From assembly GCA_020248265.1 (NCBI GenBank), contig JADCHX010000016.1, forward strand, positions 1-43,100: a DNA stretch of 43,100 nt. The letters are read 5' to 3'. Source of the stretch: Rhodocyclaceae bacterium. Lineage in GTDB: Bacteria > Pseudomonadota > Gammaproteobacteria > Burkholderiales > CAIKXV01. A program made the translations under genes and the position numbers. Numbering within the stretch: the stretch's first letter is position 1; each line of letters begins with the position of its first letter. Below, in pieces: positions 1 through 43,100 of this stretch. Under the pieces are notes generated by a model. That model was not told the DNA's origin, did no database searches, and worked only from the letters and a program-made list of their open reading frames with translations.

Positions 1-1170
1 GGCCGCCACCAGTGCGTAGCTCCACGCGCCGCTGCCGTTCGCCGTCACCGTGCGAACGTTCCCCGTGCCCAGCGTGAGTGCGACCGTGGTGTTCGCTTCT
101 GCCGTGCCGCTGATCGTGGCGCCCTGCTCGGTCGCATTCACGACGTCGTCACCCGCAACGGTCGAGATCACCGGCGCCGCAGGCACCTGCGTGTCGATCG
201 TGATGCTTAGTGTGCCCGCCGTGCTCGTATTGCCCGCAGCGTCGCGCGCGGTGGCCGAGATCGTCTCCGCCCCCTGCCCCATCGCCGTGATGTCGGCCGC
301 CACCAGCGTGTAGCTCCACGCGCCGCTGCCGTTCGCCGTCACCGTGCGCACGTTCCCCGCGCCCAGCGTGAGGTCGACCGTCGCGTTCGCTTCCGCCGTA
401 CCGCTGATCGTGCCGCCCTGCTCGGCGGCGTTGACCACGTCGTCGCCCGCCACCGGTGCAATCGCAGGCGCTGCAGGCGCCAGCGTGTCGACCGTGATCG
501 CTCGTGTACCCGTCGGTCCCGCGTTGCCCGCTTCGTCGAACGCGGAGGCCGAAAGCGTCACCCCGCCCTGACCCATCGCGGTAATGTCGGCTGCCACCAG
601 CGTGTAGCTCCACGCGCCACTGCCGTTCGCGGCTACCGTGCGGATGTTCCCGCCCAGCGTGAGACGTACCGCCGCATTTGCTTCCGCCGTACCGATGATC
701 GTGGCGCCCTGCTCGGCGGCGTTGACGAAATCGTCGCCAGCCACCTGGGAAATCGCCGGCGCCGCAGGCGCCAGCGTATCGATTGCGACGATCCTGGTTC
801 CCGCTGAGCTCGTGTTGCCCGCTACGTCGCGCGCAGTGGCCGACAGCGTTTCAGGGCCCTGGCCCATCGCGGTAATGTCGGCCGCCACCAGCGTATAGCT
901 CCACGCGCCGCCGCCGTTCGCCGTCACCGTGCGAACGTTGCCCGTGCCCAGCGTGAGTGCGACCGTCGCGTTCGCTTCCGCCGTGCCACTGATCGTGGCG
1001 GCCTGCTCGGCGGCGTTGACAACGTCGTCGCCCGCCACCAGGCCGATGCTCGGCGCGGCCGGTGCCTGCGTGTCGATGACGATCGAGTACGCGGTGCTGG
1101 CGGCGCCCTGGTTGCCCACCGCGCTCTCGATCACCGCCCTGAACGCGTGCGCCCCCTCCGGCAGCGCCGG
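1..1170 (-). repeat. Near-identical tandem Ig-domain repeats inside the adhesin
   Basis: Four successive copies of a unit coding for one Ig-like domain are very similar at the DNA level. Measured from a shared anchor near 146, 440, 731 and 1025 the spacing is 294, 291 and 294 bases (98, 97, 98 codons). Each copy carries VAGDD, VNAAEQ, GTAEAN, GAWSYTL and AADITAMGQG-type motifs. Repeats further from the left edge are much more divergent. The array continues to the left of the window. Such high identity points to recent duplication or ongoing homogenisation. Confidence 0.85.
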
Positions 1171-4100
1171 GGTGGTGTAGCTCCAGGTCGAACCGGTGAC
1201 CGTCGCGCTTCCGAGCCGAGTGTCGCCGTCATAAACGGCAACTACCCCTGTGCCGAGCGTGCCGGTGATCGCCCCCGTGAGGGTCGGTGTGACATCGTCG
1301 GTGCGCCCGCCGGACGCCACCGGCCCAGTGAACAAACCCGCGTCGTCCGTGATGCCGGTGATGCTCGTCGTCGCCGCTGGGAGCGCCGCGTCGACGGTGA
1401 CCGCGTATTGGGTGCCGGTCGCCCCGCTGTTGCCGGCGCGGTCCTCGACCGCTGCGGTGAATCGGTGAACGGCGTTGGACAGGCCTGCCGTCGCAAATGT
1501 CCAGTTTGTGCCAGTGACCTGCGCGGTCCCGAGGCGCACGCCGTCGTCGTAGACTGCCACCACATCGCCCGGGGCGAGCGCCGCGCTGACGGTGCCCGCG
1601 ACCTGAAGCGTGTTGTCCGAGGTAAGCCCCCCGACCGCGACGGTCGTCCCGGGAACCCCGGCCGAGTCGGTGTTCCGGACTGCCGTCACCGCGGCTGTGG
1701 ATGTCGGGGCGGTCGTGTCGAGGGTAAAGCCACCGACGCTGCTCGGCGAGCTCGAGTTGCCCGCCACGTCGGTCACCACGGTAGACACCGTTACCGCTCC
1801 ATCGCCCAGCGTCGCACGCTGGGCCGCATTGAGCGTCACCGCCTGGGCACTGCCGTTACCGGTCAGCGTACGGCTCACCGTACCGGAGGCACCGGTGAGG
1901 GTGACGGCGATCTCGGCACCCGACTCCGCGCTCACCGACAGCACGCCGGACGGCGCCGTTGCCTCCGCAGCGGTGAGGAACCCGTCGCCGACCCCGACGA
2001 TGACCGGAGTGGGCGGCGTGAGATCGACGATGACCCTGCCAGGGAGCGCTGAAGGTGCACTCGCGTTGCCGGCGGCATCGACTTGCCGCACCAGGATCGC
2101 GCCGCTGGTGTACGCGCCCGCCGGCAGCGAGAAGGCAGTGCCGCTGCCCGCGAGCCACTGCGCGTCATTGTCGAGGCTGTACTGCCAGTTCGCCCCCGAC
2201 TCCAGCCCGGTGATCACGACGCTCGGGTCGCGGGTCACCCGGTCGATTGCGCTGCGACCAGTGTCCTGGGCGAGCGCGGCGATCAGCGTACCCGGTGCGA
2301 CGGTGTCGAGTACGAACCCACCTTCGGTACGCGTCGTCGCATTGCCCGCTGCGTCGACGCTCTGGGTGCTGGCGGTGACGCTACCCTGCCCGAGTGCCGC
2401 GAGGTCGGCGGGCGACAGCACGACCGAGACGGTGCCGGCGGCCACCGCTTTGGTGACCGTTCCGCTGCTGCCGGCGAACACTACACTGGTCGTGGCGCCG
2501 CTCTCCGAGACCACGCGAACCACCCCGGTTGCTGCGGCGGCTTCCGCCGCGGTCAACTGACCGTCGTGCAGCGGCGTGACGCTCAGCGTGGGCGCGAGCG
2601 TGTCGAGCGTGAATGCACCCTGGCTCCTCGATACCGCGTTGCCGGCTGCGTCTGTCGCCGTGGTCTGCACGGTAACGGCGCCCTGGCCAAGCTGTGCCAC
2701 GTCCGCGGCATTCAGGACCACGGCCTGCGCCGTGCTGTCGCCGACGAGCGTCTTCGCCACCGTTCCTGCAGTGCCGGTGAACTGTACGGTCACCGCTGCG
2801 CCCGGCTCGGCGTTCACCCGGATGACGCCTTGCGCAGCGGTCGCTTCCGAAAGGGTCTTGGCGTTGTCGCCGACCGCCACCACTCCGAGTGCTGGATCAC
2901 CGGTGTCGAGCACGAAACTGCCCATCGAGCGCAGACGGACATTGCCCGCCGCGTCGGTGGCCCTGGCGAGGATGCTGACCGGCCCCTCGCCGAGGGTGAC
3001 GAGTTCGGTCACGGACAGCGCATCCACCGTCTGTGCGGCACCCGTCGCCGCGAGGCTGCGCGTGACGGTGCCCAGCGAACCGCTGAGGGACACGTTCACG
3101 GCGGCACCGGACTCGGCGGTGACCGTGAGGAAGGGTGCGGTCGCTTCGGCGCGGGTCCTTGCTGCGTCGCCGGAGTCGGTTACCGCGAGGGCCGGTGCAG
3201 TGGTGTCGAGGGTGTAGCTGCGCGCGGTCTCAGGACCCTTGTTGCCGGCAAGGTCACTCACCTGCAGGCGGATGGTGTTCGCACCCGGAACCAGCGTCAC
3301 CCCGGCCCACGACACGGTGGTGCCGCTGACCGAGGCGGTGATGTCGGTCCGCGGGGTGCCGCCGTCTACCGAGGCGAAGAGGCGCTCGGAGGGGGCAAGC
3401 GGCGCACTCAGCGTCGCGGTCACCGTCTGCGCCGCGCTGCGGGTGAGGAAGTCGGTGCTGCTGCTGCCGGTATCGGCGGAGAGCGCGATGGCCGAGATCG
3501 TCGTGACCGGTGCCACGGTGTCGATACGCACGACGAGGGACGAGGATGCCGTACTCGTGTTGCCAGCGAGGTCTACGATCTTCGCGGTGAGCGCGCGGTC
3601 GCCGTCGAGCAACGTTCCGGAAGCGATGTCGACATAGCCGTTGTCGATGTTCGTTTCGGTGAGTACCGTGCTGCCGACGAGCCCGCCGTCGGCGAAGAGC
3701 TGTACCGTGTTGCCCGTGGTTGCCGCCTGGCCGTCGGTCCGGGCGACATCGAAGCGCACCCGCAGCGTCGGGGCGGCGGAGGCGGTGATGTCGTCGCTGC
3801 TCGACGAGCCGCTGTCGGACTGCGGACGCAGGTCGGGCGCCTGGGTCGGGGCGAGCGGAGCGATCGTGTCGAGAATGTCCGCCTGGGCCTGGGTGATCGC
3901 GTTGAGGTCGGTGGCAGCCGCGATCTCGACGGTGGCGTTGCTTATCTCCGTGTCCGGGCGGGTGGTGGCCGGACCGGCGGCGGTGAGCAGCGCAGGTCCG
4001 AGATCGACCGAGGGCCCGCCGGCGGTGACCGCCGACACGAGGTTGTCGAACACCTCGTTCGATGCCTGGGTACCGTCGAGCCCTGCCGCAGGTGCCGATG

Positions 4101-7100
4101 CCGCCAGCATGGCCACGGTCGCGATCTGGGCGGCCGCCTTCTGGACCGCCAGCGCCTCCGCGTCGCCGGGCGCCGCGGTCAGCGGGTCGAACGTGAGCAG
4201 GTCGACCCCGGGCGGAAGACCGAGCTTCGCGACAATCTGCGCCACGGCATCGGACGAAGACAGCGCGTTGGCCTCGGCGTAGCCCTGCACCAGCGTGGTC
4301 AGCGGCGACACCGTCGTCGAGCCCTGCGGCGCGCGGTAGATCACCGTGTTCGGAACGCCAGTATCGATGTTGACGCCACCGATCGCCATGATCGTCCCGG
4401 CGGGCGTGCTCGGGGGCAGGAAGAAGTTGCCGCTGTCGTTGGTCACCCGGCCGGTGTCGACATCGGCCGTGCCGTCGAGGTCGGTGTCGATCCAGATCTG
4501 GGCGCCGCGGATGTAGCCGTCGATCAGGCTGCCGCTGGGCACGCTGACGGGCTGCCCGGTGAGCGCAGCCGCCGCATTGCCTGCGACATCGCGGATGGCG
4601 CCGGTGCCGGGAGGCACATAGGAAAGGGTAACCGCGCTGCCGTTGGGCACGGCGGCAGCCAGCGTGAGCACGATCTGGATCCCGGTCACGGCCGCGCCGG
4701 TGACGGCGACCGGCGCGCCGTCGGCCGTCACGGTGAAGCTCTCCGCGGCAGGCGCCACGCCGGAATCCAGGGCCGTGGCTTCGGTATACGCAAGTATCAG
4801 GGTGTCGCCGTTGAGCTCGGCCGAGGCCAGCACGGGTGCGACGGTGTCGATCGCGAACGAGGTCCCGGACGACGTGGTGACATTGCCCGCCGCATCGGTC
4901 GCGATCGCCGATACGGCGACATTGCCCTGGCCCAGCGTCGTGAGTTCGGTGCCCGACAACGACAGGGTCTGCGCCACCCCGGTGCCGGTGACCGCGCGGT
5001 TGACCGTACCCGAGGAACCGGTCAGCGTGACGTTCGCCGTCACGCCGTTCTCGACAGTGATCGTCAGCGCACCGGCGCCCGCTTCCGCTGCGGTCTTGGC
5101 GGCATCGCCAGCGACGCTCACCGAGAGCGACGGCGCCAGCGTGTCGAGCGTGAACGCGCCCGAGCTGCTGCTCGTGACGTTGCCGGCAGCATCGGCCGCG
5201 GTGGTGGTGACACTGACCGAGCCTTCACCGAGGGTGGCGAGCTCGGACACGGAGAGCGTCACCGCCTGCACCGACCCGGTACCGGTGAGCGCGCGCGTGA
5301 CTACGCCCGACTGTCCGGTGAACTGGACCAGGACGGCCGCCCCGGTAGCGGCGGTGATGCCGATGACCCCAGCGGTGTCCGTCGCCTCGACGGCGGTCTT
5401 GTCCGCATCCCCGCGCGCCTGCACGGTGAGGCTGGGCGGCGTCGTGAACAGGCTGAACCCGCCGGTAGCGCTGGAGATGGTGTTGCCGGCCGCGTCGTTC
5501 ACGTTGGTGGCAACGGCGACCGCGCCGTTGCCCAGCGTGACGACCTCGCCCGGCGTGAGGGCGACCGGTTGCGCGCTGCCCGTACCGACGAGCGTCTTCG
5601 TTACCGAACCCGAGCCGCCGGTGAACGTCACGGTCACGCTCGCGCCGCTTTCGGCCGTCACCGTGAGCACACCGCCTGCGGCGGCCGCCGAGGCGGCGGA
5701 CTTCACGTTCGAGCCGATCGCCTGCACGCTTGCCGCGGGCGCCTGGGTGTCCAGCACGAAGCCGCCGGTCGTACGCGTCGTCACGTTGCCGGCGAGGTCG
5801 GTTGCCGTCGTCGTCACGGTCACCGGACCTTCGCCAAGCGTTGCCAGATTGGCGCTGTCGAGCGTCACGGCCTGTGCCGCGCCGGTCCCGGTGAGCGAAC
5901 GGGTGACTTGCCCGGCGGAGCCCGCGATCACGACCGCCACCGCAGCGCCGGTCTCGGCCGTGACCTCGACGACACCGCCGGCCGCAGTGGCTTCAGCTGC
6001 CGTCTTCGCCGCATCGCCCATCGCGGCGACGGAAAGCGTCGGGGCCGCGCCGTCGATCGTCACCGACAGCGCAGCAGACTGCGCGCTCGCGTTCCCGCCT
6101 GTGTCGGTCAGCCTCGCGCTCAGACTTTGCGGGCCGTCGGCGAGCGGATTGAGCGTGAGGTCGATCCGGCCTGCAGCGATGTCCGCCGCAGACAGCACCG
6201 CTACCGCCACCACCGTGGTTCCCGCGAACACCCGGACGGTGTCGCCGGCCACGGCCGCACTGCCATCGAGGGCGGTGGTGTTGAAGGTGATCCGTACCGT
6301 CGGCGTCGGGTTGCGCGTGATGTTGTCGGTGGCGGATCCACCGGTGTCGGAAGCCGCCAGCACGTCAGGAGCGGCGATGGGCGCGGCCGGTGCCGTGCGG
6401 TCGAGCGACTGCCCCTGGACCAGCGACACCTGCCCGATGGAGGTCGCGCTGGCGATACTGCTGGACGTGCTCGCTAGCGCCGCCGACGTCGACGTCGTCA
6501 CCCGACCGCCGCCGCTACCCGTGAGCAACGCATCGATCGTCGCATTGGCGGTGAGATCGATCGCCGTGCCGCCGCCAATGGCGGCGAGCGTGTTGGCGAC
6601 GATCGTGCTCGCCACCTGCGCCGCACTGAGCCCCGTCGCCGGGTTGGCCATGGCCGTCATCAGCAGAGAGGCGAACTGGGCGGCCGCCTTCTGCACCGGC
6701 AGCGCGCTGGTGTCCGTGGCGGACAGTGGATCGTAGGTAAGCAGATCGACGCCGGGCAGCCCGAGGCCGTTCTGGATCACGGTTTCGGCCGCGGACGCGC
6801 TCAAGCCTGGATTGGCCTTCATGTAGGCGTCGATCAGCGTGGTGATCGGGTTCACCACCGAGGCTCCCGCCGGCGCGCGCAACGCGACCGTATTGACGAT
6901 GCCGGTGTCGATGTTGACCCCGCCCACGGCGATTACCGCGCCGACCGGTGCGCCAGGCGGCAGGAAGAAGTTGCCATTGGCATCGGTCAGCACGCCCACG
7001 AGCGCCTCGCCCGATTCGGCGACCCCGTTGCCATTGGCATCGATGTAGATCTGCGCGCCGCGCACGTAGCCGTCGGCCACGATGCCCGACGAGAAGGCGA

Positions 7101-7917
7101 AGCTCGCCACGTCGACGCCAGTCGGACCCTGGAGGCCGTTGGCGTCGTCGCTGGCCGTGGGGTCGGTGTAGGTCAGCCGCACCAGCGATCCGCTGCCGAT
7201 CGACGAGGCAACGGTGAGCGTGGCGGTGCTGCCCGAGGTGGTGACAGCCGAGACCGTGGTCGGGGTGCCATTGACCGTGACCGAGAAAGCGCTCGTCGCC
7301 ACAGCATTGGCGTCCAGCGCGCCGCTGAAGGTGATGACGATCTGTGTGCCGCTCGCCGACATGGAAACGGCCGTGGGCGATGTCGCGGTGCTGCTGCCGG
7401 TCGCGGAAGACGTGCTGCCGCCGGTCGCAGGCGGCGTGCTGGATCCGCCGCCGCCCGCCGCCGCCGCGGCCACGCCGAGCGCCATGCCCGCGATCAGCAG
7501 CCCCTGGCCGCTGGCGCCTGCGGCGACCCCCGCCGCCGGAGACACGGTCGTGCCGGTAGCCGAGGACGCAGTCGTGCCGGCGATGCTCTCGCCACCGGTG
7601 CCCGCCAGGGGCGCGTCGGCCGGAGCCTGCGCGACCACCATCCCGAGCGATTGCGTGTCCGCCGGCACGGCGTCGAGCCCGTCAAGCGCGGCGCGGCGCG
7701 GCTCGTCACAGGCGACGACCTCTTCCGCGTCTTCTACCCGCTTCCCACGTACCAACGCCGCTCGCTGCTTCGGCGGGGGGAGCACTGGGCTCTGCCCGTC
7801 GAGCAAGGCAATCCGGGGCGCCGCTGGAACCCGCGCTTCGGGCTGCGCTGGAGCCGTCCGGGTCTTGCTGGAAGCGATGCTCTCGTTGATCGCAGACGGC
7901 CCGCACGACTCACTCAT
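1..7917 (-). CDS. Giant Ig-repeat surface adhesin, N-terminal part (3' end beyond the window)
   Basis: Reading the minus strand from ATG at 7917 gives 2639 sense codons with no stop, ending exactly at base 1. An AGGAG lies 9 bases before the ATG. There is no Sec signal peptide; residues 1-135 are polar, then about 138-154 form a hydrophobic Ala/Gly stretch followed by a Gly run, as seen near the N-terminus of large type I-secreted adhesins. About 180-270 is a SwmB-like Ig domain. About 282-430 is a module with a calcium-loop-like sequence (DANGNG), FFLPPG, and a helical part. A second SwmB-like domain plus the same module recur at about 1020-1300. The rest is tandem Ig-like domains of about 100 residues with the ends DAAGN and LDT.AP. 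The role inferred is cell-surface adhesion or biofilm. Secretion type cannot be checked because the C-terminus is absent. Confidence 0.88.
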   Translation of the reverse strand, partial: MSESCGPSAINESIASSKTRTAPAQPEARVPAAPRIALLDGQSPVLPPPKQRAALVRGKRVEDAEEVVACDEPRRAALDGLDAVPADTQSLGMVVAQAPADAPLAGTGGESIAGTTASSATGTTVSPAAGVAAGASGQGLLIAGMALGVAAAAAGGGGSSTPPATGGSTSSATGSSTATSPTAVSMSASGTQIVITFSGALDANAVATSAFSVTVNGTPTTVSAVTTSGSTATLTVASSIGSGSLVRLTYTDPTASDDANGLQGPTGVDVASFAFSSGIVADGYVRGAQIYIDANGNGVAESGEALVGVLTDANGNFFLPPGAPVGAVIAVGGVNIDTGIVNTVALRAPAGASVVNPITTLIDAYMKANPGLSASAAETVIQNGLGLPGVDLLTYDPLSATDTSALPVQKAAAQFASLLMTAMANPATGLSAAQVASTIVANTLAAIGGGTAIDLTANATIDALLTGSGGGRVTTSTSAALASTSSSIASATSIGQVSLVQGQSLDRTAPAAPIAAPDVLAASDTGGSATDNITRNPTPTVRITFNTTALDGSAAVAGDTVRVFAGTTVVAVAVLSAADIAAGRIDLTLNPLADGPQSLSARLTDTGGNASAQSAALSVTIDGAAPTLSVAAMGDAAKTAAEATAAGGVVEVTAETGAAVAVVIAGSAGQVTRSLTGTGAAQAVTLDSANLATLGEGPVTVTTTATDLAGNVTTRTTGGFVLDTQAPAASVQAIGSNVKSAASAAAAGGVLTVTAESGASVTVTFTGGSGSVTKTLVGTGSAQPVALTPGEVVTLGNGAVAVATNVNDAAGNTISSATGGFSLFTTPPSLTVQARGDADKTAVEATDTAGVIGITAATGAAVLVQFTGQSGVVTRALTGTGSVQAVTLSVSELATLGEGSVSVTTTAADAAGNVTSSSSGAFTLDTLAPSLSVSVAGDAAKTAAEAGAGALTITVENGVTANVTLTGSSGTVNRAVTGTGVAQTLSLSGTELTTLGQGNVAVSAIATDAAGNVTTSSGTSFAIDTVAPVLASAELNGDTLILAYTEATALDSGVAPAAESFTVTADGAPVAVTGAAVTGIQIVLTLAAAVPNGSAVTLSYVPPGTGAIRDVAGNAAAALTGQPVSVPSGSLIDGYIRGAQIWIDTDLDGTADVDTGRVTNDSGNFFLPPSTPAGTIMAIGGVNIDTGVPNTVIYRAPQGSTTVSPLTTLVQGYAEANALSSSDAVAQIVAKLGLPPGVDLLTFDPLTAAPGDAEALAVQKAAAQIATVAMLAASAPAAGLDGTQASNEVFDNLVSAVTAGGPSVDLGPALLTAAGPATTRPDTEISNATVEIAAATDLNAITQAQADILDTIAPLAPTQAPDLRPQSDSGSSSSDDITASAAPTLRVRFDVARTDGQAATTGNTVQLFADGGLVGSTVLTETNIDNGYVDIASGTLLDGDRALTAKIVDLAGNTSTASSSLVVRIDTVAPVTTISAIALSADTGSSSTDFLTRSAAQTVTATLSAPLAPSERLFASVDGGTPRTDITASVSGTTVSWAGVTLVPGANTIRLQVSDLAGNKGPETARSYTLDTTAPALAVTDSGDAARTRAEATAPFLTVTAESGAAVNVSLSGSLGTVTRSLAATGAAQTVDALSVTELVTLGEGPVSILARATDAAGNVRLRSMGSFVLDTGDPALGVVAVGDNAKTLSEATAAQGVIRVNAEPGAAVTVQFTGTAGTVAKTLVGDSTAQAVVLNAADVAQLGQGAVTVQTTATDAAGNAVSRSQGAFTLDTLAPTLSVTPLHDGQLTAAEAAAATGVVRVVSESGATTSVVFAGSSGTVTKAVAAGTVSVVLSPADLAALGQGSVTASTQSVDAAGNATTRTEGGFVLDTVAPGTLIAALAQDTGRSAIDRVTRDPSVVITGLESGANWQYSLDNDAQWLAGSGTAFSLPAGAYTSGAILVRQVDAAGNASAPSALPGRVIVDLTPPTPVIVGVGDGFLTAAEATAPSGVLSVSAESGAEIAVTLTGASGTVSRTLTGNGSAQAVTLNAAQRATLGDGAVTVSTVVTDVAGNSSSPSSVGGFTLDTTAPTSTAAVTAVRNTDSAGVPGTTVAVGGLTSDNTLQVAGTVSAALAPGDVVAVYDDGVRLGTAQVTGTNWTFATAGLSNAVHRFTAAVEDRAGNSGATGTQYAVTVDAALPAATTSITGITDDAGLFTGPVASGGRTDDVTPTLTGAITGTLGTGVVAVYDGDTRLGSATVTGSTWSYTTPALPEGAHAFRAVIESAVGNQGAASTAYSIVIDTQAPAAPSIGLVAGDDVVNAAEQAATISGTAEANATVALTLGTGNVRTVTANGGGAWSYTLVAADITAMGQGPETLSATARDVAGNTSSAGTRIVAIDTLAPAAPAISQVAGDDFVNAAEQGATIIGTAEANAAVRLTLGGNIRTVAANGSGAWSYTLVAADITAMGQGGVTLSASAFDEAGNAGPTGTRAITVDTLAPAAPAIAPVAGDDVVNAAEQGGTISGTAEANATVDLTLGAGNVRTVTANGSGAWSYTLVAADITAMGQGAETISATARDAAGNTSTAGTLSITIDTQVPAAPVISTVAGDDVVNATEQGATISGTAEANTTVALTLGTGNVRTVTANGSGAWSYALVAA

Positions 7918-8243
7918 GCTATCGACTCCTGATTGTCATTTTCCCGCAATGTAAACCGCCGCCTCTTGTCCGCTTCCTGTGCCCTTCGAGTCAGGCTCTC
8001 GACCACTTCCTTCCGGTTGCGAAACTCTCGTATGGCTGGATCCGCGCAGATAGCTGATAACCAGCGGACATTACCGCTGCAAAACCCGTTCTCGCATCCT
8101 CAACATTGATGATTGACCGACCTGCCCCTCCCACCCGTACCAACGCGAAGTTGTAACCGTTCAAACCGCGACGCCTATTGACAGCGCGCCAGATCCGATG
8201 CAGGCGCAGCACGGTGTGAGCCACATCCTGATCGAGGCAGACA
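7918..8243. other. Non-coding stretch upstream of the adhesin
   Basis: About 325 bases separate the adhesin start from the transposase scrap. A 77-codon minus-strand frame (8224-7991, GTG start) exists but resembles nothing I recognise, has no ribosome-binding site, and lies where the adhesin leader would be. I treat the stretch as leader and regulatory DNA. Base composition is lower in GC than the adhesin. Confidence 0.5.
8054..8082 (-). promoter_or_regulatory. Candidate promoter for the adhesin gene
   Basis: On the minus strand TTGCAG (8082-8077) is followed by exactly 17 bases and TATCAG (8059-8054). This would give a leader of about 130 bases before the adhesin ATG at 7917. The match to the sigma-70 consensus is moderate (4/6 in each box) and was found by eye, so it is only a candidate. 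Confidence 0.3.
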
Positions 8244-8330
8244 GGGCCGGGCCGGCCGATCCAGCACGGCTACATCGCGAGCTTCAACGAAATGCTGCGC
8301 GATGAGTTCCCCGGACCGAACTCACCGCGT
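8244..8330 (+). pseudogene. IS3-family transposase (OrfB) fragment
   Basis: The frame starting at 8244 reads GRPIQHGYIASFNEMLRDEF. This matches the well-conserved segment of IS3-family OrfB integrases around the catalytic Glu (typically GKP.QN..IESFNGRLRDE). Here the catalytic position is Ala (IASFN instead of IESFN). A TGA lies a few codons upstream and the similarity stops just after DEF, so it is a scrap of roughly 25 codons. It marks an old insertion next to the low-GC LuxR gene. Confidence 0.6.
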
Positions 8331-8375
8331 TGCTGGCGACAGGCCTGTCTACTGCCTAGCGGCAGGGAGCTGACC

Positions 8376-9518
8376 TCATCCCCGAATCGGCAGCGCCATC
8401 AGCACGCGAACCAGATCGGTTTGACGCTCCACACCTGCTTTGTCCATGATGCGCTGAATGTGGGTGCGAACAGTAGCCAGTGCTACGGCCTGTTGTTGTG
8501 CAATCTGCTTGGCATTTGCACCGCCTGCTATTCCCGCAGCAACGCGGGCTTCGGCGGGTGTCAGACCAAAGCATTCAGCCACGATGAATGGGTCGATGAC
8601 GCGCTGGTTGGCGTTGGGGTCATGCAAAACAACCAGCGCACGGGACGTGTGCCCAAAAGCGCCCATGGTTTGGGCGGGGTGGATGGCACTGATGAAGGCC
8701 AGCCATGCCTTGCCGTCGGGTCTGGTCAATGAAACCGCGCGCTTGTTCTTTGACGCTGTAGCGTCTGGCGCGGGGCTTGACAGTTGCAGGCCATGAATTG
8801 CCTCTGTCAAGGCGCTGTCGCTGGCCCTGTCTCGGCAGGTCAAGAAACCGCCTTGCTCAGCCACCACATCGCCCTGCGCCAGCAGTGCCAGCGCAGCCGG
8901 ATTGCGGTGCCAGATGCCGCGGGTTTCGTCCAGCAGCAGCATCGGGTAATTGAACTGCCCGAGCAACTCACGAGCCATGCCAAGTTCTGCATAGGATTCG
9001 CGGATGTGGACGAAATTCGAAAACGCTTCCGTCAGGTGATGCTTGACCTGCTCCAGCAGCGGCAGCTCCGCCGGACCAATGGGTTGGCTGCCATGGCCGC
9101 GCATGATGCCCAGCATGAACAGCACTTCGTCGTTATCGATCAGCTTGGTACCCGACAGATATCGCCCGCCATGCGGGATCAGGAAGTCTTGGTAGAAAGC
9201 GCTGGCAGCAACATACCCATCGTCAAAATGCTCATGGCAATGCATCCACTGTGTGATGGGCGTCGCCAGTGCGGGTGCTATACGTGGGTTGGATGCATGA
9301 AAAAAACGGATGTAGTCCAGTGCTGCCTCGGGTGGGGCTACGCCGCCTTCGGCGCTGAACAACAGGCCGCCGGTCCTCTTGTCAATACCGATGACCTGCA
9401 CACCCCAAAGGCCAAGCAAATCAGAAAGCGCGGCAAAAGGCTTGCGCCAGTCTGTGCGGCCAGCCGCCGCTGCGTAAAAATCTGAAAAGATGGAATCGGC
9501 TTGCAGCATGTCTGTCAT
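8376..9518 (-). CDS. LuxR-type helix-turn-helix transcriptional regulator
   Basis: The last 60 or so residues form a LuxR-type DNA-binding domain: FGLTPAEARVAAGIAGG, then AKQIAQQQAVALATVRTHI and QRIMDKAGVERQTDLVRVL. The upstream 300 residues have no receiver domain or Walker motif; they look like a PAS/GAF-like sensory region (RGIWHRNPAALALL is PAS-like). The frame opens at a TTG at 9572, but ATG at 9518 is preferred; neither has a clear ribosome-binding site. A sampled 60-base line (8941-9000) is 52 percent GC against roughly 65-70 percent in the surrounding genes, and an IS3 scrap sits just past the 3' end, so the gene may have been acquired. The target genes are unknown. Confidence 0.8.
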   Translation of the reverse strand: MTDMLQADSIFSDFYAAAAGRTDWRKPFAALSDLLGLWGVQVIGIDKRTGGLLFSAEGGVAPPEAALDYIRFFHASNPRIAPALATPITQWMHCHEHFDDGYVAASAFYQDFLIPHGGRYLSGTKLIDNDEVLFMLGIMRGHGSQPIGPAELPLLEQVKHHLTEAFSNFVHIRESYAELGMARELLGQFNYPMLLLDETRGIWHRNPAALALLAQGDVVAEQGGFLTCRDRASDSALTEAIHGLQLSSPAPDATASKNKRAVSLTRPDGKAWLAFISAIHPAQTMGAFGHTSRALVVLHDPNANQRVIDPFIVAECFGLTPAEARVAAGIAGGANAKQIAQQQAVALATVRTHIQRIMDKAGVERQTDLVRVLMALPIRG

Positions 9519-9607
9519 CTGACTTTGCGAGGGGAAAAATGATACCCACAGACCACTGATTGAAGTCAACAAGATTACCCGCCATCCCGCGCACTGCCTG
9601 GAGCCGC

Positions 9608-9703
9608 ATGTGGCGGCCGACGGCCTACCGCTTCAAGGTCTATCATGCGATTCAGGTCGAAGAAAACGAATCGCTGTTTCCGGTGACGCTCGCTATGCGC
9701 TGA
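9608..9703 (+). other. Short frame before the first Bug gene, possibly a gene remnant
   Basis: ATG at 9608 opens a 31-codon frame with protein-like composition (RFKVYHAIQVEENESLFPV) ending in TGA at 9703, 22 bases before the Bug start. It has no ribosome-binding site. It could be the tail of a lost gene or a chance frame; no family is recognised. Confidence 0.2.
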
Positions 9704-9724
9704 GCGCACACGGAGGAGGGAAAC

Positions 9725-10702
9725 ATGAGGCTCGAATCCGCGGTGGTCGCCGTGCTGCTTTCGGTCCTGCTGCCTGGCGCTCCCACGCACGCCCAGCAGA
9801 AGGCCGGCGACTTTCCGGCACGCGCCGTGCGGCTCGTCGTCCCGTACCCGCCCGGCGCATCGAACGACATCGTCGCGCGGCTCCTCGGGCAGAAGCTGTC
9901 CGAGGCCTGGGGCCAGCAGCTGGTGATCGACAACCGCAGCGGCGGCGGGGGTCTCGTCGGCGCCGAGATCGTCGCGCGGGCCAGTCCCGACGGCTACACG
10001 CTGCTGATGACCAACCCGGGCTCCAATGCGATCAACTTCGCACTGCGTGCGAAGACTCCTTACCGCCCGGAAGACTTCGCTTCGGTGACCCTGCTCGGCT
10101 GGTCGCCGATCATGTTGCTGACCAGCACGGCGTTCCCGGCGGCGAACATGAATGAGCTGATCGCGATCGCCAGGGCGAAGCCGGGCCAGCTTTCAGGCGG
10201 ATCTTCCGGCACGGGCGGCAGCAGCCACCTCGCGCTAGAGTTCTTCAAGATGCTGTCGGGTACCGACATCCTGCACGTGCCGTACAAGGGTGCCGCACCC
10301 GCGATCACCGACATGATCGCGGGACAGGTGAGCATCATCTTCACCACGCCGGTCACCGCGCAGGCGATGATCCGCGCGGGCAAGATCAAGGCACTCGCCG
10401 TCGCCGGAAACCGGCGGCTCGACGTGTTCCCCGATGTGCCGACCACCAGCGAACAGGGGATGAAGGGCTACGACGTCAACATCTGGTTCGGTATCTCCGC
10501 GCCTGCCGGCACGCCGCGCCCGCTGATACTCCGGATAGCCCGCGACCTGCACGCAGCCATCGCGTCGGCCGACGTGAAGGAGCGTTTCGCAGGACTGGGC
10601 CTGGCGGCGCAGGTCAGCACGCCCGAGGCGTTCGACCGCCTCATCCGCGAGGACATCGAGCGGTGGAGCACGGTCGTGAAGGCGGCGAAGCTCGCGCCCT
10701 GA
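9725..10702 (+). CDS. Bug-family (TctC) periplasmic solute-binding protein
   Basis: This 325-residue protein has a Sec signal peptide (cleavage near THA-QQ, residue 23) and the full Bug fold. Seen are RLVVPYPPGASNDI, VIDNRSGGGG, GAEIVARASPDGYTLL, HVPYKGAAPAITDMIAGQV and PDVPTTSEQG. Family members bind carboxylates or related small acids in the periplasm and feed TctAB-type transporters or sensing systems. No TctA or TctB gene lies nearby, so this is an orphan binding protein, common in Burkholderiales. GGAGGAGG ends a few bases before ATG and fixes the start. The ligand cannot be predicted from sequence alone. Confidence 0.93.
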   Translation: MRLESAVVAVLLSVLLPGAPTHAQQKAGDFPARAVRLVVPYPPGASNDIVARLLGQKLSEAWGQQLVIDNRSGGGGLVGAEIVARASPDGYTLLMTNPGSNAINFALRAKTPYRPEDFASVTLLGWSPIMLLTSTAFPAANMNELIAIARAKPGQLSGGSSGTGGSSHLALEFFKMLSGTDILHVPYKGAAPAITDMIAGQVSIIFTTPVTAQAMIRAGKIKALAVAGNRRLDVFPDVPTTSEQGMKGYDVNIWFGISAPAGTPRPLILRIARDLHAAIASADVKERFAGLGLAAQVSTPEAFDRLIREDIERWSTVVKAAKLAP

Positions 10703-10735
10703 GCGGGTGCCCGCGCACGACAGAGAACTCGGCCC

Positions 10736-10770
10736 CCCTGTACCTCGGTACCGTTAATCGAGGTACAGGG
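10736..10770. terminator. Perfect 12-bp hairpin between convergent genes
   Basis: CCCTGTACCTCG (10736-10747) and CGAGGTACAGGG (10759-10770) are exact inverted repeats with an 11-base loop. They sit between the 3' ends of the Bug gene and the DUF2950 gene, where a bidirectional terminator would be expected. There is no T-run, so intrinsic termination is uncertain. Confidence 0.5.
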
Positions 10771-10814
10771 CTCAGTGCTTTGCACCTGGCCGGCCCTGAT
10801 GCCGACCAGGCAGA

Positions 10815-11762
10815 TCACGGCTGGGTTCGCCGCCAGCGCGAGTCAGGATTGAAACGCTGGATGCTGGCAGCGATCTTCGCGCTATTGGGCCCCAGGTTAC
10901 GCTCGTAGATCACGCCATCGTGGTTCACGATGAAGGACATCACGCCGGATCGGCCGTAGCTGACCGGCCAGGCGATCAGCGCAAAGCCGCTGACCATCCG
11001 GTCGCCGATCAGGTAGCTCGTGGCGCCACCGGGTGCCTGCGGGCCCTGTCCGGTGAGGATCCGGAAGTGATAACCGTGGTAGCCCGTCCCGGGCCGATTG
11101 GGCAGGAAGGCCTGCCCCAGCGGGCTTTCGTCGCCGAGATCGGGGCTCCAGATGAGACCATCGCGCTTGCCCGGGCTGCTGACCAGGCGGCGCGCATACT
11201 GCAGTGCGCCGCTGCCGATCCGGTCGACCGTGGCGTACTCGCGCTGTGCATCCAGATAGGCCAGCATCGCCCGCATGGCCGAGCGTTCGTTGGTGCCGAT
11301 ACGCTGTTCCAGGAGGGCTCGCAGGCCACCGCTCACGTCGAACTGCCAGCGTCCGTCGGTGCGCTGAAGCAGCGGTATCGGCAGCACCCAGTCGTCGGCA
11401 CCCACCGACAACTCACCCCTGCGGCCATCGAGCATCCTGACCGAACGTGTCTGTCGGGCCTTGTCAACGAAGGCGCGCACGTCAGCGGGGTCCATCCGGT
11501 CGAGCGGTACCAGCGTCTGTGCGTCTTTTCCCAGTACCTGCGTCAGTGCCGTTCGATCGTTGGCGGCGACGGCTTCTATCAGTGCATCGGCCGCCGCTTC
11601 TGGCGTTGCGTACGGCGCCTGCGCAAGTGCAATGCCGTGCCCGGAAATCATGCAGGCCAGCGCCGCGACACGGGCAAGCTGGCGCAGCCACGGCGCAAGG
11701 GTCGATCGAACCGGAGTCGACGCTGCAGCGGGCAAGTCGCCGGTGGGGTGTCCTGTCATCAT
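10815..11762 (-). CDS. DUF2950 family exported protein
   Basis: This is a 315-residue protein with an N-terminal hydrophobic export segment and Ala-Gln-Ala near the cleavage point. It matches the DUF2950 pattern: an early YATPEAAADALIEAVAANDR stretch, a central LGQAFLPNRPGTGYHGYHFRI and GGATSYL, and a C-terminal SGVMSFIVNHDGVIYERNLG. The biochemical role is unknown. A TTG at 11780 overlaps the upstream stop, but ATG at 11762 has an AGGAG 7 bases before it and is the better start. It lies 14 bases after the DUF3300 gene stop, so the two are co-transcribed. Confidence 0.85.
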   Translation of the reverse strand: MMTGHPTGDLPAAASTPVRSTLAPWLRQLARVAALACMISGHGIALAQAPYATPEAAADALIEAVAANDRTALTQVLGKDAQTLVPLDRMDPADVRAFVDKARQTRSVRMLDGRRGELSVGADDWVLPIPLLQRTDGRWQFDVSGGLRALLEQRIGTNERSAMRAMLAYLDAQREYATVDRIGSGALQYARRLVSSPGKRDGLIWSPDLGDESPLGQAFLPNRPGTGYHGYHFRILTGQGPQAPGGATSYLIGDRMVSGFALIAWPVSYGRSGVMSFIVNHDGVIYERNLGPNSAKIAASIQRFNPDSRWRRTQP

Positions 11763-11776
11763 CGGGGCTCCTGCCT

Positions 11777-13039
11777 TCAACGGTGTCTACCGGCACCGGC
11801 TGCGCGCGCGCCGCCACCATGGCCGCCTTGCATTGCCGCTGCGCTTGCGCGGCCGCGTTCGGCATTGGCACGGGCGGTACCGCTGTCGCGCGCGCCGGAC
11901 AGTGCGCCCTGAGCGACCGGTTCGGCGCGTGCGCCGTGGGTTTCGCGCGCCGCGGTGCGATCCGGGGTGCGATCCGGGGTGCGATCCGGGGTGCGATCCG
12001 GGCGTGGGTCGCGCGCGCGCCCCCCGCCCACATCCGTACCCTGCAACTGCCTGCGTCCTTCGGCTGGGTCGGCACCGCGCGCCTTCAGGGCTTCGGCGGC
12101 GCGTGCGCGATCGGCGTCCCTGCCGTCACGGCCACGAAACGCGTCGCGGTCGACCGTGCTGTCGGTCTTGCGGCCAAACTGTTCGCGACTGCGGGCATCG
12201 CGATAGGGAACGTCCCGCCGCCGCTGGGCGTTGTGCTCGAACCGGTTGTTGTTGACCGTGATGGGGCGGTTGACATTGATGTTGTTGTAGCGGTTGACGT
12301 TGATGTTCACGTCGTTACGGCCCCAGTTGAAGCCGCCCCACAGGGAGTTGCTGACCCCGCTGATGGCCACGCCCCAAACCACCCCGGCCACGAAGACACC
12401 GCCCGGATAATAGGCGGGCGGCGGTGGCCAGTAGTAGGGGGGATAGCCGGCATACGGCCACGCGCCGTAGATGACCGCAGGCTGGTACACGGGTACGTAA
12501 ACGACCTGCGGCTGCGCCGGCACGATCACGATCACCTGCTTGCCCGCGTCGCTCTGGACTTCGACGAGTTGCTGCTCGGTGCTCTTCAGGTTGCCGGCCG
12601 CCTGCGCCTTCGCACGCAGGACCTGGACCCGATCCATCAGACGTGCCGGGTCTGCCAGGAATGCGTCCCCGAGTCTCTGCACATCGGAAGGCCTGGCCGC
12701 CATCATGGCCAGTACCTGCGGGAAGGCCACCAATGATTGCACCGAGGGCTCCCATGGCTGGCCTGCGACCCGCTTCACCGCCTCGTCGCCACTGACCTTC
12801 GGATTGGCCTTCGACCAGGCGGCGGCGTCCTTGACGTCCGCCGGATAGGTACTGGCCATCAGGATCTGCGACAGCAATGCATCCGGGTAGAGCGAGATCG
12901 GCGCGAGCATCTGATCGAGTTCTTCGTCCCGGAAAGGCTCGGGCACCTGCGCATTCGATAGTACGGGCAGTGCCAGCGATGCGAGCATGCCGAGCATCGC
13001 AAAGAGCCGGCGCAATGCCCTGTTGACGGTTACGTTCAT
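11777..13039 (-). CDS. DUF3300 family exported protein
   Basis: This 420-residue protein has a clear signal peptide (cleaved after SNA). The DUF3300 core follows at about 35-190: LDQMLAPISLYPDALLSQIL, ASTYPADV and PWEPSVQSLVAFP. After it comes a Tyr/Pro-rich stretch (about 185-225), an Asn-rich region (NINVNRYNNINVNRP) and a long basic, disordered Arg/Asp/Ala tail with four PDRT repeats. Family function is unknown; an envelope location is likely. GGAGA lies 7 bases before the ATG. The DUF2950 gene follows directly, a pairing commonly seen in proteobacteria, suggesting a joint envelope role. Confidence 0.85.
   Translation of the reverse strand: MNVTVNRALRRLFAMLGMLASLALPVLSNAQVPEPFRDEELDQMLAPISLYPDALLSQILMASTYPADVKDAAAWSKANPKVSGDEAVKRVAGQPWEPSVQSLVAFPQVLAMMAARPSDVQRLGDAFLADPARLMDRVQVLRAKAQAAGNLKSTEQQLVEVQSDAGKQVIVIVPAQPQVVYVPVYQPAVIYGAWPYAGYPPYYWPPPPAYYPGGVFVAGVVWGVAISGVSNSLWGGFNWGRNDVNINVNRYNNINVNRPITVNNNRFEHNAQRRRDVPYRDARSREQFGRKTDSTVDRDAFRGRDGRDADRARAAEALKARGADPAEGRRQLQGTDVGGGRARDPRPDRTPDRTPDRTPDRTAARETHGARAEPVAQGALSGARDSGTARANAERGRASAAAMQGGHGGGARAAGAGRHR
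11951..11998. repeat. Four tandem 12-bp repeats (PDRT) in the DUF3300 tail
   Basis: A 12-base unit (cggggtgcgatc on the plus strand, the first copy with one mismatch) is repeated four times head to tail. In the minus-strand gene it codes for PDRT four times in the disordered C-terminal tail. The copy number is likely to vary by slippage without breaking the frame. Confidence 0.8.
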
Positions 13040-13188
13040 TGTCGGTCTCCACCCTGCATCGAGCGCTCCCTGCAGAAGCGCAGCCCTGCCCTGAATCTAT
13101 ACCATATGGCGAGCGACGGTAATCCGGGCGATCGGGAAAATCGCTGCCCCTTGGTGCATGGACGTTTTCGCTTTGTTATCCTGACCCG

Positions 13189-15183
13189 ATGGATATCCGC
13201 ATCAGACGACGCGTGCGCAGGTGCGCTGCGGGCGGTCGCCGTTGCGCCAGTCTGTCGGGATGCACGCGATCGATTCTCAGGACGATCTGCGGATCAGGCG
13301 GGGCCCGCTGCCGCGAGGCGGTGATGGCGGCCGTACTGCTGCTGGCCGTACTGCTGTCGCCGACACCTGTCCTGGCCAATGGCTCGAGCGTGCTGGTGCT
13401 GTTCTCCAACGGTCGCCTGCTGCCCGCGAACGTGGAGGTCGAGCGCGGCCTGCGCCAGTCGCTGTCGGCAGAGCATCGTGGCAGCCTTTTCGAGGAGTTC
13501 CTCGACGCACCCCGGTTCAGGGGTGCGGATTTCGAGCGCGCGGCGGTCGACTACCTGCGCGTGAAGTACCGGGCGCGCAGGCCAGCCATCATCGTGGCTG
13601 CGGGTCCGGAATCGCTCGCCTTCATTCTCGCGCATCGCAGTGCGCTGTTCCCCAGCGTGCCTGTCGTACACCTGGGCGTGTCTCGCACCCAGCTCGGGCC
13701 GCTGCCCGCCGATGTCATCGGAGTTCCGATCGAGTACGATTTTGCAGGCACGATCGATCAGGCGCTGCGCTGGCATCCGACGGCCCGGCAGGTGGTCATC
13801 GTGACTGGCGCCTCGCCCAGCGACCGGATGCTGGAAGACCGATTGCGTGCCGAGGCAGTTCGCTTCCAGCCACGGGCGAGATTCGAGTTCCTGGCGGGAG
13901 CGCCGGATGCCGAACTGGTCCGCCGCCTCGGCGCCCTGAAGCGCGATTCCATCGTGTTCTCCCCCGGCTATTTCATGAACGGCGATGGCGTTGAAATGTC
14001 CCCGCGCGATTCGGCGGTACGTCTGGCGACCCTGTCCGCCGTTCCGGTCTACGCGCCGTACGACACCTTCATCGGTACTGGCGTAGTCGGCGGACGCATG
14101 CCGGCATTCTTCGATGCCGGGATGATCGCAGGCAGGATCATCGAGAGACTGATGGCGGGCGAGGATGCCGGTTCGATACGCCTGCCCGAGGCTCAGGCCA
14201 CGGCGCTGCACGTCGACTGGCGACAGGTCGAGCGCTGGGGCATCCAGACCAGCAGCGCCGAGCCGGATCTGATCGCACACTACAGGGCACCGGGATTCCT
14301 CGAGCAGTATGCACGCGAAGCCGCTGTTGCCCTGGCTCTGTTCCTGCTGCAGAGTGCACTGACTGCAGGCCTCGTCATCGAGCGCAGGCGGCGGCGGCGC
14401 GCGGAATCGAGCATCCTCAGGCAGCGCGCCGAACTCGCGCATGCCACCCGTCTGCAGATCGGTGCCCAGCTGGCCGCTTCGATCGCCCACGAAATCAACC
14501 AGCCGCTGGGCGCGATACTGAACAATGCAGACGCCGGCATCATGATGCTGGATGCAAGGGGCAGCGTGCCGACCGCTGCGCTTCGAGACATCATCGGCGA
14601 CATCCGCAGCGCCGATCTCCGCGCAAGCGAGGTGATCCGGCGCCTGAGGGCATTGCTGGCGCAGCGCGAAGTCGAGCAACGCCCGTTCGGCGTCGAGGAC
14701 ATGCTGCATGATGTCCAGGCCATCATGCGTTCCGAGGCCGAACTGCGCGGTATCGCGTTGGAGTTCCTGGTGCCCGAAGGTCGCACGATCCTGACCGGTG
14801 ACCGTATCCAGATGCAGCAGGTGGTGATCAACCTGCTGCTCAACGCGCTGGACGCCTGTGCCGACGTTCCCGCGGGGCGCCAGCGGGTATCGGTCTCGCT
14901 GAAAGCCGATGCAGACAGCGCGACGATCTGCGTGCGCGACCGCGGCCAGGGGATACCCATGGAACATCGTGCGCGGCTGTTCGAGTCGTTCTTCACCACC
15001 AGGCCCGACGGCATGGGCATGGGCTTGTCGATTTCCAGAACACTGGTCGATGCGCATGGCGGGCGCATCTGGGCCGAACACGCTGAAGAAGGCACCCTCA
15101 TGAGCGTACGACTGCCGATATCCCCGCCGGAAAGCATCGCGCAGGCATGCGATGCTCCCGATCCGAGGATGCCGCACGCATGA
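13189..15183 (+). CDS. Sensor histidine kinase with periplasmic ABC-substrate-binding-like domain
   Basis: In this 664-residue protein, residues 46-62 are a hydrophobic export or anchor segment. About 65-330 form a periplasmic binding-protein-like domain (SSVLVLFSNGR, YDFAGTIDQALRWHPTARQV, VVGGRMPAFFDAGMIAGRI). A second membrane span follows at about 376-393. The kinase has an H-box SIAHEINQPLGAIL with His434, N-box VVINLLLNALDA, G1 DRGQGIP, F-box FESFFTT and G2 GMGMGLSIS. It autophosphorylates and passes phosphate to the overlapping response-regulator gene. The Arg-rich first 44 residues are unusual; GTG/ATG at codons 45-46 is an alternative start. The ligand is unknown. Confidence 0.88.
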   Translation: MDIRIRRRVRRCAAGGRRCASLSGCTRSILRTICGSGGARCREAVMAAVLLLAVLLSPTPVLANGSSVLVLFSNGRLLPANVEVERGLRQSLSAEHRGSLFEEFLDAPRFRGADFERAAVDYLRVKYRARRPAIIVAAGPESLAFILAHRSALFPSVPVVHLGVSRTQLGPLPADVIGVPIEYDFAGTIDQALRWHPTARQVVIVTGASPSDRMLEDRLRAEAVRFQPRARFEFLAGAPDAELVRRLGALKRDSIVFSPGYFMNGDGVEMSPRDSAVRLATLSAVPVYAPYDTFIGTGVVGGRMPAFFDAGMIAGRIIERLMAGEDAGSIRLPEAQATALHVDWRQVERWGIQTSSAEPDLIAHYRAPGFLEQYAREAAVALALFLLQSALTAGLVIERRRRRRAESSILRQRAELAHATRLQIGAQLAASIAHEINQPLGAILNNADAGIMMLDARGSVPTAALRDIIGDIRSADLRASEVIRRLRALLAQREVEQRPFGVEDMLHDVQAIMRSEAELRGIALEFLVPEGRTILTGDRIQMQQVVINLLLNALDACADVPAGRQRVSVSLKADADSATICVRDRGQGIPMEHRARLFESFFTTRPDGMGMGLSISRTLVDAHGGRIWAEHAEEGTLMSVRLPISPPESIAQACDAPDPRMPHA

Positions 15184-15815
15184 ACGTCGCCCCTTTGATC
15201 CATGTCGTCGATGACGATGATGACCAGCGCAACGCCCTGCTGCGGCTGCTGGGTGCGGCCGGATACGATGCGCGCGGCCATGCCTCGGTCGGGGATTTCC
15301 TGCTGCACGAGTTGCCCGATCGGCCCGGCTGCCTGGTGCTCGACCTGCGCATGCCTGGACAATCCGGGCTGGACCTGCAGGCCGTGCTGAACGAACGGGA
15401 GCGTTCGTTGCCGATCGTTTTCCTGAGTGGCAACGCAGATGTTGCGAGCAGCGTGCGGGCGATGAAAGCCGGTGCAGTCGATTTCCTGACAAAGCCGGTA
15501 GAGTCCGCAATCCTTCTCAAGGCGATCGAGACCGCGCTGTCATCGGAGGCGATGCAGCGCAAGGTCCGCGACGAGGCGCTGCGCATCGGCGCGCTGCTCT
15601 CTAGCCTGAGTGCGCGCGAGCGCGCGGTGCTCGATCTGATCGTCGCCGGCAGTCTGAACAAGCAGATCGCGAGCAGCCTGGGCATCGCGGAGCGCACCGT
15701 CAAGCTGCACAGGGCAAACCTGATGAGCAAGCTCAACGTGCGGTCACCCGCGCAGCTCGGCCAGCTTGCCGAACAGTTGCGCGAGCGCAGCGGCCTGACT
15801 CGATTCCAGTCCTAG
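15180..15815 (+). CDS. FixJ/NarL-type response regulator
   Basis: This 211-residue protein starts at an ATG overlapping the kinase stop (ATGA), so translation is coupled. The receiver domain is at residues 6-120: acidic cluster VVDDDDDQ, phospho-acceptor Asp55 in LVLDLRMPG, and the conserved Lys in FLTKPV. The C-terminal LuxR-type HTH (about 140-200) shows LSARERAVLDLIVAGSLNKQ, IASSLGIAERTVKLHRANLM and KLNV. It is the cognate transcriptional activator of the kinase before it. The downstream outer-membrane gene is a plausible target by position only. Confidence 0.92.
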   Translation: MNVAPLIHVVDDDDDQRNALLRLLGAAGYDARGHASVGDFLLHELPDRPGCLVLDLRMPGQSGLDLQAVLNERERSLPIVFLSGNADVASSVRAMKAGAVDFLTKPVESAILLKAIETALSSEAMQRKVRDEALRIGALLSSLSARERAVLDLIVAGSLNKQIASSLGIAERTVKLHRANLMSKLNVRSPAQLGQLAEQLRERSGLTRFQS

Positions 15816-15853
15816 GCGTTCGGTTGCAGGGCACGTCCGCGCCAGCCCACATG

Positions 15854-15871
15854 CCTGCACTTTGGTGCAGG
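15854..15871 (+). terminator. Short hairpin after the two-component genes
   Basis: CCTGCAC and GTGCAGG flank a TTTG loop, 39 bases past the response regulator stop. There is no T-run, so it may be a weak terminator or a processing or regulatory hairpin ahead of the porin-like gene. Confidence 0.3.
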
Positions 15872-15960
15872 TCCGGGACTGTATGCCGGCCCTCTTGCGG
15901 GGACATGCCTCCGGTCGGATACTTGCCCGCTCGTGATCGCGAAGAATGCGGAGTCGTCTG

Positions 15961-16800
15961 ATGAACACGTTCGAAAACCGGAATCGTCTGCGCAGGTTGG
16001 CCATGGCCATGACGCTCGCAGCCTCGGTATCCACGCCGCTCCTGGCGCAATCCCAAGGGCAACCCGGCGCGTGGCAGTACTCGGGATCCGTGTACGGTTA
16101 CCTGCCATCCATTGGCGGAAAGACCCGGTTTCCAGCGCCGGCAGGCGGATCCACGGTCGATATATCGGCAGAGCAGATACTGAACAGCCTCGACTTTGCG
16201 TTCATGGGCACGTTGCAGGCCCATAACGGGCAGTGGGGCGTCTTCAGCGACCTCATCTACCTGAACGCTTCTGCCGACAAGGCAGGCAGCCGCGACTTCA
16301 CCATCGGAAACACCGCCATCCCGGCAGGCACCTCCGCGTCTCTCGGGCTGCAGGTGAAGGGGCTGGTCTGGACCATTGCAGGCGAGTATCGCGTGCGTCC
16401 CGACCCTGGCCTCACGCTCGATCTGTTCGGAGGTGCACGGCTTTTTTCGTTAAAGCAGGAGCTCAACTACTCGATCGCCGGCAGCCTCGGACCCATGGCA
16501 CCGGCAGGTCGTTCGGGCACACTGGAGGTGAAGTCCACGCTCTGGGACGCGATCGTCGGTGCCAAGGGACGCGTGGCGCTGGGTGCCCAGGGCAGTCGCT
16601 GGTCGTTGCCCTTCTATGTAGACGTCGGCACGGGCGAATCGAAGCTCACATGGCAGGCTGCTGCCGGCTTGAGCTATTCCTATTCGTGGGGGGAACTGAC
16701 CGCGCTGTGGCGTTACCTCGACTACGAGATGAAGTCGGGACAGTCGATCCAGAGCTTCAATTTCAACGGGCCGATGTTCGGGGCGACGTTCCGATGGTGA
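15961..16800 (+). CDS. Outer-membrane beta-barrel protein
   Basis: This 279-residue protein has a Sec signal peptide (Arg-rich start, cleaved after LLA). The mature part alternates polar and hydrophobic residues in short strands (WQYSGSVYGYLPSIGG, GVFSDLIYLNAS, WTIAGEYRV, LTALWRYLDYEM) and ends in TFRW, the C-terminal aromatic residue expected for BAM-dependent barrels. No catalytic motif is seen; it is probably a structural or channel-like outer-membrane protein. ATG at 15961 has GGAG 9 bases upstream; an in-frame ATG at 15946 is less well placed. The gene follows the two-component system in the same direction. Confidence 0.78.
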   Translation: MNTFENRNRLRRLAMAMTLAASVSTPLLAQSQGQPGAWQYSGSVYGYLPSIGGKTRFPAPAGGSTVDISAEQILNSLDFAFMGTLQAHNGQWGVFSDLIYLNASADKAGSRDFTIGNTAIPAGTSASLGLQVKGLVWTIAGEYRVRPDPGLTLDLFGGARLFSLKQELNYSIAGSLGPMAPAGRSGTLEVKSTLWDAIVGAKGRVALGAQGSRWSLPFYVDVGTGESKLTWQAAAGLSYSYSWGELTALWRYLDYEMKSGQSIQSFNFNGPMFGATFRW

Positions 16801-16844
16801 GTACCCTCGGGCAGCCCGCCTGACCTGTCCCTCGCAGCCGCGCC

Positions 16845-17633
16845 GTGGATATTCACTCGTACTCACCGTATGCTGTCGCCGGCTTCACGCTGGTCTTCGT
16901 GCTGCTTGCCTTCGAGGCTGGCCGTCTGTTCGGACGCCTGAATACCCGCAGGAGCGCCGAGAACGAGGGGCAGACATCGACCATCGTCGGAGCGATGCTC
17001 GGGCTGATCGCATTTCTGCTCTCGCTCACGTTCGCCTTCGTGGCCGATCGCTACGAAGACCGGAAGTCGCTGGTGCGCGAAGAGGCCAACGCCATCGGCA
17101 CGGCCTTCCTGCGTTCGGCGTTCCTGCCCGAGGCCCAGCAGGCAGAAGCCGCGGGCCTGTTCCGCAAGTATGTCGATCTCACGCTGGAGGCGGCGCGGGA
17201 GGGCGATCCCGCTCTGATTCGCCGGATGGTGGCGGAATCGGTACCGATCCAGGAAGCGCTGTGGCGGATGGCGGTTGCCGAAGGGCGGCGCGACCTGAAC
17301 TCCGACGTTGCCGCGCTGTACATCGAAGCGCTCAACGAGATGTTCGACATCCGGTCGACACGGATCGCCGTTGCGCTGGAGGCGCTCATGCCGATCGGCA
17401 TCTGGCTGGTCCTCTACGCGGTCATCCTGCTGGGTTCGATCGGGGTGGGCTACCACGGCACGCTGAACGGATCCCCCCGGCCCTGGACGTTACCCCTGCT
17501 CGCCGTGTCCTTTGCAATGGTGCTGGGGCTCATCTCGGCGCTCGAGCGGCTCGACAGCAGGCTCGTCCAGGTACCGCAGGGGCCTCTCGTTTCGCTCAAG
17601 GCCTCGATGGATTCGAAAGCGCCGGTGCGCTGA
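16845..17633 (+). CDS. DUF4239 (bestrophin-like) membrane protein
   Basis: This 262-residue protein starts at GTG. Four membrane spans are visible: about 10-30, 46-66, 184-205 and 218-238. A long soluble loop between the second and third contains DRYEDRKSLVREEANAIGTAFLR, which is typical of DUF4239 proteins. The pattern resembles bestrophin-type channels, but no transport activity is proven for this family. No good ribosome-binding site precedes the GTG. Confidence 0.75.
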   Translation: MDIHSYSPYAVAGFTLVFVLLAFEAGRLFGRLNTRRSAENEGQTSTIVGAMLGLIAFLLSLTFAFVADRYEDRKSLVREEANAIGTAFLRSAFLPEAQQAEAAGLFRKYVDLTLEAAREGDPALIRRMVAESVPIQEALWRMAVAEGRRDLNSDVAALYIEALNEMFDIRSTRIAVALEALMPIGIWLVLYAVILLGSIGVGYHGTLNGSPRPWTLPLLAVSFAMVLGLISALERLDSRLVQVPQGPLVSLKASMDSKAPVR

Positions 17634-17733
17634 GGCGAGCTTCCCGGCAGGGCGGGCCGCTGAAGCTCTGGACAGGGCAAGTCGCGATCGAGTAGCGTCT
17701 CGCGCAGGGCGCCCCTGCCGCAACCTGCCGTTC

Positions 17734-19254
17734 ATGGGAGGCATCATCGCAAGCAAACCGTCGGTCACCGCTCGCAAGCCGGCCGCGCGCCGGCAGGCGC
17801 GCGAGAAGGCACCCCGGAAGACATCCAGCAAGGGGCCGGGTTCCCTCGCCGCCTTGGTGCCGCACATGGTCGCGCATCTGCCCGAGCAGTCGCACGGACT
17901 GCCGCATGCCGAGCGCCGGGCCCGAGGGCGCGGGCTGCGCACGCTCAGCCCGCGGCGCGAGCTGGCGCGCTGGAAGGTCGCAGACGGCCGTGCCGATCCG
18001 ATCGACCTGCTGATCGCCAGCAGCGCCGGTCGTGTGCCCGAGCTGGTGCCGATCCGCTATGGCCGGATGATGGCGAGTCCGTTCGCGTTCTATCGGGGCG
18101 CTGCCGCGATCATGGCGCATGACCTGTCCTTCCTGCCGAACATCGGCCTGGACGTGGTGGCGTGCGGAGACGCGCATCTGGTCAACTTCGGCGGCTTCGC
18201 CACGCCCGAGCGCCGGCTGGTGTTCGACATCAACGACTTCGACGAGGTGTCGGTCGCACCTTGGGAGTGGGATGTGCGCCGCCTCACCGCGAGCTTCGTC
18301 ATCGCCGGGCGAGCCAACGGGTTCAGCCCGGCCGACTGCACCGCTGCCGCGGCCGCAGCGGCGCGCAGCTATCGCCAGCAGATCGCCCGCTACGCAGACA
18401 TGCCGGTGCTCGACGCCTATTACGAGTTCATCGACCTGAAGAAGCTGGCGCTGACCAACCCCGACGAGGAACTGAAGAAGCTCACGCTCAAACGCATCCG
18501 CAAGGCCGAGGCCGATTCGGCGCACCTGAAGGAGTTCACCAGGCTCGCCTGCCAGGCAGGCGAGACACCGCGCATCAAGGACGAACCGCCGCTGATCTAC
18601 CACGACCAGGACCTCCAGCGGCAGGCCGGCTTTCACGCATTCGCCGAAGCGATGATCGCCGACTATGTCGGCAGCCTGCCTCCGGAACGGCGCATGCTGG
18701 TCCAGCGCTACCGGCTCGCCGATGTCGCCGTGAAGGTAGTCGGGGTTGGCAGTGTCGGTACCTACTGCGGCATTGCGCTGATGGTGTCGGGCAACGGCGA
18801 CCCGCTGTTCCTGCAGTTCAAGGAGGCACGCGCATCGGTGCTCGAGCCCTACTGCGGTCGGGTGCCGATACAGCACCATGGCGAGCGCGTGGTGTTCGGG
18901 CAGCGGCTGTTGCAGTCGGCCTCGGATGTCTTCCTGGGCTGGATGACCAGCCAGAAGACAGGCCGCCACTTCTATGTCCGGCAGCTGCGCGATGCGAAGA
19001 TCAAGCCGATGGTCGAGATCATGAACCCGCTCGCCATGGTGGACTATGCCGAGGCATGCGGATGGGCGCTGGCGCGTGCCCACAAGCGTTCCGGCGATGC
19101 GGTGGTGCTTACCGGCTACATGGGCAGCACCGATGCCTTCGAAGCGGGCATGGCCGGCTTTGCCACTGCCTACGCAGACCAGAACGAGCGTGATCATGCG
19201 GCGCTGGTTGCCGCGGTACGTGCCGGTCGGGTGGAGGCGCGCGTAGACGTTTGA
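17734..19254 (+). CDS. DUF2252 family protein
   Basis: This 506-residue soluble protein matches DUF2252: R.ELARWK...PIDLL, VPIRYGRMMASPFAFYRGAA, a kinase-like GDAHLVNFGGF, FDINDFDEVSVAPWEWDVRR, VKVVGVGSVGT and QFKEA. The GD.H.NFG and NDFDE motifs resemble the catalytic loop of aminoglycoside phosphotransferase-like kinases, so a phosphotransferase fold is likely; the substrate is unknown. The first 45 residues are basic and poorly conserved. The frame is open further upstream, but ATG at 17734 is the first sensible start; it lacks a good ribosome-binding site. Confidence 0.85.
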   Translation: MGGIIASKPSVTARKPAARRQAREKAPRKTSSKGPGSLAALVPHMVAHLPEQSHGLPHAERRARGRGLRTLSPRRELARWKVADGRADPIDLLIASSAGRVPELVPIRYGRMMASPFAFYRGAAAIMAHDLSFLPNIGLDVVACGDAHLVNFGGFATPERRLVFDINDFDEVSVAPWEWDVRRLTASFVIAGRANGFSPADCTAAAAAAARSYRQQIARYADMPVLDAYYEFIDLKKLALTNPDEELKKLTLKRIRKAEADSAHLKEFTRLACQAGETPRIKDEPPLIYHDQDLQRQAGFHAFAEAMIADYVGSLPPERRMLVQRYRLADVAVKVVGVGSVGTYCGIALMVSGNGDPLFLQFKEARASVLEPYCGRVPIQHHGERVVFGQRLLQSASDVFLGWMTSQKTGRHFYVRQLRDAKIKPMVEIMNPLAMVDYAEACGWALARAHKRSGDAVVLTGYMGSTDAFEAGMAGFATAYADQNERDHAALVAAVRAGRVEARVDV

Positions 19255-19402
19255 GCAGGGCCACCCGGCGCCACGCGCGGTCGCATTCAGCACGCCCGCC
19301 GAGGGCAGGCACGTATCGCTGCCCGACCCGCCGGAAGAAGGGTACGCCTTTACACTTGCGCACACCCAATTTTTTCACAGCCTGCGAGCCCGGGAGATGA
19401 TG

Positions 19403-21136
19403 ATGTTCAGGATGATCCGACTTGGTGCAGCGCTGACTGCCGCCACGCTGCTGGTGCTCGCCGGTTGCAGCAGACCCGCACCGGAAGCCGGTGTGGCCGC
19501 CACCACGGTCTACTTCGGTGGCGATATCCTCACGATGGTGGGTGCGGAGCCCGCCTATGTCGAAGCGCTCGCGGTGCGCGACGGCAAGATCCTCGCCGTC
19601 GGCACGGCCGGCGAGGTGGCGAAGGCAGCCGGTTCCGGCGCGGCGCGGATAGACCTCGCCGGACGCACGCTGCTGCCAGGCTTCATCGACGGCCACAGCC
19701 ACCTGCTCAACTACGCGGATTCCCTGGTACAGGCCAACCTCAACCCGCCACCGATCGGCGGTGTCACCCGGCTCGCGGACATCATCGCCGCACTGCAGAA
19801 GCTCAAGGGCGAGGTCGGAGCGGGCGACGGCGACTGGCTGATCGGCCAGGGCTACGATCAGGACATGCTCGAGGAGCGGCGCCATCCGACGGCGGCCGAT
19901 CTCGACGCTGCGTTCCCGAAGAACCCGGTCGTCATCCTCCACGCTTCGGGGCACATGCTGGTCGCGAACTCGCGCGCCTTCGAGGCCGTGAAGATCGGCG
20001 CCGACACGCCCGATCCCCAGGGCGGCACCATCCTGCGCAAGCCCGGCGGCCGCGCGCCGCTGGGACTCGTGCAGGAGATGGGCATGATGGCCTTTCAGCC
20101 GATCATCAAGGGCGCGCGCACCCCCGAGGTCGACCTCGACCTCATCAAGCGCGCGGTCGCGCACTATGCGGCCAACGGCTACACCACCGCGAGCGAGTCG
20201 CTGGTGCTCGGCGACAAGATGCCGGTGCTCCAGATGGCGGCGGACAAGGGCGCCCTCACCATCGACGTCGTCGCGCTGCCTGCGTTCACGATGGCCGAAG
20301 AGCTGGTCGGCACCGGCAAGATCAAATGGGGCGAGTACCGCAATAGATTGAAGTACGCGGGCATCAAGATCGCGGTGGACGGCTCGCCGCAGGGCAAGAC
20401 GGCCTACCTCACGCGGCCGTATCTCACGCCCGTCCCGGGCTGCAAGACCGACTGCCGCGGCTTCTCCAACCTGACGCAGGCGCAGGTCGATCAGCTCTTG
20501 CTGCTGGCCTACAAGAACGGCGTGCAGATGTTCTCGCACTGCAATGGCGATGCCGCGGTCGACATGATGATCGCCGGCCACGAGAACGCCGAGAAGACGC
20601 TCGCCACGCCCGGCAAGGACCGTCGCACGATCATCATCCACTCGCAGGTCATGCGCGCAGACCAACTCGACGCCTATGCGAAGTATGGTCTGCTGCCGAG
20701 CTTCTTCAGCAACCACGTCTACTACTGGGGCGACGTCCACTACGCCAACCTCGGCCCCGAGCGCGCCGCGTTCATCAGCCCGCTGGCGAGCGCGTTCAAG
20801 CGCGGCATCCGCGCCACCAACCATACCGACGCCACGGTCACGCCCCTCGATCCGATGTTCCTGCTGTGGACCTCGGTCAACCGCGTGACCCGCGAGGGCC
20901 GGGTTCTGGGCGAAGCCGAGCGCGTGACGCCGTACCACGGGTTGCGGGCCCTGACGGTAAACGGTGCCTACGAATACTTCGAGGAGGCGTCCAAGGGCAC
21001 GCTCGAAGCGGGCAAGCGCGCGGACCTCGTGGTGCTTGACCGCAACCCGATCAAGGCCGATCCGATGTCCATCAAGGACATCCGCGTTATCGAGACCATC
21101 AAGGACGGCAAGCGCGTCTACCAGGCGATACGGTAA
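19403..21136 (+). CDS. Lipoprotein amidohydrolase (YtcJ-type)
   Basis: This 577-residue protein has a lipoprotein signal with lipobox LVLAGC, so it is tethered in the envelope. The metal-dependent hydrolase domain has GFIDGHSHL near residue 95, a later HSQV metal ligand and NHTDATVTPLDP. The C-terminal region holds ALTVNGAYEYFEEASKGTLEAGKRADLVVLD. These features place it in the amidohydrolase family with long-chain YtcJ/ExoA-like members; the substrate is unknown. Three ATGs in a row occur at 19397, 19400 and 19403; the GGGAG directly before the first gives proper spacing only to the third. Confidence 0.88.
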   Translation: MFRMIRLGAALTAATLLVLAGCSRPAPEAGVAATTVYFGGDILTMVGAEPAYVEALAVRDGKILAVGTAGEVAKAAGSGAARIDLAGRTLLPGFIDGHSHLLNYADSLVQANLNPPPIGGVTRLADIIAALQKLKGEVGAGDGDWLIGQGYDQDMLEERRHPTAADLDAAFPKNPVVILHASGHMLVANSRAFEAVKIGADTPDPQGGTILRKPGGRAPLGLVQEMGMMAFQPIIKGARTPEVDLDLIKRAVAHYAANGYTTASESLVLGDKMPVLQMAADKGALTIDVVALPAFTMAEELVGTGKIKWGEYRNRLKYAGIKIAVDGSPQGKTAYLTRPYLTPVPGCKTDCRGFSNLTQAQVDQLLLLAYKNGVQMFSHCNGDAAVDMMIAGHENAEKTLATPGKDRRTIIIHSQVMRADQLDAYAKYGLLPSFFSNHVYYWGDVHYANLGPERAAFISPLASAFKRGIRATNHTDATVTPLDPMFLLWTSVNRVTREGRVLGEAERVTPYHGLRALTVNGAYEYFEEASKGTLEAGKRADLVVLDRNPIKADPMSIKDIRVIETIKDGKRVYQAIR

Positions 21137-21229
21137 TCCTCGCCCTGGTTGCCGGAGGACGACCCGTGCAACCGACGCACCGGGTACGCCGGCCGTCCAT
21201 CGGTCGCCTTCAGTCGCCAGGCCGGGTGG

Positions 21230-22204
21230 TCACTCGGGCCTGATACCGGATTTCTGCATCAGTTCACCCCAGCGGCTGATCTCCTCGAGGTAGAAGGCGG
21301 CGGCCTGTGCCGGCGTAATGCCGACCGGCTCGCCGGCCTCGGCCGCCAGGCGGCCGCGAACCTCCGGCAGCGCAAGCGCGGCGACGATAGCGCGATGCAG
21401 GCGATCGACCGTCGATGCAGCGACCTTGGCTGGGACGAATACGCCATGCCACTGATTGGCCTCGATGCCGCCCATGCCCTGCTCCGCGAAGGTAGGCACC
21501 TCGGGCATCACGGCTGCCCGCGTCGCAGACGCAGTCGCCAGCGCGCGGATGCGGCCGGCCTTCGCCTGGGCCAGCATCACCGGCGGCACCAGGATCGAAA
21601 AACTCGCCTCGCCGCTCAGCAGTGCCGTCGAGGCCGGGGCCGCCCCGCGGTAGTGGACGACGGTGCTGCGCGTGCCCGAGCGCACCTGGAACAGTTCCAG
21701 CGCAAGATGGCTCATCGAGCCCATGCCGGTGGACGCCGATACCAGTGCATCCGGCCGCTTCCTGGCCAGCGCGACGAATTCGCGCAGCGACTTCACCGGC
21801 AGTGAAGGATGGACGACGAGTACATGCGGGATGCGCGCCGCGATGGTCACTGCCTGGAAGTCGCGCCTCGGGTCGAACGACAGCTTCGGATAGAACGGCG
21901 TCGCGGTGGCAAAGCTCGACGCGGTGTAGAGCACGGTGTGCCCATCGGGCGAAGACCGCGCGACCACCTCGTTGCCGATGTTGCCGCTCGCACCCGGGCG
22001 GTTCTCGACCAGCACCGGCTGGCCGATCGACTTTGCCACCTGAGCCCCGATCACCCGCGCGAACAGGTCGGTGCCACCGCCCGCCGCGAAGGGCACGACG
22101 AAGGTCACGGGCCTGGCGGGCCAGTCGGCCTGCGCGAACGCCGGCATCGTCGCCAGCAACAGCCCGTAGCCGGCCATACGGCAGCCGCATGCACGCAATT
22201 CCAT
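21230..22204 (-). CDS. Bug-family (TctC) periplasmic solute-binding protein
   Basis: This 324-residue protein has a signal peptide (cleaved after FAQA) and the Bug features FVVPFAAGGGTDLFARVIGA, VENRPGASGNIGNEVVARS, HYRGAAPASTALLSGE and MPEVPTFAEQG. GGGGGAGG lies just before ATG 22204, which excludes a longer frame opening at 22267. The gene is divergent from the sulfatase gene 129 bases away, and convergent with the amidohydrolase. The ligand is unknown. Confidence 0.93.
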   Translation of the reverse strand: MELRACGCRMAGYGLLLATMPAFAQADWPARPVTFVVPFAAGGGTDLFARVIGAQVAKSIGQPVLVENRPGASGNIGNEVVARSSPDGHTVLYTASSFATATPFYPKLSFDPRRDFQAVTIAARIPHVLVVHPSLPVKSLREFVALARKRPDALVSASTGMGSMSHLALELFQVRSGTRSTVVHYRGAAPASTALLSGEASFSILVPPVMLAQAKAGRIRALATASATRAAVMPEVPTFAEQGMGGIEANQWHGVFVPAKVAASTVDRLHRAIVAALALPEVRGRLAAEAGEPVGITPAQAAAFYLEEISRWGELMQKSGIRPE

Positions 22205-22280
22205 CGATCCTCCCCCGGGGCGCCGCCCTCTGCATTTTTCAGTGTAACGCCGACTGCGGTCCGGCAAGCCCGGAGGCCGC

Positions 22281-22286
22281 TACAAT
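22281..22286 (+). promoter_or_regulatory. Candidate -10 box for the sulfatase transcription unit
   Basis: TACAAT in the context GCTACAATC lies 48 bases before the sulfatase ATG in the divergent intergenic gap. A good -35 box is not seen at 17 bases. The same CTACAATC context occurs before hrpA on the other strand. Confidence 0.3.
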
Positions 22287-22333
22287 CACGCAACAACAGC
22301 CGAAGACCATGATGGCCGGCCCGGGAGGAGCAC

Positions 22334-23818
22334 ATGCAGCAGTCGAACCTGATCGTCATCCTTTCAGACGAGCACAATCCCAAGGTCGCCGGATACGCCG
22401 GCCACCCGATCGTCAAGACGCCGAACCTGGATCGTCTCGCAGCCCGCGGTACCCGATTCACCAGCGCCTATACCAACTGCCCGATCTGCGTCCCGGGCCG
22501 CGCCAGCCTCGCCACCGGCCGCCATGTGCACGAGCACCGCTGCTGGGACAACGCGATCGCCTACGAGGGCGCGCCGCCGAGCTGGGGTCATCGCACGATG
22601 GCGGCCGGCCACCGTACCGTGTCGATCGGCAAGCTGCACTATCAGGACTCCGATCCGCGCCGCAACGGCTTCGATGAAGAGATCCTGCCGATGCATATCG
22701 TCAACGGCGTCGGCGACCTGCTCGGCCTGATCCGCGACGAACTGCCCAGGCGCGTGGGTGCGATGAAGCTCGGGCCCGAAGCCGGGCCGGGCGAATCCGA
22801 CTACACCCGCTACGACCGCGACATCGTCAGCGCCACGCGCAAGTGGCTGCGCGAGGAAGCGCCGAAGCATCGCGACCGTCCGTGGGTGCTCTATGTCGGC
22901 ATGGTCGCGCCGCACTTCCCGCTGATCGCGCCCCAGGCGTTCTACGACCTGTATCCGCCGGATTCGCTGCCCTGGCCGAAGATGTACGGCAACGACGAGC
23001 GGCCGAAGCATCCGTTCATCGACCGGCAGCGCTGGTCGATGTGCTTTGACGAGGGCTTCACCGGCGACGACATGGTGCGCCGTGCGCTCGCGGCCTACTT
23101 CGGCCTGACCAGCTTCCTCGACGACAACATCGGCCAGATCCTGGGCGCGGTCGAGGAACTCGGCCTGTGGTCGAACACACGGGTGCTCTATTCGTCCGAC
23201 CATGGCGACAACCTCGGCGCGCGCGGGCTGTGGGGCAAGTCGACGATGTACGAAGAGTCCGCCGGCATCCCGATGCTGCTGGCCGGACCGGGCATCCCGG
23301 CAGGCGCGCGCGTCGATGCGCCGGTGTCGCTGGTCGACGTGTTCCAGACCACGCTCGATTCGCTGGGTGTACCGGCGCATGCGGACGATGCCGACCTGCC
23401 CGGGCATTCGCTGATCGCGATGGCCAACGGCGCACGGCCGGAACGCACGGTGCTGTCCGAGTACCACGCAGCCGCCTCGCCATCCGGTTCGTTCATGATC
23501 AGGCATGGCCGCTACAAGTACATCCACTACGCGGCGTTCCGCGACTTCGTGCCGCCGCCGATGCTCTTCGACCTCGAGGCCGATCCGGAGGAGACGGTCG
23601 ACCTGGCCGAAGACCCGGCGCACGCCGGCGTGCGCGCGGAATGCCTGGCCGCGCTGATGAAGATCGTGGACCCGCAGGCGGCCGATGCACTGGCGCGTGC
23701 CGACCAGCAGGTCTACATCGACCGGCACGGCGGTCGCGATGCCATCCTGGGCCTGGGCACCTTCCGCTACACGCCACCGCCCGGCGTCGATCCGCAGTAC
23801 TTCGCGAAGACGCCCTGA
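22334..23818 (+). CDS. Sulfatase-like hydrolase (formylglycine type)
   Basis: This 494-residue protein has no signal peptide and is probably cytoplasmic. The sulfatase signature CVPGR (Cys52-x-Pro-x-Arg56) gives the Cys converted to formylglycine. Metal-site motifs are ILSDEHN near the start and SSDHGDNLG in the middle, followed by [18 protein letters not shown]. The C-terminal [15 protein letters not shown] and YKYIHYAAF are usual for arylsulfatase, choline-sulfatase-like or phosphonate-monoester hydrolase proteins; I cannot choose between them. GGGAGGAG precedes the ATG. The next Bug gene begins 10 bases after the stop, so the two are one operon. Confidence 0.9.
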
Positions 23819-23828
23819 GGAGCCGGCC

Positions 23829-24815
23829 ATGTACCGGCTGACAGCCACACTGGCGGCCCTGCCGGCAACCGTGCTTGCAATGGCACTGCTGGGCGGCACG
23901 ACGGCAGACGCCGCGGGCCAGTCGTGGCCGTCGCGCCCCATCCGCTTCATCATCAATTCAGCACCCGGTGGCGCACCCGACATCATCGGCCGCCTGGTGG
24001 CGCAGCCGCTGTCGGAACGCATCGGGCAGCAGATCGTGGTGGACAACCGGGCCGGGGCCAGCGGGATCATCGCCGCAGAACTGGTCGCGCGCGCAGCCCC
24101 CGATGGCTACACCACGCTGCTGGGCGCGACGACGATCTTCGCGATGCTGCCCGCGATGCGATCGAACCTACCGTATGACGTCGAGCGCGACTTCGCGCCG
24201 GTGAGCCTGCTCGCCTCGGCCGCCAACGTCGTCGTGGTGAACGGTGCGCTGCCGGTGAAGACCGTCGCCGACCTGATCGCCCTCGCCCGGTCGCGGCCGC
24301 TGCTCTATGCATCCGCCGGTACCGGGACCCCCGCGCACCTGGCCGGAGAGATGATGAATCTGGGCGCCGGGCTGAAGATGGGACATGTCCCCTACAAGGG
24401 TGCGGGACCCGCGCTGGCAGACGTGCTGGCCGGGCAGGTACACCTCATCATCACCTCGCCGATCGCCGCCGCACCGCACCTCGCCGGCGGCCGGGTTCGC
24501 ATGATCGCGACCACCGGTGCGGCGCGCGACCCGATGCTGCCCGACCTGCCGCCGGTCGCCGACACCCTGCGCGGCTTCGAGATCACCCAGTGGTGGGGCA
24601 TGGTGGTGCCGGCAAAGACCCCGCGCTCCATCGTCCGGCAGCTCAACGGCGAGATCGGCGAGGTTCTGAAACAGCCCGAACTGCGCGAACGCCTCACCCA
24701 GCAGGGTGCCGTCCTGGAGGGTGGTACACCGGAGCGCTTCGCGAAGTTCATCGCCGCCGAGCGCATTCGCCTCGGTGCGATCATCCGTCAGGCGGGGATC
24801 ACCCTGCGCGACTGA
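23829..24815 (+). CDS. Bug-family (TctC) periplasmic solute-binding protein
   Basis: This 328-residue protein has a signal peptide (cleaved near ADA-AG) followed by [57 protein letters not shown] and [16 protein letters not shown] overlaps the sulfatase stop and fixes ATG 23829; a longer in-frame extension into the sulfatase gene is not real. Tight coupling to the sulfatase suggests that both serve one substrate, perhaps a sulfated or acidic organic compound. Confidence 0.93.
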
Positions 24816-24904
24816 GGGTACGCGTCGACGCCGCCACCACGCCTGCGACAGCGCGTCCATGAGGCTATCCTCCGGACAAACCTCTCCCTACCGTGAAGAC
24901 GCCC

Positions 24905-25924
24905 ATGAACCCTCCCAAGACGATCAATGCCCCGGCACGCGTTCAAGTGCAGGCCCCAAGCCTGCGCTCGGTGGCCTGCGCGTCGGCCTGCGCTGCGCTC
25001 ACGCTCGCGAGCGCGGTGCCCGCATACGGTCAGTCGTTTCCGTCGCGGCCGGTACGTATGATCGTCGGCTTCCCGCCCGGCGGTGCGACCGACCTGGTCG
25101 CGCGCATCCTGCAGCCGAAGCTGCAGGAATCCTTCGGACAGCAGATGGTGGTGGACAACCGCCCCGGCGCCAACGGCGTGATCTCGCTCGAGATCCTGTC
25201 GCGCAGCGATGCCGACGGCCACAGCGTGGCGTTCGGTCACATCGGCAACCTGGTGATCAGCCCGACCCTGCAGAAGGTGCCCTACGACCCGTACAAGAGC
25301 TTCGAGCCGATCGGCATGATGGTCACGCTGCAGAACATCATGATCGTGCATCCGTCGGTACAGGCGAAGTCCCTGAAGGACCTGATCGCCCTGGCGAAGG
25401 CGAAGCCGGGCACGATCAACTACGCCACCTCCGGCATCGGCAGCCCGGGGCATCTGGCCACCGTACTGTTCGAGACGATGACCGGCACCGTACTCAACCA
25501 CATCCCCTACAAGGGCGGCGGCCCGGCACTGACCGACCTGATCGGCGGCCAGGTGCCGATGTTCACCGCGGTGATCTCGACCGCCGTGCCGCAGGTGCAG
25601 GCAGGAAAGGCGCGCGCGCTGGCGGTCACCGGAGCCCGGCGCAGCGAAGCCCTGCCCGACGTGCCAACGGTGGCGGAAGCAGGCGTGCCAGGTTACGAGG
25701 CTACCAACTGGTATGGCCTGATCGCGCCGGCACGGACGCCGAAGGCCGCGATCACCCGGTTCCACAAGGACATGGTCGCCGCGCTCAATTCGGCCGACGT
25801 GCGCCAGCAATTGAAGGACCGTGGCATCGACGCAGCGCCGGGCACGCCGGAGGAATTCACCCGATTCGTGCGCGGCGAAGAGAAGCGCTGGGGTCCGATC
25901 ATCCGCAAGGGCAAGTTCGAATAG
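24905..25924 (+). CDS. Bug-family (TctC) periplasmic solute-binding protein
   Basis: This 339-residue protein has a long n-region, then a hydrophobic core (CASACAALTLASAVPAYG) and cleavage near YGQ. The Bug motifs are RMIVGFPPGGATDLVARIL, VVDNRPGANGVISLEIL, HIPYKGGGPALTDLIGGQV and LPDVPTVAEAG. GTG at 24893 is an alternative start. It follows the previous Bug gene by 89 bases in the same direction and may share its transcript. Two adjacent Bug genes differ enough to suggest different ligands. Confidence 0.92.
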   Translation: MNPPKTINAPARVQVQAPSLRSVACASACAALTLASAVPAYGQSFPSRPVRMIVGFPPGGATDLVARILQPKLQESFGQQMVVDNRPGANGVISLEILSRSDADGHSVAFGHIGNLVISPTLQKVPYDPYKSFEPIGMMVTLQNIMIVHPSVQAKSLKDLIALAKAKPGTINYATSGIGSPGHLATVLFETMTGTVLNHIPYKGGGPALTDLIGGQVPMFTAVISTAVPQVQAGKARALAVTGARRSEALPDVPTVAEAGVPGYEATNWYGLIAPARTPKAAITRFHKDMVAALNSADVRQQLKDRGIDAAPGTPEEFTRFVRGEEKRWGPIIRKGKFE

Positions 25925-25932
25925 CGCTTGCG

Positions 25933-25981
25933 GCCTTGCGCCGACCGGCTCCTGCGTTGCGGAGCCTGGTCGGCGCAAGGC
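25933..25981. terminator. Strong bidirectional hairpin terminator
   Basis: GCCTTGCGCCGACC (25933-25946) pairs exactly with GGTCGGCGCAAGGC (25968-25981). Inside it GGCTCC and GGAGCC form a further 6-bp stem around an 8-base loop, with one unpaired base. The 20-bp structure sits between the convergent Bug and amidase genes. There is no T-run on either side. Confidence 0.7.
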
Positions 25982-25991
25982 GGGCCAACGG

Positions 25992-28322
25992 TCAGGCCGC
26001 GGGCAATGCCGGGAACGCCGGGGGCGACACCCGCCGCTTCGACGCCGCCTCGTACGACGAGGCGACCTTCAGCAGCACGTCTTCACGGCCCGGTTCACAG
26101 CGGAACACCAGCGAGAACGGCATGCCAGGCGCCGCGACCTGCCGTGCGTGGTCCGAGCCGACCGTCTCGTAGCGTTTGCGGTCTGCGCTCAGCCGGAACT
26201 CCGGGTCGTATACCGTGGTGACGTAACCAGCCGGCACCAGCATCTCGGTCAGCCCCGCGTTCGGGCCGTTCAGCGACTCCGGGCGCAGGTTCTGCCAGAC
26301 GCCCGGTTGCCCCGCGCCGCCGATCTTCGCCGGCGGATACGGCGAATGCAGCCGTACCAGCGCATCGAGCCGGTTCTCGTACATCACCATCATGTCGACC
26401 CGGCGCAGCAGTTCGCGCAGCATGATCCGTTCGTTGATGCCCTGGCGCTGGCCGAGCGGGTTACGCATGTCGGCCACCTCTTCCCAGTTGGCGAACCAGG
26501 CCCGCTGGTCGTCACCCCAGAACTTCGTGCGCGCGTTGAGCGTCGGGAAATCCACTACCGACTCGCTGAAGCCGCGCGCCTTCCAGTCGGCGGCACGCCG
26601 GGTCAGGTACTGGGTCAGGTGGAAGCGGAAGGCCATCGCCATGTCCTGCTGCTGCACCGTCGGCACGTCGAGGTTCGACGGTGCAGGGATCAGCCCTTCG
26701 GCCAGCTTCACGAAGTAGTCGATCGGCTGCATGGAACCCGAGCCGAAGAACTTCCCGGGCTGGAACTCGGTGCGCACGATGGCCTCGGCGAATTCCCGGA
26801 ACAGCGGCAGCCCGTCGGCACCCAGGCGGAACAGCAGGTCGGGCATCAGCACCGGAACCATGCGCGCGAGCGCGCGACGGAAGTCCACCGTCATCTGCTC
26901 GCAGTCGGCATCCGGCGTCCACAGCGGATCGCTCGACTCGACCAGCGTCGCGCCCAGGTGGCCACCGAGCACCGACTTGATCTCGGCGCAGGCGGCCTCG
27001 ACGATCGGCTGCTCGCTCTTCGAGCCGCGCGGATACACCATCGACTCGCGGATCACGCCCAGCCGCATGCCGGCCAGCGCGCCGGGGGCGACCGCGCACT
27101 GCGCATGCTTCGCATAGCCACCGGCCACGATCGACGAGCGCGGCACGGTCGACCATTCGTCGCGCGGGTCGTAGTAGCCGCGCTCGGGATCCTTCAATGC
27201 GTCGAGCACCTTTGCGCAGTCGCCGAGCGACCGGCACAGGATGCCGGTACGGTCGACGTAGATGTCCACGCCGATCGCGCCACCGTCGAAGCCGATCATC
27301 GACTTGTGCGGCAGGATCAGCGCCACGGAGTTGTGGTTGGACGGCCCGCGGCAGGAGGCCCGCGTTTCCTCGCCCAGGCTCGCCATCACCAGGTTGGCGC
27401 CGACGGACACGCCCGAACCGGAGCTCGAACCGAGCGAACCGGAGCGTGTCGTGTCGTACGGATTGGACGGGTTACCGCCCCAGGTGCTGCGCTGGTAGCC
27501 GATGGTCGAGGGCAGTACCTTGAGCATCTTGTGCCGTCCACCGGGATCGGCTGCGCGGCCGTTGTACTCGGTGCACACCGCCTTGGCGAAGATGATGGCG
27601 CCCTTCGCGCGCAACTGGTCGACCAGCACATGGTCGCGCGCCGGCACGTCGATGTCATAGCGGGTGTCGCCACCGCCGGTGGAACGCATGTCCTTCGTAT
27701 CGAACGGATCCTTGAAGGAGAAGACCACGCCATACATCGGCATCTTCTCGAGGTCAGGGTTGCTGCCGTACTGCGCGTCGAGTTCCGCCGCACGCTCGAG
27801 CGCATCGGGCTGGTGGCGGAACGCGTCGCACATCGGCGGCGCGCCGGGCGGCAGCGGCCCTAGCGATGGATGGCGGTCGAAGTCGCCCTTGCAGGTGACC
27901 GAACGCTCGCCGCGGATGTTGATCGTCGACAGCGCGTTGACCTGCCCTGCATCCGGGATGCCGGCGACCATGCCGTACTGCTGCGCGACCTCGGGGTCGG
28001 AGGCGGTGGCGTCCATCCGGCCGAATTCGATCGGCAGCCCCTCGTACTTGTCGAGGTCGGGCAGCCAGTCGGCAGCCTTCACCGTCTTCGTCGGGAATGC
28101 GAGCGGCGATCCGCCGCGCACCGTTCCCGTGGCAGGCGCGACATCGGCACCGTCTTCGGTGATCAGCATGCTGGACACGCCATTGAACGCGCGTACCCGC
28201 TTCAGGTAGTGCTCGACCACCTTCACGCAGGTGGTGCGGCCATCGCGGATGGCCTGCTGCATCTCGCCGATGGTGGCCTCTTCGAGGCGGAAGGGTTCAC
28301 TGGCTGCGCTGGATGTGTTCAC
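25992..28322 (-). CDS. Large amidase-signature family protein
   Basis: This protein of about 776 residues carries the amidase Ser-Ser-Lys triad: catalytic Lys in VVFSFKDPFDT (about 204), the cis-Ser in GSLGSSSGSG (about 300) and the nucleophile Ser in ETRASCRGP (about 323). The usual GGSIR is replaced by ASCRG. It hydrolyses C-N amide bonds; the substrate is unknown. It is much longer than usual amidases (450-550), with an insertion before the Lys motif and a long C-terminal part. No signal peptide is seen. The frame opens at ATG 28418, but the first 32 residues look non-coding, so GTG 28322 is used; the start is uncertain. Confidence 0.85.
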   Translation of the reverse strand: MNTSSAASEPFRLEEATIGEMQQAIRDGRTTCVKVVEHYLKRVRAFNGVSSMLITEDGADVAPATGTVRGGSPLAFPTKTVKAADWLPDLDKYEGLPIEFGRMDATASDPEVAQQYGMVAGIPDAGQVNALSTINIRGERSVTCKGDFDRHPSLGPLPPGAPPMCDAFRHQPDALERAAELDAQYGSNPDLEKMPMYGVVFSFKDPFDTKDMRSTGGGDTRYDIDVPARDHVLVDQLRAKGAIIFAKAVCTEYNGRAADPGGRHKMLKVLPSTIGYQRSTWGGNPSNPYDTTRSGSLGSSSGSGVSVGANLVMASLGEETRASCRGPSNHNSVALILPHKSMIGFDGGAIGVDIYVDRTGILCRSLGDCAKVLDALKDPERGYYDPRDEWSTVPRSSIVAGGYAKHAQCAVAPGALAGMRLGVIRESMVYPRGSKSEQPIVEAACAEIKSVLGGHLGATLVESSDPLWTPDADCEQMTVDFRRALARMVPVLMPDLLFRLGADGLPLFREFAEAIVRTEFQPGKFFGSGSMQPIDYFVKLAEGLIPAPSNLDVPTVQQQDMAMAFRFHLTQYLTRRAADWKARGFSESVVDFPTLNARTKFWGDDQRAWFANWEEVADMRNPLGQRQGINERIMLRELLRRVDMMVMYENRLDALVRLHSPYPPAKIGGAGQPGVWQNLRPESLNGPNAGLTEMLVPAGYVTTVYDPEFRLSADRKRYETVGSDHARQVAAPGMPFSLVFRCEPGREDVLLKVASSYEAASKRRVSPPAFPALPAA

Positions 28323-28598
28323 GGTGCGTCCGCTGTCTTGGCTGTGGAAGCGGAAGCTTACCGCCACCGTCGCCCGCGCGCAGCGCGGACGAGGATGGCC
28401 GCAGCACACGGCTTGCATGCACTGGTGCCCACGTCGCGCGCGAAACGCGAACGGGTGTGCGTGGTTGACGCAAACCGGCCTGTCCAGCGAAATTTATAGT
28501 TGGGCTTCCTGGGCCGCAGATCGTCAACGGGACGGTGCACGTACCGTTATTCGACTCAACACAGGCCATCTGTGTCATCCCAAGGAAAGGAAGAAAAA

Positions 28599-28892
28599 AT
28601 GAGCAAGATCGTGACGATGCTGATCGCTGGCCTTTTCGTGGCAGGCAACGCAGTTGCACAAGGCACCCCCGCCCCGTCGGCTCCCGCGAAGAGCCCGGTC
28701 GCCGCCACCCCGGCAGCGCCCGCGAAGAGCACGGCCACCGCCACCCCGGCAGCGCCCGCGGCCCCCGCCGCAACGCCGGCCACCCCGGCCAAGCCGTCGA
28801 CCGGTGCGCCGGTTGCCGAGGCGAAGAAGGCCGACGCGAAGGCTGCCGTTACCGAGGCGAAGAAGGCCGTGCCCGAAACCGCCAAGAAGTAA
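28599..28892 (+). CDS. Small exported Ala/Pro-rich protein
   Basis: This 97-residue protein has a signal peptide (MSKIVTMLIAGLFVAGNAVA, cleaved before QG). The mature part is low-complexity: APAKS and TPAAPA repeats, then a Lys/Ala/Glu end (AEAKKADAKAAVTEAKKAV). GGAAG lies before the ATG. Such proteins are common in Burkholderiales and probably lie in the periplasm as disordered or wall-associated polypeptides; no function is known. The repeats suggest the length varies between strains. Confidence 0.75.
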   Translation: MSKIVTMLIAGLFVAGNAVAQGTPAPSAPAKSPVAATPAAPAKSTATATPAAPAAPAATPATPAKPSTGAPVAEAKKADAKAAVTEAKKAVPETAKK

Positions 28893-28903
28893 CTGCACGG
28901 TGG

Positions 28904-28928
28904 CGGCTGCATCGCGATCCGATGCAGC
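28904..28928 (+). terminator. Hairpin just after the Ala/Pro-rich gene
   Basis: GGCTGCATCG and CGATGCAGCC are exact inverted repeats around a 5-base loop, 12 bases after the stop. No T-run follows. Confidence 0.5.
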
Positions 28929-28972
28929 CGTCGCAGTGCAGCCCCCTGCGCCCCTGCGCAGACGGGCTCGTG

Positions 28973-29017
28973 CGAGCGGACGTACCTGCCTCCAAGCCAG
29001 GGACGTCCGCTCTTTCT
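28973..29017 (+). terminator. Terminator between convergent genes, T-rich on the plus side
   Basis: GAGCGGACGT (28973-28982) pairs with ACGTCCGCTC (29002-29011) and is followed by TTTCTT. It lies directly before the 3' end of the MFS gene, so it probably stops transcripts from the plus strand and may work in both directions. Confidence 0.6.
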
Positions 29018-29021
29018 TCGT

Positions 29022-30215
29022 TCAGTCCGGCGACGGGCGAACGAACAGCGCTGCTCCGGCCAACCCGAGCAGACCGACCAGCACGAACGAGGCTACGTAA
29101 CTCCCGGTCGCCGCGTGTGCTACATAGAACACCGTCGGCCACACCATCACCCCGGCATAGGTGCAGAACATGGTGCCACCGGTAGCCGCAGTGGCCATCC
29201 CGGGCGGCGCGCGATGCGCGACCTCGGCGAGGTACACGCCGTTCCATGCGATCGACGAGAGGCCGGCAGCCGCTGACATTGCAATAACCGCCGCCAGCGG
29301 CCACGATGGCTGCACGCAGGCCAGGCCGAGCGAGGTCATGCCCATCAACAGGCTCACCAGCGCGAGCGTGCGCCGCGGCGCCAGCAGATTGTCGGCGACC
29401 CAGCCCCAGCCGATGCGACCGACCAGTCCGCCGATCATCGCGCAGGTCATGGCGAGCCCGGCCTGCCCCAGGCCCAGCCCGGTCTCGGTGAGAAACACCA
29501 CCAGATAGGTGACGACGCACATCTGTATGCCGGCAAACACGAACGAACCGATCGCCAGTTCACGCAGCCTCGGCAGGCGCCACACCAGCGCGAGCGAACC
29601 GAGCGGCGACGTGCTTGCTGACGGACCGCTGCCACGCACGCCTTCATCGAAGTCGCGCTGCAGCGGCTGGCACAGCACCGCACCGGCGACAACGGCCGCG
29701 GCCAGCACGAACGCCGCCACCTGCCAGTCGAACGCCGCCACCAGTGCCGGGATCGCCAGGCCGCACACCCCGGCCCCCACCGGCACGCCGGTCTGCTTGA
29801 CCGAGAAGCCGAGCGACCGGAAGCGCGCCGGCAGGGTCGACACCAGGATGATCGCCGATGACGGCGTGACAGGCCCGTAGCCGAGCCCGAGCAGCATCGC
29901 ACCGAGCACCACCAGCGGCAGCGAGGCGGTGGCCACCAGCGCGATGCCCGCGGCGCACAGCAGCAGGCAGATCTGGCTTGCACGCAACGCGCCGAGCGCA
30001 GCCACCGGGCGGGCACTGGAGACGGCGGCGATGGCGGCGAACAGATAGACGAGCGAGGTGAACACGCCGACCGTCGACGGGTCCAGCCCCATCGTGCGGG
30101 TGGCCGCAGGTGCGAGCACCGGCGGTGCGAAGATCACCAGCGCGACGCCGGCCTGCACCGCGAACGCGACGCCGACCGCGGTGGTCACGCCGACCCTGGG
30201 CGCATCCGCGCTCAC
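29022..30215 (-). CDS. MFS transporter
   Basis: This 397-residue protein has about 12 hydrophobic spans in two halves. It shows the loop motif GLGYGPVTPSSAIIL in the N-half, FSVKQTGVPVGAGVCGLAIP (motif-C-like Gly/Pro pattern) and GRIGWGWVADNLL between spans. The closest style is the CynX/NimT-like group, whose substrates are anions or drugs; the substrate here is not predictable. It starts with GTG that overlaps the hrpA stop by 4 bases (GTGA), so it is translated with hrpA. This pairing of an RNA helicase with a transporter is probably just operon tightness. Confidence 0.88.
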   Translation of the reverse strand: MSADAPRVGVTTAVGVAFAVQAGVALVIFAPPVLAPAATRTMGLDPSTVGVFTSLVYLFAAIAAVSSARPVAALGALRASQICLLLCAAGIALVATASLPLVVLGAMLLGLGYGPVTPSSAIILVSTLPARFRSLGFSVKQTGVPVGAGVCGLAIPALVAAFDWQVAAFVLAAAVVAGAVLCQPLQRDFDEGVRGSGPSASTSPLGSLALVWRLPRLRELAIGSFVFAGIQMCVVTYLVVFLTETGLGLGQAGLAMTCAMIGGLVGRIGWGWVADNLLAPRRTLALVSLLMGMTSLGLACVQPSWPLAAVIAMSAAAGLSSIAWNGVYLAEVAHRAPPGMATAATGGTMFCTYAGVMVWPTVFYVAHAATGSYVASFVLVGLLGLAGAALFVRPSPD

Positions 30216-33200
30216 TGCAGTTCTTCCCAGGCCTTCTGCAGGCGCTTGATCGACACCGGTGCCGGCGTGCGCAGTTCCTGGGCGAACAGCGATACCCGGA
30301 GTTCCTCGACCTGCCAGCGTAGCGCCTCCGCGCCCGGGTCGGGTTCACCGGCCGCGTGTCGTTCTTCGAGCCGGCGGTCGATCCGCTTCGCCAGGCCGGC
30401 AATCGCCTCGGCATGCCGGCGATCACGGTCCGGGTTACCTGGATACTTCGCCAGGCGCAGTTCCATCGCCTTCAGGTAGCGCGGCAGGTGCGGCAACTGC
30501 TCCCACGGGGTGCCCAGCATGAAGCCCGGACGGACCAGCCGCGACAACTGCACGCGCATGTCGGCGGCGATGCGCGCGAGCGCCGGTGGCGGCGATGACA
30601 CCAGCGGCGCGACCTTCGCATACGCCTGGGCCACCTGCCCGAACAAGCGGAGCGCGCCATCGGCCACCGCAGGCACTCGTGCGCGCGCGCGCGTGCGCTG
30701 CTGCTCGTACTGGGCCTTGGACCGCGGCAGCAGGTCATCGCCGATGAAGGCGCGATCGGCCACCGCCGCGACCACGTCCTCCACCAGCGCATCAGGCGGC
30801 GCCACCAGGCGCAACGCGAGCAGCGCCTCCTTCTGGTCGCGCACCCGCTTCTCGAGCATGCGCATCGGCTCCTTCATCTCGAGGCGCATCAGCCGCACGA
30901 CGCCGCGGCGGGTCGACGCAGTCGCGGACGGTTCGGTGTCGAACAGGCGCAGCGCGACGCCCTTGCCTTCGTCCTCGATGCCCGGATGCGCGGTCAGGCG
31001 CCGTCCGCCCTGGGTGACCGCGATCGACGCCGGCAGCTCGCCGAAATCCCAGGCCGTGATGCCGCTGCGTTCGAACGCGCTGCCGGCCTCGCTCACCGCG
31101 AGCTGCGCCGCCTCGCCCAGCTGCGCGCGCAGTGCCGGCAGGTCACGCCCCAGCGCCAGCTCGCGCCCGGCGTCATCGACCACCCGGTAGTTCATGCGCA
31201 GGTGGGCAGGCAGGTCGCCGCTGCTGGTCGCCGACTGCTGGATCGCGCGCCAGGTCTCGACCGTGAAGGCCTCGCCGGTCTCGCGCTTCACGAACGCGAC
31301 CAGGGCCTGCTCGAAGGGCGGCCGTCCGCCGGCACCGCGCGCGCCGACCGATTCTCCACCGCGGTCGACCCATTCGAGGAAGCGGGTCACATGCTCGGGC
31401 ACCGGGATCAGCCGCTTGCGGATGGCCTTGGGCAACGCCTTCAGGCAGGCCGCGACCTTGTCCCGGATCATGCCCGGCACCAGCCAGTCGAACTGTCCGG
31501 GATCGATACGGTTGAGCACCGGCAACGGCACCGACAGCGTGACCCCGTCGAGCGGATGCCCCGGCTCGAACCGGTAGACGAGCTTCAGGACCAGCGCATC
31601 GACCTCGACCTGCGCCGGAAAGAGTTCTTCGGTGACCGCCGAGGCCGCATGGCGCATCAGGTAATCGCGGGTCAGGAACAGCCGCTTCGGGTCGTCCTTC
31701 TCGGCCGTACGCCGCCAGGTCTCGAACGCTGCGCCATTGTGGATGCCCTCGCCGACACGCTCGGCATAGAACTCGGCGATCGCCTCGGGATCGACCAGCA
31801 CGTCCTTGCGCCGTGCCTTGTGTTCCAGCGCCTCGACCTCGCGGATAAGCCGCCGGTTGTGCTCGAGGAACGGTGCCTGCGTACCCTTCGGCACCCAGGC
31901 GCCGTCGACCAGCCCTTCGCGGATGAAGATCTCGCGCGCCTTCACAGGGTCGATCGGACCGTAGTGCACCTTGCGCCGGGCCACCAGCGTCAGCCCGAAC
32001 AGGGTCACCCGTTCGTATGCGATCACCATCGCGCGTTCGGCCTCGAAACGCGGATCGAAGTGTTCACGCTTGAGCAATGCCGCGCCGACCTGCTCGATCA
32101 CCTCGGGCTCGACCCTGGCCACCAGTCGTGCGTAGAGCCGGGTGGTCTCGGTCAACTCCGCCGCCACCACCCACTTCGGCTTCGCCTTGCGCAGGCCGGA
32201 CGACGGATGCACGTTGAAGCGGATGCCGCGCGCGCCGGCATAGCCGTCGCCCTCCTCCAGCTTGAAGCCGATGTTGCCGATGAAGCCGGCGAGCAAGGCC
32301 CGGTGCAAGGCATCACCCTTGGCGGGCTGGTCGTTGATGCGCCAACCGAGCTCGGACACGGTCGCATGCAACTGGCCATGCACGTCGCGCCATTCGCGCA
32401 GCCGGCGCGGCGACAGGAAGCGCGCCTGCATCGCCTCGACATGCTTGCGGTTGGACTTCTTGTGCTGCAGCGACTCCTCGTGGAACTTCCAGATCGCCAG
32501 CAGCGTCGCGAAGTCGGACTTGTCGTCGACGAACTCGGCATGCGCACGGTCGGCGGCCTCGGACTGCTCGAACGGCCGGTCGCGCGGATCCTGCACCGCG
32601 AGCACCGAGCACACGACCAGTGCCTCGGCCAGGCAGCCGCCGTCGCGCGCTGCGACCAGGATCCGGCCCAGCCGCGGATCGGTCGGGAAGCGCGCCAGTT
32701 CGCGGCCGATGCGCGTCAGCCTGCGCGCCTCGTCGATCGCGCCGAGCTCGGTGAGCAGCTGGTAGCCATCGGCCACCGCACGCGGCGTCGGCGGGTCGAT
32801 GAACGGGAAGTCCTCCACCTCGGGCAGCCCGAGCGCCTTCATGCGCAGGATCACCGCGGCGATCGAGGTACGCAGGATCTCAGGGTCGGTGAACGCGGGA
32901 CGCGCATCGAAGCCCGGCTCGTCGTACAGCCGGATGCAGACGCCCGGGCCCAGGCGTCCGCAGCGCCCCGCCCGCTGGTTCGCGGCCGCGCGCGACACCG
33001 GCTCGACCTGCAGCATCTCTACCTTGTTGCGGAAGCTGTAGCGCTTGACCCGGGCGACGCCGGTATCGACCACGTAGCGGATGCCCGGCACGGTGAGCGA
33101 GGTCTCGGCGACGTTGGTAGCGAGCACGATGCGCCGGCCGCCATCGGGCTTGAATACCCGCTCCTGTTCCTCGAAGGACAGCCGGGCGAACAGCGGCAGG

Positions 33201-34027
33201 ATCTCGTAGCCCTTCGGATGGTGCTTGCGCAGTGCCTCTGCAGTATCGCGGATCTCGCGCTCACCCGGCAGGAACACCAGGATGTCGCCACCCATCGAGC
33301 CGGCGGTCCGGTCACGCGCGAGTTCGTCGACTGCATCGAGGATCGGCTGCGCCGGGTCCTCGTCGCGCGCATCGTCCTCGTCGGCCTCGACGGGAGGCCG
33401 GTAGCGCGTCTCCACCGGATACAGGCGACCGGACACCTCGATCACCGGCGCGCCGTCGAAGAACGCCGAGAAGCGCTGCGCATCGATCGTGGCCGAGGTG
33501 ACGATCACCTTCAGGTCCGCGCGCCGCCGCACCAGCCCGCGCAGGAACCCGAGCAGGAAGTCGATGTTCAGGCTGCGCTCGTGCGCCTCGTCGATGATCA
33601 GCGTGTCGTAGGCACGCAGGTCGCGGTCGTGCTCGAGCTCCGCGAGCAGGATGCCGTCGGTCATCAGCTTCACATGGCCATCGCGCGAGAGCTTGTCTGA
33701 GAAGCGGACCTTGTAGCCGACCACCGTGCCCAGCGGTGTTCCCAGCTCCTGCGCGATGCGGGTGGCGACGCTGCGCGCCGCGAGCCGCCGCGGCTGGGTG
33801 TGTCCGATCAGCCCCTCGATGCCGCGGCCCAGTTCCAGGCACAGCTTGGGCAGCTGGGTGGTCTTGCCCGAGCCGGTCTCACCGCAGACGATGACCACAC
33901 GGCTGGCGCGGATGGCTTCGGCGATCTCGGCCCGCTTGCCGGAGACCGGCAGCTCTTCCGGATAGGTGATCGGCGGCAGCGCGGCGCGGCGGCGGGCGAT
34001 GTCGGCGGGGGAGAAGCGGGCGGTCAC
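30212..34027 (-). CDS. hrpA: ATP-dependent RNA helicase HrpA
   Basis: This 1271-residue protein, close to the E. coli HrpA length of 1300, is a DEAH-box helicase. Walker A GETGSGKTT is at 49-57; DEAH is in LIIDEAHERS near 146; further helicase motifs are TSATID, FLPGEREI, ATNVAETSLT and NQRAGRCGR. These are followed by the winged-helix/ratchet region and the long HrpA-specific C-terminal domains (DUF3418 type, ending KRLQKAWEELQ). It unwinds RNA; in E. coli HrpA acts on mRNA and stalled ribosomes. It starts at GTG 34027. The MFS gene overlaps its stop. Confidence 0.95.
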   Translation of the reverse strand: MTARFSPADIARRRAALPPITYPEELPVSGKRAEIAEAIRASRVVIVCGETGSGKTTQLPKLCLELGRGIEGLIGHTQPRRLAARSVATRIAQELGTPLGTVVGYKVRFSDKLSRDGHVKLMTDGILLAELEHDRDLRAYDTLIIDEAHERSLNIDFLLGFLRGLVRRRADLKVIVTSATIDAQRFSAFFDGAPVIEVSGRLYPVETRYRPPVEADEDDARDEDPAQPILDAVDELARDRTAGSMGGDILVFLPGEREIRDTAEALRKHHPKGYEILPLFARLSFEEQERVFKPDGGRRIVLATNVAETSLTVPGIRYVVDTGVARVKRYSFRNKVEMLQVEPVSRAAANQRAGRCGRLGPGVCIRLYDEPGFDARPAFTDPEILRTSIAAVILRMKALGLPEVEDFPFIDPPTPRAVADGYQLLTELGAIDEARRLTRIGRELARFPTDPRLGRILVAARDGGCLAEALVVCSVLAVQDPRDRPFEQSEAADRAHAEFVDDKSDFATLLAIWKFHEESLQHKKSNRKHVEAMQARFLSPRRLREWRDVHGQLHATVSELGWRINDQPAKGDALHRALLAGFIGNIGFKLEEGDGYAGARGIRFNVHPSSGLRKAKPKWVVAAELTETTRLYARLVARVEPEVIEQVGAALLKREHFDPRFEAERAMVIAYERVTLFGLTLVARRKVHYGPIDPVKAREIFIREGLVDGAWVPKGTQAPFLEHNRRLIREVEALEHKARRKDVLVDPEAIAEFYAERVGEGIHNGAAFETWRRTAEKDDPKRLFLTRDYLMRHAASAVTEELFPAQVEVDALVLKLVYRFEPGHPLDGVTLSVPLPVLNRIDPGQFDWLVPGMIRDKVAACLKALPKAIRKRLIPVPEHVTRFLEWVDRGGESVGARGAGGRPPFEQALVAFVKRETGEAFTVETWRAIQQSATSSGDLPAHLRMNYRVVDDAGRELALGRDLPALRAQLGEAAQLAVSEAGSAFERSGITAWDFGELPASIAVTQGGRRLTAHPGIEDEGKGVALRLFDTEPSATASTRRGVVRLMRLEMKEPMRMLEKRVRDQKEALLALRLVAPPDALVEDVVAAVADRAFIGDDLLPRSKAQYEQQRTRARARVPAVADGALRLFGQVAQAYAKVAPLVSSPPPALARIAADMRVQLSRLVRPGFMLGTPWEQLPHLPRYLKAMELRLAKYPGNPDRDRRHAEAIAGLAKRIDRRLEERHAAGEPDPGAEALRWQVEELRVSLFAQELRTPAPVSIKRLQKAWEELQ

Positions 34028-34036
34028 GGTTGCTCG

Positions 34037-34042
34037 ATTGTA
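34037..34042 (-). promoter_or_regulatory. Candidate -10 box close to the hrpA start
   Basis: On the minus strand TACAAT (CTACAATC context) lies only 9 bases before the hrpA GTG. If it is the real -10, the mRNA would be almost leaderless. No convincing -35 is visible, so confidence is low. Confidence 0.28.
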
Positions 34043-34090
34043 GTGCGGGCGCGCTGGCGCTCGCGCGGGTCTGCACGCAGGGCCGGATGG

Positions 34091-34123
34091 AAAGAAAACG
34101 GCCGCGGATCGCTCCGCGGCCGT
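34091..34123 (-). terminator. Rho-independent terminator upstream of hrpA
   Basis: On the minus strand ACGGCCGCGGA and TCCGCGGCCGT form an exact 11-bp stem with a 4-base loop, followed by TTTCTTT. It ends whatever is transcribed leftward from the small ORF at 34399 and isolates hrpA. Confidence 0.82.
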
Positions 34124-34291
34124 CCACTGCAGGTGTTGCTGCTGTTGCAGGTACTGCTGGTTCGACTGCCTGGCTGCACGCCATGGCCCTGGAAACAGTC
34201 AGGGCCGACGCGCTCCCGGCGTCGAGGCGAAGAAGTCGAACGTCAGTGGCAACGTGCCTTCATCGTCTAGGAGGACGAATCTGCGCTGGAA

Positions 34292-34399
34292 TTACGCGCG
34301 GTCGGTCGACTTGATCACCACGCCGGGAAACGCTGGCGCGACACCCGCTGCCTTGACCGAGGCCACGACAGGGGAGAACTGCAGCAATCGACTAGACAT
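34292..34399 (-). CDS. Small ORF (35 aa) with full-length Shine-Dalgarno
   Basis: ATG 34399 to TAA 34292 codes for 35 residues, beginning MSSRLLQFSPVVASVKAAGV and ending in a basic tail. It is preceded by AAAGGAGGTGATCC, a 14-base match to the extended anti-SD pairing, with the GGAGG 7 bases before the ATG. A sigma-70-like promoter lies 44 bases upstream and an intrinsic terminator about 170 bases downstream. No known family is recognised. The same frame continues after the TAA for 28 more protein-like codons (FQRRFVLLDDEGTLPLTFDF...) to a TGA, so it may be the broken start of a longer protein, a leader peptide, or a small secreted or modified peptide. Confidence 0.5.
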   Translation of the reverse strand: MSSRLLQFSPVVASVKAAGVAPAFPGVVIKSTDRA

Positions 34400-34442
34400 C
34401 GGATCACCTCCTTTCCAGAAGCCCGGCACATGCCGTGCACGA

Positions 34443-34471
34443 ACGGTAGCAGAGCAAGCCGAGCCGATCAA
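34443..34471 (-). promoter_or_regulatory. Candidate promoter of the small ORF
   Basis: On the minus strand TTGATC (34471-34466), 17 bases, then TACCGT (34448-34443). The spacing is ideal and the gap to the Shine-Dalgarno is normal for a short leader. Confidence 0.4.
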
Positions 34472-34597
34472 ACCCGTGACGCGCGTCTGTCCGGTCGCGG
34501 CCACGCCGGCCCGGCCGGCGGGTGGCCTCAGCCGGCAGCCTTCCGGTTATCGACCAGCTTTGCATCCACCAGCTGCACGATCTCGATCACGCCGTGG

Positions 34598-34833
34598 TCA
34601 GTGGTAGTCGTCCTCGAACTGGTGGCGTACAGCGAGCACCACGACGTCCGTCGCGGACTCGATCTCGAAGAGCGCGATGTACCCGGCCCGCCCGAAAGGG
34701 ATTATCAGCTCGCGCAGGAACGGGCTGTCCGCAGCGCAGCGTCGAGTTTGCGCTGTAGCCTGGCGACGACTACGTCAGCTTCGACATAGTCGCCAGAAGC
34801 CTTCGCCTCGTCCCGAGCGCCGAATCGGGGTCA
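34598..34833 (-). pseudogene. Remnant of a RelE/ParE-type toxin and its antitoxin tail
   Basis: On the minus strand one frame (34833 to stop at 34705) reads DEAKASGDYVEADVVVARLQ and RKLDAAL, typical of the C-terminus of a ribbon-helix-helix antitoxin. A second frame, shifted near 34729, reads SPFLRELIIPFGRAGYIALF and VVVLAVRHQFEDDYH, typical of the last 45 residues of a RelE/ParE toxin. The first half of the toxin and the start of the antitoxin are missing, so it is an internal deletion plus truncation, not a working module. Confidence 0.6.
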
Positions 34834-34895
34834 GGTCTTGAGTTTTGCATCGGCGCGATGAAGACCCGACCCGACCGCCGAATCGGCGTCAAGTC
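34821..34895. repeat. Two 17-bp imperfect direct repeats around the toxin start
   Basis: cgaatcggggtcaggtc (34821-34837) and cgaatcggcgtcaagtc (34879-34895) match at 15 of 17 positions, 58 bases apart. The GGGGTCAGGTCTTGAGTTTTGC context resembles a sequence often found beside REP-type or transposase insertions. It marks a junction between the RelE remnant and the toxin gene. Confidence 0.45.
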
Positions 34896-35646
34896 GGGCG
34901 CGGGCACAAAGCCGGTGCCGAGTCTGGAGGCTCGAACCCGCGGACGGCAGCTATTCGATGCGGCGATCAACGGAACCCGTGGGCAGGTTGCGCTCGGCCC
35001 GGCGAACGATTCGAGTTCGGTCGCACAAACGTTCCCGAGCACACCTGGCGGCGCTGCAACACACAGGCCGCGGCCACGGCTGGCCGGTGATCGGGTAATC
35101 AACGTAGGCGTGGGGACGATGCAAACGGCACTGGATGTCGTGGCTGCCACCGAGGCGCCGGTCGTCTCGCAGGTCGCCGGCGCCTCTTCTGCGCTAATCT
35201 CCGTATGGCAGCGTGACTGGGTCGGAGCCGGCGTGGCCGTGGCGGGCATGGCGCCGATCATCGGTGCTGGAGCTGATGCGACAAGGCTGGGCGTGCGCGC
35301 GGCTGATGCCGCAAAGGGGGCAGCGGAAGCAAGTAGCTTGGCCAACGCCGCAAGACTTCGCGGCCAGCTTGCTGGCAAAGAGATCGCTGGCGGCCACGCC
35401 TTTGAAAAGCACGTCCTGAATCAAGGCGAGTTCGAGGGCCTCGGTATCCGCACTCGCGAACAGTTTGCGAACCACATCGAGAACGTGGTCAACAACCCGA
35501 CTGCTTCGCGCCAACTGAGTGGCGGCCGGCCGGCGTACTGGCAAGACTCGACCGGCACTGTGGTGATCAGAAACCCACGCGCTGCCGACGGTGGCACAGC
35601 GTTCCAACCCACGAATGGCCGCGCCTACTTTGACGGCTTGAGGTAG
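34858..35646 (+). CDS. Orphan polymorphic-toxin C-terminal module
   Basis: This 262-residue protein has a junction-derived first part, about 1-75. Residues 85-150 resemble a pretoxin region of Rhs/Cdi-type proteins (MQTALDVVAATEAPVVSQVA, then DWVGAGVAVAGMAPIIGAG). The last 90 residues form the toxin tip: GGHAFEKHVLNQGEFEG, REQFANHIENVVNN, QLSGGRPAYWQDSTGTVVI and RNPRAADGGTAFQP. The His/Lys and Arg/Thr pattern fits BECR-fold RNase toxins, but the exact family is not certain. No carrier repeats or secretion signal are attached. The immunity gene follows after 4 bases. It may be cytoplasmic only, or a detached tip. Confidence 0.7.
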   Translation: MKTRPDRRIGVKSGAGTKPVPSLEARTRGRQLFDAAINGTRGQVALGPANDSSSVAQTFPSTPGGAATHRPRPRLAGDRVINVGVGTMQTALDVVAATEAPVVSQVAGASSALISVWQRDWVGAGVAVAGMAPIIGAGADATRLGVRAADAAKGAAEASSLANAARLRGQLAGKEIAGGHAFEKHVLNQGEFEGLGIRTREQFANHIENVVNNPTASRQLSGGRPAYWQDSTGTVVIRNPRAADGGTAFQPTNGRAYFDGLR

Positions 35647-35650
35647 AGAC

Positions 35651-35860
35651 ATGGAAATCATCGACATAGCTGCAGAGCGTTCCCAGGTCGAGATTGGCCG
35701 GGACGAGCTTCTGATCGTGAACGCCGCGCTCAACGAGGTCTGCAATGGAGTTGCGGTGTTCGAGTTCGAGACCCGGATCGGTGCGGATCGTGCGCGCGTA
35801 GCTGCTCTACTGAAAGAGGTGGGGGCGCTTCTCGACAAGATGGACTCGCCGCACGAGTAG
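35651..35860 (+). CDS. Predicted immunity protein for the adjacent toxin tip
   Basis: This 69-residue acidic protein begins MEIIDIAAERSQVEIGRDEL and is rich in Glu/Asp. It starts 4 bases after the toxin stop, the layout expected for a polymorphic-toxin immunity gene. Such a protein would bind and block the toxin in the cytoplasm. The assignment rests on position, size and charge and on similarity to short immunity proteins found after such tips; no motif proves it. Confidence 0.65.
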   Translation: MEIIDIAAERSQVEIGRDELLIVNAALNEVCNGVAVFEFETRIGADRARVAALLKEVGALLDKMDSPHE

Positions 35861-35956
35861 CCGTTCGCGAACCCGACAACGTCCGCCCCGAGTGAGCATG
35901 AGCACACTCTTTGATGGCCCTCTGATCAGGTTAGTTGAGGGTCGGACGGCGTGACG

Positions 35957-35976
35957 CCGCCGCCGTCAGGCGGCGG
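35957..35976. terminator. 8-bp GC hairpin near the transposon remnant end
   Basis: CCGCCGCC and GGCGGCGG flank GTCA exactly. It lies 13 bases past the 3' end of the minus-strand transposon accessory gene and may end its transcript; no T-run. Confidence 0.35.
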
Positions 35977-35988
35977 GTGCTCAAGAGG

Positions 35989-36204
35989 TCAGAATGGATC
36001 GCTGTGTGGATCGGCTTCGTGCCCGGTGAACAGGGGTAGTTGGCTGCGGTCGCGTTGGTCCTGTGCCTGGGCATGCCGGTGCCGCAGGATCTGAGCGGCG
36101 TAGGCCGACTCGAAGTCGGCGATCAGGTCGTAGAGGAAGTCCAGGACCTGAGCGGTAGCCTCGTCGGAGAGCCGGGGCCGCGGTTGCGGTAGGTAGTCGT
36201 CCAT
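35989..36204 (-). CDS. Small accessory protein of an ATPase-dependent transposon
   Basis: This 71-residue protein begins MDDYLPQPRPRLSDEATAQV and has a helical middle (LDFLYDLIADFESAYAAQIL). Similar small proteins occur as the third gene after a transposase and a TniB/ExeA-like ATPase in Burkholderiales insertion elements. Here it follows the ATPase fragment by 4 bases on the same strand. No independent function is known; it may be dead with the element. Confidence 0.5.
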   Translation of the reverse strand: MDDYLPQPRPRLSDEATAQVLDFLYDLIADFESAYAAQILRHRHAQAQDQRDRSQLPLFTGHEADPHSDPF

Positions 36205-36208
36205 GGGC

Positions 36209-36454
36209 TCACCGTCCTGCTCGTTGGCGCGGCTTGGCCGCGCTGCTGCTGTTCGCGTCGGCGAAGACCTCGAAGTACAGCTTCTCGTCGAGTACGCTGG
36301 CTTGGCGCTGGACCGCAGCAGTGAGCAGTTGCGCGCTCATCGTGGTCATCACCCGGTAGTTACCCGCGGCGTGGTCGCACAGCATGGCGCGCAACTGCGG
36401 CGTCATGAGCGTGGCATTGCCGGCGGTGCCCAGCAGGTGCTCGTGCTCACCCGA
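36209..36454 (-). pseudogene. C-terminal fragment of a transposon AAA ATPase (TniB/ExeA-like)
   Basis: The frame reads EHEHLLGTAGNATLMTPQLR, AMLCDHAAGNYRVMTTMSAQ and VLDEKLYFEVF, which is the C-terminal part of the AAA+ helper ATPases of transposition elements. The Walker motifs and the transposase gene are missing; the frame meets a stop just upstream at about 36466, next to the PIN toxin 3' end. It is the 3' remnant of a larger element cut by the incoming toxin-antitoxin module. Confidence 0.65.
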
Positions 36455-36466
36455 GCGGGCGTTTTT

Positions 36467-36476
36467 CTATGCGCCC
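36467..36476. other. Hairpin at the PIN gene 3' end
   Basis: AGCGGGCG and CGCCCGCT (around 36454-36479) form an 8-bp stem with an A/T-rich loop, spanning the PIN stop codon and the break in the ATPase fragment. It could be the terminator of the toxin operon or a junction palindrome. Confidence 0.3.
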
Positions 36477-36895
36477 GCTGCGATGCGCCTGACCGCCTCA
36501 GCCGCATCGACGATGTCGATGCCCTGATGACTGCCCAGGGACAGCAGATGCTTGCGATCCCCCGAGACGATCAGATCAGCGCGCGCTGCGATAGCGGCGG
36601 CAATGACCTGATCATCATCGACATCGCCAACCACCACGCGCGGCACGCTTGCGGGCTCCACCAGTTCGATGGCCTCGACGAAATCGGCCAGCACCTCGCG
36701 GGCAGATCGGCCGATCAAGGCCAGCCGCTTGGTGGCTGACGGCCGGGTGAGCACATCGGCCAGTTCTTCGAGCAGCGCCGTGCTGCTTTAGAGCTGGATG
36801 CTGGAGCGCTGGCCGATGGTGGCCAGCAAGCGATACGGCGTACCGCGCCACAGCAGCGCCGACAACACCACGTTGGTATCAAGAACGATCCGCAC
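36467..36895 (-). pseudogene. PIN-domain toxin with premature stop
   Basis: From GTG 36895 the frame reads VRIVLDTNVVLSALLWRGTP, with the first PIN Asp in LDTN, and then LLATIGQRSSIQL. An in-frame TAA at 36790-36788 (codon 36) interrupts it before SSTALLEELADVL. The rest is intact: VVGDVDDDQVIAAAI and ADLIVSGDRKHLL carry the remaining catalytic acids. The layout fits the PIN_3/COG1569 toxins. It overlaps the antitoxin gene by 17 bases. An ATG inside could still give a protein of about 95 residues without the first catalytic Asp, so activity is unlikely. Confidence 0.75.
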
Positions 36896-37157
36896 CCGAA
36901 CCCTTGCTGGTTGATGCAGCTTGCCGCGCCCGGCGTTCTGCCCGTGCCGCATCGATCTCGGCGGCGATCTCGTCCTCGTTCATCGGTGCCGCGCCGGCCG
37001 CTTCCAATGCCGGCGCGATGGCCAGCAGGCGATCGAGCGCGCTGCGCTTCCTGGCCTTGGTGGCCAGGAACTCCACGAAGTCTTCCACCTCGGCCACCTG
37101 TTGCGGCGACAGCGTGCGGATCTTCGACATCAAGCTCTGTTCGACGGTTGCATTCAT
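36879..37157 (-). CDS. Antitoxin of the PIN toxin
   Basis: This 92-residue protein has a start with AGGAGAG before the ATG. The N-terminal part SLMSKIRTLSPQQVAEVEDF with VEFLATKARKR is typical of small DUF2281-like antitoxins; the C-terminal part is charged and Ala-rich (EDEIAAEIDAARAERRARQAA). It overlaps the PIN toxin start by 17 bases. It is intact while its toxin is broken. Confidence 0.7.
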   Translation of the reverse strand: MNATVEQSLMSKIRTLSPQQVAEVEDFVEFLATKARKRSALDRLLAIAPALEAAGAAPMNEDEIAAEIDAARAERRARQAASTSKGSGADRS

Positions 37158-37178
37158 GGTCGCTCTCCTGGCTGGCGG

Positions 37179-37541
37179 TCAGCGCGCCAGCGCCTGAAGC
37201 TGCTTCTTGGTCAGGAAGGCATCGAGCAGCTTCTTGACCACGTTCTTGTCTTCGTCGGGCAGTTGCTCGACCTCCTGAAACTGCTTGAGCAACTCCCGGT
37301 CCTCGAAGCGCGCCTTGGCTGCCTCGTGGGTGGCGCCATCGAGCAGGTAGTCGCTGGTCACGCCCAGCGCATCGGCCAGGCGCATCAGCGTGTCTCCGCT
37401 GGGGCGTGAGGCCCCGCGCTCAAAACGCCCGATGTGGGTGTAGTGCAGCCCGGCCAGTTGCCCCAGCTCGGTCTGCGACAGGTTCTTGCTCTTGCGCAGC
37501 TCGCGCAGCCGCTGCGCGAAGCCTTCCAGCGTCTCAGCCAT
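37179..37541 (-). CDS. Xre-family transcriptional regulator
   Basis: This 120-residue protein carries the HTH_3 domain at about 8-65: FAQRLRELRKSKNLSQTELG, QLAGLHYTHIGRFERGASRP and TLMRLADALGV. The acidic C-terminal tail (FQEVEQLPDEDKNVVKKLL) is likely a dimer or partner region. The frame opens at 37619, but ATG 37541 has GGAG 10 bases upstream. It is the first gene of a regulator-antitoxin-toxin operon and probably represses it through the palindrome at 37639-37659. Confidence 0.8.
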   Translation of the reverse strand: MAETLEGFAQRLRELRKSKNLSQTELGQLAGLHYTHIGRFERGASRPSGDTLMRLADALGVTSDYLLDGATHEAAKARFEDRELLKQFQEVEQLPDEDKNVVKKLLDAFLTKKQLQALAR

Positions 37542-37638
37542 ATCCAGCACTCCAGCCGCCAAAACAGTGTTCGATGGAGCCATGGTGCCGCATTTGCGCA
37601 GGAAAATCGGCGCTTGCATGCACGACTCTGAATCGTAA

Positions 37639-37659
37639 GTGCTTTATATGGTAAAGCAC
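37639..37659. promoter_or_regulatory. Perfect operator palindrome
   Basis: GTGCTTTA (37639-37646) and TAAAGCAC (37652-37659) are exact inverted repeats with a 5-base spacer, 21 bp in all, a usual size for an Xre-type operator. It overlaps the -10 box of the minus-strand promoter, so binding would block transcription of the regulator-antitoxin-toxin operon. It is about 100 bases from the regulator start. Confidence 0.6.
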
Positions 37660-37676
37660 GCCCGCTGGATTCTCAA
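37648..37676 (-). promoter_or_regulatory. Promoter of the Xre-antitoxin-PIN operon
   Basis: On the minus strand TTGAGA (37676-37671), exactly 17 bases, then TACCAT (37653-37648). The -10 lies inside the operator palindrome. Confidence 0.5.
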
Positions 37677-38417
37677 GCACGTTTGCTGGCCGTCTACGGC
37701 GATGCACGGCTGTGGTTCCTGATCGCGCAGGCCAATGGGCTCTCCAGCGACGCGGACCTCAGAGCCGGGCAGACGCTCAACGTGCCCAATCGGGTCACCA
37801 ACCTCTACGCCTCGGCGGAGACGGTGCGGCCGTATTCGCCCGGCGAGATCGTCGGCGATACAACTCCGACCTTGCCCGATCCGCCGCCCCCGCCTCCCCC
37901 GCCCCAGAGACGCGGTGGGTGTGGCGGGTTCGGGCAGGTGCTGGTGATGGTGGTGAGTATTGCGGTGGCCGTGGCGATGCCTGCAGCGATGAGTTGGACT
38001 GCCGGCCAGTTGACTCTGGGCCAGGCGGTGACCATTGGGGCAGTGAGCAACGTCGCCGGTCAAGTCGCCGGCAACATCGCCGGGGTGCAGAAGGGCTTCA
38101 ACTTCCGATCCCTGGCCACCAGCTTTGCTTCAGCAGGGATCAGCTACGGCATCTACGGCGGCAATGTTCCCGGCAAATCGCTCGCGGACAGGCTATTGCC
38201 CGGAAGCCTGGCGACAGGATTCGCCGGGGCTGCGTTCAATGCCGCCGCCGTCAGCCTCCTCGGACAGGGTGCGGCGATCCTGGTCGGCGCGCAGCAGCGA
38301 TTCGACTGGCGCGCGGTGGCCGCAGCCGCTGTCGGGGGTGGTGTGAGCGCGGCGCTGGGCTCGACTGCGCTGGGTCAGGTCGGGATGATTGCAGCAGCGC
38401 GACGTGAGCGGCCGTGA
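37671..38417 (+). pseudogene. LysM-type toxin-carrier fragment
   Basis: The frame begins within a LysM repeat (LLAVYGDARLWFLIAQANGL, AGQTLNVPNRVTNLY), then a Pro-rich linker (nine Pro in a row) and a Gly/Ala-rich hydrophobic region (VAVAMPAAMSWTAG, ending TALGQVGMIAAARRERP). This order is typical of the end of large LysM-bearing polymorphic-toxin carriers before the variable toxin tip. The 5' part is cut at the promoter region of the PIN operon and no toxin tip or immunity gene follows, so it is a broken relic. Confidence 0.6.
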
Positions 38418-38731
38418 CAGGCCGCCCCGGCGCCCGCAGCGTAACCGGCGCGCGACTGCGTGCTGTCTCGATGAAGGCCATTGCGCCAGTATTCGAGGGC
38501 TGGCCGACGCCGTCAGCGTGAATCAGGGCGCGCGGCCAGGCCCGATTCGAGGCCACCAGGTCGGGGGCTAGAACTGCCAATGCTCAGGCAGCGGCTTTCG
38601 TCCCGGTTCGGATCGGTCGATTGAGACTGTCTGCTTGGATCGTGTGTTGCAATTAACCCATGAGTTGAATTCAAGCGTCCGGCTTAAGTGGCCTATCCGC
38701 ATGTGATTGGATCCTGTGGCATTTTTCAACC
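38418..38731. other. Non-coding stretch between the toxin relic and AbiEi
   Basis: About 310 bases hold no supported gene. Composition falls to a more A/T-rich level near 38630-38720 just before AbiEi, the likely promoter region, but no clear -35/-10 pair was found. The first part probably contains decayed toxin-tip sequence. Confidence 0.4.
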
Positions 38732-39490
38732 ATGGATTCAAATTCCCGTCACCAGATCCTCAAGCGCCTGCAGACAGGTCTTGCCCGTGGTGCGCCGTTC
38801 GACCTGAGCACCCTGGCACGGATCGGAGTGTCTGCCCCGCTGGCTGCGCGCTACGCCGAAAGCGGCTGGCTAGTGCGCCTGGCACAGGGCGTGTACGCCT
38901 TCCCGAAGGACGATTTCGGGGTGTACGGCGCACTGATGTTCCTGCAACAGCGCGTGCCCGGGCTGCACATCGGCGGCAAGAGTGCGCTGGCGCTGCAGGG
39001 CGTTCGACACAACCTGGGCGTCCGCGAGCCCCTGGTACTTTGGGGTGATGTCCGCTTCGCCCTGCCCGACTGGTTCACCTCGAGGTTTCCCGCACGCTAC
39101 GTGCACGCGCGCTTGTTCGACTGGCCGGATGAGACGTTGCCAGCCAGGACCGTGGTGACGCCCGCCGGGCTGCCCGACGGACTGCGCGTGTCGGCATCGG
39201 AGCGCGCCGTGCTGGAGCTGCTGTACGACGTCGGCACCCGCCAGAGCCTGGATGAGGCTCGCAACCTGTTCGACGGGGTGCGTTCGCCTCGCAAGGAACT
39301 GATGGGCCAGTTGCTGGCCAGTTGCACCAACGTGAAGACCGTGCGGCTCTTCCTGACGTGGGCCCGTGAGAGCGGCCTGCTGGACGTGGACGATCTGCGC
39401 GCTCGCTACCCGCTGCGCACCGGCAGCGACAAGCGCTGGATGAGCCGGATGCCCGACGGCACCTTGTTGACGCTCAAGCCCCATGGATAA
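38732..39490 (+). CDS. AbiEi-family antitoxin of a type IV toxin-antitoxin system
   Basis: This 252-residue protein has an N-terminal winged-helix DNA-binding part (LARIGVSAPLAARYAESGWL, VRLAQGVYAFPKDD) followed by the AbiEi central and C-terminal domain (GLHIGGKSALALQGVRHNLG, PARTVVTPAGLPDGLRVSAS, ERAVLELLYDV). AbiEi proteins repress their operon and antagonise the nucleotidyltransferase toxin AbiEii; the pair gives phage abortive infection in some hosts. Its stop overlaps the toxin ATG by 8 bases. The sequence is complete. No Shine-Dalgarno is seen before its ATG. Confidence 0.82.
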   Translation: MDSNSRHQILKRLQTGLARGAPFDLSTLARIGVSAPLAARYAESGWLVRLAQGVYAFPKDDFGVYGALMFLQQRVPGLHIGGKSALALQGVRHNLGVREPLVLWGDVRFALPDWFTSRFPARYVHARLFDWPDETLPARTVVTPAGLPDGLRVSASERAVLELLYDVGTRQSLDEARNLFDGVRSPRKELMGQLLASCTNVKTVRLFLTWARESGLLDVDDLRARYPLRTGSDKRWMSRMPDGTLLTLKPHG

Positions 39491-40304
39491 GGGCTACGCG
39501 GACACCGTCCGCCTGTTGCTGACCGTCGCGCCCGAGGTGTTCGCCAACGACATCTTCGCGATGAAGGGCGGCACGGCGATCAACCTGTTCGTGCAGGACA
39601 TGCCTCGCCTGTCGGTGGACATCGACGTCGTGTTCCAGCCGAGGCAGATGCCGCGGGACGAAGCCGTGGCCGCAATCGACGCTGAGCTTGCCGCCATCGG
39701 GCAACGTGTCGCGTCTCTGGGTCTGCGGGCGCGGCGCTTGCGCGGCGCGGACGCCATCGACACCAAGCTGATCGTCGAGTTCGATGCTCCGATCCTGGCA
39801 CGCGACGAGCTGTATGCCGGCAAGCTGGTGGCAGCACTCGACCGGCAGCACCCGCGAGACCTCTTCGACGTTTAGCAGCATTACGAATCGGGCGGCCTGA
39901 CCGACGCCATGGTCGAGTGTTTCGTGGTCTACCTCGCGGGCCACAACCCGCCGCTGCACGAAGTGCTCTTCGGCAATGACAAGGACATCGCTGCCGATTA
40001 CGAACGCGCTTTCGCAGGCATGACAGAAGTGCCGTGCACGCTCGATACCCTGCGCGCCGCCCGCGCCCGACTGCGGCTTGAGTTGCCACACCCCCTGACT
40101 GCCATGCACCGGCAGTTCCTGAGTGGACTGGTGCGCGCCGAGCCGGACTGGTCTTTGATGCAGTACCCCCACGCGGCAGAGCTGCCGGCCCTGCGTTGGA
40201 AGCTCGCCAACCTGGAGACTTTCCGAAAACGACGGCCCGCGGATTTCCAAGCCCAGGCCGAGGCGCTCGATGCCGGCCTGAATCGCGTCGGTGCGCTACG
40301 ATGA
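39483..40304 (+). pseudogene. AbiEii nucleotidyltransferase toxin with in-frame TAG
   Basis: From ATG 39483 the frame has the nucleotidyltransferase motif MKGGTAINLFV and the metal Asp pair SVDIDVVF, then RLRGADAIDTKLIVEF and LARDELYAGKLVAALDRQHP with RDLFDV. A TAG at 39873-39875 (codon 131) ends it. In the same frame the protein would continue with QHYESGGLTDAMVECFVVYL to a TGA at 40304, giving a full-length AbiEii of about 272 residues. All catalytic motifs are before the stop, but the C-terminal helical part is lost. Readthrough would need a suppressor; the toxin is probably inactive. It abuts the intact AbiEi. Confidence 0.78.
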
Positions 40305-40329
40305 GATCGACCGGGATTACGAATTGACT

Positions 40330-41055
40330 ATGCCACCCACCCCGCATGGCTTCTCCCCCCTATCCGACGAGGAAGTCGATGAACTCGCAGCCTTCCTGAT
40401 GGAGGACCGCGACGGGTCCGAGGCGATGATGTTCGACACGATGGACGGCTACATGCATGCCGTGGCCATCGGGCCCACGACACTGAAGCCTCAGCAGTGG
40501 CTGCCCCCGATCTGGGGGCTTGCGCAGGATCAGGGGATGGTGCCGGCCGCGCAGAGCCTGGAGCAGATCAACCGGATCCTGGAACTGGTGATGCGCCACT
40601 TCAACAGCATCATCGCTGGCCTGGAGGACGAGCGGCCGGACATCTACCCCCATTGGTGCGTCATGGTGTTCGACGGCCAGGAGTTCGATGATGCCGAGGG
40701 ATGGGCCTGGGGCTTCGTGCAGGGCGTGGACCTCTGCCGCGCCGATTGGCAACCGCTGCTGGAGACGGATCAGGGCCAGGCCTGGTACCGGCCGATCGGA
40801 CTGCTGGGAGAAGACGACTTCGGACCCGAACAGGACACACTCACGCGTACGCCGGCACAGCGGGCCGAACTGGCGCTGCAGATCCCCGAGGCAGTCCTGC
40901 GCATGCACGCCCACTGGCTTCCCCTGCGCCGGGCCATTCACGAACGGGCGGTGGCCCGGACGCTTCAGACGAAGGTAGGCCGCAACGAGCCGTGCCCCTG
41001 CGGCAGCGGCAAGAAGTTCAAGAAGTGCTGCGGAGCACCGGCCGACTTGCACTGA
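40330..41055 (+). CDS. UPF0149/YecA-type protein with C-terminal SEC-C zinc motif
   Basis: This protein of about 241 residues has an N-terminal UPF0149-like helical domain ([33 protein letters not shown]) followed by [14 protein letters not shown]. At the end is [20 protein letters not shown], the SEC-C zinc-binding motif found in SecA and YecA, which can bind ribosomes or other partners. The frame opens at GTG 40291, overlapping the AbiEii frame; ATG 40330 is my choice. Neither has a good ribosome-binding site. Its role here is unclear. Confidence 0.8.
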
Positions 41056-41417
41056 CACCCGGATCGCCAGAGACGAGGACAGCTTCACCACGCTCAGCCG
41101 GAGGAATGCGACCGGCCGGGGACATTGCAATCGCTGCTCGGCCGAGTCCTGACATTCGAATGTCCGCTCGAGACTGGTTGCGGACGTTCGGACTTGGTCG
41201 GTGAATGTCGGCGATCGCCGATACCTGCCGTTGGCCAACTTCTCTGGCGGCTGTCCGCTGTGCCTCGGAACTTGACGCTCGGCGGCCGCGGAGCGCATAG
41301 GCGGGTCAGCGGCTCGGCGACGACGTCCGGCAAACGACTGCTCCCACTGGAGTCGAGCGGTCGCTGCCGACCCAAAGCCGAAGTCTGCCTAGGCGAGTGA
41401 GTTGCCCAAAAGCCGTC
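41056..41417. other. Non-coding stretch beside the attC-like site
   Basis: About 360 bases without a supported gene. It includes a short hairpin (GTCCGC/GCGGAC near 41162) and an exact 14-bp palindrome TCGGCGATCGCCGA at 41208-41221. Many short direct and inverted stretches make it look like decayed mobile or intergenic mosaic DNA of the type that often flanks cassettes. Confidence 0.5.
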
Positions 41418-41531
41418 GCTCAACGTGAAGGTGACCGGCACGTTGCGGCAAGGCGCCGCGAGGCTCCGTCGGATATCCTGCACCTCGCGGCGCCTTGCCG
41501 CAACGTGTCCGAGTCGAACGACCTGTTAGAC
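41418..41531 (-). other. attC-like recombination site (integron cassette)
   Basis: Read on the minus strand, in the sense of the gene beside it, the site starts with GTCTAAC (41531-41525, fits RYYYAAC), then AGGTC and GTTCGAC, an exact 25-bp inverted repeat (41507-41483 with 41463-41439) around a 19-base loop, then CCGGTCACCTTCAC and GTTGAGC (41424-41418, fits GTTRRRY). The outer parts pair only imperfectly and leave unpaired bases, as expected of attC. Total length is 114 bp, within the 57-141 range. It begins 26 bases after the stop of the minus-strand gene, the correct side and orientation for a cassette attC. Confidence 0.7.
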
Positions 41532-41556
41532 CGCTGCTCGTGCGTGACACGGTTGC

Positions 41557-42753
41557 TCATGGGTTGCTCGAGCCACTCAAAAACGGAACGAGGCGATCAT
41601 TTATGAAGTGATTCGGCCGCCAACCTTTCAGGAGTTTCTCGATCAGGAAGTTATCGAAGAGCCCTGCCGCGAATCCAGCCATCGGATTCGTTGCGTCTGC
41701 GGCTAGGGTGAGCAGATATCTGATTACCTTTGACCTCGGTGTCTGTATCCAGTCTTGAGAGGAGATGGTGCGCAAATACTCACGTGCCAGCCCCTCGTCG
41801 GGGTTTGTTGACTTGAGCCACTCTCGAAACTTTGCCGACTTATCCAAGAGGATCATAAACTCCTGAAACGATCTTGCTCCAGAATCCACTTGTTCCGCGA
41901 CAGTAGGCATGTCTGGCAGAACCACCTCAGAAAAGTCTTGACGCGCCTTCGCGTTCATCTGTGAGCGCTTCAGCAGCACGTCCACCTTCAAGCGAATTAC
42001 CGAGGACGTCACTGCAGACGTCACGAAGTCTCCTCCGTAGTGCGCAGCAAGTGCAAGGTCCGCGCGGGCGTCTTGAACGTGACTCAAGATGTGGGCTGTC
42101 GTAAGTGGTTCTACAGAGGGCGTCATCGCCGCTCGGGCGCGATTAACTCGTTCGTAGTCGACGTTGTCGAAGAAGAAGAAGCCCTGCTGGCCCTTAATGA
42201 TTTCAACCTTCAAGTCGGGGCCAGGGCGATAGCCTCCAGTCGTCCGGGCAAGGATCTCGGAGAAAGCGGTCGTCAGATACGCGGTGTCGTTCAGATCGCT
42301 GCGAGTTGCCTCAGGAATCCCGCCTTGTATGAAGTGGTTGCCGCTCATCTTTCGGATAGGGACTAGCCTCAGAAACGCCTCTGCGAACTTCTTTGACTGG
42401 TTTTTCGCAATGCCGCTCAGCTCAAGCTCATGCCTCAAGCGAGCTTCAGGGGTACCCAGTTTCTCCCCGGCAGCAGTTCCCGACAGAGTGAATGCGACGA
42501 AGTCGTGACACTGTGACACACCCACCGAATTGGTCATTGTTGCCAGCATTTCCTCGGTGTACACCGCCGAGAAGTCGGCACGTGCCACGAGCGACAACAG
42601 ACCTGAAGCTCCGATTTGACGAAGAAGCTCGAACAGGGTCTGCCGGTCGATGACGAGGTGCACCTTCTGATAGAACAGAAGCGCCTCTGCGATCTGACCC
42701 GCGGAAATTGGGTTCCCAGATTCGGCGCGACGAAGAACGACATGATCAAACAT
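41557..42753 (-). CDS. Unknown protein in a probable integron gene cassette
   Basis: This 398-residue protein matches no family I recognise. It is soluble, without signal peptide or membrane span, and rich in helices (GQIAEALLFYQKVHLVIDRQ, DLALAAHYGGDFVTSAVTSS). A Phe-rich strand (QQGFFFFDNVDYERV) is unusual. A 60-base sample inside it is 52 percent GC against 68 percent in the SEC-C gene beside it. The ATG is 10 bases after a GTTAGAC core and the stop is 26 bases before the attC-like site, both typical of a cassette gene. No Shine-Dalgarno is seen. I infer mobile-cassette origin; the function is unknown, defence or stress being only guesses. Confidence 0.7.
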   Translation of the reverse strand: MFDHVVLRRAESGNPISAGQIAEALLFYQKVHLVIDRQTLFELLRQIGASGLLSLVARADFSAVYTEEMLATMTNSVGVSQCHDFVAFTLSGTAAGEKLGTPEARLRHELELSGIAKNQSKKFAEAFLRLVPIRKMSGNHFIQGGIPEATRSDLNDTAYLTTAFSEILARTTGGYRPGPDLKVEIIKGQQGFFFFDNVDYERVNRARAAMTPSVEPLTTAHILSHVQDARADLALAAHYGGDFVTSAVTSSVIRLKVDVLLKRSQMNAKARQDFSEVVLPDMPTVAEQVDSGARSFQEFMILLDKSAKFREWLKSTNPDEGLAREYLRTISSQDWIQTPRSKVIRYLLTLAADATNPMAGFAAGLFDNFLIEKLLKGWRPNHFINDRLVPFLSGSSNP

Positions 42754-42763
42754 AGAACCTGCG

Positions 42764-42770
42764 GTCTAAC
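42764..42770 (-). other. GTTRRRY core at the cassette's 5' boundary
   Basis: On the minus strand GTTAGAC, followed by C and then GCAGGTTCT ATG, fits the R' core where cassettes join (cut after the first G). The matching RYYYAAC box of an upstream attC is not found in the next 150 bases; the end of the IS element there may have removed it. Confidence 0.5.
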
Positions 42771-42919
42771 GAAGCTGTGCAAAAACCCGGGTGGCAGCAC
42801 TCGCGAGCCGGGGTGATGTGATCGATTGGCGTTTCACGCCGTCTGGCTTCCTGGTTTGCATTTCTGCCTTCTGCAAGCGCTATGGATCGCTCTGTGGGGG
42901 CATGCTGCCCCGCGAGCCG

Positions 42920-43100
42920 TCACTGTAACTCGCATCTGGCCAGTTTCTCAATGTTGTGCACGAGGCAGAATAGTCGCCACTGGGTTCCGACCTTGTTCAG
43001 CCCGCGCAGCGTGAACCGGTTCAGGCGCTTGTTGTGCCGCAAGTTGCCGAACACCGGCTCCACGGTTCCGATCCGCTGGCTATAGCGACGCCTGCCCTCA
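42920..43100 (-). CDS. IS1182-type transposase, C-terminal part (5' end beyond the window)
   Basis: The minus-strand frame reads YSQRIGTVEPVFGNLRHNKR, LNRFTLRGLNKVGTQWRLFC and LVHNIEKLARCELQ to a TGA at 42920. This is the conserved end of IS1182-family DDE transposases, including the catalytic Glu in TVEPVFGN. The gene enters from the right edge, so the start and the other inverted repeat are not seen. The element end lies somewhere between the stop and 42770. Confidence 0.75.
   Translation of the reverse strand, partial: EGRRRYSQRIGTVEPVFGNLRHNKRLNRFTLRGLNKVGTQWRLFCLVHNIEKLARCELQ

Follow-up and report, generated by a model that had tools for sequence, protein, structure and literature searches.

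A gene cassette bounded by an attC site at a contig edge of a Rhodocyclaceae draft genome, probably part of a decayed sedentary chromosomal integron, and relatives of its gene in P2-like prophages

attC sites that lie without a nearby integrase have been described (PMC9024848); the same source states that a single attC may be genuine and that integrons become divided among the contigs of draft genomes. The contig studied here is alike in this respect. It differs from the described cases in showing one attC, below the IntegronFinder 2 default of two, and in belonging to a genome that holds its own broken integron integrase gene (intI) and a second array. The sedentary chromosomal integrons described in Xanthomonas (PMC12444791) resemble it in their conserved locus, often broken integrase and poorly annotated cassettes, whereas the present case comes from another bacterial order, and the intact integrase of a congener (L018 728-1672, genome G006, contig C406) is about 75% identical to the class 1 plasmid integrase IntI1 among the best 5000 records. 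For the gene carried by the cassette, the closest described cases are Old/Tin and other accessory genes of P2-like phages (PMC9122126; PMC3091744), which likewise occur as single genes at the Q-A site or before S; directly before S, one P2-like phage has Old and another a DNA methylase (PMC3091744). In contrast to genes of the Old/Tin type, neither our gene, P0001, nor the three relatives tried gave a profile match to a known defence protein.

The window, by which we mean the whole stretch of DNA analysed, is the entire contig C16 (exactly 43,100 bp), one of the 33 contigs in its genome. This contig ends within an IS, which accounts for there being no integrase in the window. The features of the cassette and its borders are listed below.

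41367..41417, no strand assigned: flank on the far side of the attC, homologous to the DNA past the last attC seen in the array on contig C13 of congener G003 (85% over 60 bp, R' box included)
41418..41531, minus strand: attC recombination site, 114 nt (covariance model, arm profile; sole strict candidate in the window)
41418..41424, minus strand: R' box GTTGAGC, presumed crossover side (G/TT) (sequence; GCTGAGC at the homologous place in G003)
41430..41435, minus strand: L' box GTCACC (sequence; covariance model alignment)
41439..41463, minus strand: 25-bp perfect inner stem, 3' arm (inverted self-match; fold)
41483..41507, minus strand: 25-bp perfect inner stem, 5' arm (inverted self-match 41439-41507; fold)
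41513..41519, minus strand: L'' box GTTCGAC with an unpaired C (sequence; layout as in many collected attCs)
41525..41531, minus strand: R'' box GTCTAAC (sequence; aligned to covariance model R2)
41557..42753, minus strand: cassette gene P0001, 398 aa, of an apparently undescribed family (ORF; no profile match in four libraries)
42764..42770, minus strand: GTTAGAC, possible remnant of a 5'-border core, partly inside or touching the IS end (sequence; compared with the IS copy on contig C18)
42770..43100, minus strand: IS end with a DDE_Tnp_1_6 transposase fragment (Pfam PF13751), its border placed to within a few bases and its other part cut off by the contig end

The roles of the R and L boxes, of the extrahelical base and of the crossover at G/TT are textbook knowledge of integrons. 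Read in the orientation of the gene, the site runs from R'' GTCTAAC, with 5 nt to L'' GTTCGAC, to L' GTCACC, with 5 nt to R' GTTGAGC, and between them 41483-41507 pairs with 41439-41463 over 25 bp with no mismatch. All four boxes are present, with RYYYAAC and GTTRRRY, the spacing, and the unpaired C of L'', which we take to be the expected extrahelical base. Moreover, 41418-41531 is the sole place in the window, on either strand, where a strict pair of boxes (RYYYAAC and GTTRRRY, 50-200 bases apart) is found. A preliminary description of this DNA had reported a 114-bp site with these two boxes and a 25-bp exact stem, starting 26 bases after the stop codon and rightly oriented relative to the gene; all of this is borne out, with 25 bases between stop codon and site, so that the site begins on the 26th. 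Its orientation was assessed with a profile of attC arms, for which 43 attC-like sites were gathered in 40 regions flanking integron integrases, all in other genomes of this bacterial order; two sites were dropped beforehand, the profile was built from the other 41, and three of the 41 arms were likewise left out at a later step. With this profile, the window site scores 30.5 bits in the gene sense and 3.25 bits reversed. The covariance check proposed in the preliminary description was made with a model of our own (R2; 22 attCs of other genera, none from this genus and the window site excluded) and gave a match at 41418-41531 of 35.0 bits (E 6.4e-6, the E-values being rough), the runner-up site in the window reaching 13.9 bits. 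The attC is real and, very probably, so is the cassette.

The cassette consists of one gene with the attC at its 3' end, both in the same orientation. With a GC content of 54.9% in a window of 67.0%, and with a product of 398 aa that has no match in Pfam, PADLOC, PHROG or NCBIfam, P0001 agrees with its first description as a low-GC gene of unknown function; in the PADLOC profiles, 0 families were matched at E up to 1. Judged by these four profile libraries, the P0001 family is undescribed. AlphaFold2 was run on 11 sequences, and its model of P0001 has a mean pLDDT of 74.5, with good values up to about residue 250 and poor ones from residue 315 onward. The predicted protein most likely comprises an alpha/beta domain at its N-terminus followed by a helical C-terminal part, and the model resembles solved structures too weakly for a fold to be named.

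Relatives of P0001 number 16 in all, nine of them on distinct viral contigs. Three are in named genomes (58, 51 and 39% identity) and one is on a Buttiauxella plasmid (34% identity); the same order contributes one fragment (L038) and one distant homolog (genome G246, 21% identity), and the phylum one further relative. Among 50,697 phage records, none was found at E up to 1e-5. The V and S proteins of L050, both named by PHROG, were used in tblastn across the nine viral loci, and in six of these (L049, L050, L052, L053, L054 and L115) the gene lies antisense between V and S of a P2-like phage. In L051, the relative is located between the portal gene and gpA, a placement that corresponds to the P2 Q-A site, described as an anti-phage hotspot which also holds non-defence genes (PMC9122126). 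The relative in L047 is positioned between the portal and terminase genes, and that in L048 adjoins an ORF of 1616 aa, for which the best PHROG hits have no known function and DarB-like antirestriction is among the lesser hits. The gene has a lower GC content than its flanks in all of the 12 loci, of 16, for which this was computed.

The prophage positions of these relatives suggest, but do not prove, an anti-phage role. Our favoured, though tentative, reading is that the gene product acts alone against phages, by superinfection exclusion or abortive infection, and we see a similar and somewhat less than even chance that P0001 founds an undescribed single-gene anti-phage family moving among prophage hotspots, a plasmid and integron cassettes, in which case integrons and P2-like phages would share one pool of defence genes. 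The odds are about even that the gene is instead a non-defence gene of prophages or of host physiology, or a neutral passenger. In favour of this, P0001 matches no known defence profile and shows no domain suggesting defence, the P2 hotspot holds non-defence genes as well (PMC9122126), and the Xanthomonas cassette proteins are described as mostly of unknown function (PMC12444791). Less readily explained is that members of one family recur, each a lone gene of low GC, at several accessory sites in different phages, the Q-A hotspot among them. Work on Vibrio cholerae cited by PMC12444791 found anti-phage systems in 20% of the cassettes for which no function was predicted, and for this reason cassettes of such a kind are worth testing. 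Under the anti-phage reading, the family is a compact, testable candidate for defence, represented in an integron cassette as well as in P2-like prophages.

The preliminary description had counted the same gene without an attC in unrelated genomes as a point against a cassette. Such loci do exist: by the covariance model, an attC adjoining the gene is absent in 13 of 14 relatives' loci, a set which leaves out L111 and L115. For the fragment L038, which lies at the start of a contig, the whole contig is without an attC up to E 0.5. Weak matches that do not adjoin the gene were not counted (21.2 bits in L013 and 22.8 bits in L047, with weaker ones in L014 and L052). The exception is the distant homolog on contig C1 of G246 (L107 9646-10836), where an attC match of 29.1 bits at 9591-9651 overlaps the stop codon. 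The family is therefore not confined to integrons and moves by other means too; however, since the attC of the window is shown independently, attC-less relatives do not refute the cassette, and the window is best read as a case of capture of a family member into an integron.

On the side of the attC, the 60 bp at 41367-41426, comprising the R' box and the DNA beyond, match contig C13 of G003 at 85%. In that contig, the homologous point is the end of an attC (R' GCTGAGC), which follows a glyoxalase-like cassette and is preceded by a further attC. The last cassette of G003 differs from ours at this homologous flank, so that two genomes have different cassettes at one border, as seen from one congener over 60 bp of homology. 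Farther out, the flank is not collinear with this contig, and 41170-41382 matches another contig of G003. A dispersed non-coding repeat of the genus, with 80-88% identity, occurs at window positions 41170-41382, at L040 5520-5583 and at L029 1501-1713; it sits near the array end and elsewhere.

On the other side, the GTTAGAC core that had been placed 10 bases before the ATG is present in the sequence, but as evidence of a border it is weak, for it overlaps the border of the IS. The segment CT[A/G]AC at 42766-42770 recurs, with one difference, beside another copy of the IS at the end of contig C18, and up to five of the seven GTTAGAC bases may derive from the IS or its target. Because the motif touches the IS end, it cannot count as independent proof that the cassette has its border there. 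Thus, of the single complete and undescribed cassette that had been proposed, the attC in the right sense behind an unfamiliar gene stands, and the 5' border does not stand as firmly, its core overlapping the IS. The adjoining IS end, also noted at first, is that of a DDE_Tnp_1_6 element abutting the cassette at 42770 (PF13751 at 42935-43099, E 2.1e-14). The final 141 bases of the window are identical to the start of contig C25, which is therefore its likely, though not certain, continuation. Contig C25 contains a short tyrosine recombinase gene (L040 828-1451; 207-aa ORF with a Phage_integrase match), which adjoins what look like nested IS remnants. Toxin modules had also been reported in the neighbourhood, and an AbiE toxin-antitoxin locus is present at 38732-39875: a matched AbiEi antitoxin gene is followed by an ORF that matches, in its best stretch, only positions 2-68 of the 238-position AbiEii profile, and the AbiEii toxin may be truncated or frame-broken.

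The preliminary description had spoken of an attC without an integrase and had suggested a search for intI and more attCs beyond the right edge of the window. Both are present in the genome, on contigs C4 and C13, and at the level of the genome the label no longer applies. At the end of contig C4 lies a match to the integron integrase family over the curated cut-off; this integrase is broken, with a disrupted frame and without the stretch bearing the conserved HxxR box. Congener G005 has the same lesion, and G008 an intact copy. In place of a complete integron, with intact intI beside attI and array, the genome has a broken intI on a contig other than that of the cassette. The intI locus is syntenic in G000 (our own genome), G003, G005, G006, G008 and G009, and upstream of intI an attI-like stretch is conserved in six genomes up to the GTT core and diverges directly after it. 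Beyond this stretch on C4, what appears to be another IS extends to the contig end. A lone attC-like site (28.1 bits) is also found on C4, far from the intI end, at 664587-664659 (L109 4588-4660). Matches of R2 at E up to 0.1 occur in 10 of the 11 genomes of the genus, our own included. Contig C13 starts inside an attC array, in which the covariance model gives the following matches, three of them being found also in a whole-genome search.

C13, 44-139: attC match
C13, 570-636: attC match
C13, 1209-1269: attC match
C13, 1892-2005: attC match
C13, 2529-2727: doubtful attC match
C13, 3163-3234: attC match

Within this array of cassettes, a DUF433 gene is followed by a toxin-like ORF (L095 692-1170), and pairs like it seem to be present in G005 and G009.

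The degraded intI, the attI-like stretch and the second array in the same genome point to a fragment of a sedentary chromosomal integron, and the window cassette is probably part of such an integron in decay, which looks to have been split by ISs and by assembly. An orphan-looking attC in a draft genome would in this case be traceable to a decayed integron on other contigs. The gene would have come in on a circular cassette, and IntI would have acted on the bottom strand of its attC in folded form, with crossover at G/TT; an IS would later have landed at the 5' border, and, with IntI dead, the cassette would now be fixed in place. It is unlikely that an integrase put a lone cassette at a secondary, non-integron site of the chromosome, where it was never in an array. 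Contig C16 does show one attC only, and the G246 homolog has its lone attC match in a setting of chromosomal genes that look ordinary (gene kinds as read from ORFs); however, the flank past R' is homologous to the flank past the last attC of a G003 array of at least two attCs, and this genome possesses its own integron.

By all sequence tests, 41418-41531 is a genuine attC: its arm score tops those of 8 of the 41 reference sites (each scored left out), and 30.5 bits is attained by none of 590 strict candidate pairs in 400 dinucleotide shuffles. That the hairpin is an ordinary terminator or an IS-related inverted repeat, attC-like by chance, is highly improbable and, as far as sequence allows, refuted by the shuffles and by the covariance score of 35.0 against 13.9 for the runner-up, although its stem is long, perfect and GC-rich and folding at least 60% symmetrical is seen also in 26 of the 590 shuffled pairs; attCs of the same size, 114 nt, are moreover present elsewhere in the genus. 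An earlier covariance model (R1), built on arms alone, recovered only a fragment of the window site (8.2 bits), and four other sites, 114-129 nt long, in L041, L043 and L083 escaped it as well. An attC half-site related to that of the window, with 95% identity over 41 nt, lies within an array of genome G002.

What the first reader, a model, noticed from the sequence alone, without database searches (positions are those of the whole stretch)
41418..42770. A single gene cassette with an attC-like site and no integrase in view
A 114-bp site with RYYYAAC and GTTRRRY boxes, a 25-bp exact stem and imperfect outer pairing starts 26 bases after the stop of a low-GC gene of unknown function, in the right orientation. 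A GTTAGAC core lies 10 bases before that gene's ATG. Together they outline one complete cassette (an 'attC without integrase' situation). It lies next to an IS end and toxin modules. This is a plausible undescribed cassette gene.
Basis: partly seen in the sequence, partly recalled or inferred. Interest (0 to 1): 0.85.

Follow-up and report, generated by a model that had tools for sequence, protein, structure and literature searches.

The report
Orphan integron cassette cut by transposon
A single mobile gene cassette with a genuine integron recombination site survives as a remnant of a broken-up integron, and the DNA right in front of it belongs to a group of jumping elements that repeatedly land exactly on such recombination sites.

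Summary
The site at 41418-41531 (minus) is a real attC: a covariance model built only from other genomes' integrons scores it 35.6 bits (E 7e-6; next best in the window 9.6). With the 398-aa gene 41557-42753 and the GTTAGAC core it outlines one cassette. A congener has another attC joined to the same downstream sequence at the crossover, so this is probably the last cassette of an array. The integrase is absent only locally: the genome keeps two broken integron starts (C4, C8), a five-attC array (C13) and another lone attC (C8). The protein belongs to an unnamed family; one 23% relative is also a lone cassette, while all six relatives found in viral contigs (33-35%) sit among P2-type phage genes, one in the documented defence hotspot. 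The unexpected part is the IS: the DNA touching GTTAGAC is the end of an IS1182-family element. Of 22 relatives of it found by protein similarity alone, 15 have an attC directly at their end, and 13 of 15 with both ends mapped are flanked by GTT/GTT or AAC/AAC, the IntI crossover core. AttC-targeting is known for IS1111-type elements; I found no report for IS1182 in the library searched.

The parts
41418..41531 (-). attC site, 114 bp (R'' GTCTAAC 41525-41531; R' GTTGAGC 41418-41424)
   Evidence: sequence; covariance model 35.6 bits, E 7.1e-6; same site found in the genome scan
41439..41463 (+). one arm of the 25-bp exact inner stem
   Evidence: sequence; fold
41483..41507 (+). other arm of the 25-bp exact inner stem
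   Evidence: sequence; fold
41557..42753 (-). cassette gene, 398 aa, unnamed family
   Evidence: ORF; 274 relatives among 7997 scored candidates; no Pfam or PADLOC match at E<=1, no PHROGs match at 1e-5, NCBIfam only far below cut-offs
42764..42770 (-). GTTAGAC core: start of the cassette; GTTAGACC is the exact complement of GGTCTAAC at the attC R''
   Evidence: sequence; IS end abuts it
42771..43100 (-). 3' end of an IS1182-family insertion sequence, cut by the contig end; terminal repeat GGGTTTTTGCACAGCTTC at 42788-42771
   Evidence: transposase C-terminus 42920-43099 matches PF13751 above and NF033551 below cut-off, as a fragment; end compared with 22 relatives
41367..41426 (-). downstream flank, 85% identical to the sequence that follows a different attC in congener G377, starting at the crossover

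Best explanation
This is one complete integron gene cassette, probably the last of an old chromosomal array, now orphaned. IntI would have inserted it between G and TT of the core (inferred from how integrons work). The upstream part of the array was severed when an IS1182-family element inserted into the GTT core at the cassette's start; only the 3' end of that IS is left, and on the neighbouring contig it runs into a piece of another transposase (rve integrase core). The integrase genes of the genome survive as remnants on other contigs, so the cassette is now probably fixed unless an active IntI is supplied in trans. The IS belongs to a group of IS1182 elements that insert at attC R' cores and duplicate GTT (shown by comparison of positions; the mechanism was not tested). 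The 398-aa product is most likely a single-gene anti-phage factor (inferred from its relatives' positions; about 40%).
For: attC. Unpaired bases in L'' (GTT-C-GAC against GGT-GAC; CGG-A-CAC against CGG-CAC) read from the sequence. Same downstream flank after a different attC in G377, identity starting at the crossover. Integron remnants in the same genome: IntI match in two pieces on C4 (profile 1-231 and 285-315), attI-like sequence ...CCCTACAACACGTT on C4 and C8 that diverges right after GTT, five attC on C13, lone attC on C8. C25, whose first 141 bases equal the window's end, shares most of the neighbourhood that follows the array in G377 (92.6%, 73% and 98% pieces). IS target: 20 places in 16 of 399 order genomes at E<=1e-60 plus 2 plasmids; a model-scored attC abuts 15 of 22; 13 of 15 with both ends found have equal 3-mers GTT or AAC. 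Controls: 0 of 5 IS1182 elements at 25-30% identity have an attC match in their 2.7-3.4 kb. Product: all six viral-contig relatives lie among P2-type genes, one (L024) between the replication nickase and the portal and terminase genes, the hotspot of PMC9122126 (passages).
Against: The left boundary rests on 7-8 bases next to an IS end, and the other copy of the GTT duplication is lost. The continuation into C25 is inferred from contig-end overlap, not from reads. The flank shared with G377 is made of pieces that also occur elsewhere in the genus (G377 C14, own C25), so 'end of array' is not certain. The anti-phage idea has no domain or fold support; the Acidovorax relative is followed by a FeoB gene and the Polaromonas relative preceded by a DEAD-box helicase gene, neither a defence context, and the other five viral relatives are not in the gpA-gpQ hotspot.
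Confidence: 0.78

Rival explanations
1. The cassette was inserted on its own by IntI into a non-classical chromosomal site (attG), and was never part of an array here.
For: Single attC with unrelated flanks; lone attC sites also on C8 and, with a 23% relative of the gene, in G611, which has no intI match at the 1e-40 limit. attG insertion is an established process as cited in PMC12444791 and PMC12901181 (passages; the original paper was not read).
Against: The downstream flank follows a different attC in G377, which fits an array tail; the IS group on the other side is mostly found in existing attC sites.
Confidence: 0.2
2. The palindrome is a transcription terminator or IS-related inverted repeat and the GTTRRRY/RYYYAAC boxes are chance.
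For: 25-bp exact stem with high GC; it would fold whatever its origin.
Against: Full-length attC model match 26 bits above the next best in the window; 8-base complement between the cassette start and R''; a 78% identical stem followed by GTTAGACC and a TIR-domain gene on an Acidovorax plasmid; G377 junction.
Confidence: 0.03
3. The cassette protein is not a defence factor but some other accessory or selfish function.
Against: Relatives among P2-type phage genes at two different positions, one a documented defence hotspot.
Confidence: 0.5
4. The IS1182 association with attC only reflects that these elements were sampled from integron-rich genomes.
For: The query IS came from an array; many matched loci hold several attC sites (36 model matches with E<=1 in 20 loci); the genome search scored at most 3 candidates per genome, so the sample is not complete.
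Against: Loci were chosen by transposase similarity alone, and what matters is base-exact abutment: R' touches the IS end in 15 of 22, and GTT or AAC flanks occur also where no attC was scored.
Confidence: 0.05

Closest known systems
Integron gene cassette with attC; single attC lacking integrase (SALIN), CALIN
   Same: attC, one ORF in the right orientation, GTT core before the ORF, no intI nearby. SALIN is given as a CALIN with one attC in PMC12690207 (passage).
   Different: Its start is touched by an IS at the core; the gene family is unnamed.
IS1111-attC group (IS110/IS1111 family), ISKpn4, ISPst6
   Same: Insertion sequences found at one end of attC sites (PMC11187229 passages, citing Post and Hall 2009 and Tetu and Holmes 2008, which I did not read).
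   Different: That family has a DEDD transposase and an RNA-guided target choice (abstract and title of PMC11187229); the element here has an IS1182-family transposase of 508 aa in its complete congener copy, terminal repeats and a 3-bp GTT duplication.
IS1182 family (named members in the plasmid list: ISPmo1, ISKpn6)
   Same: NF033551 above cut-off for the complete congener copy, 293.6 against 270 bits.
   Different: Five other members, 25-30% identical, on plasmids have no attC match around them; ISPmo1 and ISKpn6 copies themselves were not examined.
P2-type prophage defence hotspot genes
   Same: A 35% relative lies between the replication nickase and the portal gene (L024), where old, tin and many defence genes lie (PMC9122126, PMC9519451, passages).
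   Different: No match to any model in PADLOC-DB.

Membership tests
Integron gene cassette / attC | R''/R' boxes RYYYAAC and GTTRRRY, L''/L' arms with unpaired extra base | tested here: met
   sequence, detector, covariance model; a stricter one-bulge detector missed it
Integron gene cassette / attC | ORF upstream of attC in the cassette orientation and a core GTT before it | tested here: met
   the core also touches an IS end
Integron gene cassette / attC | Same boundary seen with other cassettes | tested here: met
   G377 attC joined to the same flank at the crossover
Integron gene cassette / attC | Recombined by IntI | not testable with these tools
   needs an attI x attC assay
CALIN (two or more attC without intI) | At least two attC at the locus | tested here: not met
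   one attC in the 43.1-kb contig, which ends 330 bases upstream of the cassette; with one it is a SALIN
attG insertion | Cassette at a non-att site; empty site without attC | tested here: inconclusive
   no empty site recognised among the matches in 10 congeners, of which four stretches from three congeners were looked at; left junction covered by the IS
IS1182 family | NCBIfam NF033551 above cut-off | tested here: met
   complete congener copy 293.6 bits; the window fragment alone is 62.5 bits, below cut-off
IS1111-attC group | DEDD transposase of the IS110/IS1111 family | tested here: not met
   NF033551 for the complete copy and DDE_Tnp families for the window fragment instead
Known anti-phage defence system | Match to a described defence protein | tested here: not met
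   0 PADLOC families

The most novel reading that the evidence does not exclude
A group of IS1182-family insertion sequences has taken the integron recombination core as its target. It inserts, in either orientation, exactly at the GTT where IntI crosses over, duplicates GTT, and its terminal repeat, mostly GAGG or GAAG, restores a GTTGARG box next to the upstream attC, so that neither the upstream attC nor the downstream cassette start is visibly destroyed: the IS sits in the array like a cassette. Where such copies decay they break arrays and leave orphan cassettes such as this one, which here carries an undescribed protein family shared with P2-type phage accessory positions.
Probability: 0.6. 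Interest if true: 0.7.

Novelty: new variant of a known kind. Interest (0 to 1): 0.55.

Why it matters
The cassette by itself is a new member of a well-known kind. The IS group matters more: it would be a second, independent way of targeting attC, with a different kind of transposase, and a direct cause of integrase-less cassettes. It predicts testable things: insertion into folded attC, preserved attC function after insertion, and orphan cassettes next to IS1182 ends. The protein family is a candidate defence gene that both integron cassettes and P2-type phages carry.

Tried and rejected

Rows dropped: the right ends printed for L133, L134 and L138 (fragments, 5-6 mismatches to the repeat) were judged spurious, while the right end of L137 (5 mismatches, followed by GTTAGGC) was kept. 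In one search right ends of L132, L133, L134 and L138 were excluded by hand, the right-end rule was waived for L131 (whose best match stops at query residue 325), and L137's and L139's right ends fell to thresholds. My reading, recounted: 20 left ends, 13 GTT, 6 AAC, 1 ATT; 19 right ends including the window, 12 GTT, 5 AAC, 2 GTC; 16 with both ends, 14 equal (this count includes L139); 22 of 23 elements, window included, have GTT or AAC at one end at least. The exception is L138 (ATT). The 7 of 22 without an abutting model match are L121, L124, L131, L134, L137, L139, L140. In some searches one ORF (BrnT) was given out of frame; it was repeated in frame for Pfam only. Of the five control IS1182 elements, terminal repeats were clear for L141 and L144, fair for L142 and not reliable for L143 and L145.

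Full report
What is there. The window is the whole of contig C16 (43,100 bases) of a 4.55-Mb draft genome in 33 contigs. No name is shown; its relatives suggest Burkholderiales (inference). On the minus strand from 42770 to 41418 lie GTTAGAC, 10 bases, a 398-aa gene (42753-41557), 25 bases and a 114-bp palindromic site GTCTAAC...GTTGAGC. The gene has 54.9% GC against 67% for the window. To its right is the 3' end of an IS1182-family element, to its left 362 bases without an evident gene and a UPF0149/SEC-C gene.

Is the site an attC? Its boxes, the unpaired bases in L'' and the 8-base complement between R'' and the cassette start can be read from the sequence (which bases count as canonical is from recall). 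I built a covariance model from 25 attC sites found beside integron integrase genes in other genomes, with a structure written by hand. Scored over the window without filters it gives 35.6 bits and E 7.1e-6, the whole model matched; the next best of 17 matches has 9.6 bits. Folding is far more stable than shuffles, which any long palindrome would be.

Is it a recombination junction? In the congener G377 a different attC (46.3 bits, L115 837-905) is followed by a sequence 85% identical over 60 bases to the one following the window's attC, and the identity starts two bases before the R' box, at the crossover. That is expected if different cassettes have been joined to the same downstream sequence. 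No further attC was scored downstream in the window or in the 8 kb of L115, so the window's cassette may be the last of an array; pieces of this flank also occur elsewhere. The genes behind the array in G377 match contig C25 of the own genome, and C25 begins with the last 141 bases of the window, so window, C25 and the G377 array end seem to come from one neighbourhood, rearranged.

Where is the integrase? Not near, but in the genome. On C4 the integron integrase profile matches in two pieces, positions 1-231 and 285-315, so part of the gene is missing; beside it lie an attI-like stretch, the beginning of a first ORF and what looks like the left end of another IS, repeated on two other contigs, at which C4 ends. 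On C8, contig start, an 85-86% similar attI side with the first intI codons remains; both share ...CTCCCTACAACACGTT and differ right after it. The covariance model finds six attC in the genome scan, which scored 150 of 9749 first-look candidates and so gives a lower bound: four on C13, the window's and one on C8; a fifth at the very start of C13 (28 bits) appears in the direct scan. The C13 array carries a DUF433/DUF5615 pair and a BrnT/BrnA toxin-antitoxin pair. So this genome holds a dismembered integron system with contig breaks at or near IS elements.

The protein. 274 relatives at E<=1e-3 of 7997 candidates scored; the closest is 93% identical; of the 120 listed, 12 lie on a contig of 20 kb or more by my count, the rest on shorter ones, which fits but does not prove a cassette life. 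In genomes few were found: 3 of 399 order genomes including the own, 0 of 10 congeners. In G611 (99% complete, 2 contigs, no integron integrase match at E<=1e-40) a 22-23% identical relative is bounded by GTTAAGAGCC four bases before its ATG and by an attC of 31.6 bits (E 4e-4, model 5-66 of 70) that overlaps its stop codon: another lone cassette with the same kind of gene. Other relatives are not next to a scored attC: Rhizobacter (58%), Acidovorax (51%), Polaromonas (39%), six viral contigs (33-35%) and a Buttiauxella plasmid (34%). All six viral contigs are P2-type: in L022, L023, L025 and L027 the gene lies between a tail completion gene and baseplate genes, in L026 beside the baseplate gene at the contig end, and in L024 between a replication nickase and the portal and terminase genes. 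The last place is the cos-proximal hotspot in which old, tin and many defence systems lie (PMC9122126 and PMC9519451, passages). This is why I rate a single-gene anti-phage role as the most likely function, at about 40%. No domain library or fold search supports any specific activity.

The IS. The element touching GTTAGAC has a complete 1763-bp relative in G377 (508-aa transposase, 89% identical DNA over the shared end), and there it lies inside the integron array: attC ...CTACGTT | GAGGCTGTGCAAATACCC ... GGGTTTTTGCACAGCTTC | GTTAGGCC, then a GNAT cassette with its own attC, whose core GTT is again followed by a similar end, that of a second IS. I then searched 399 order genomes with that transposase alone: 20 places in 16 genomes at E<=1e-60, at most 3 candidates scored per genome, and two Pseudoalteromonas plasmids. 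Of these 22, a model-scored attC touches the IS end within 3 bases in 15; of 15 with both ends found, 13 have equal 3-mers outside, GTT or AAC, the other two GTT/GTC. AAC means the reverse orientation. The Pseudoalteromonas copy L139, about 40% identical, also has GTT on both sides, though no attC was scored beside it. Five IS1182 elements of other groups (25-30% identical) show no attC match; of those whose ends could be seen, L141 has GGTA on both sides and lies in an inverted repeat, L144 has GGCA. The terminal repeat of the attC group begins mostly with GAGG or GAAG, so the upstream attC keeps a GTTGARG box and the downstream cassette keeps its GTT start. Thus the insertion does not visibly destroy either; function was not tested.

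What is known. Orphan attC arrays and single attC sites are known (CALIN, SALIN; PMC12690207 and PMC9024848, passages), as is insertion of cassettes at attG (cited in PMC12444791 and PMC12901181, passages). AttC-targeting insertion sequences are known in the IS1111 group (PMC11187229, passages). A search for IS1182 with attC gave four papers, one of which I checked by passage (a table of elements detected in oral DNA) and three seen only in the listing; two wider searches listed eight and two papers, of which I saw passages of PMC11187229 and PMC12444791 and only listings of the rest, with nothing on IS1182 at attC in what I saw. The library lacks most subscription papers, and ISfinder was not available, so this is weak evidence of novelty.

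Verdict. The finding is right: a real attC and a real cassette, orphaned. As a cassette it is ordinary. The part that goes beyond is the IS1182 group at attC cores, which would explain how this cassette lost its neighbours and would be a new variant of a known kind. Shown: attC, cassette outline, shared junction, integron remnants, base-exact IS positions. Inferred: end-of-array position, C16-C25 join, loss of mobility, anti-phage role.

Noticed in passing
L103 (G000:C13) 44-3234: Array of five attC in the same genome with DUF433/DUF5615 and BrnT/BrnA cassettes, at the contig start.
   Followed up: partly
L104 (G000:C8) 5891-5954 minus: A lone attC between a DUF4357 protein gene and a 245-aa gene without Pfam match.
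   Followed up: partly
L083 8001-8098 (Acidovorax sp. DW039 plasmid pACDW039_1): Sequence 78% identical to the window's attC, with its R'' end changed, followed by GTTAGACC and a TIR-domain gene about 30 bases on.
   Followed up: partly
L009 18796-20000 and L068 1-300 (G000:C4 end, C8 start): Two attI-like stretches with intI remnants in one genome, 85-86% alike, both at contig ends.
   Followed up: partly
L072 10972-12225 (G377:C48): A second, different IS (transposase with weak IS5 and IS1182 matches) also begins right after an attC GTT core.
   Followed up: no
L021 3723-3866 (Polaromonas MAG): 144-bp inverted repeat with ACATAAC/GTTATGC ends behind a 39% relative of the cassette gene; attC-like to the eye but not scored by the model.
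   Followed up: no
38732-39875: AbiEi-type antitoxin gene followed by a 130-aa gene matching the first part of the AbiEii toxin family, near the cassette.
   Followed up: no
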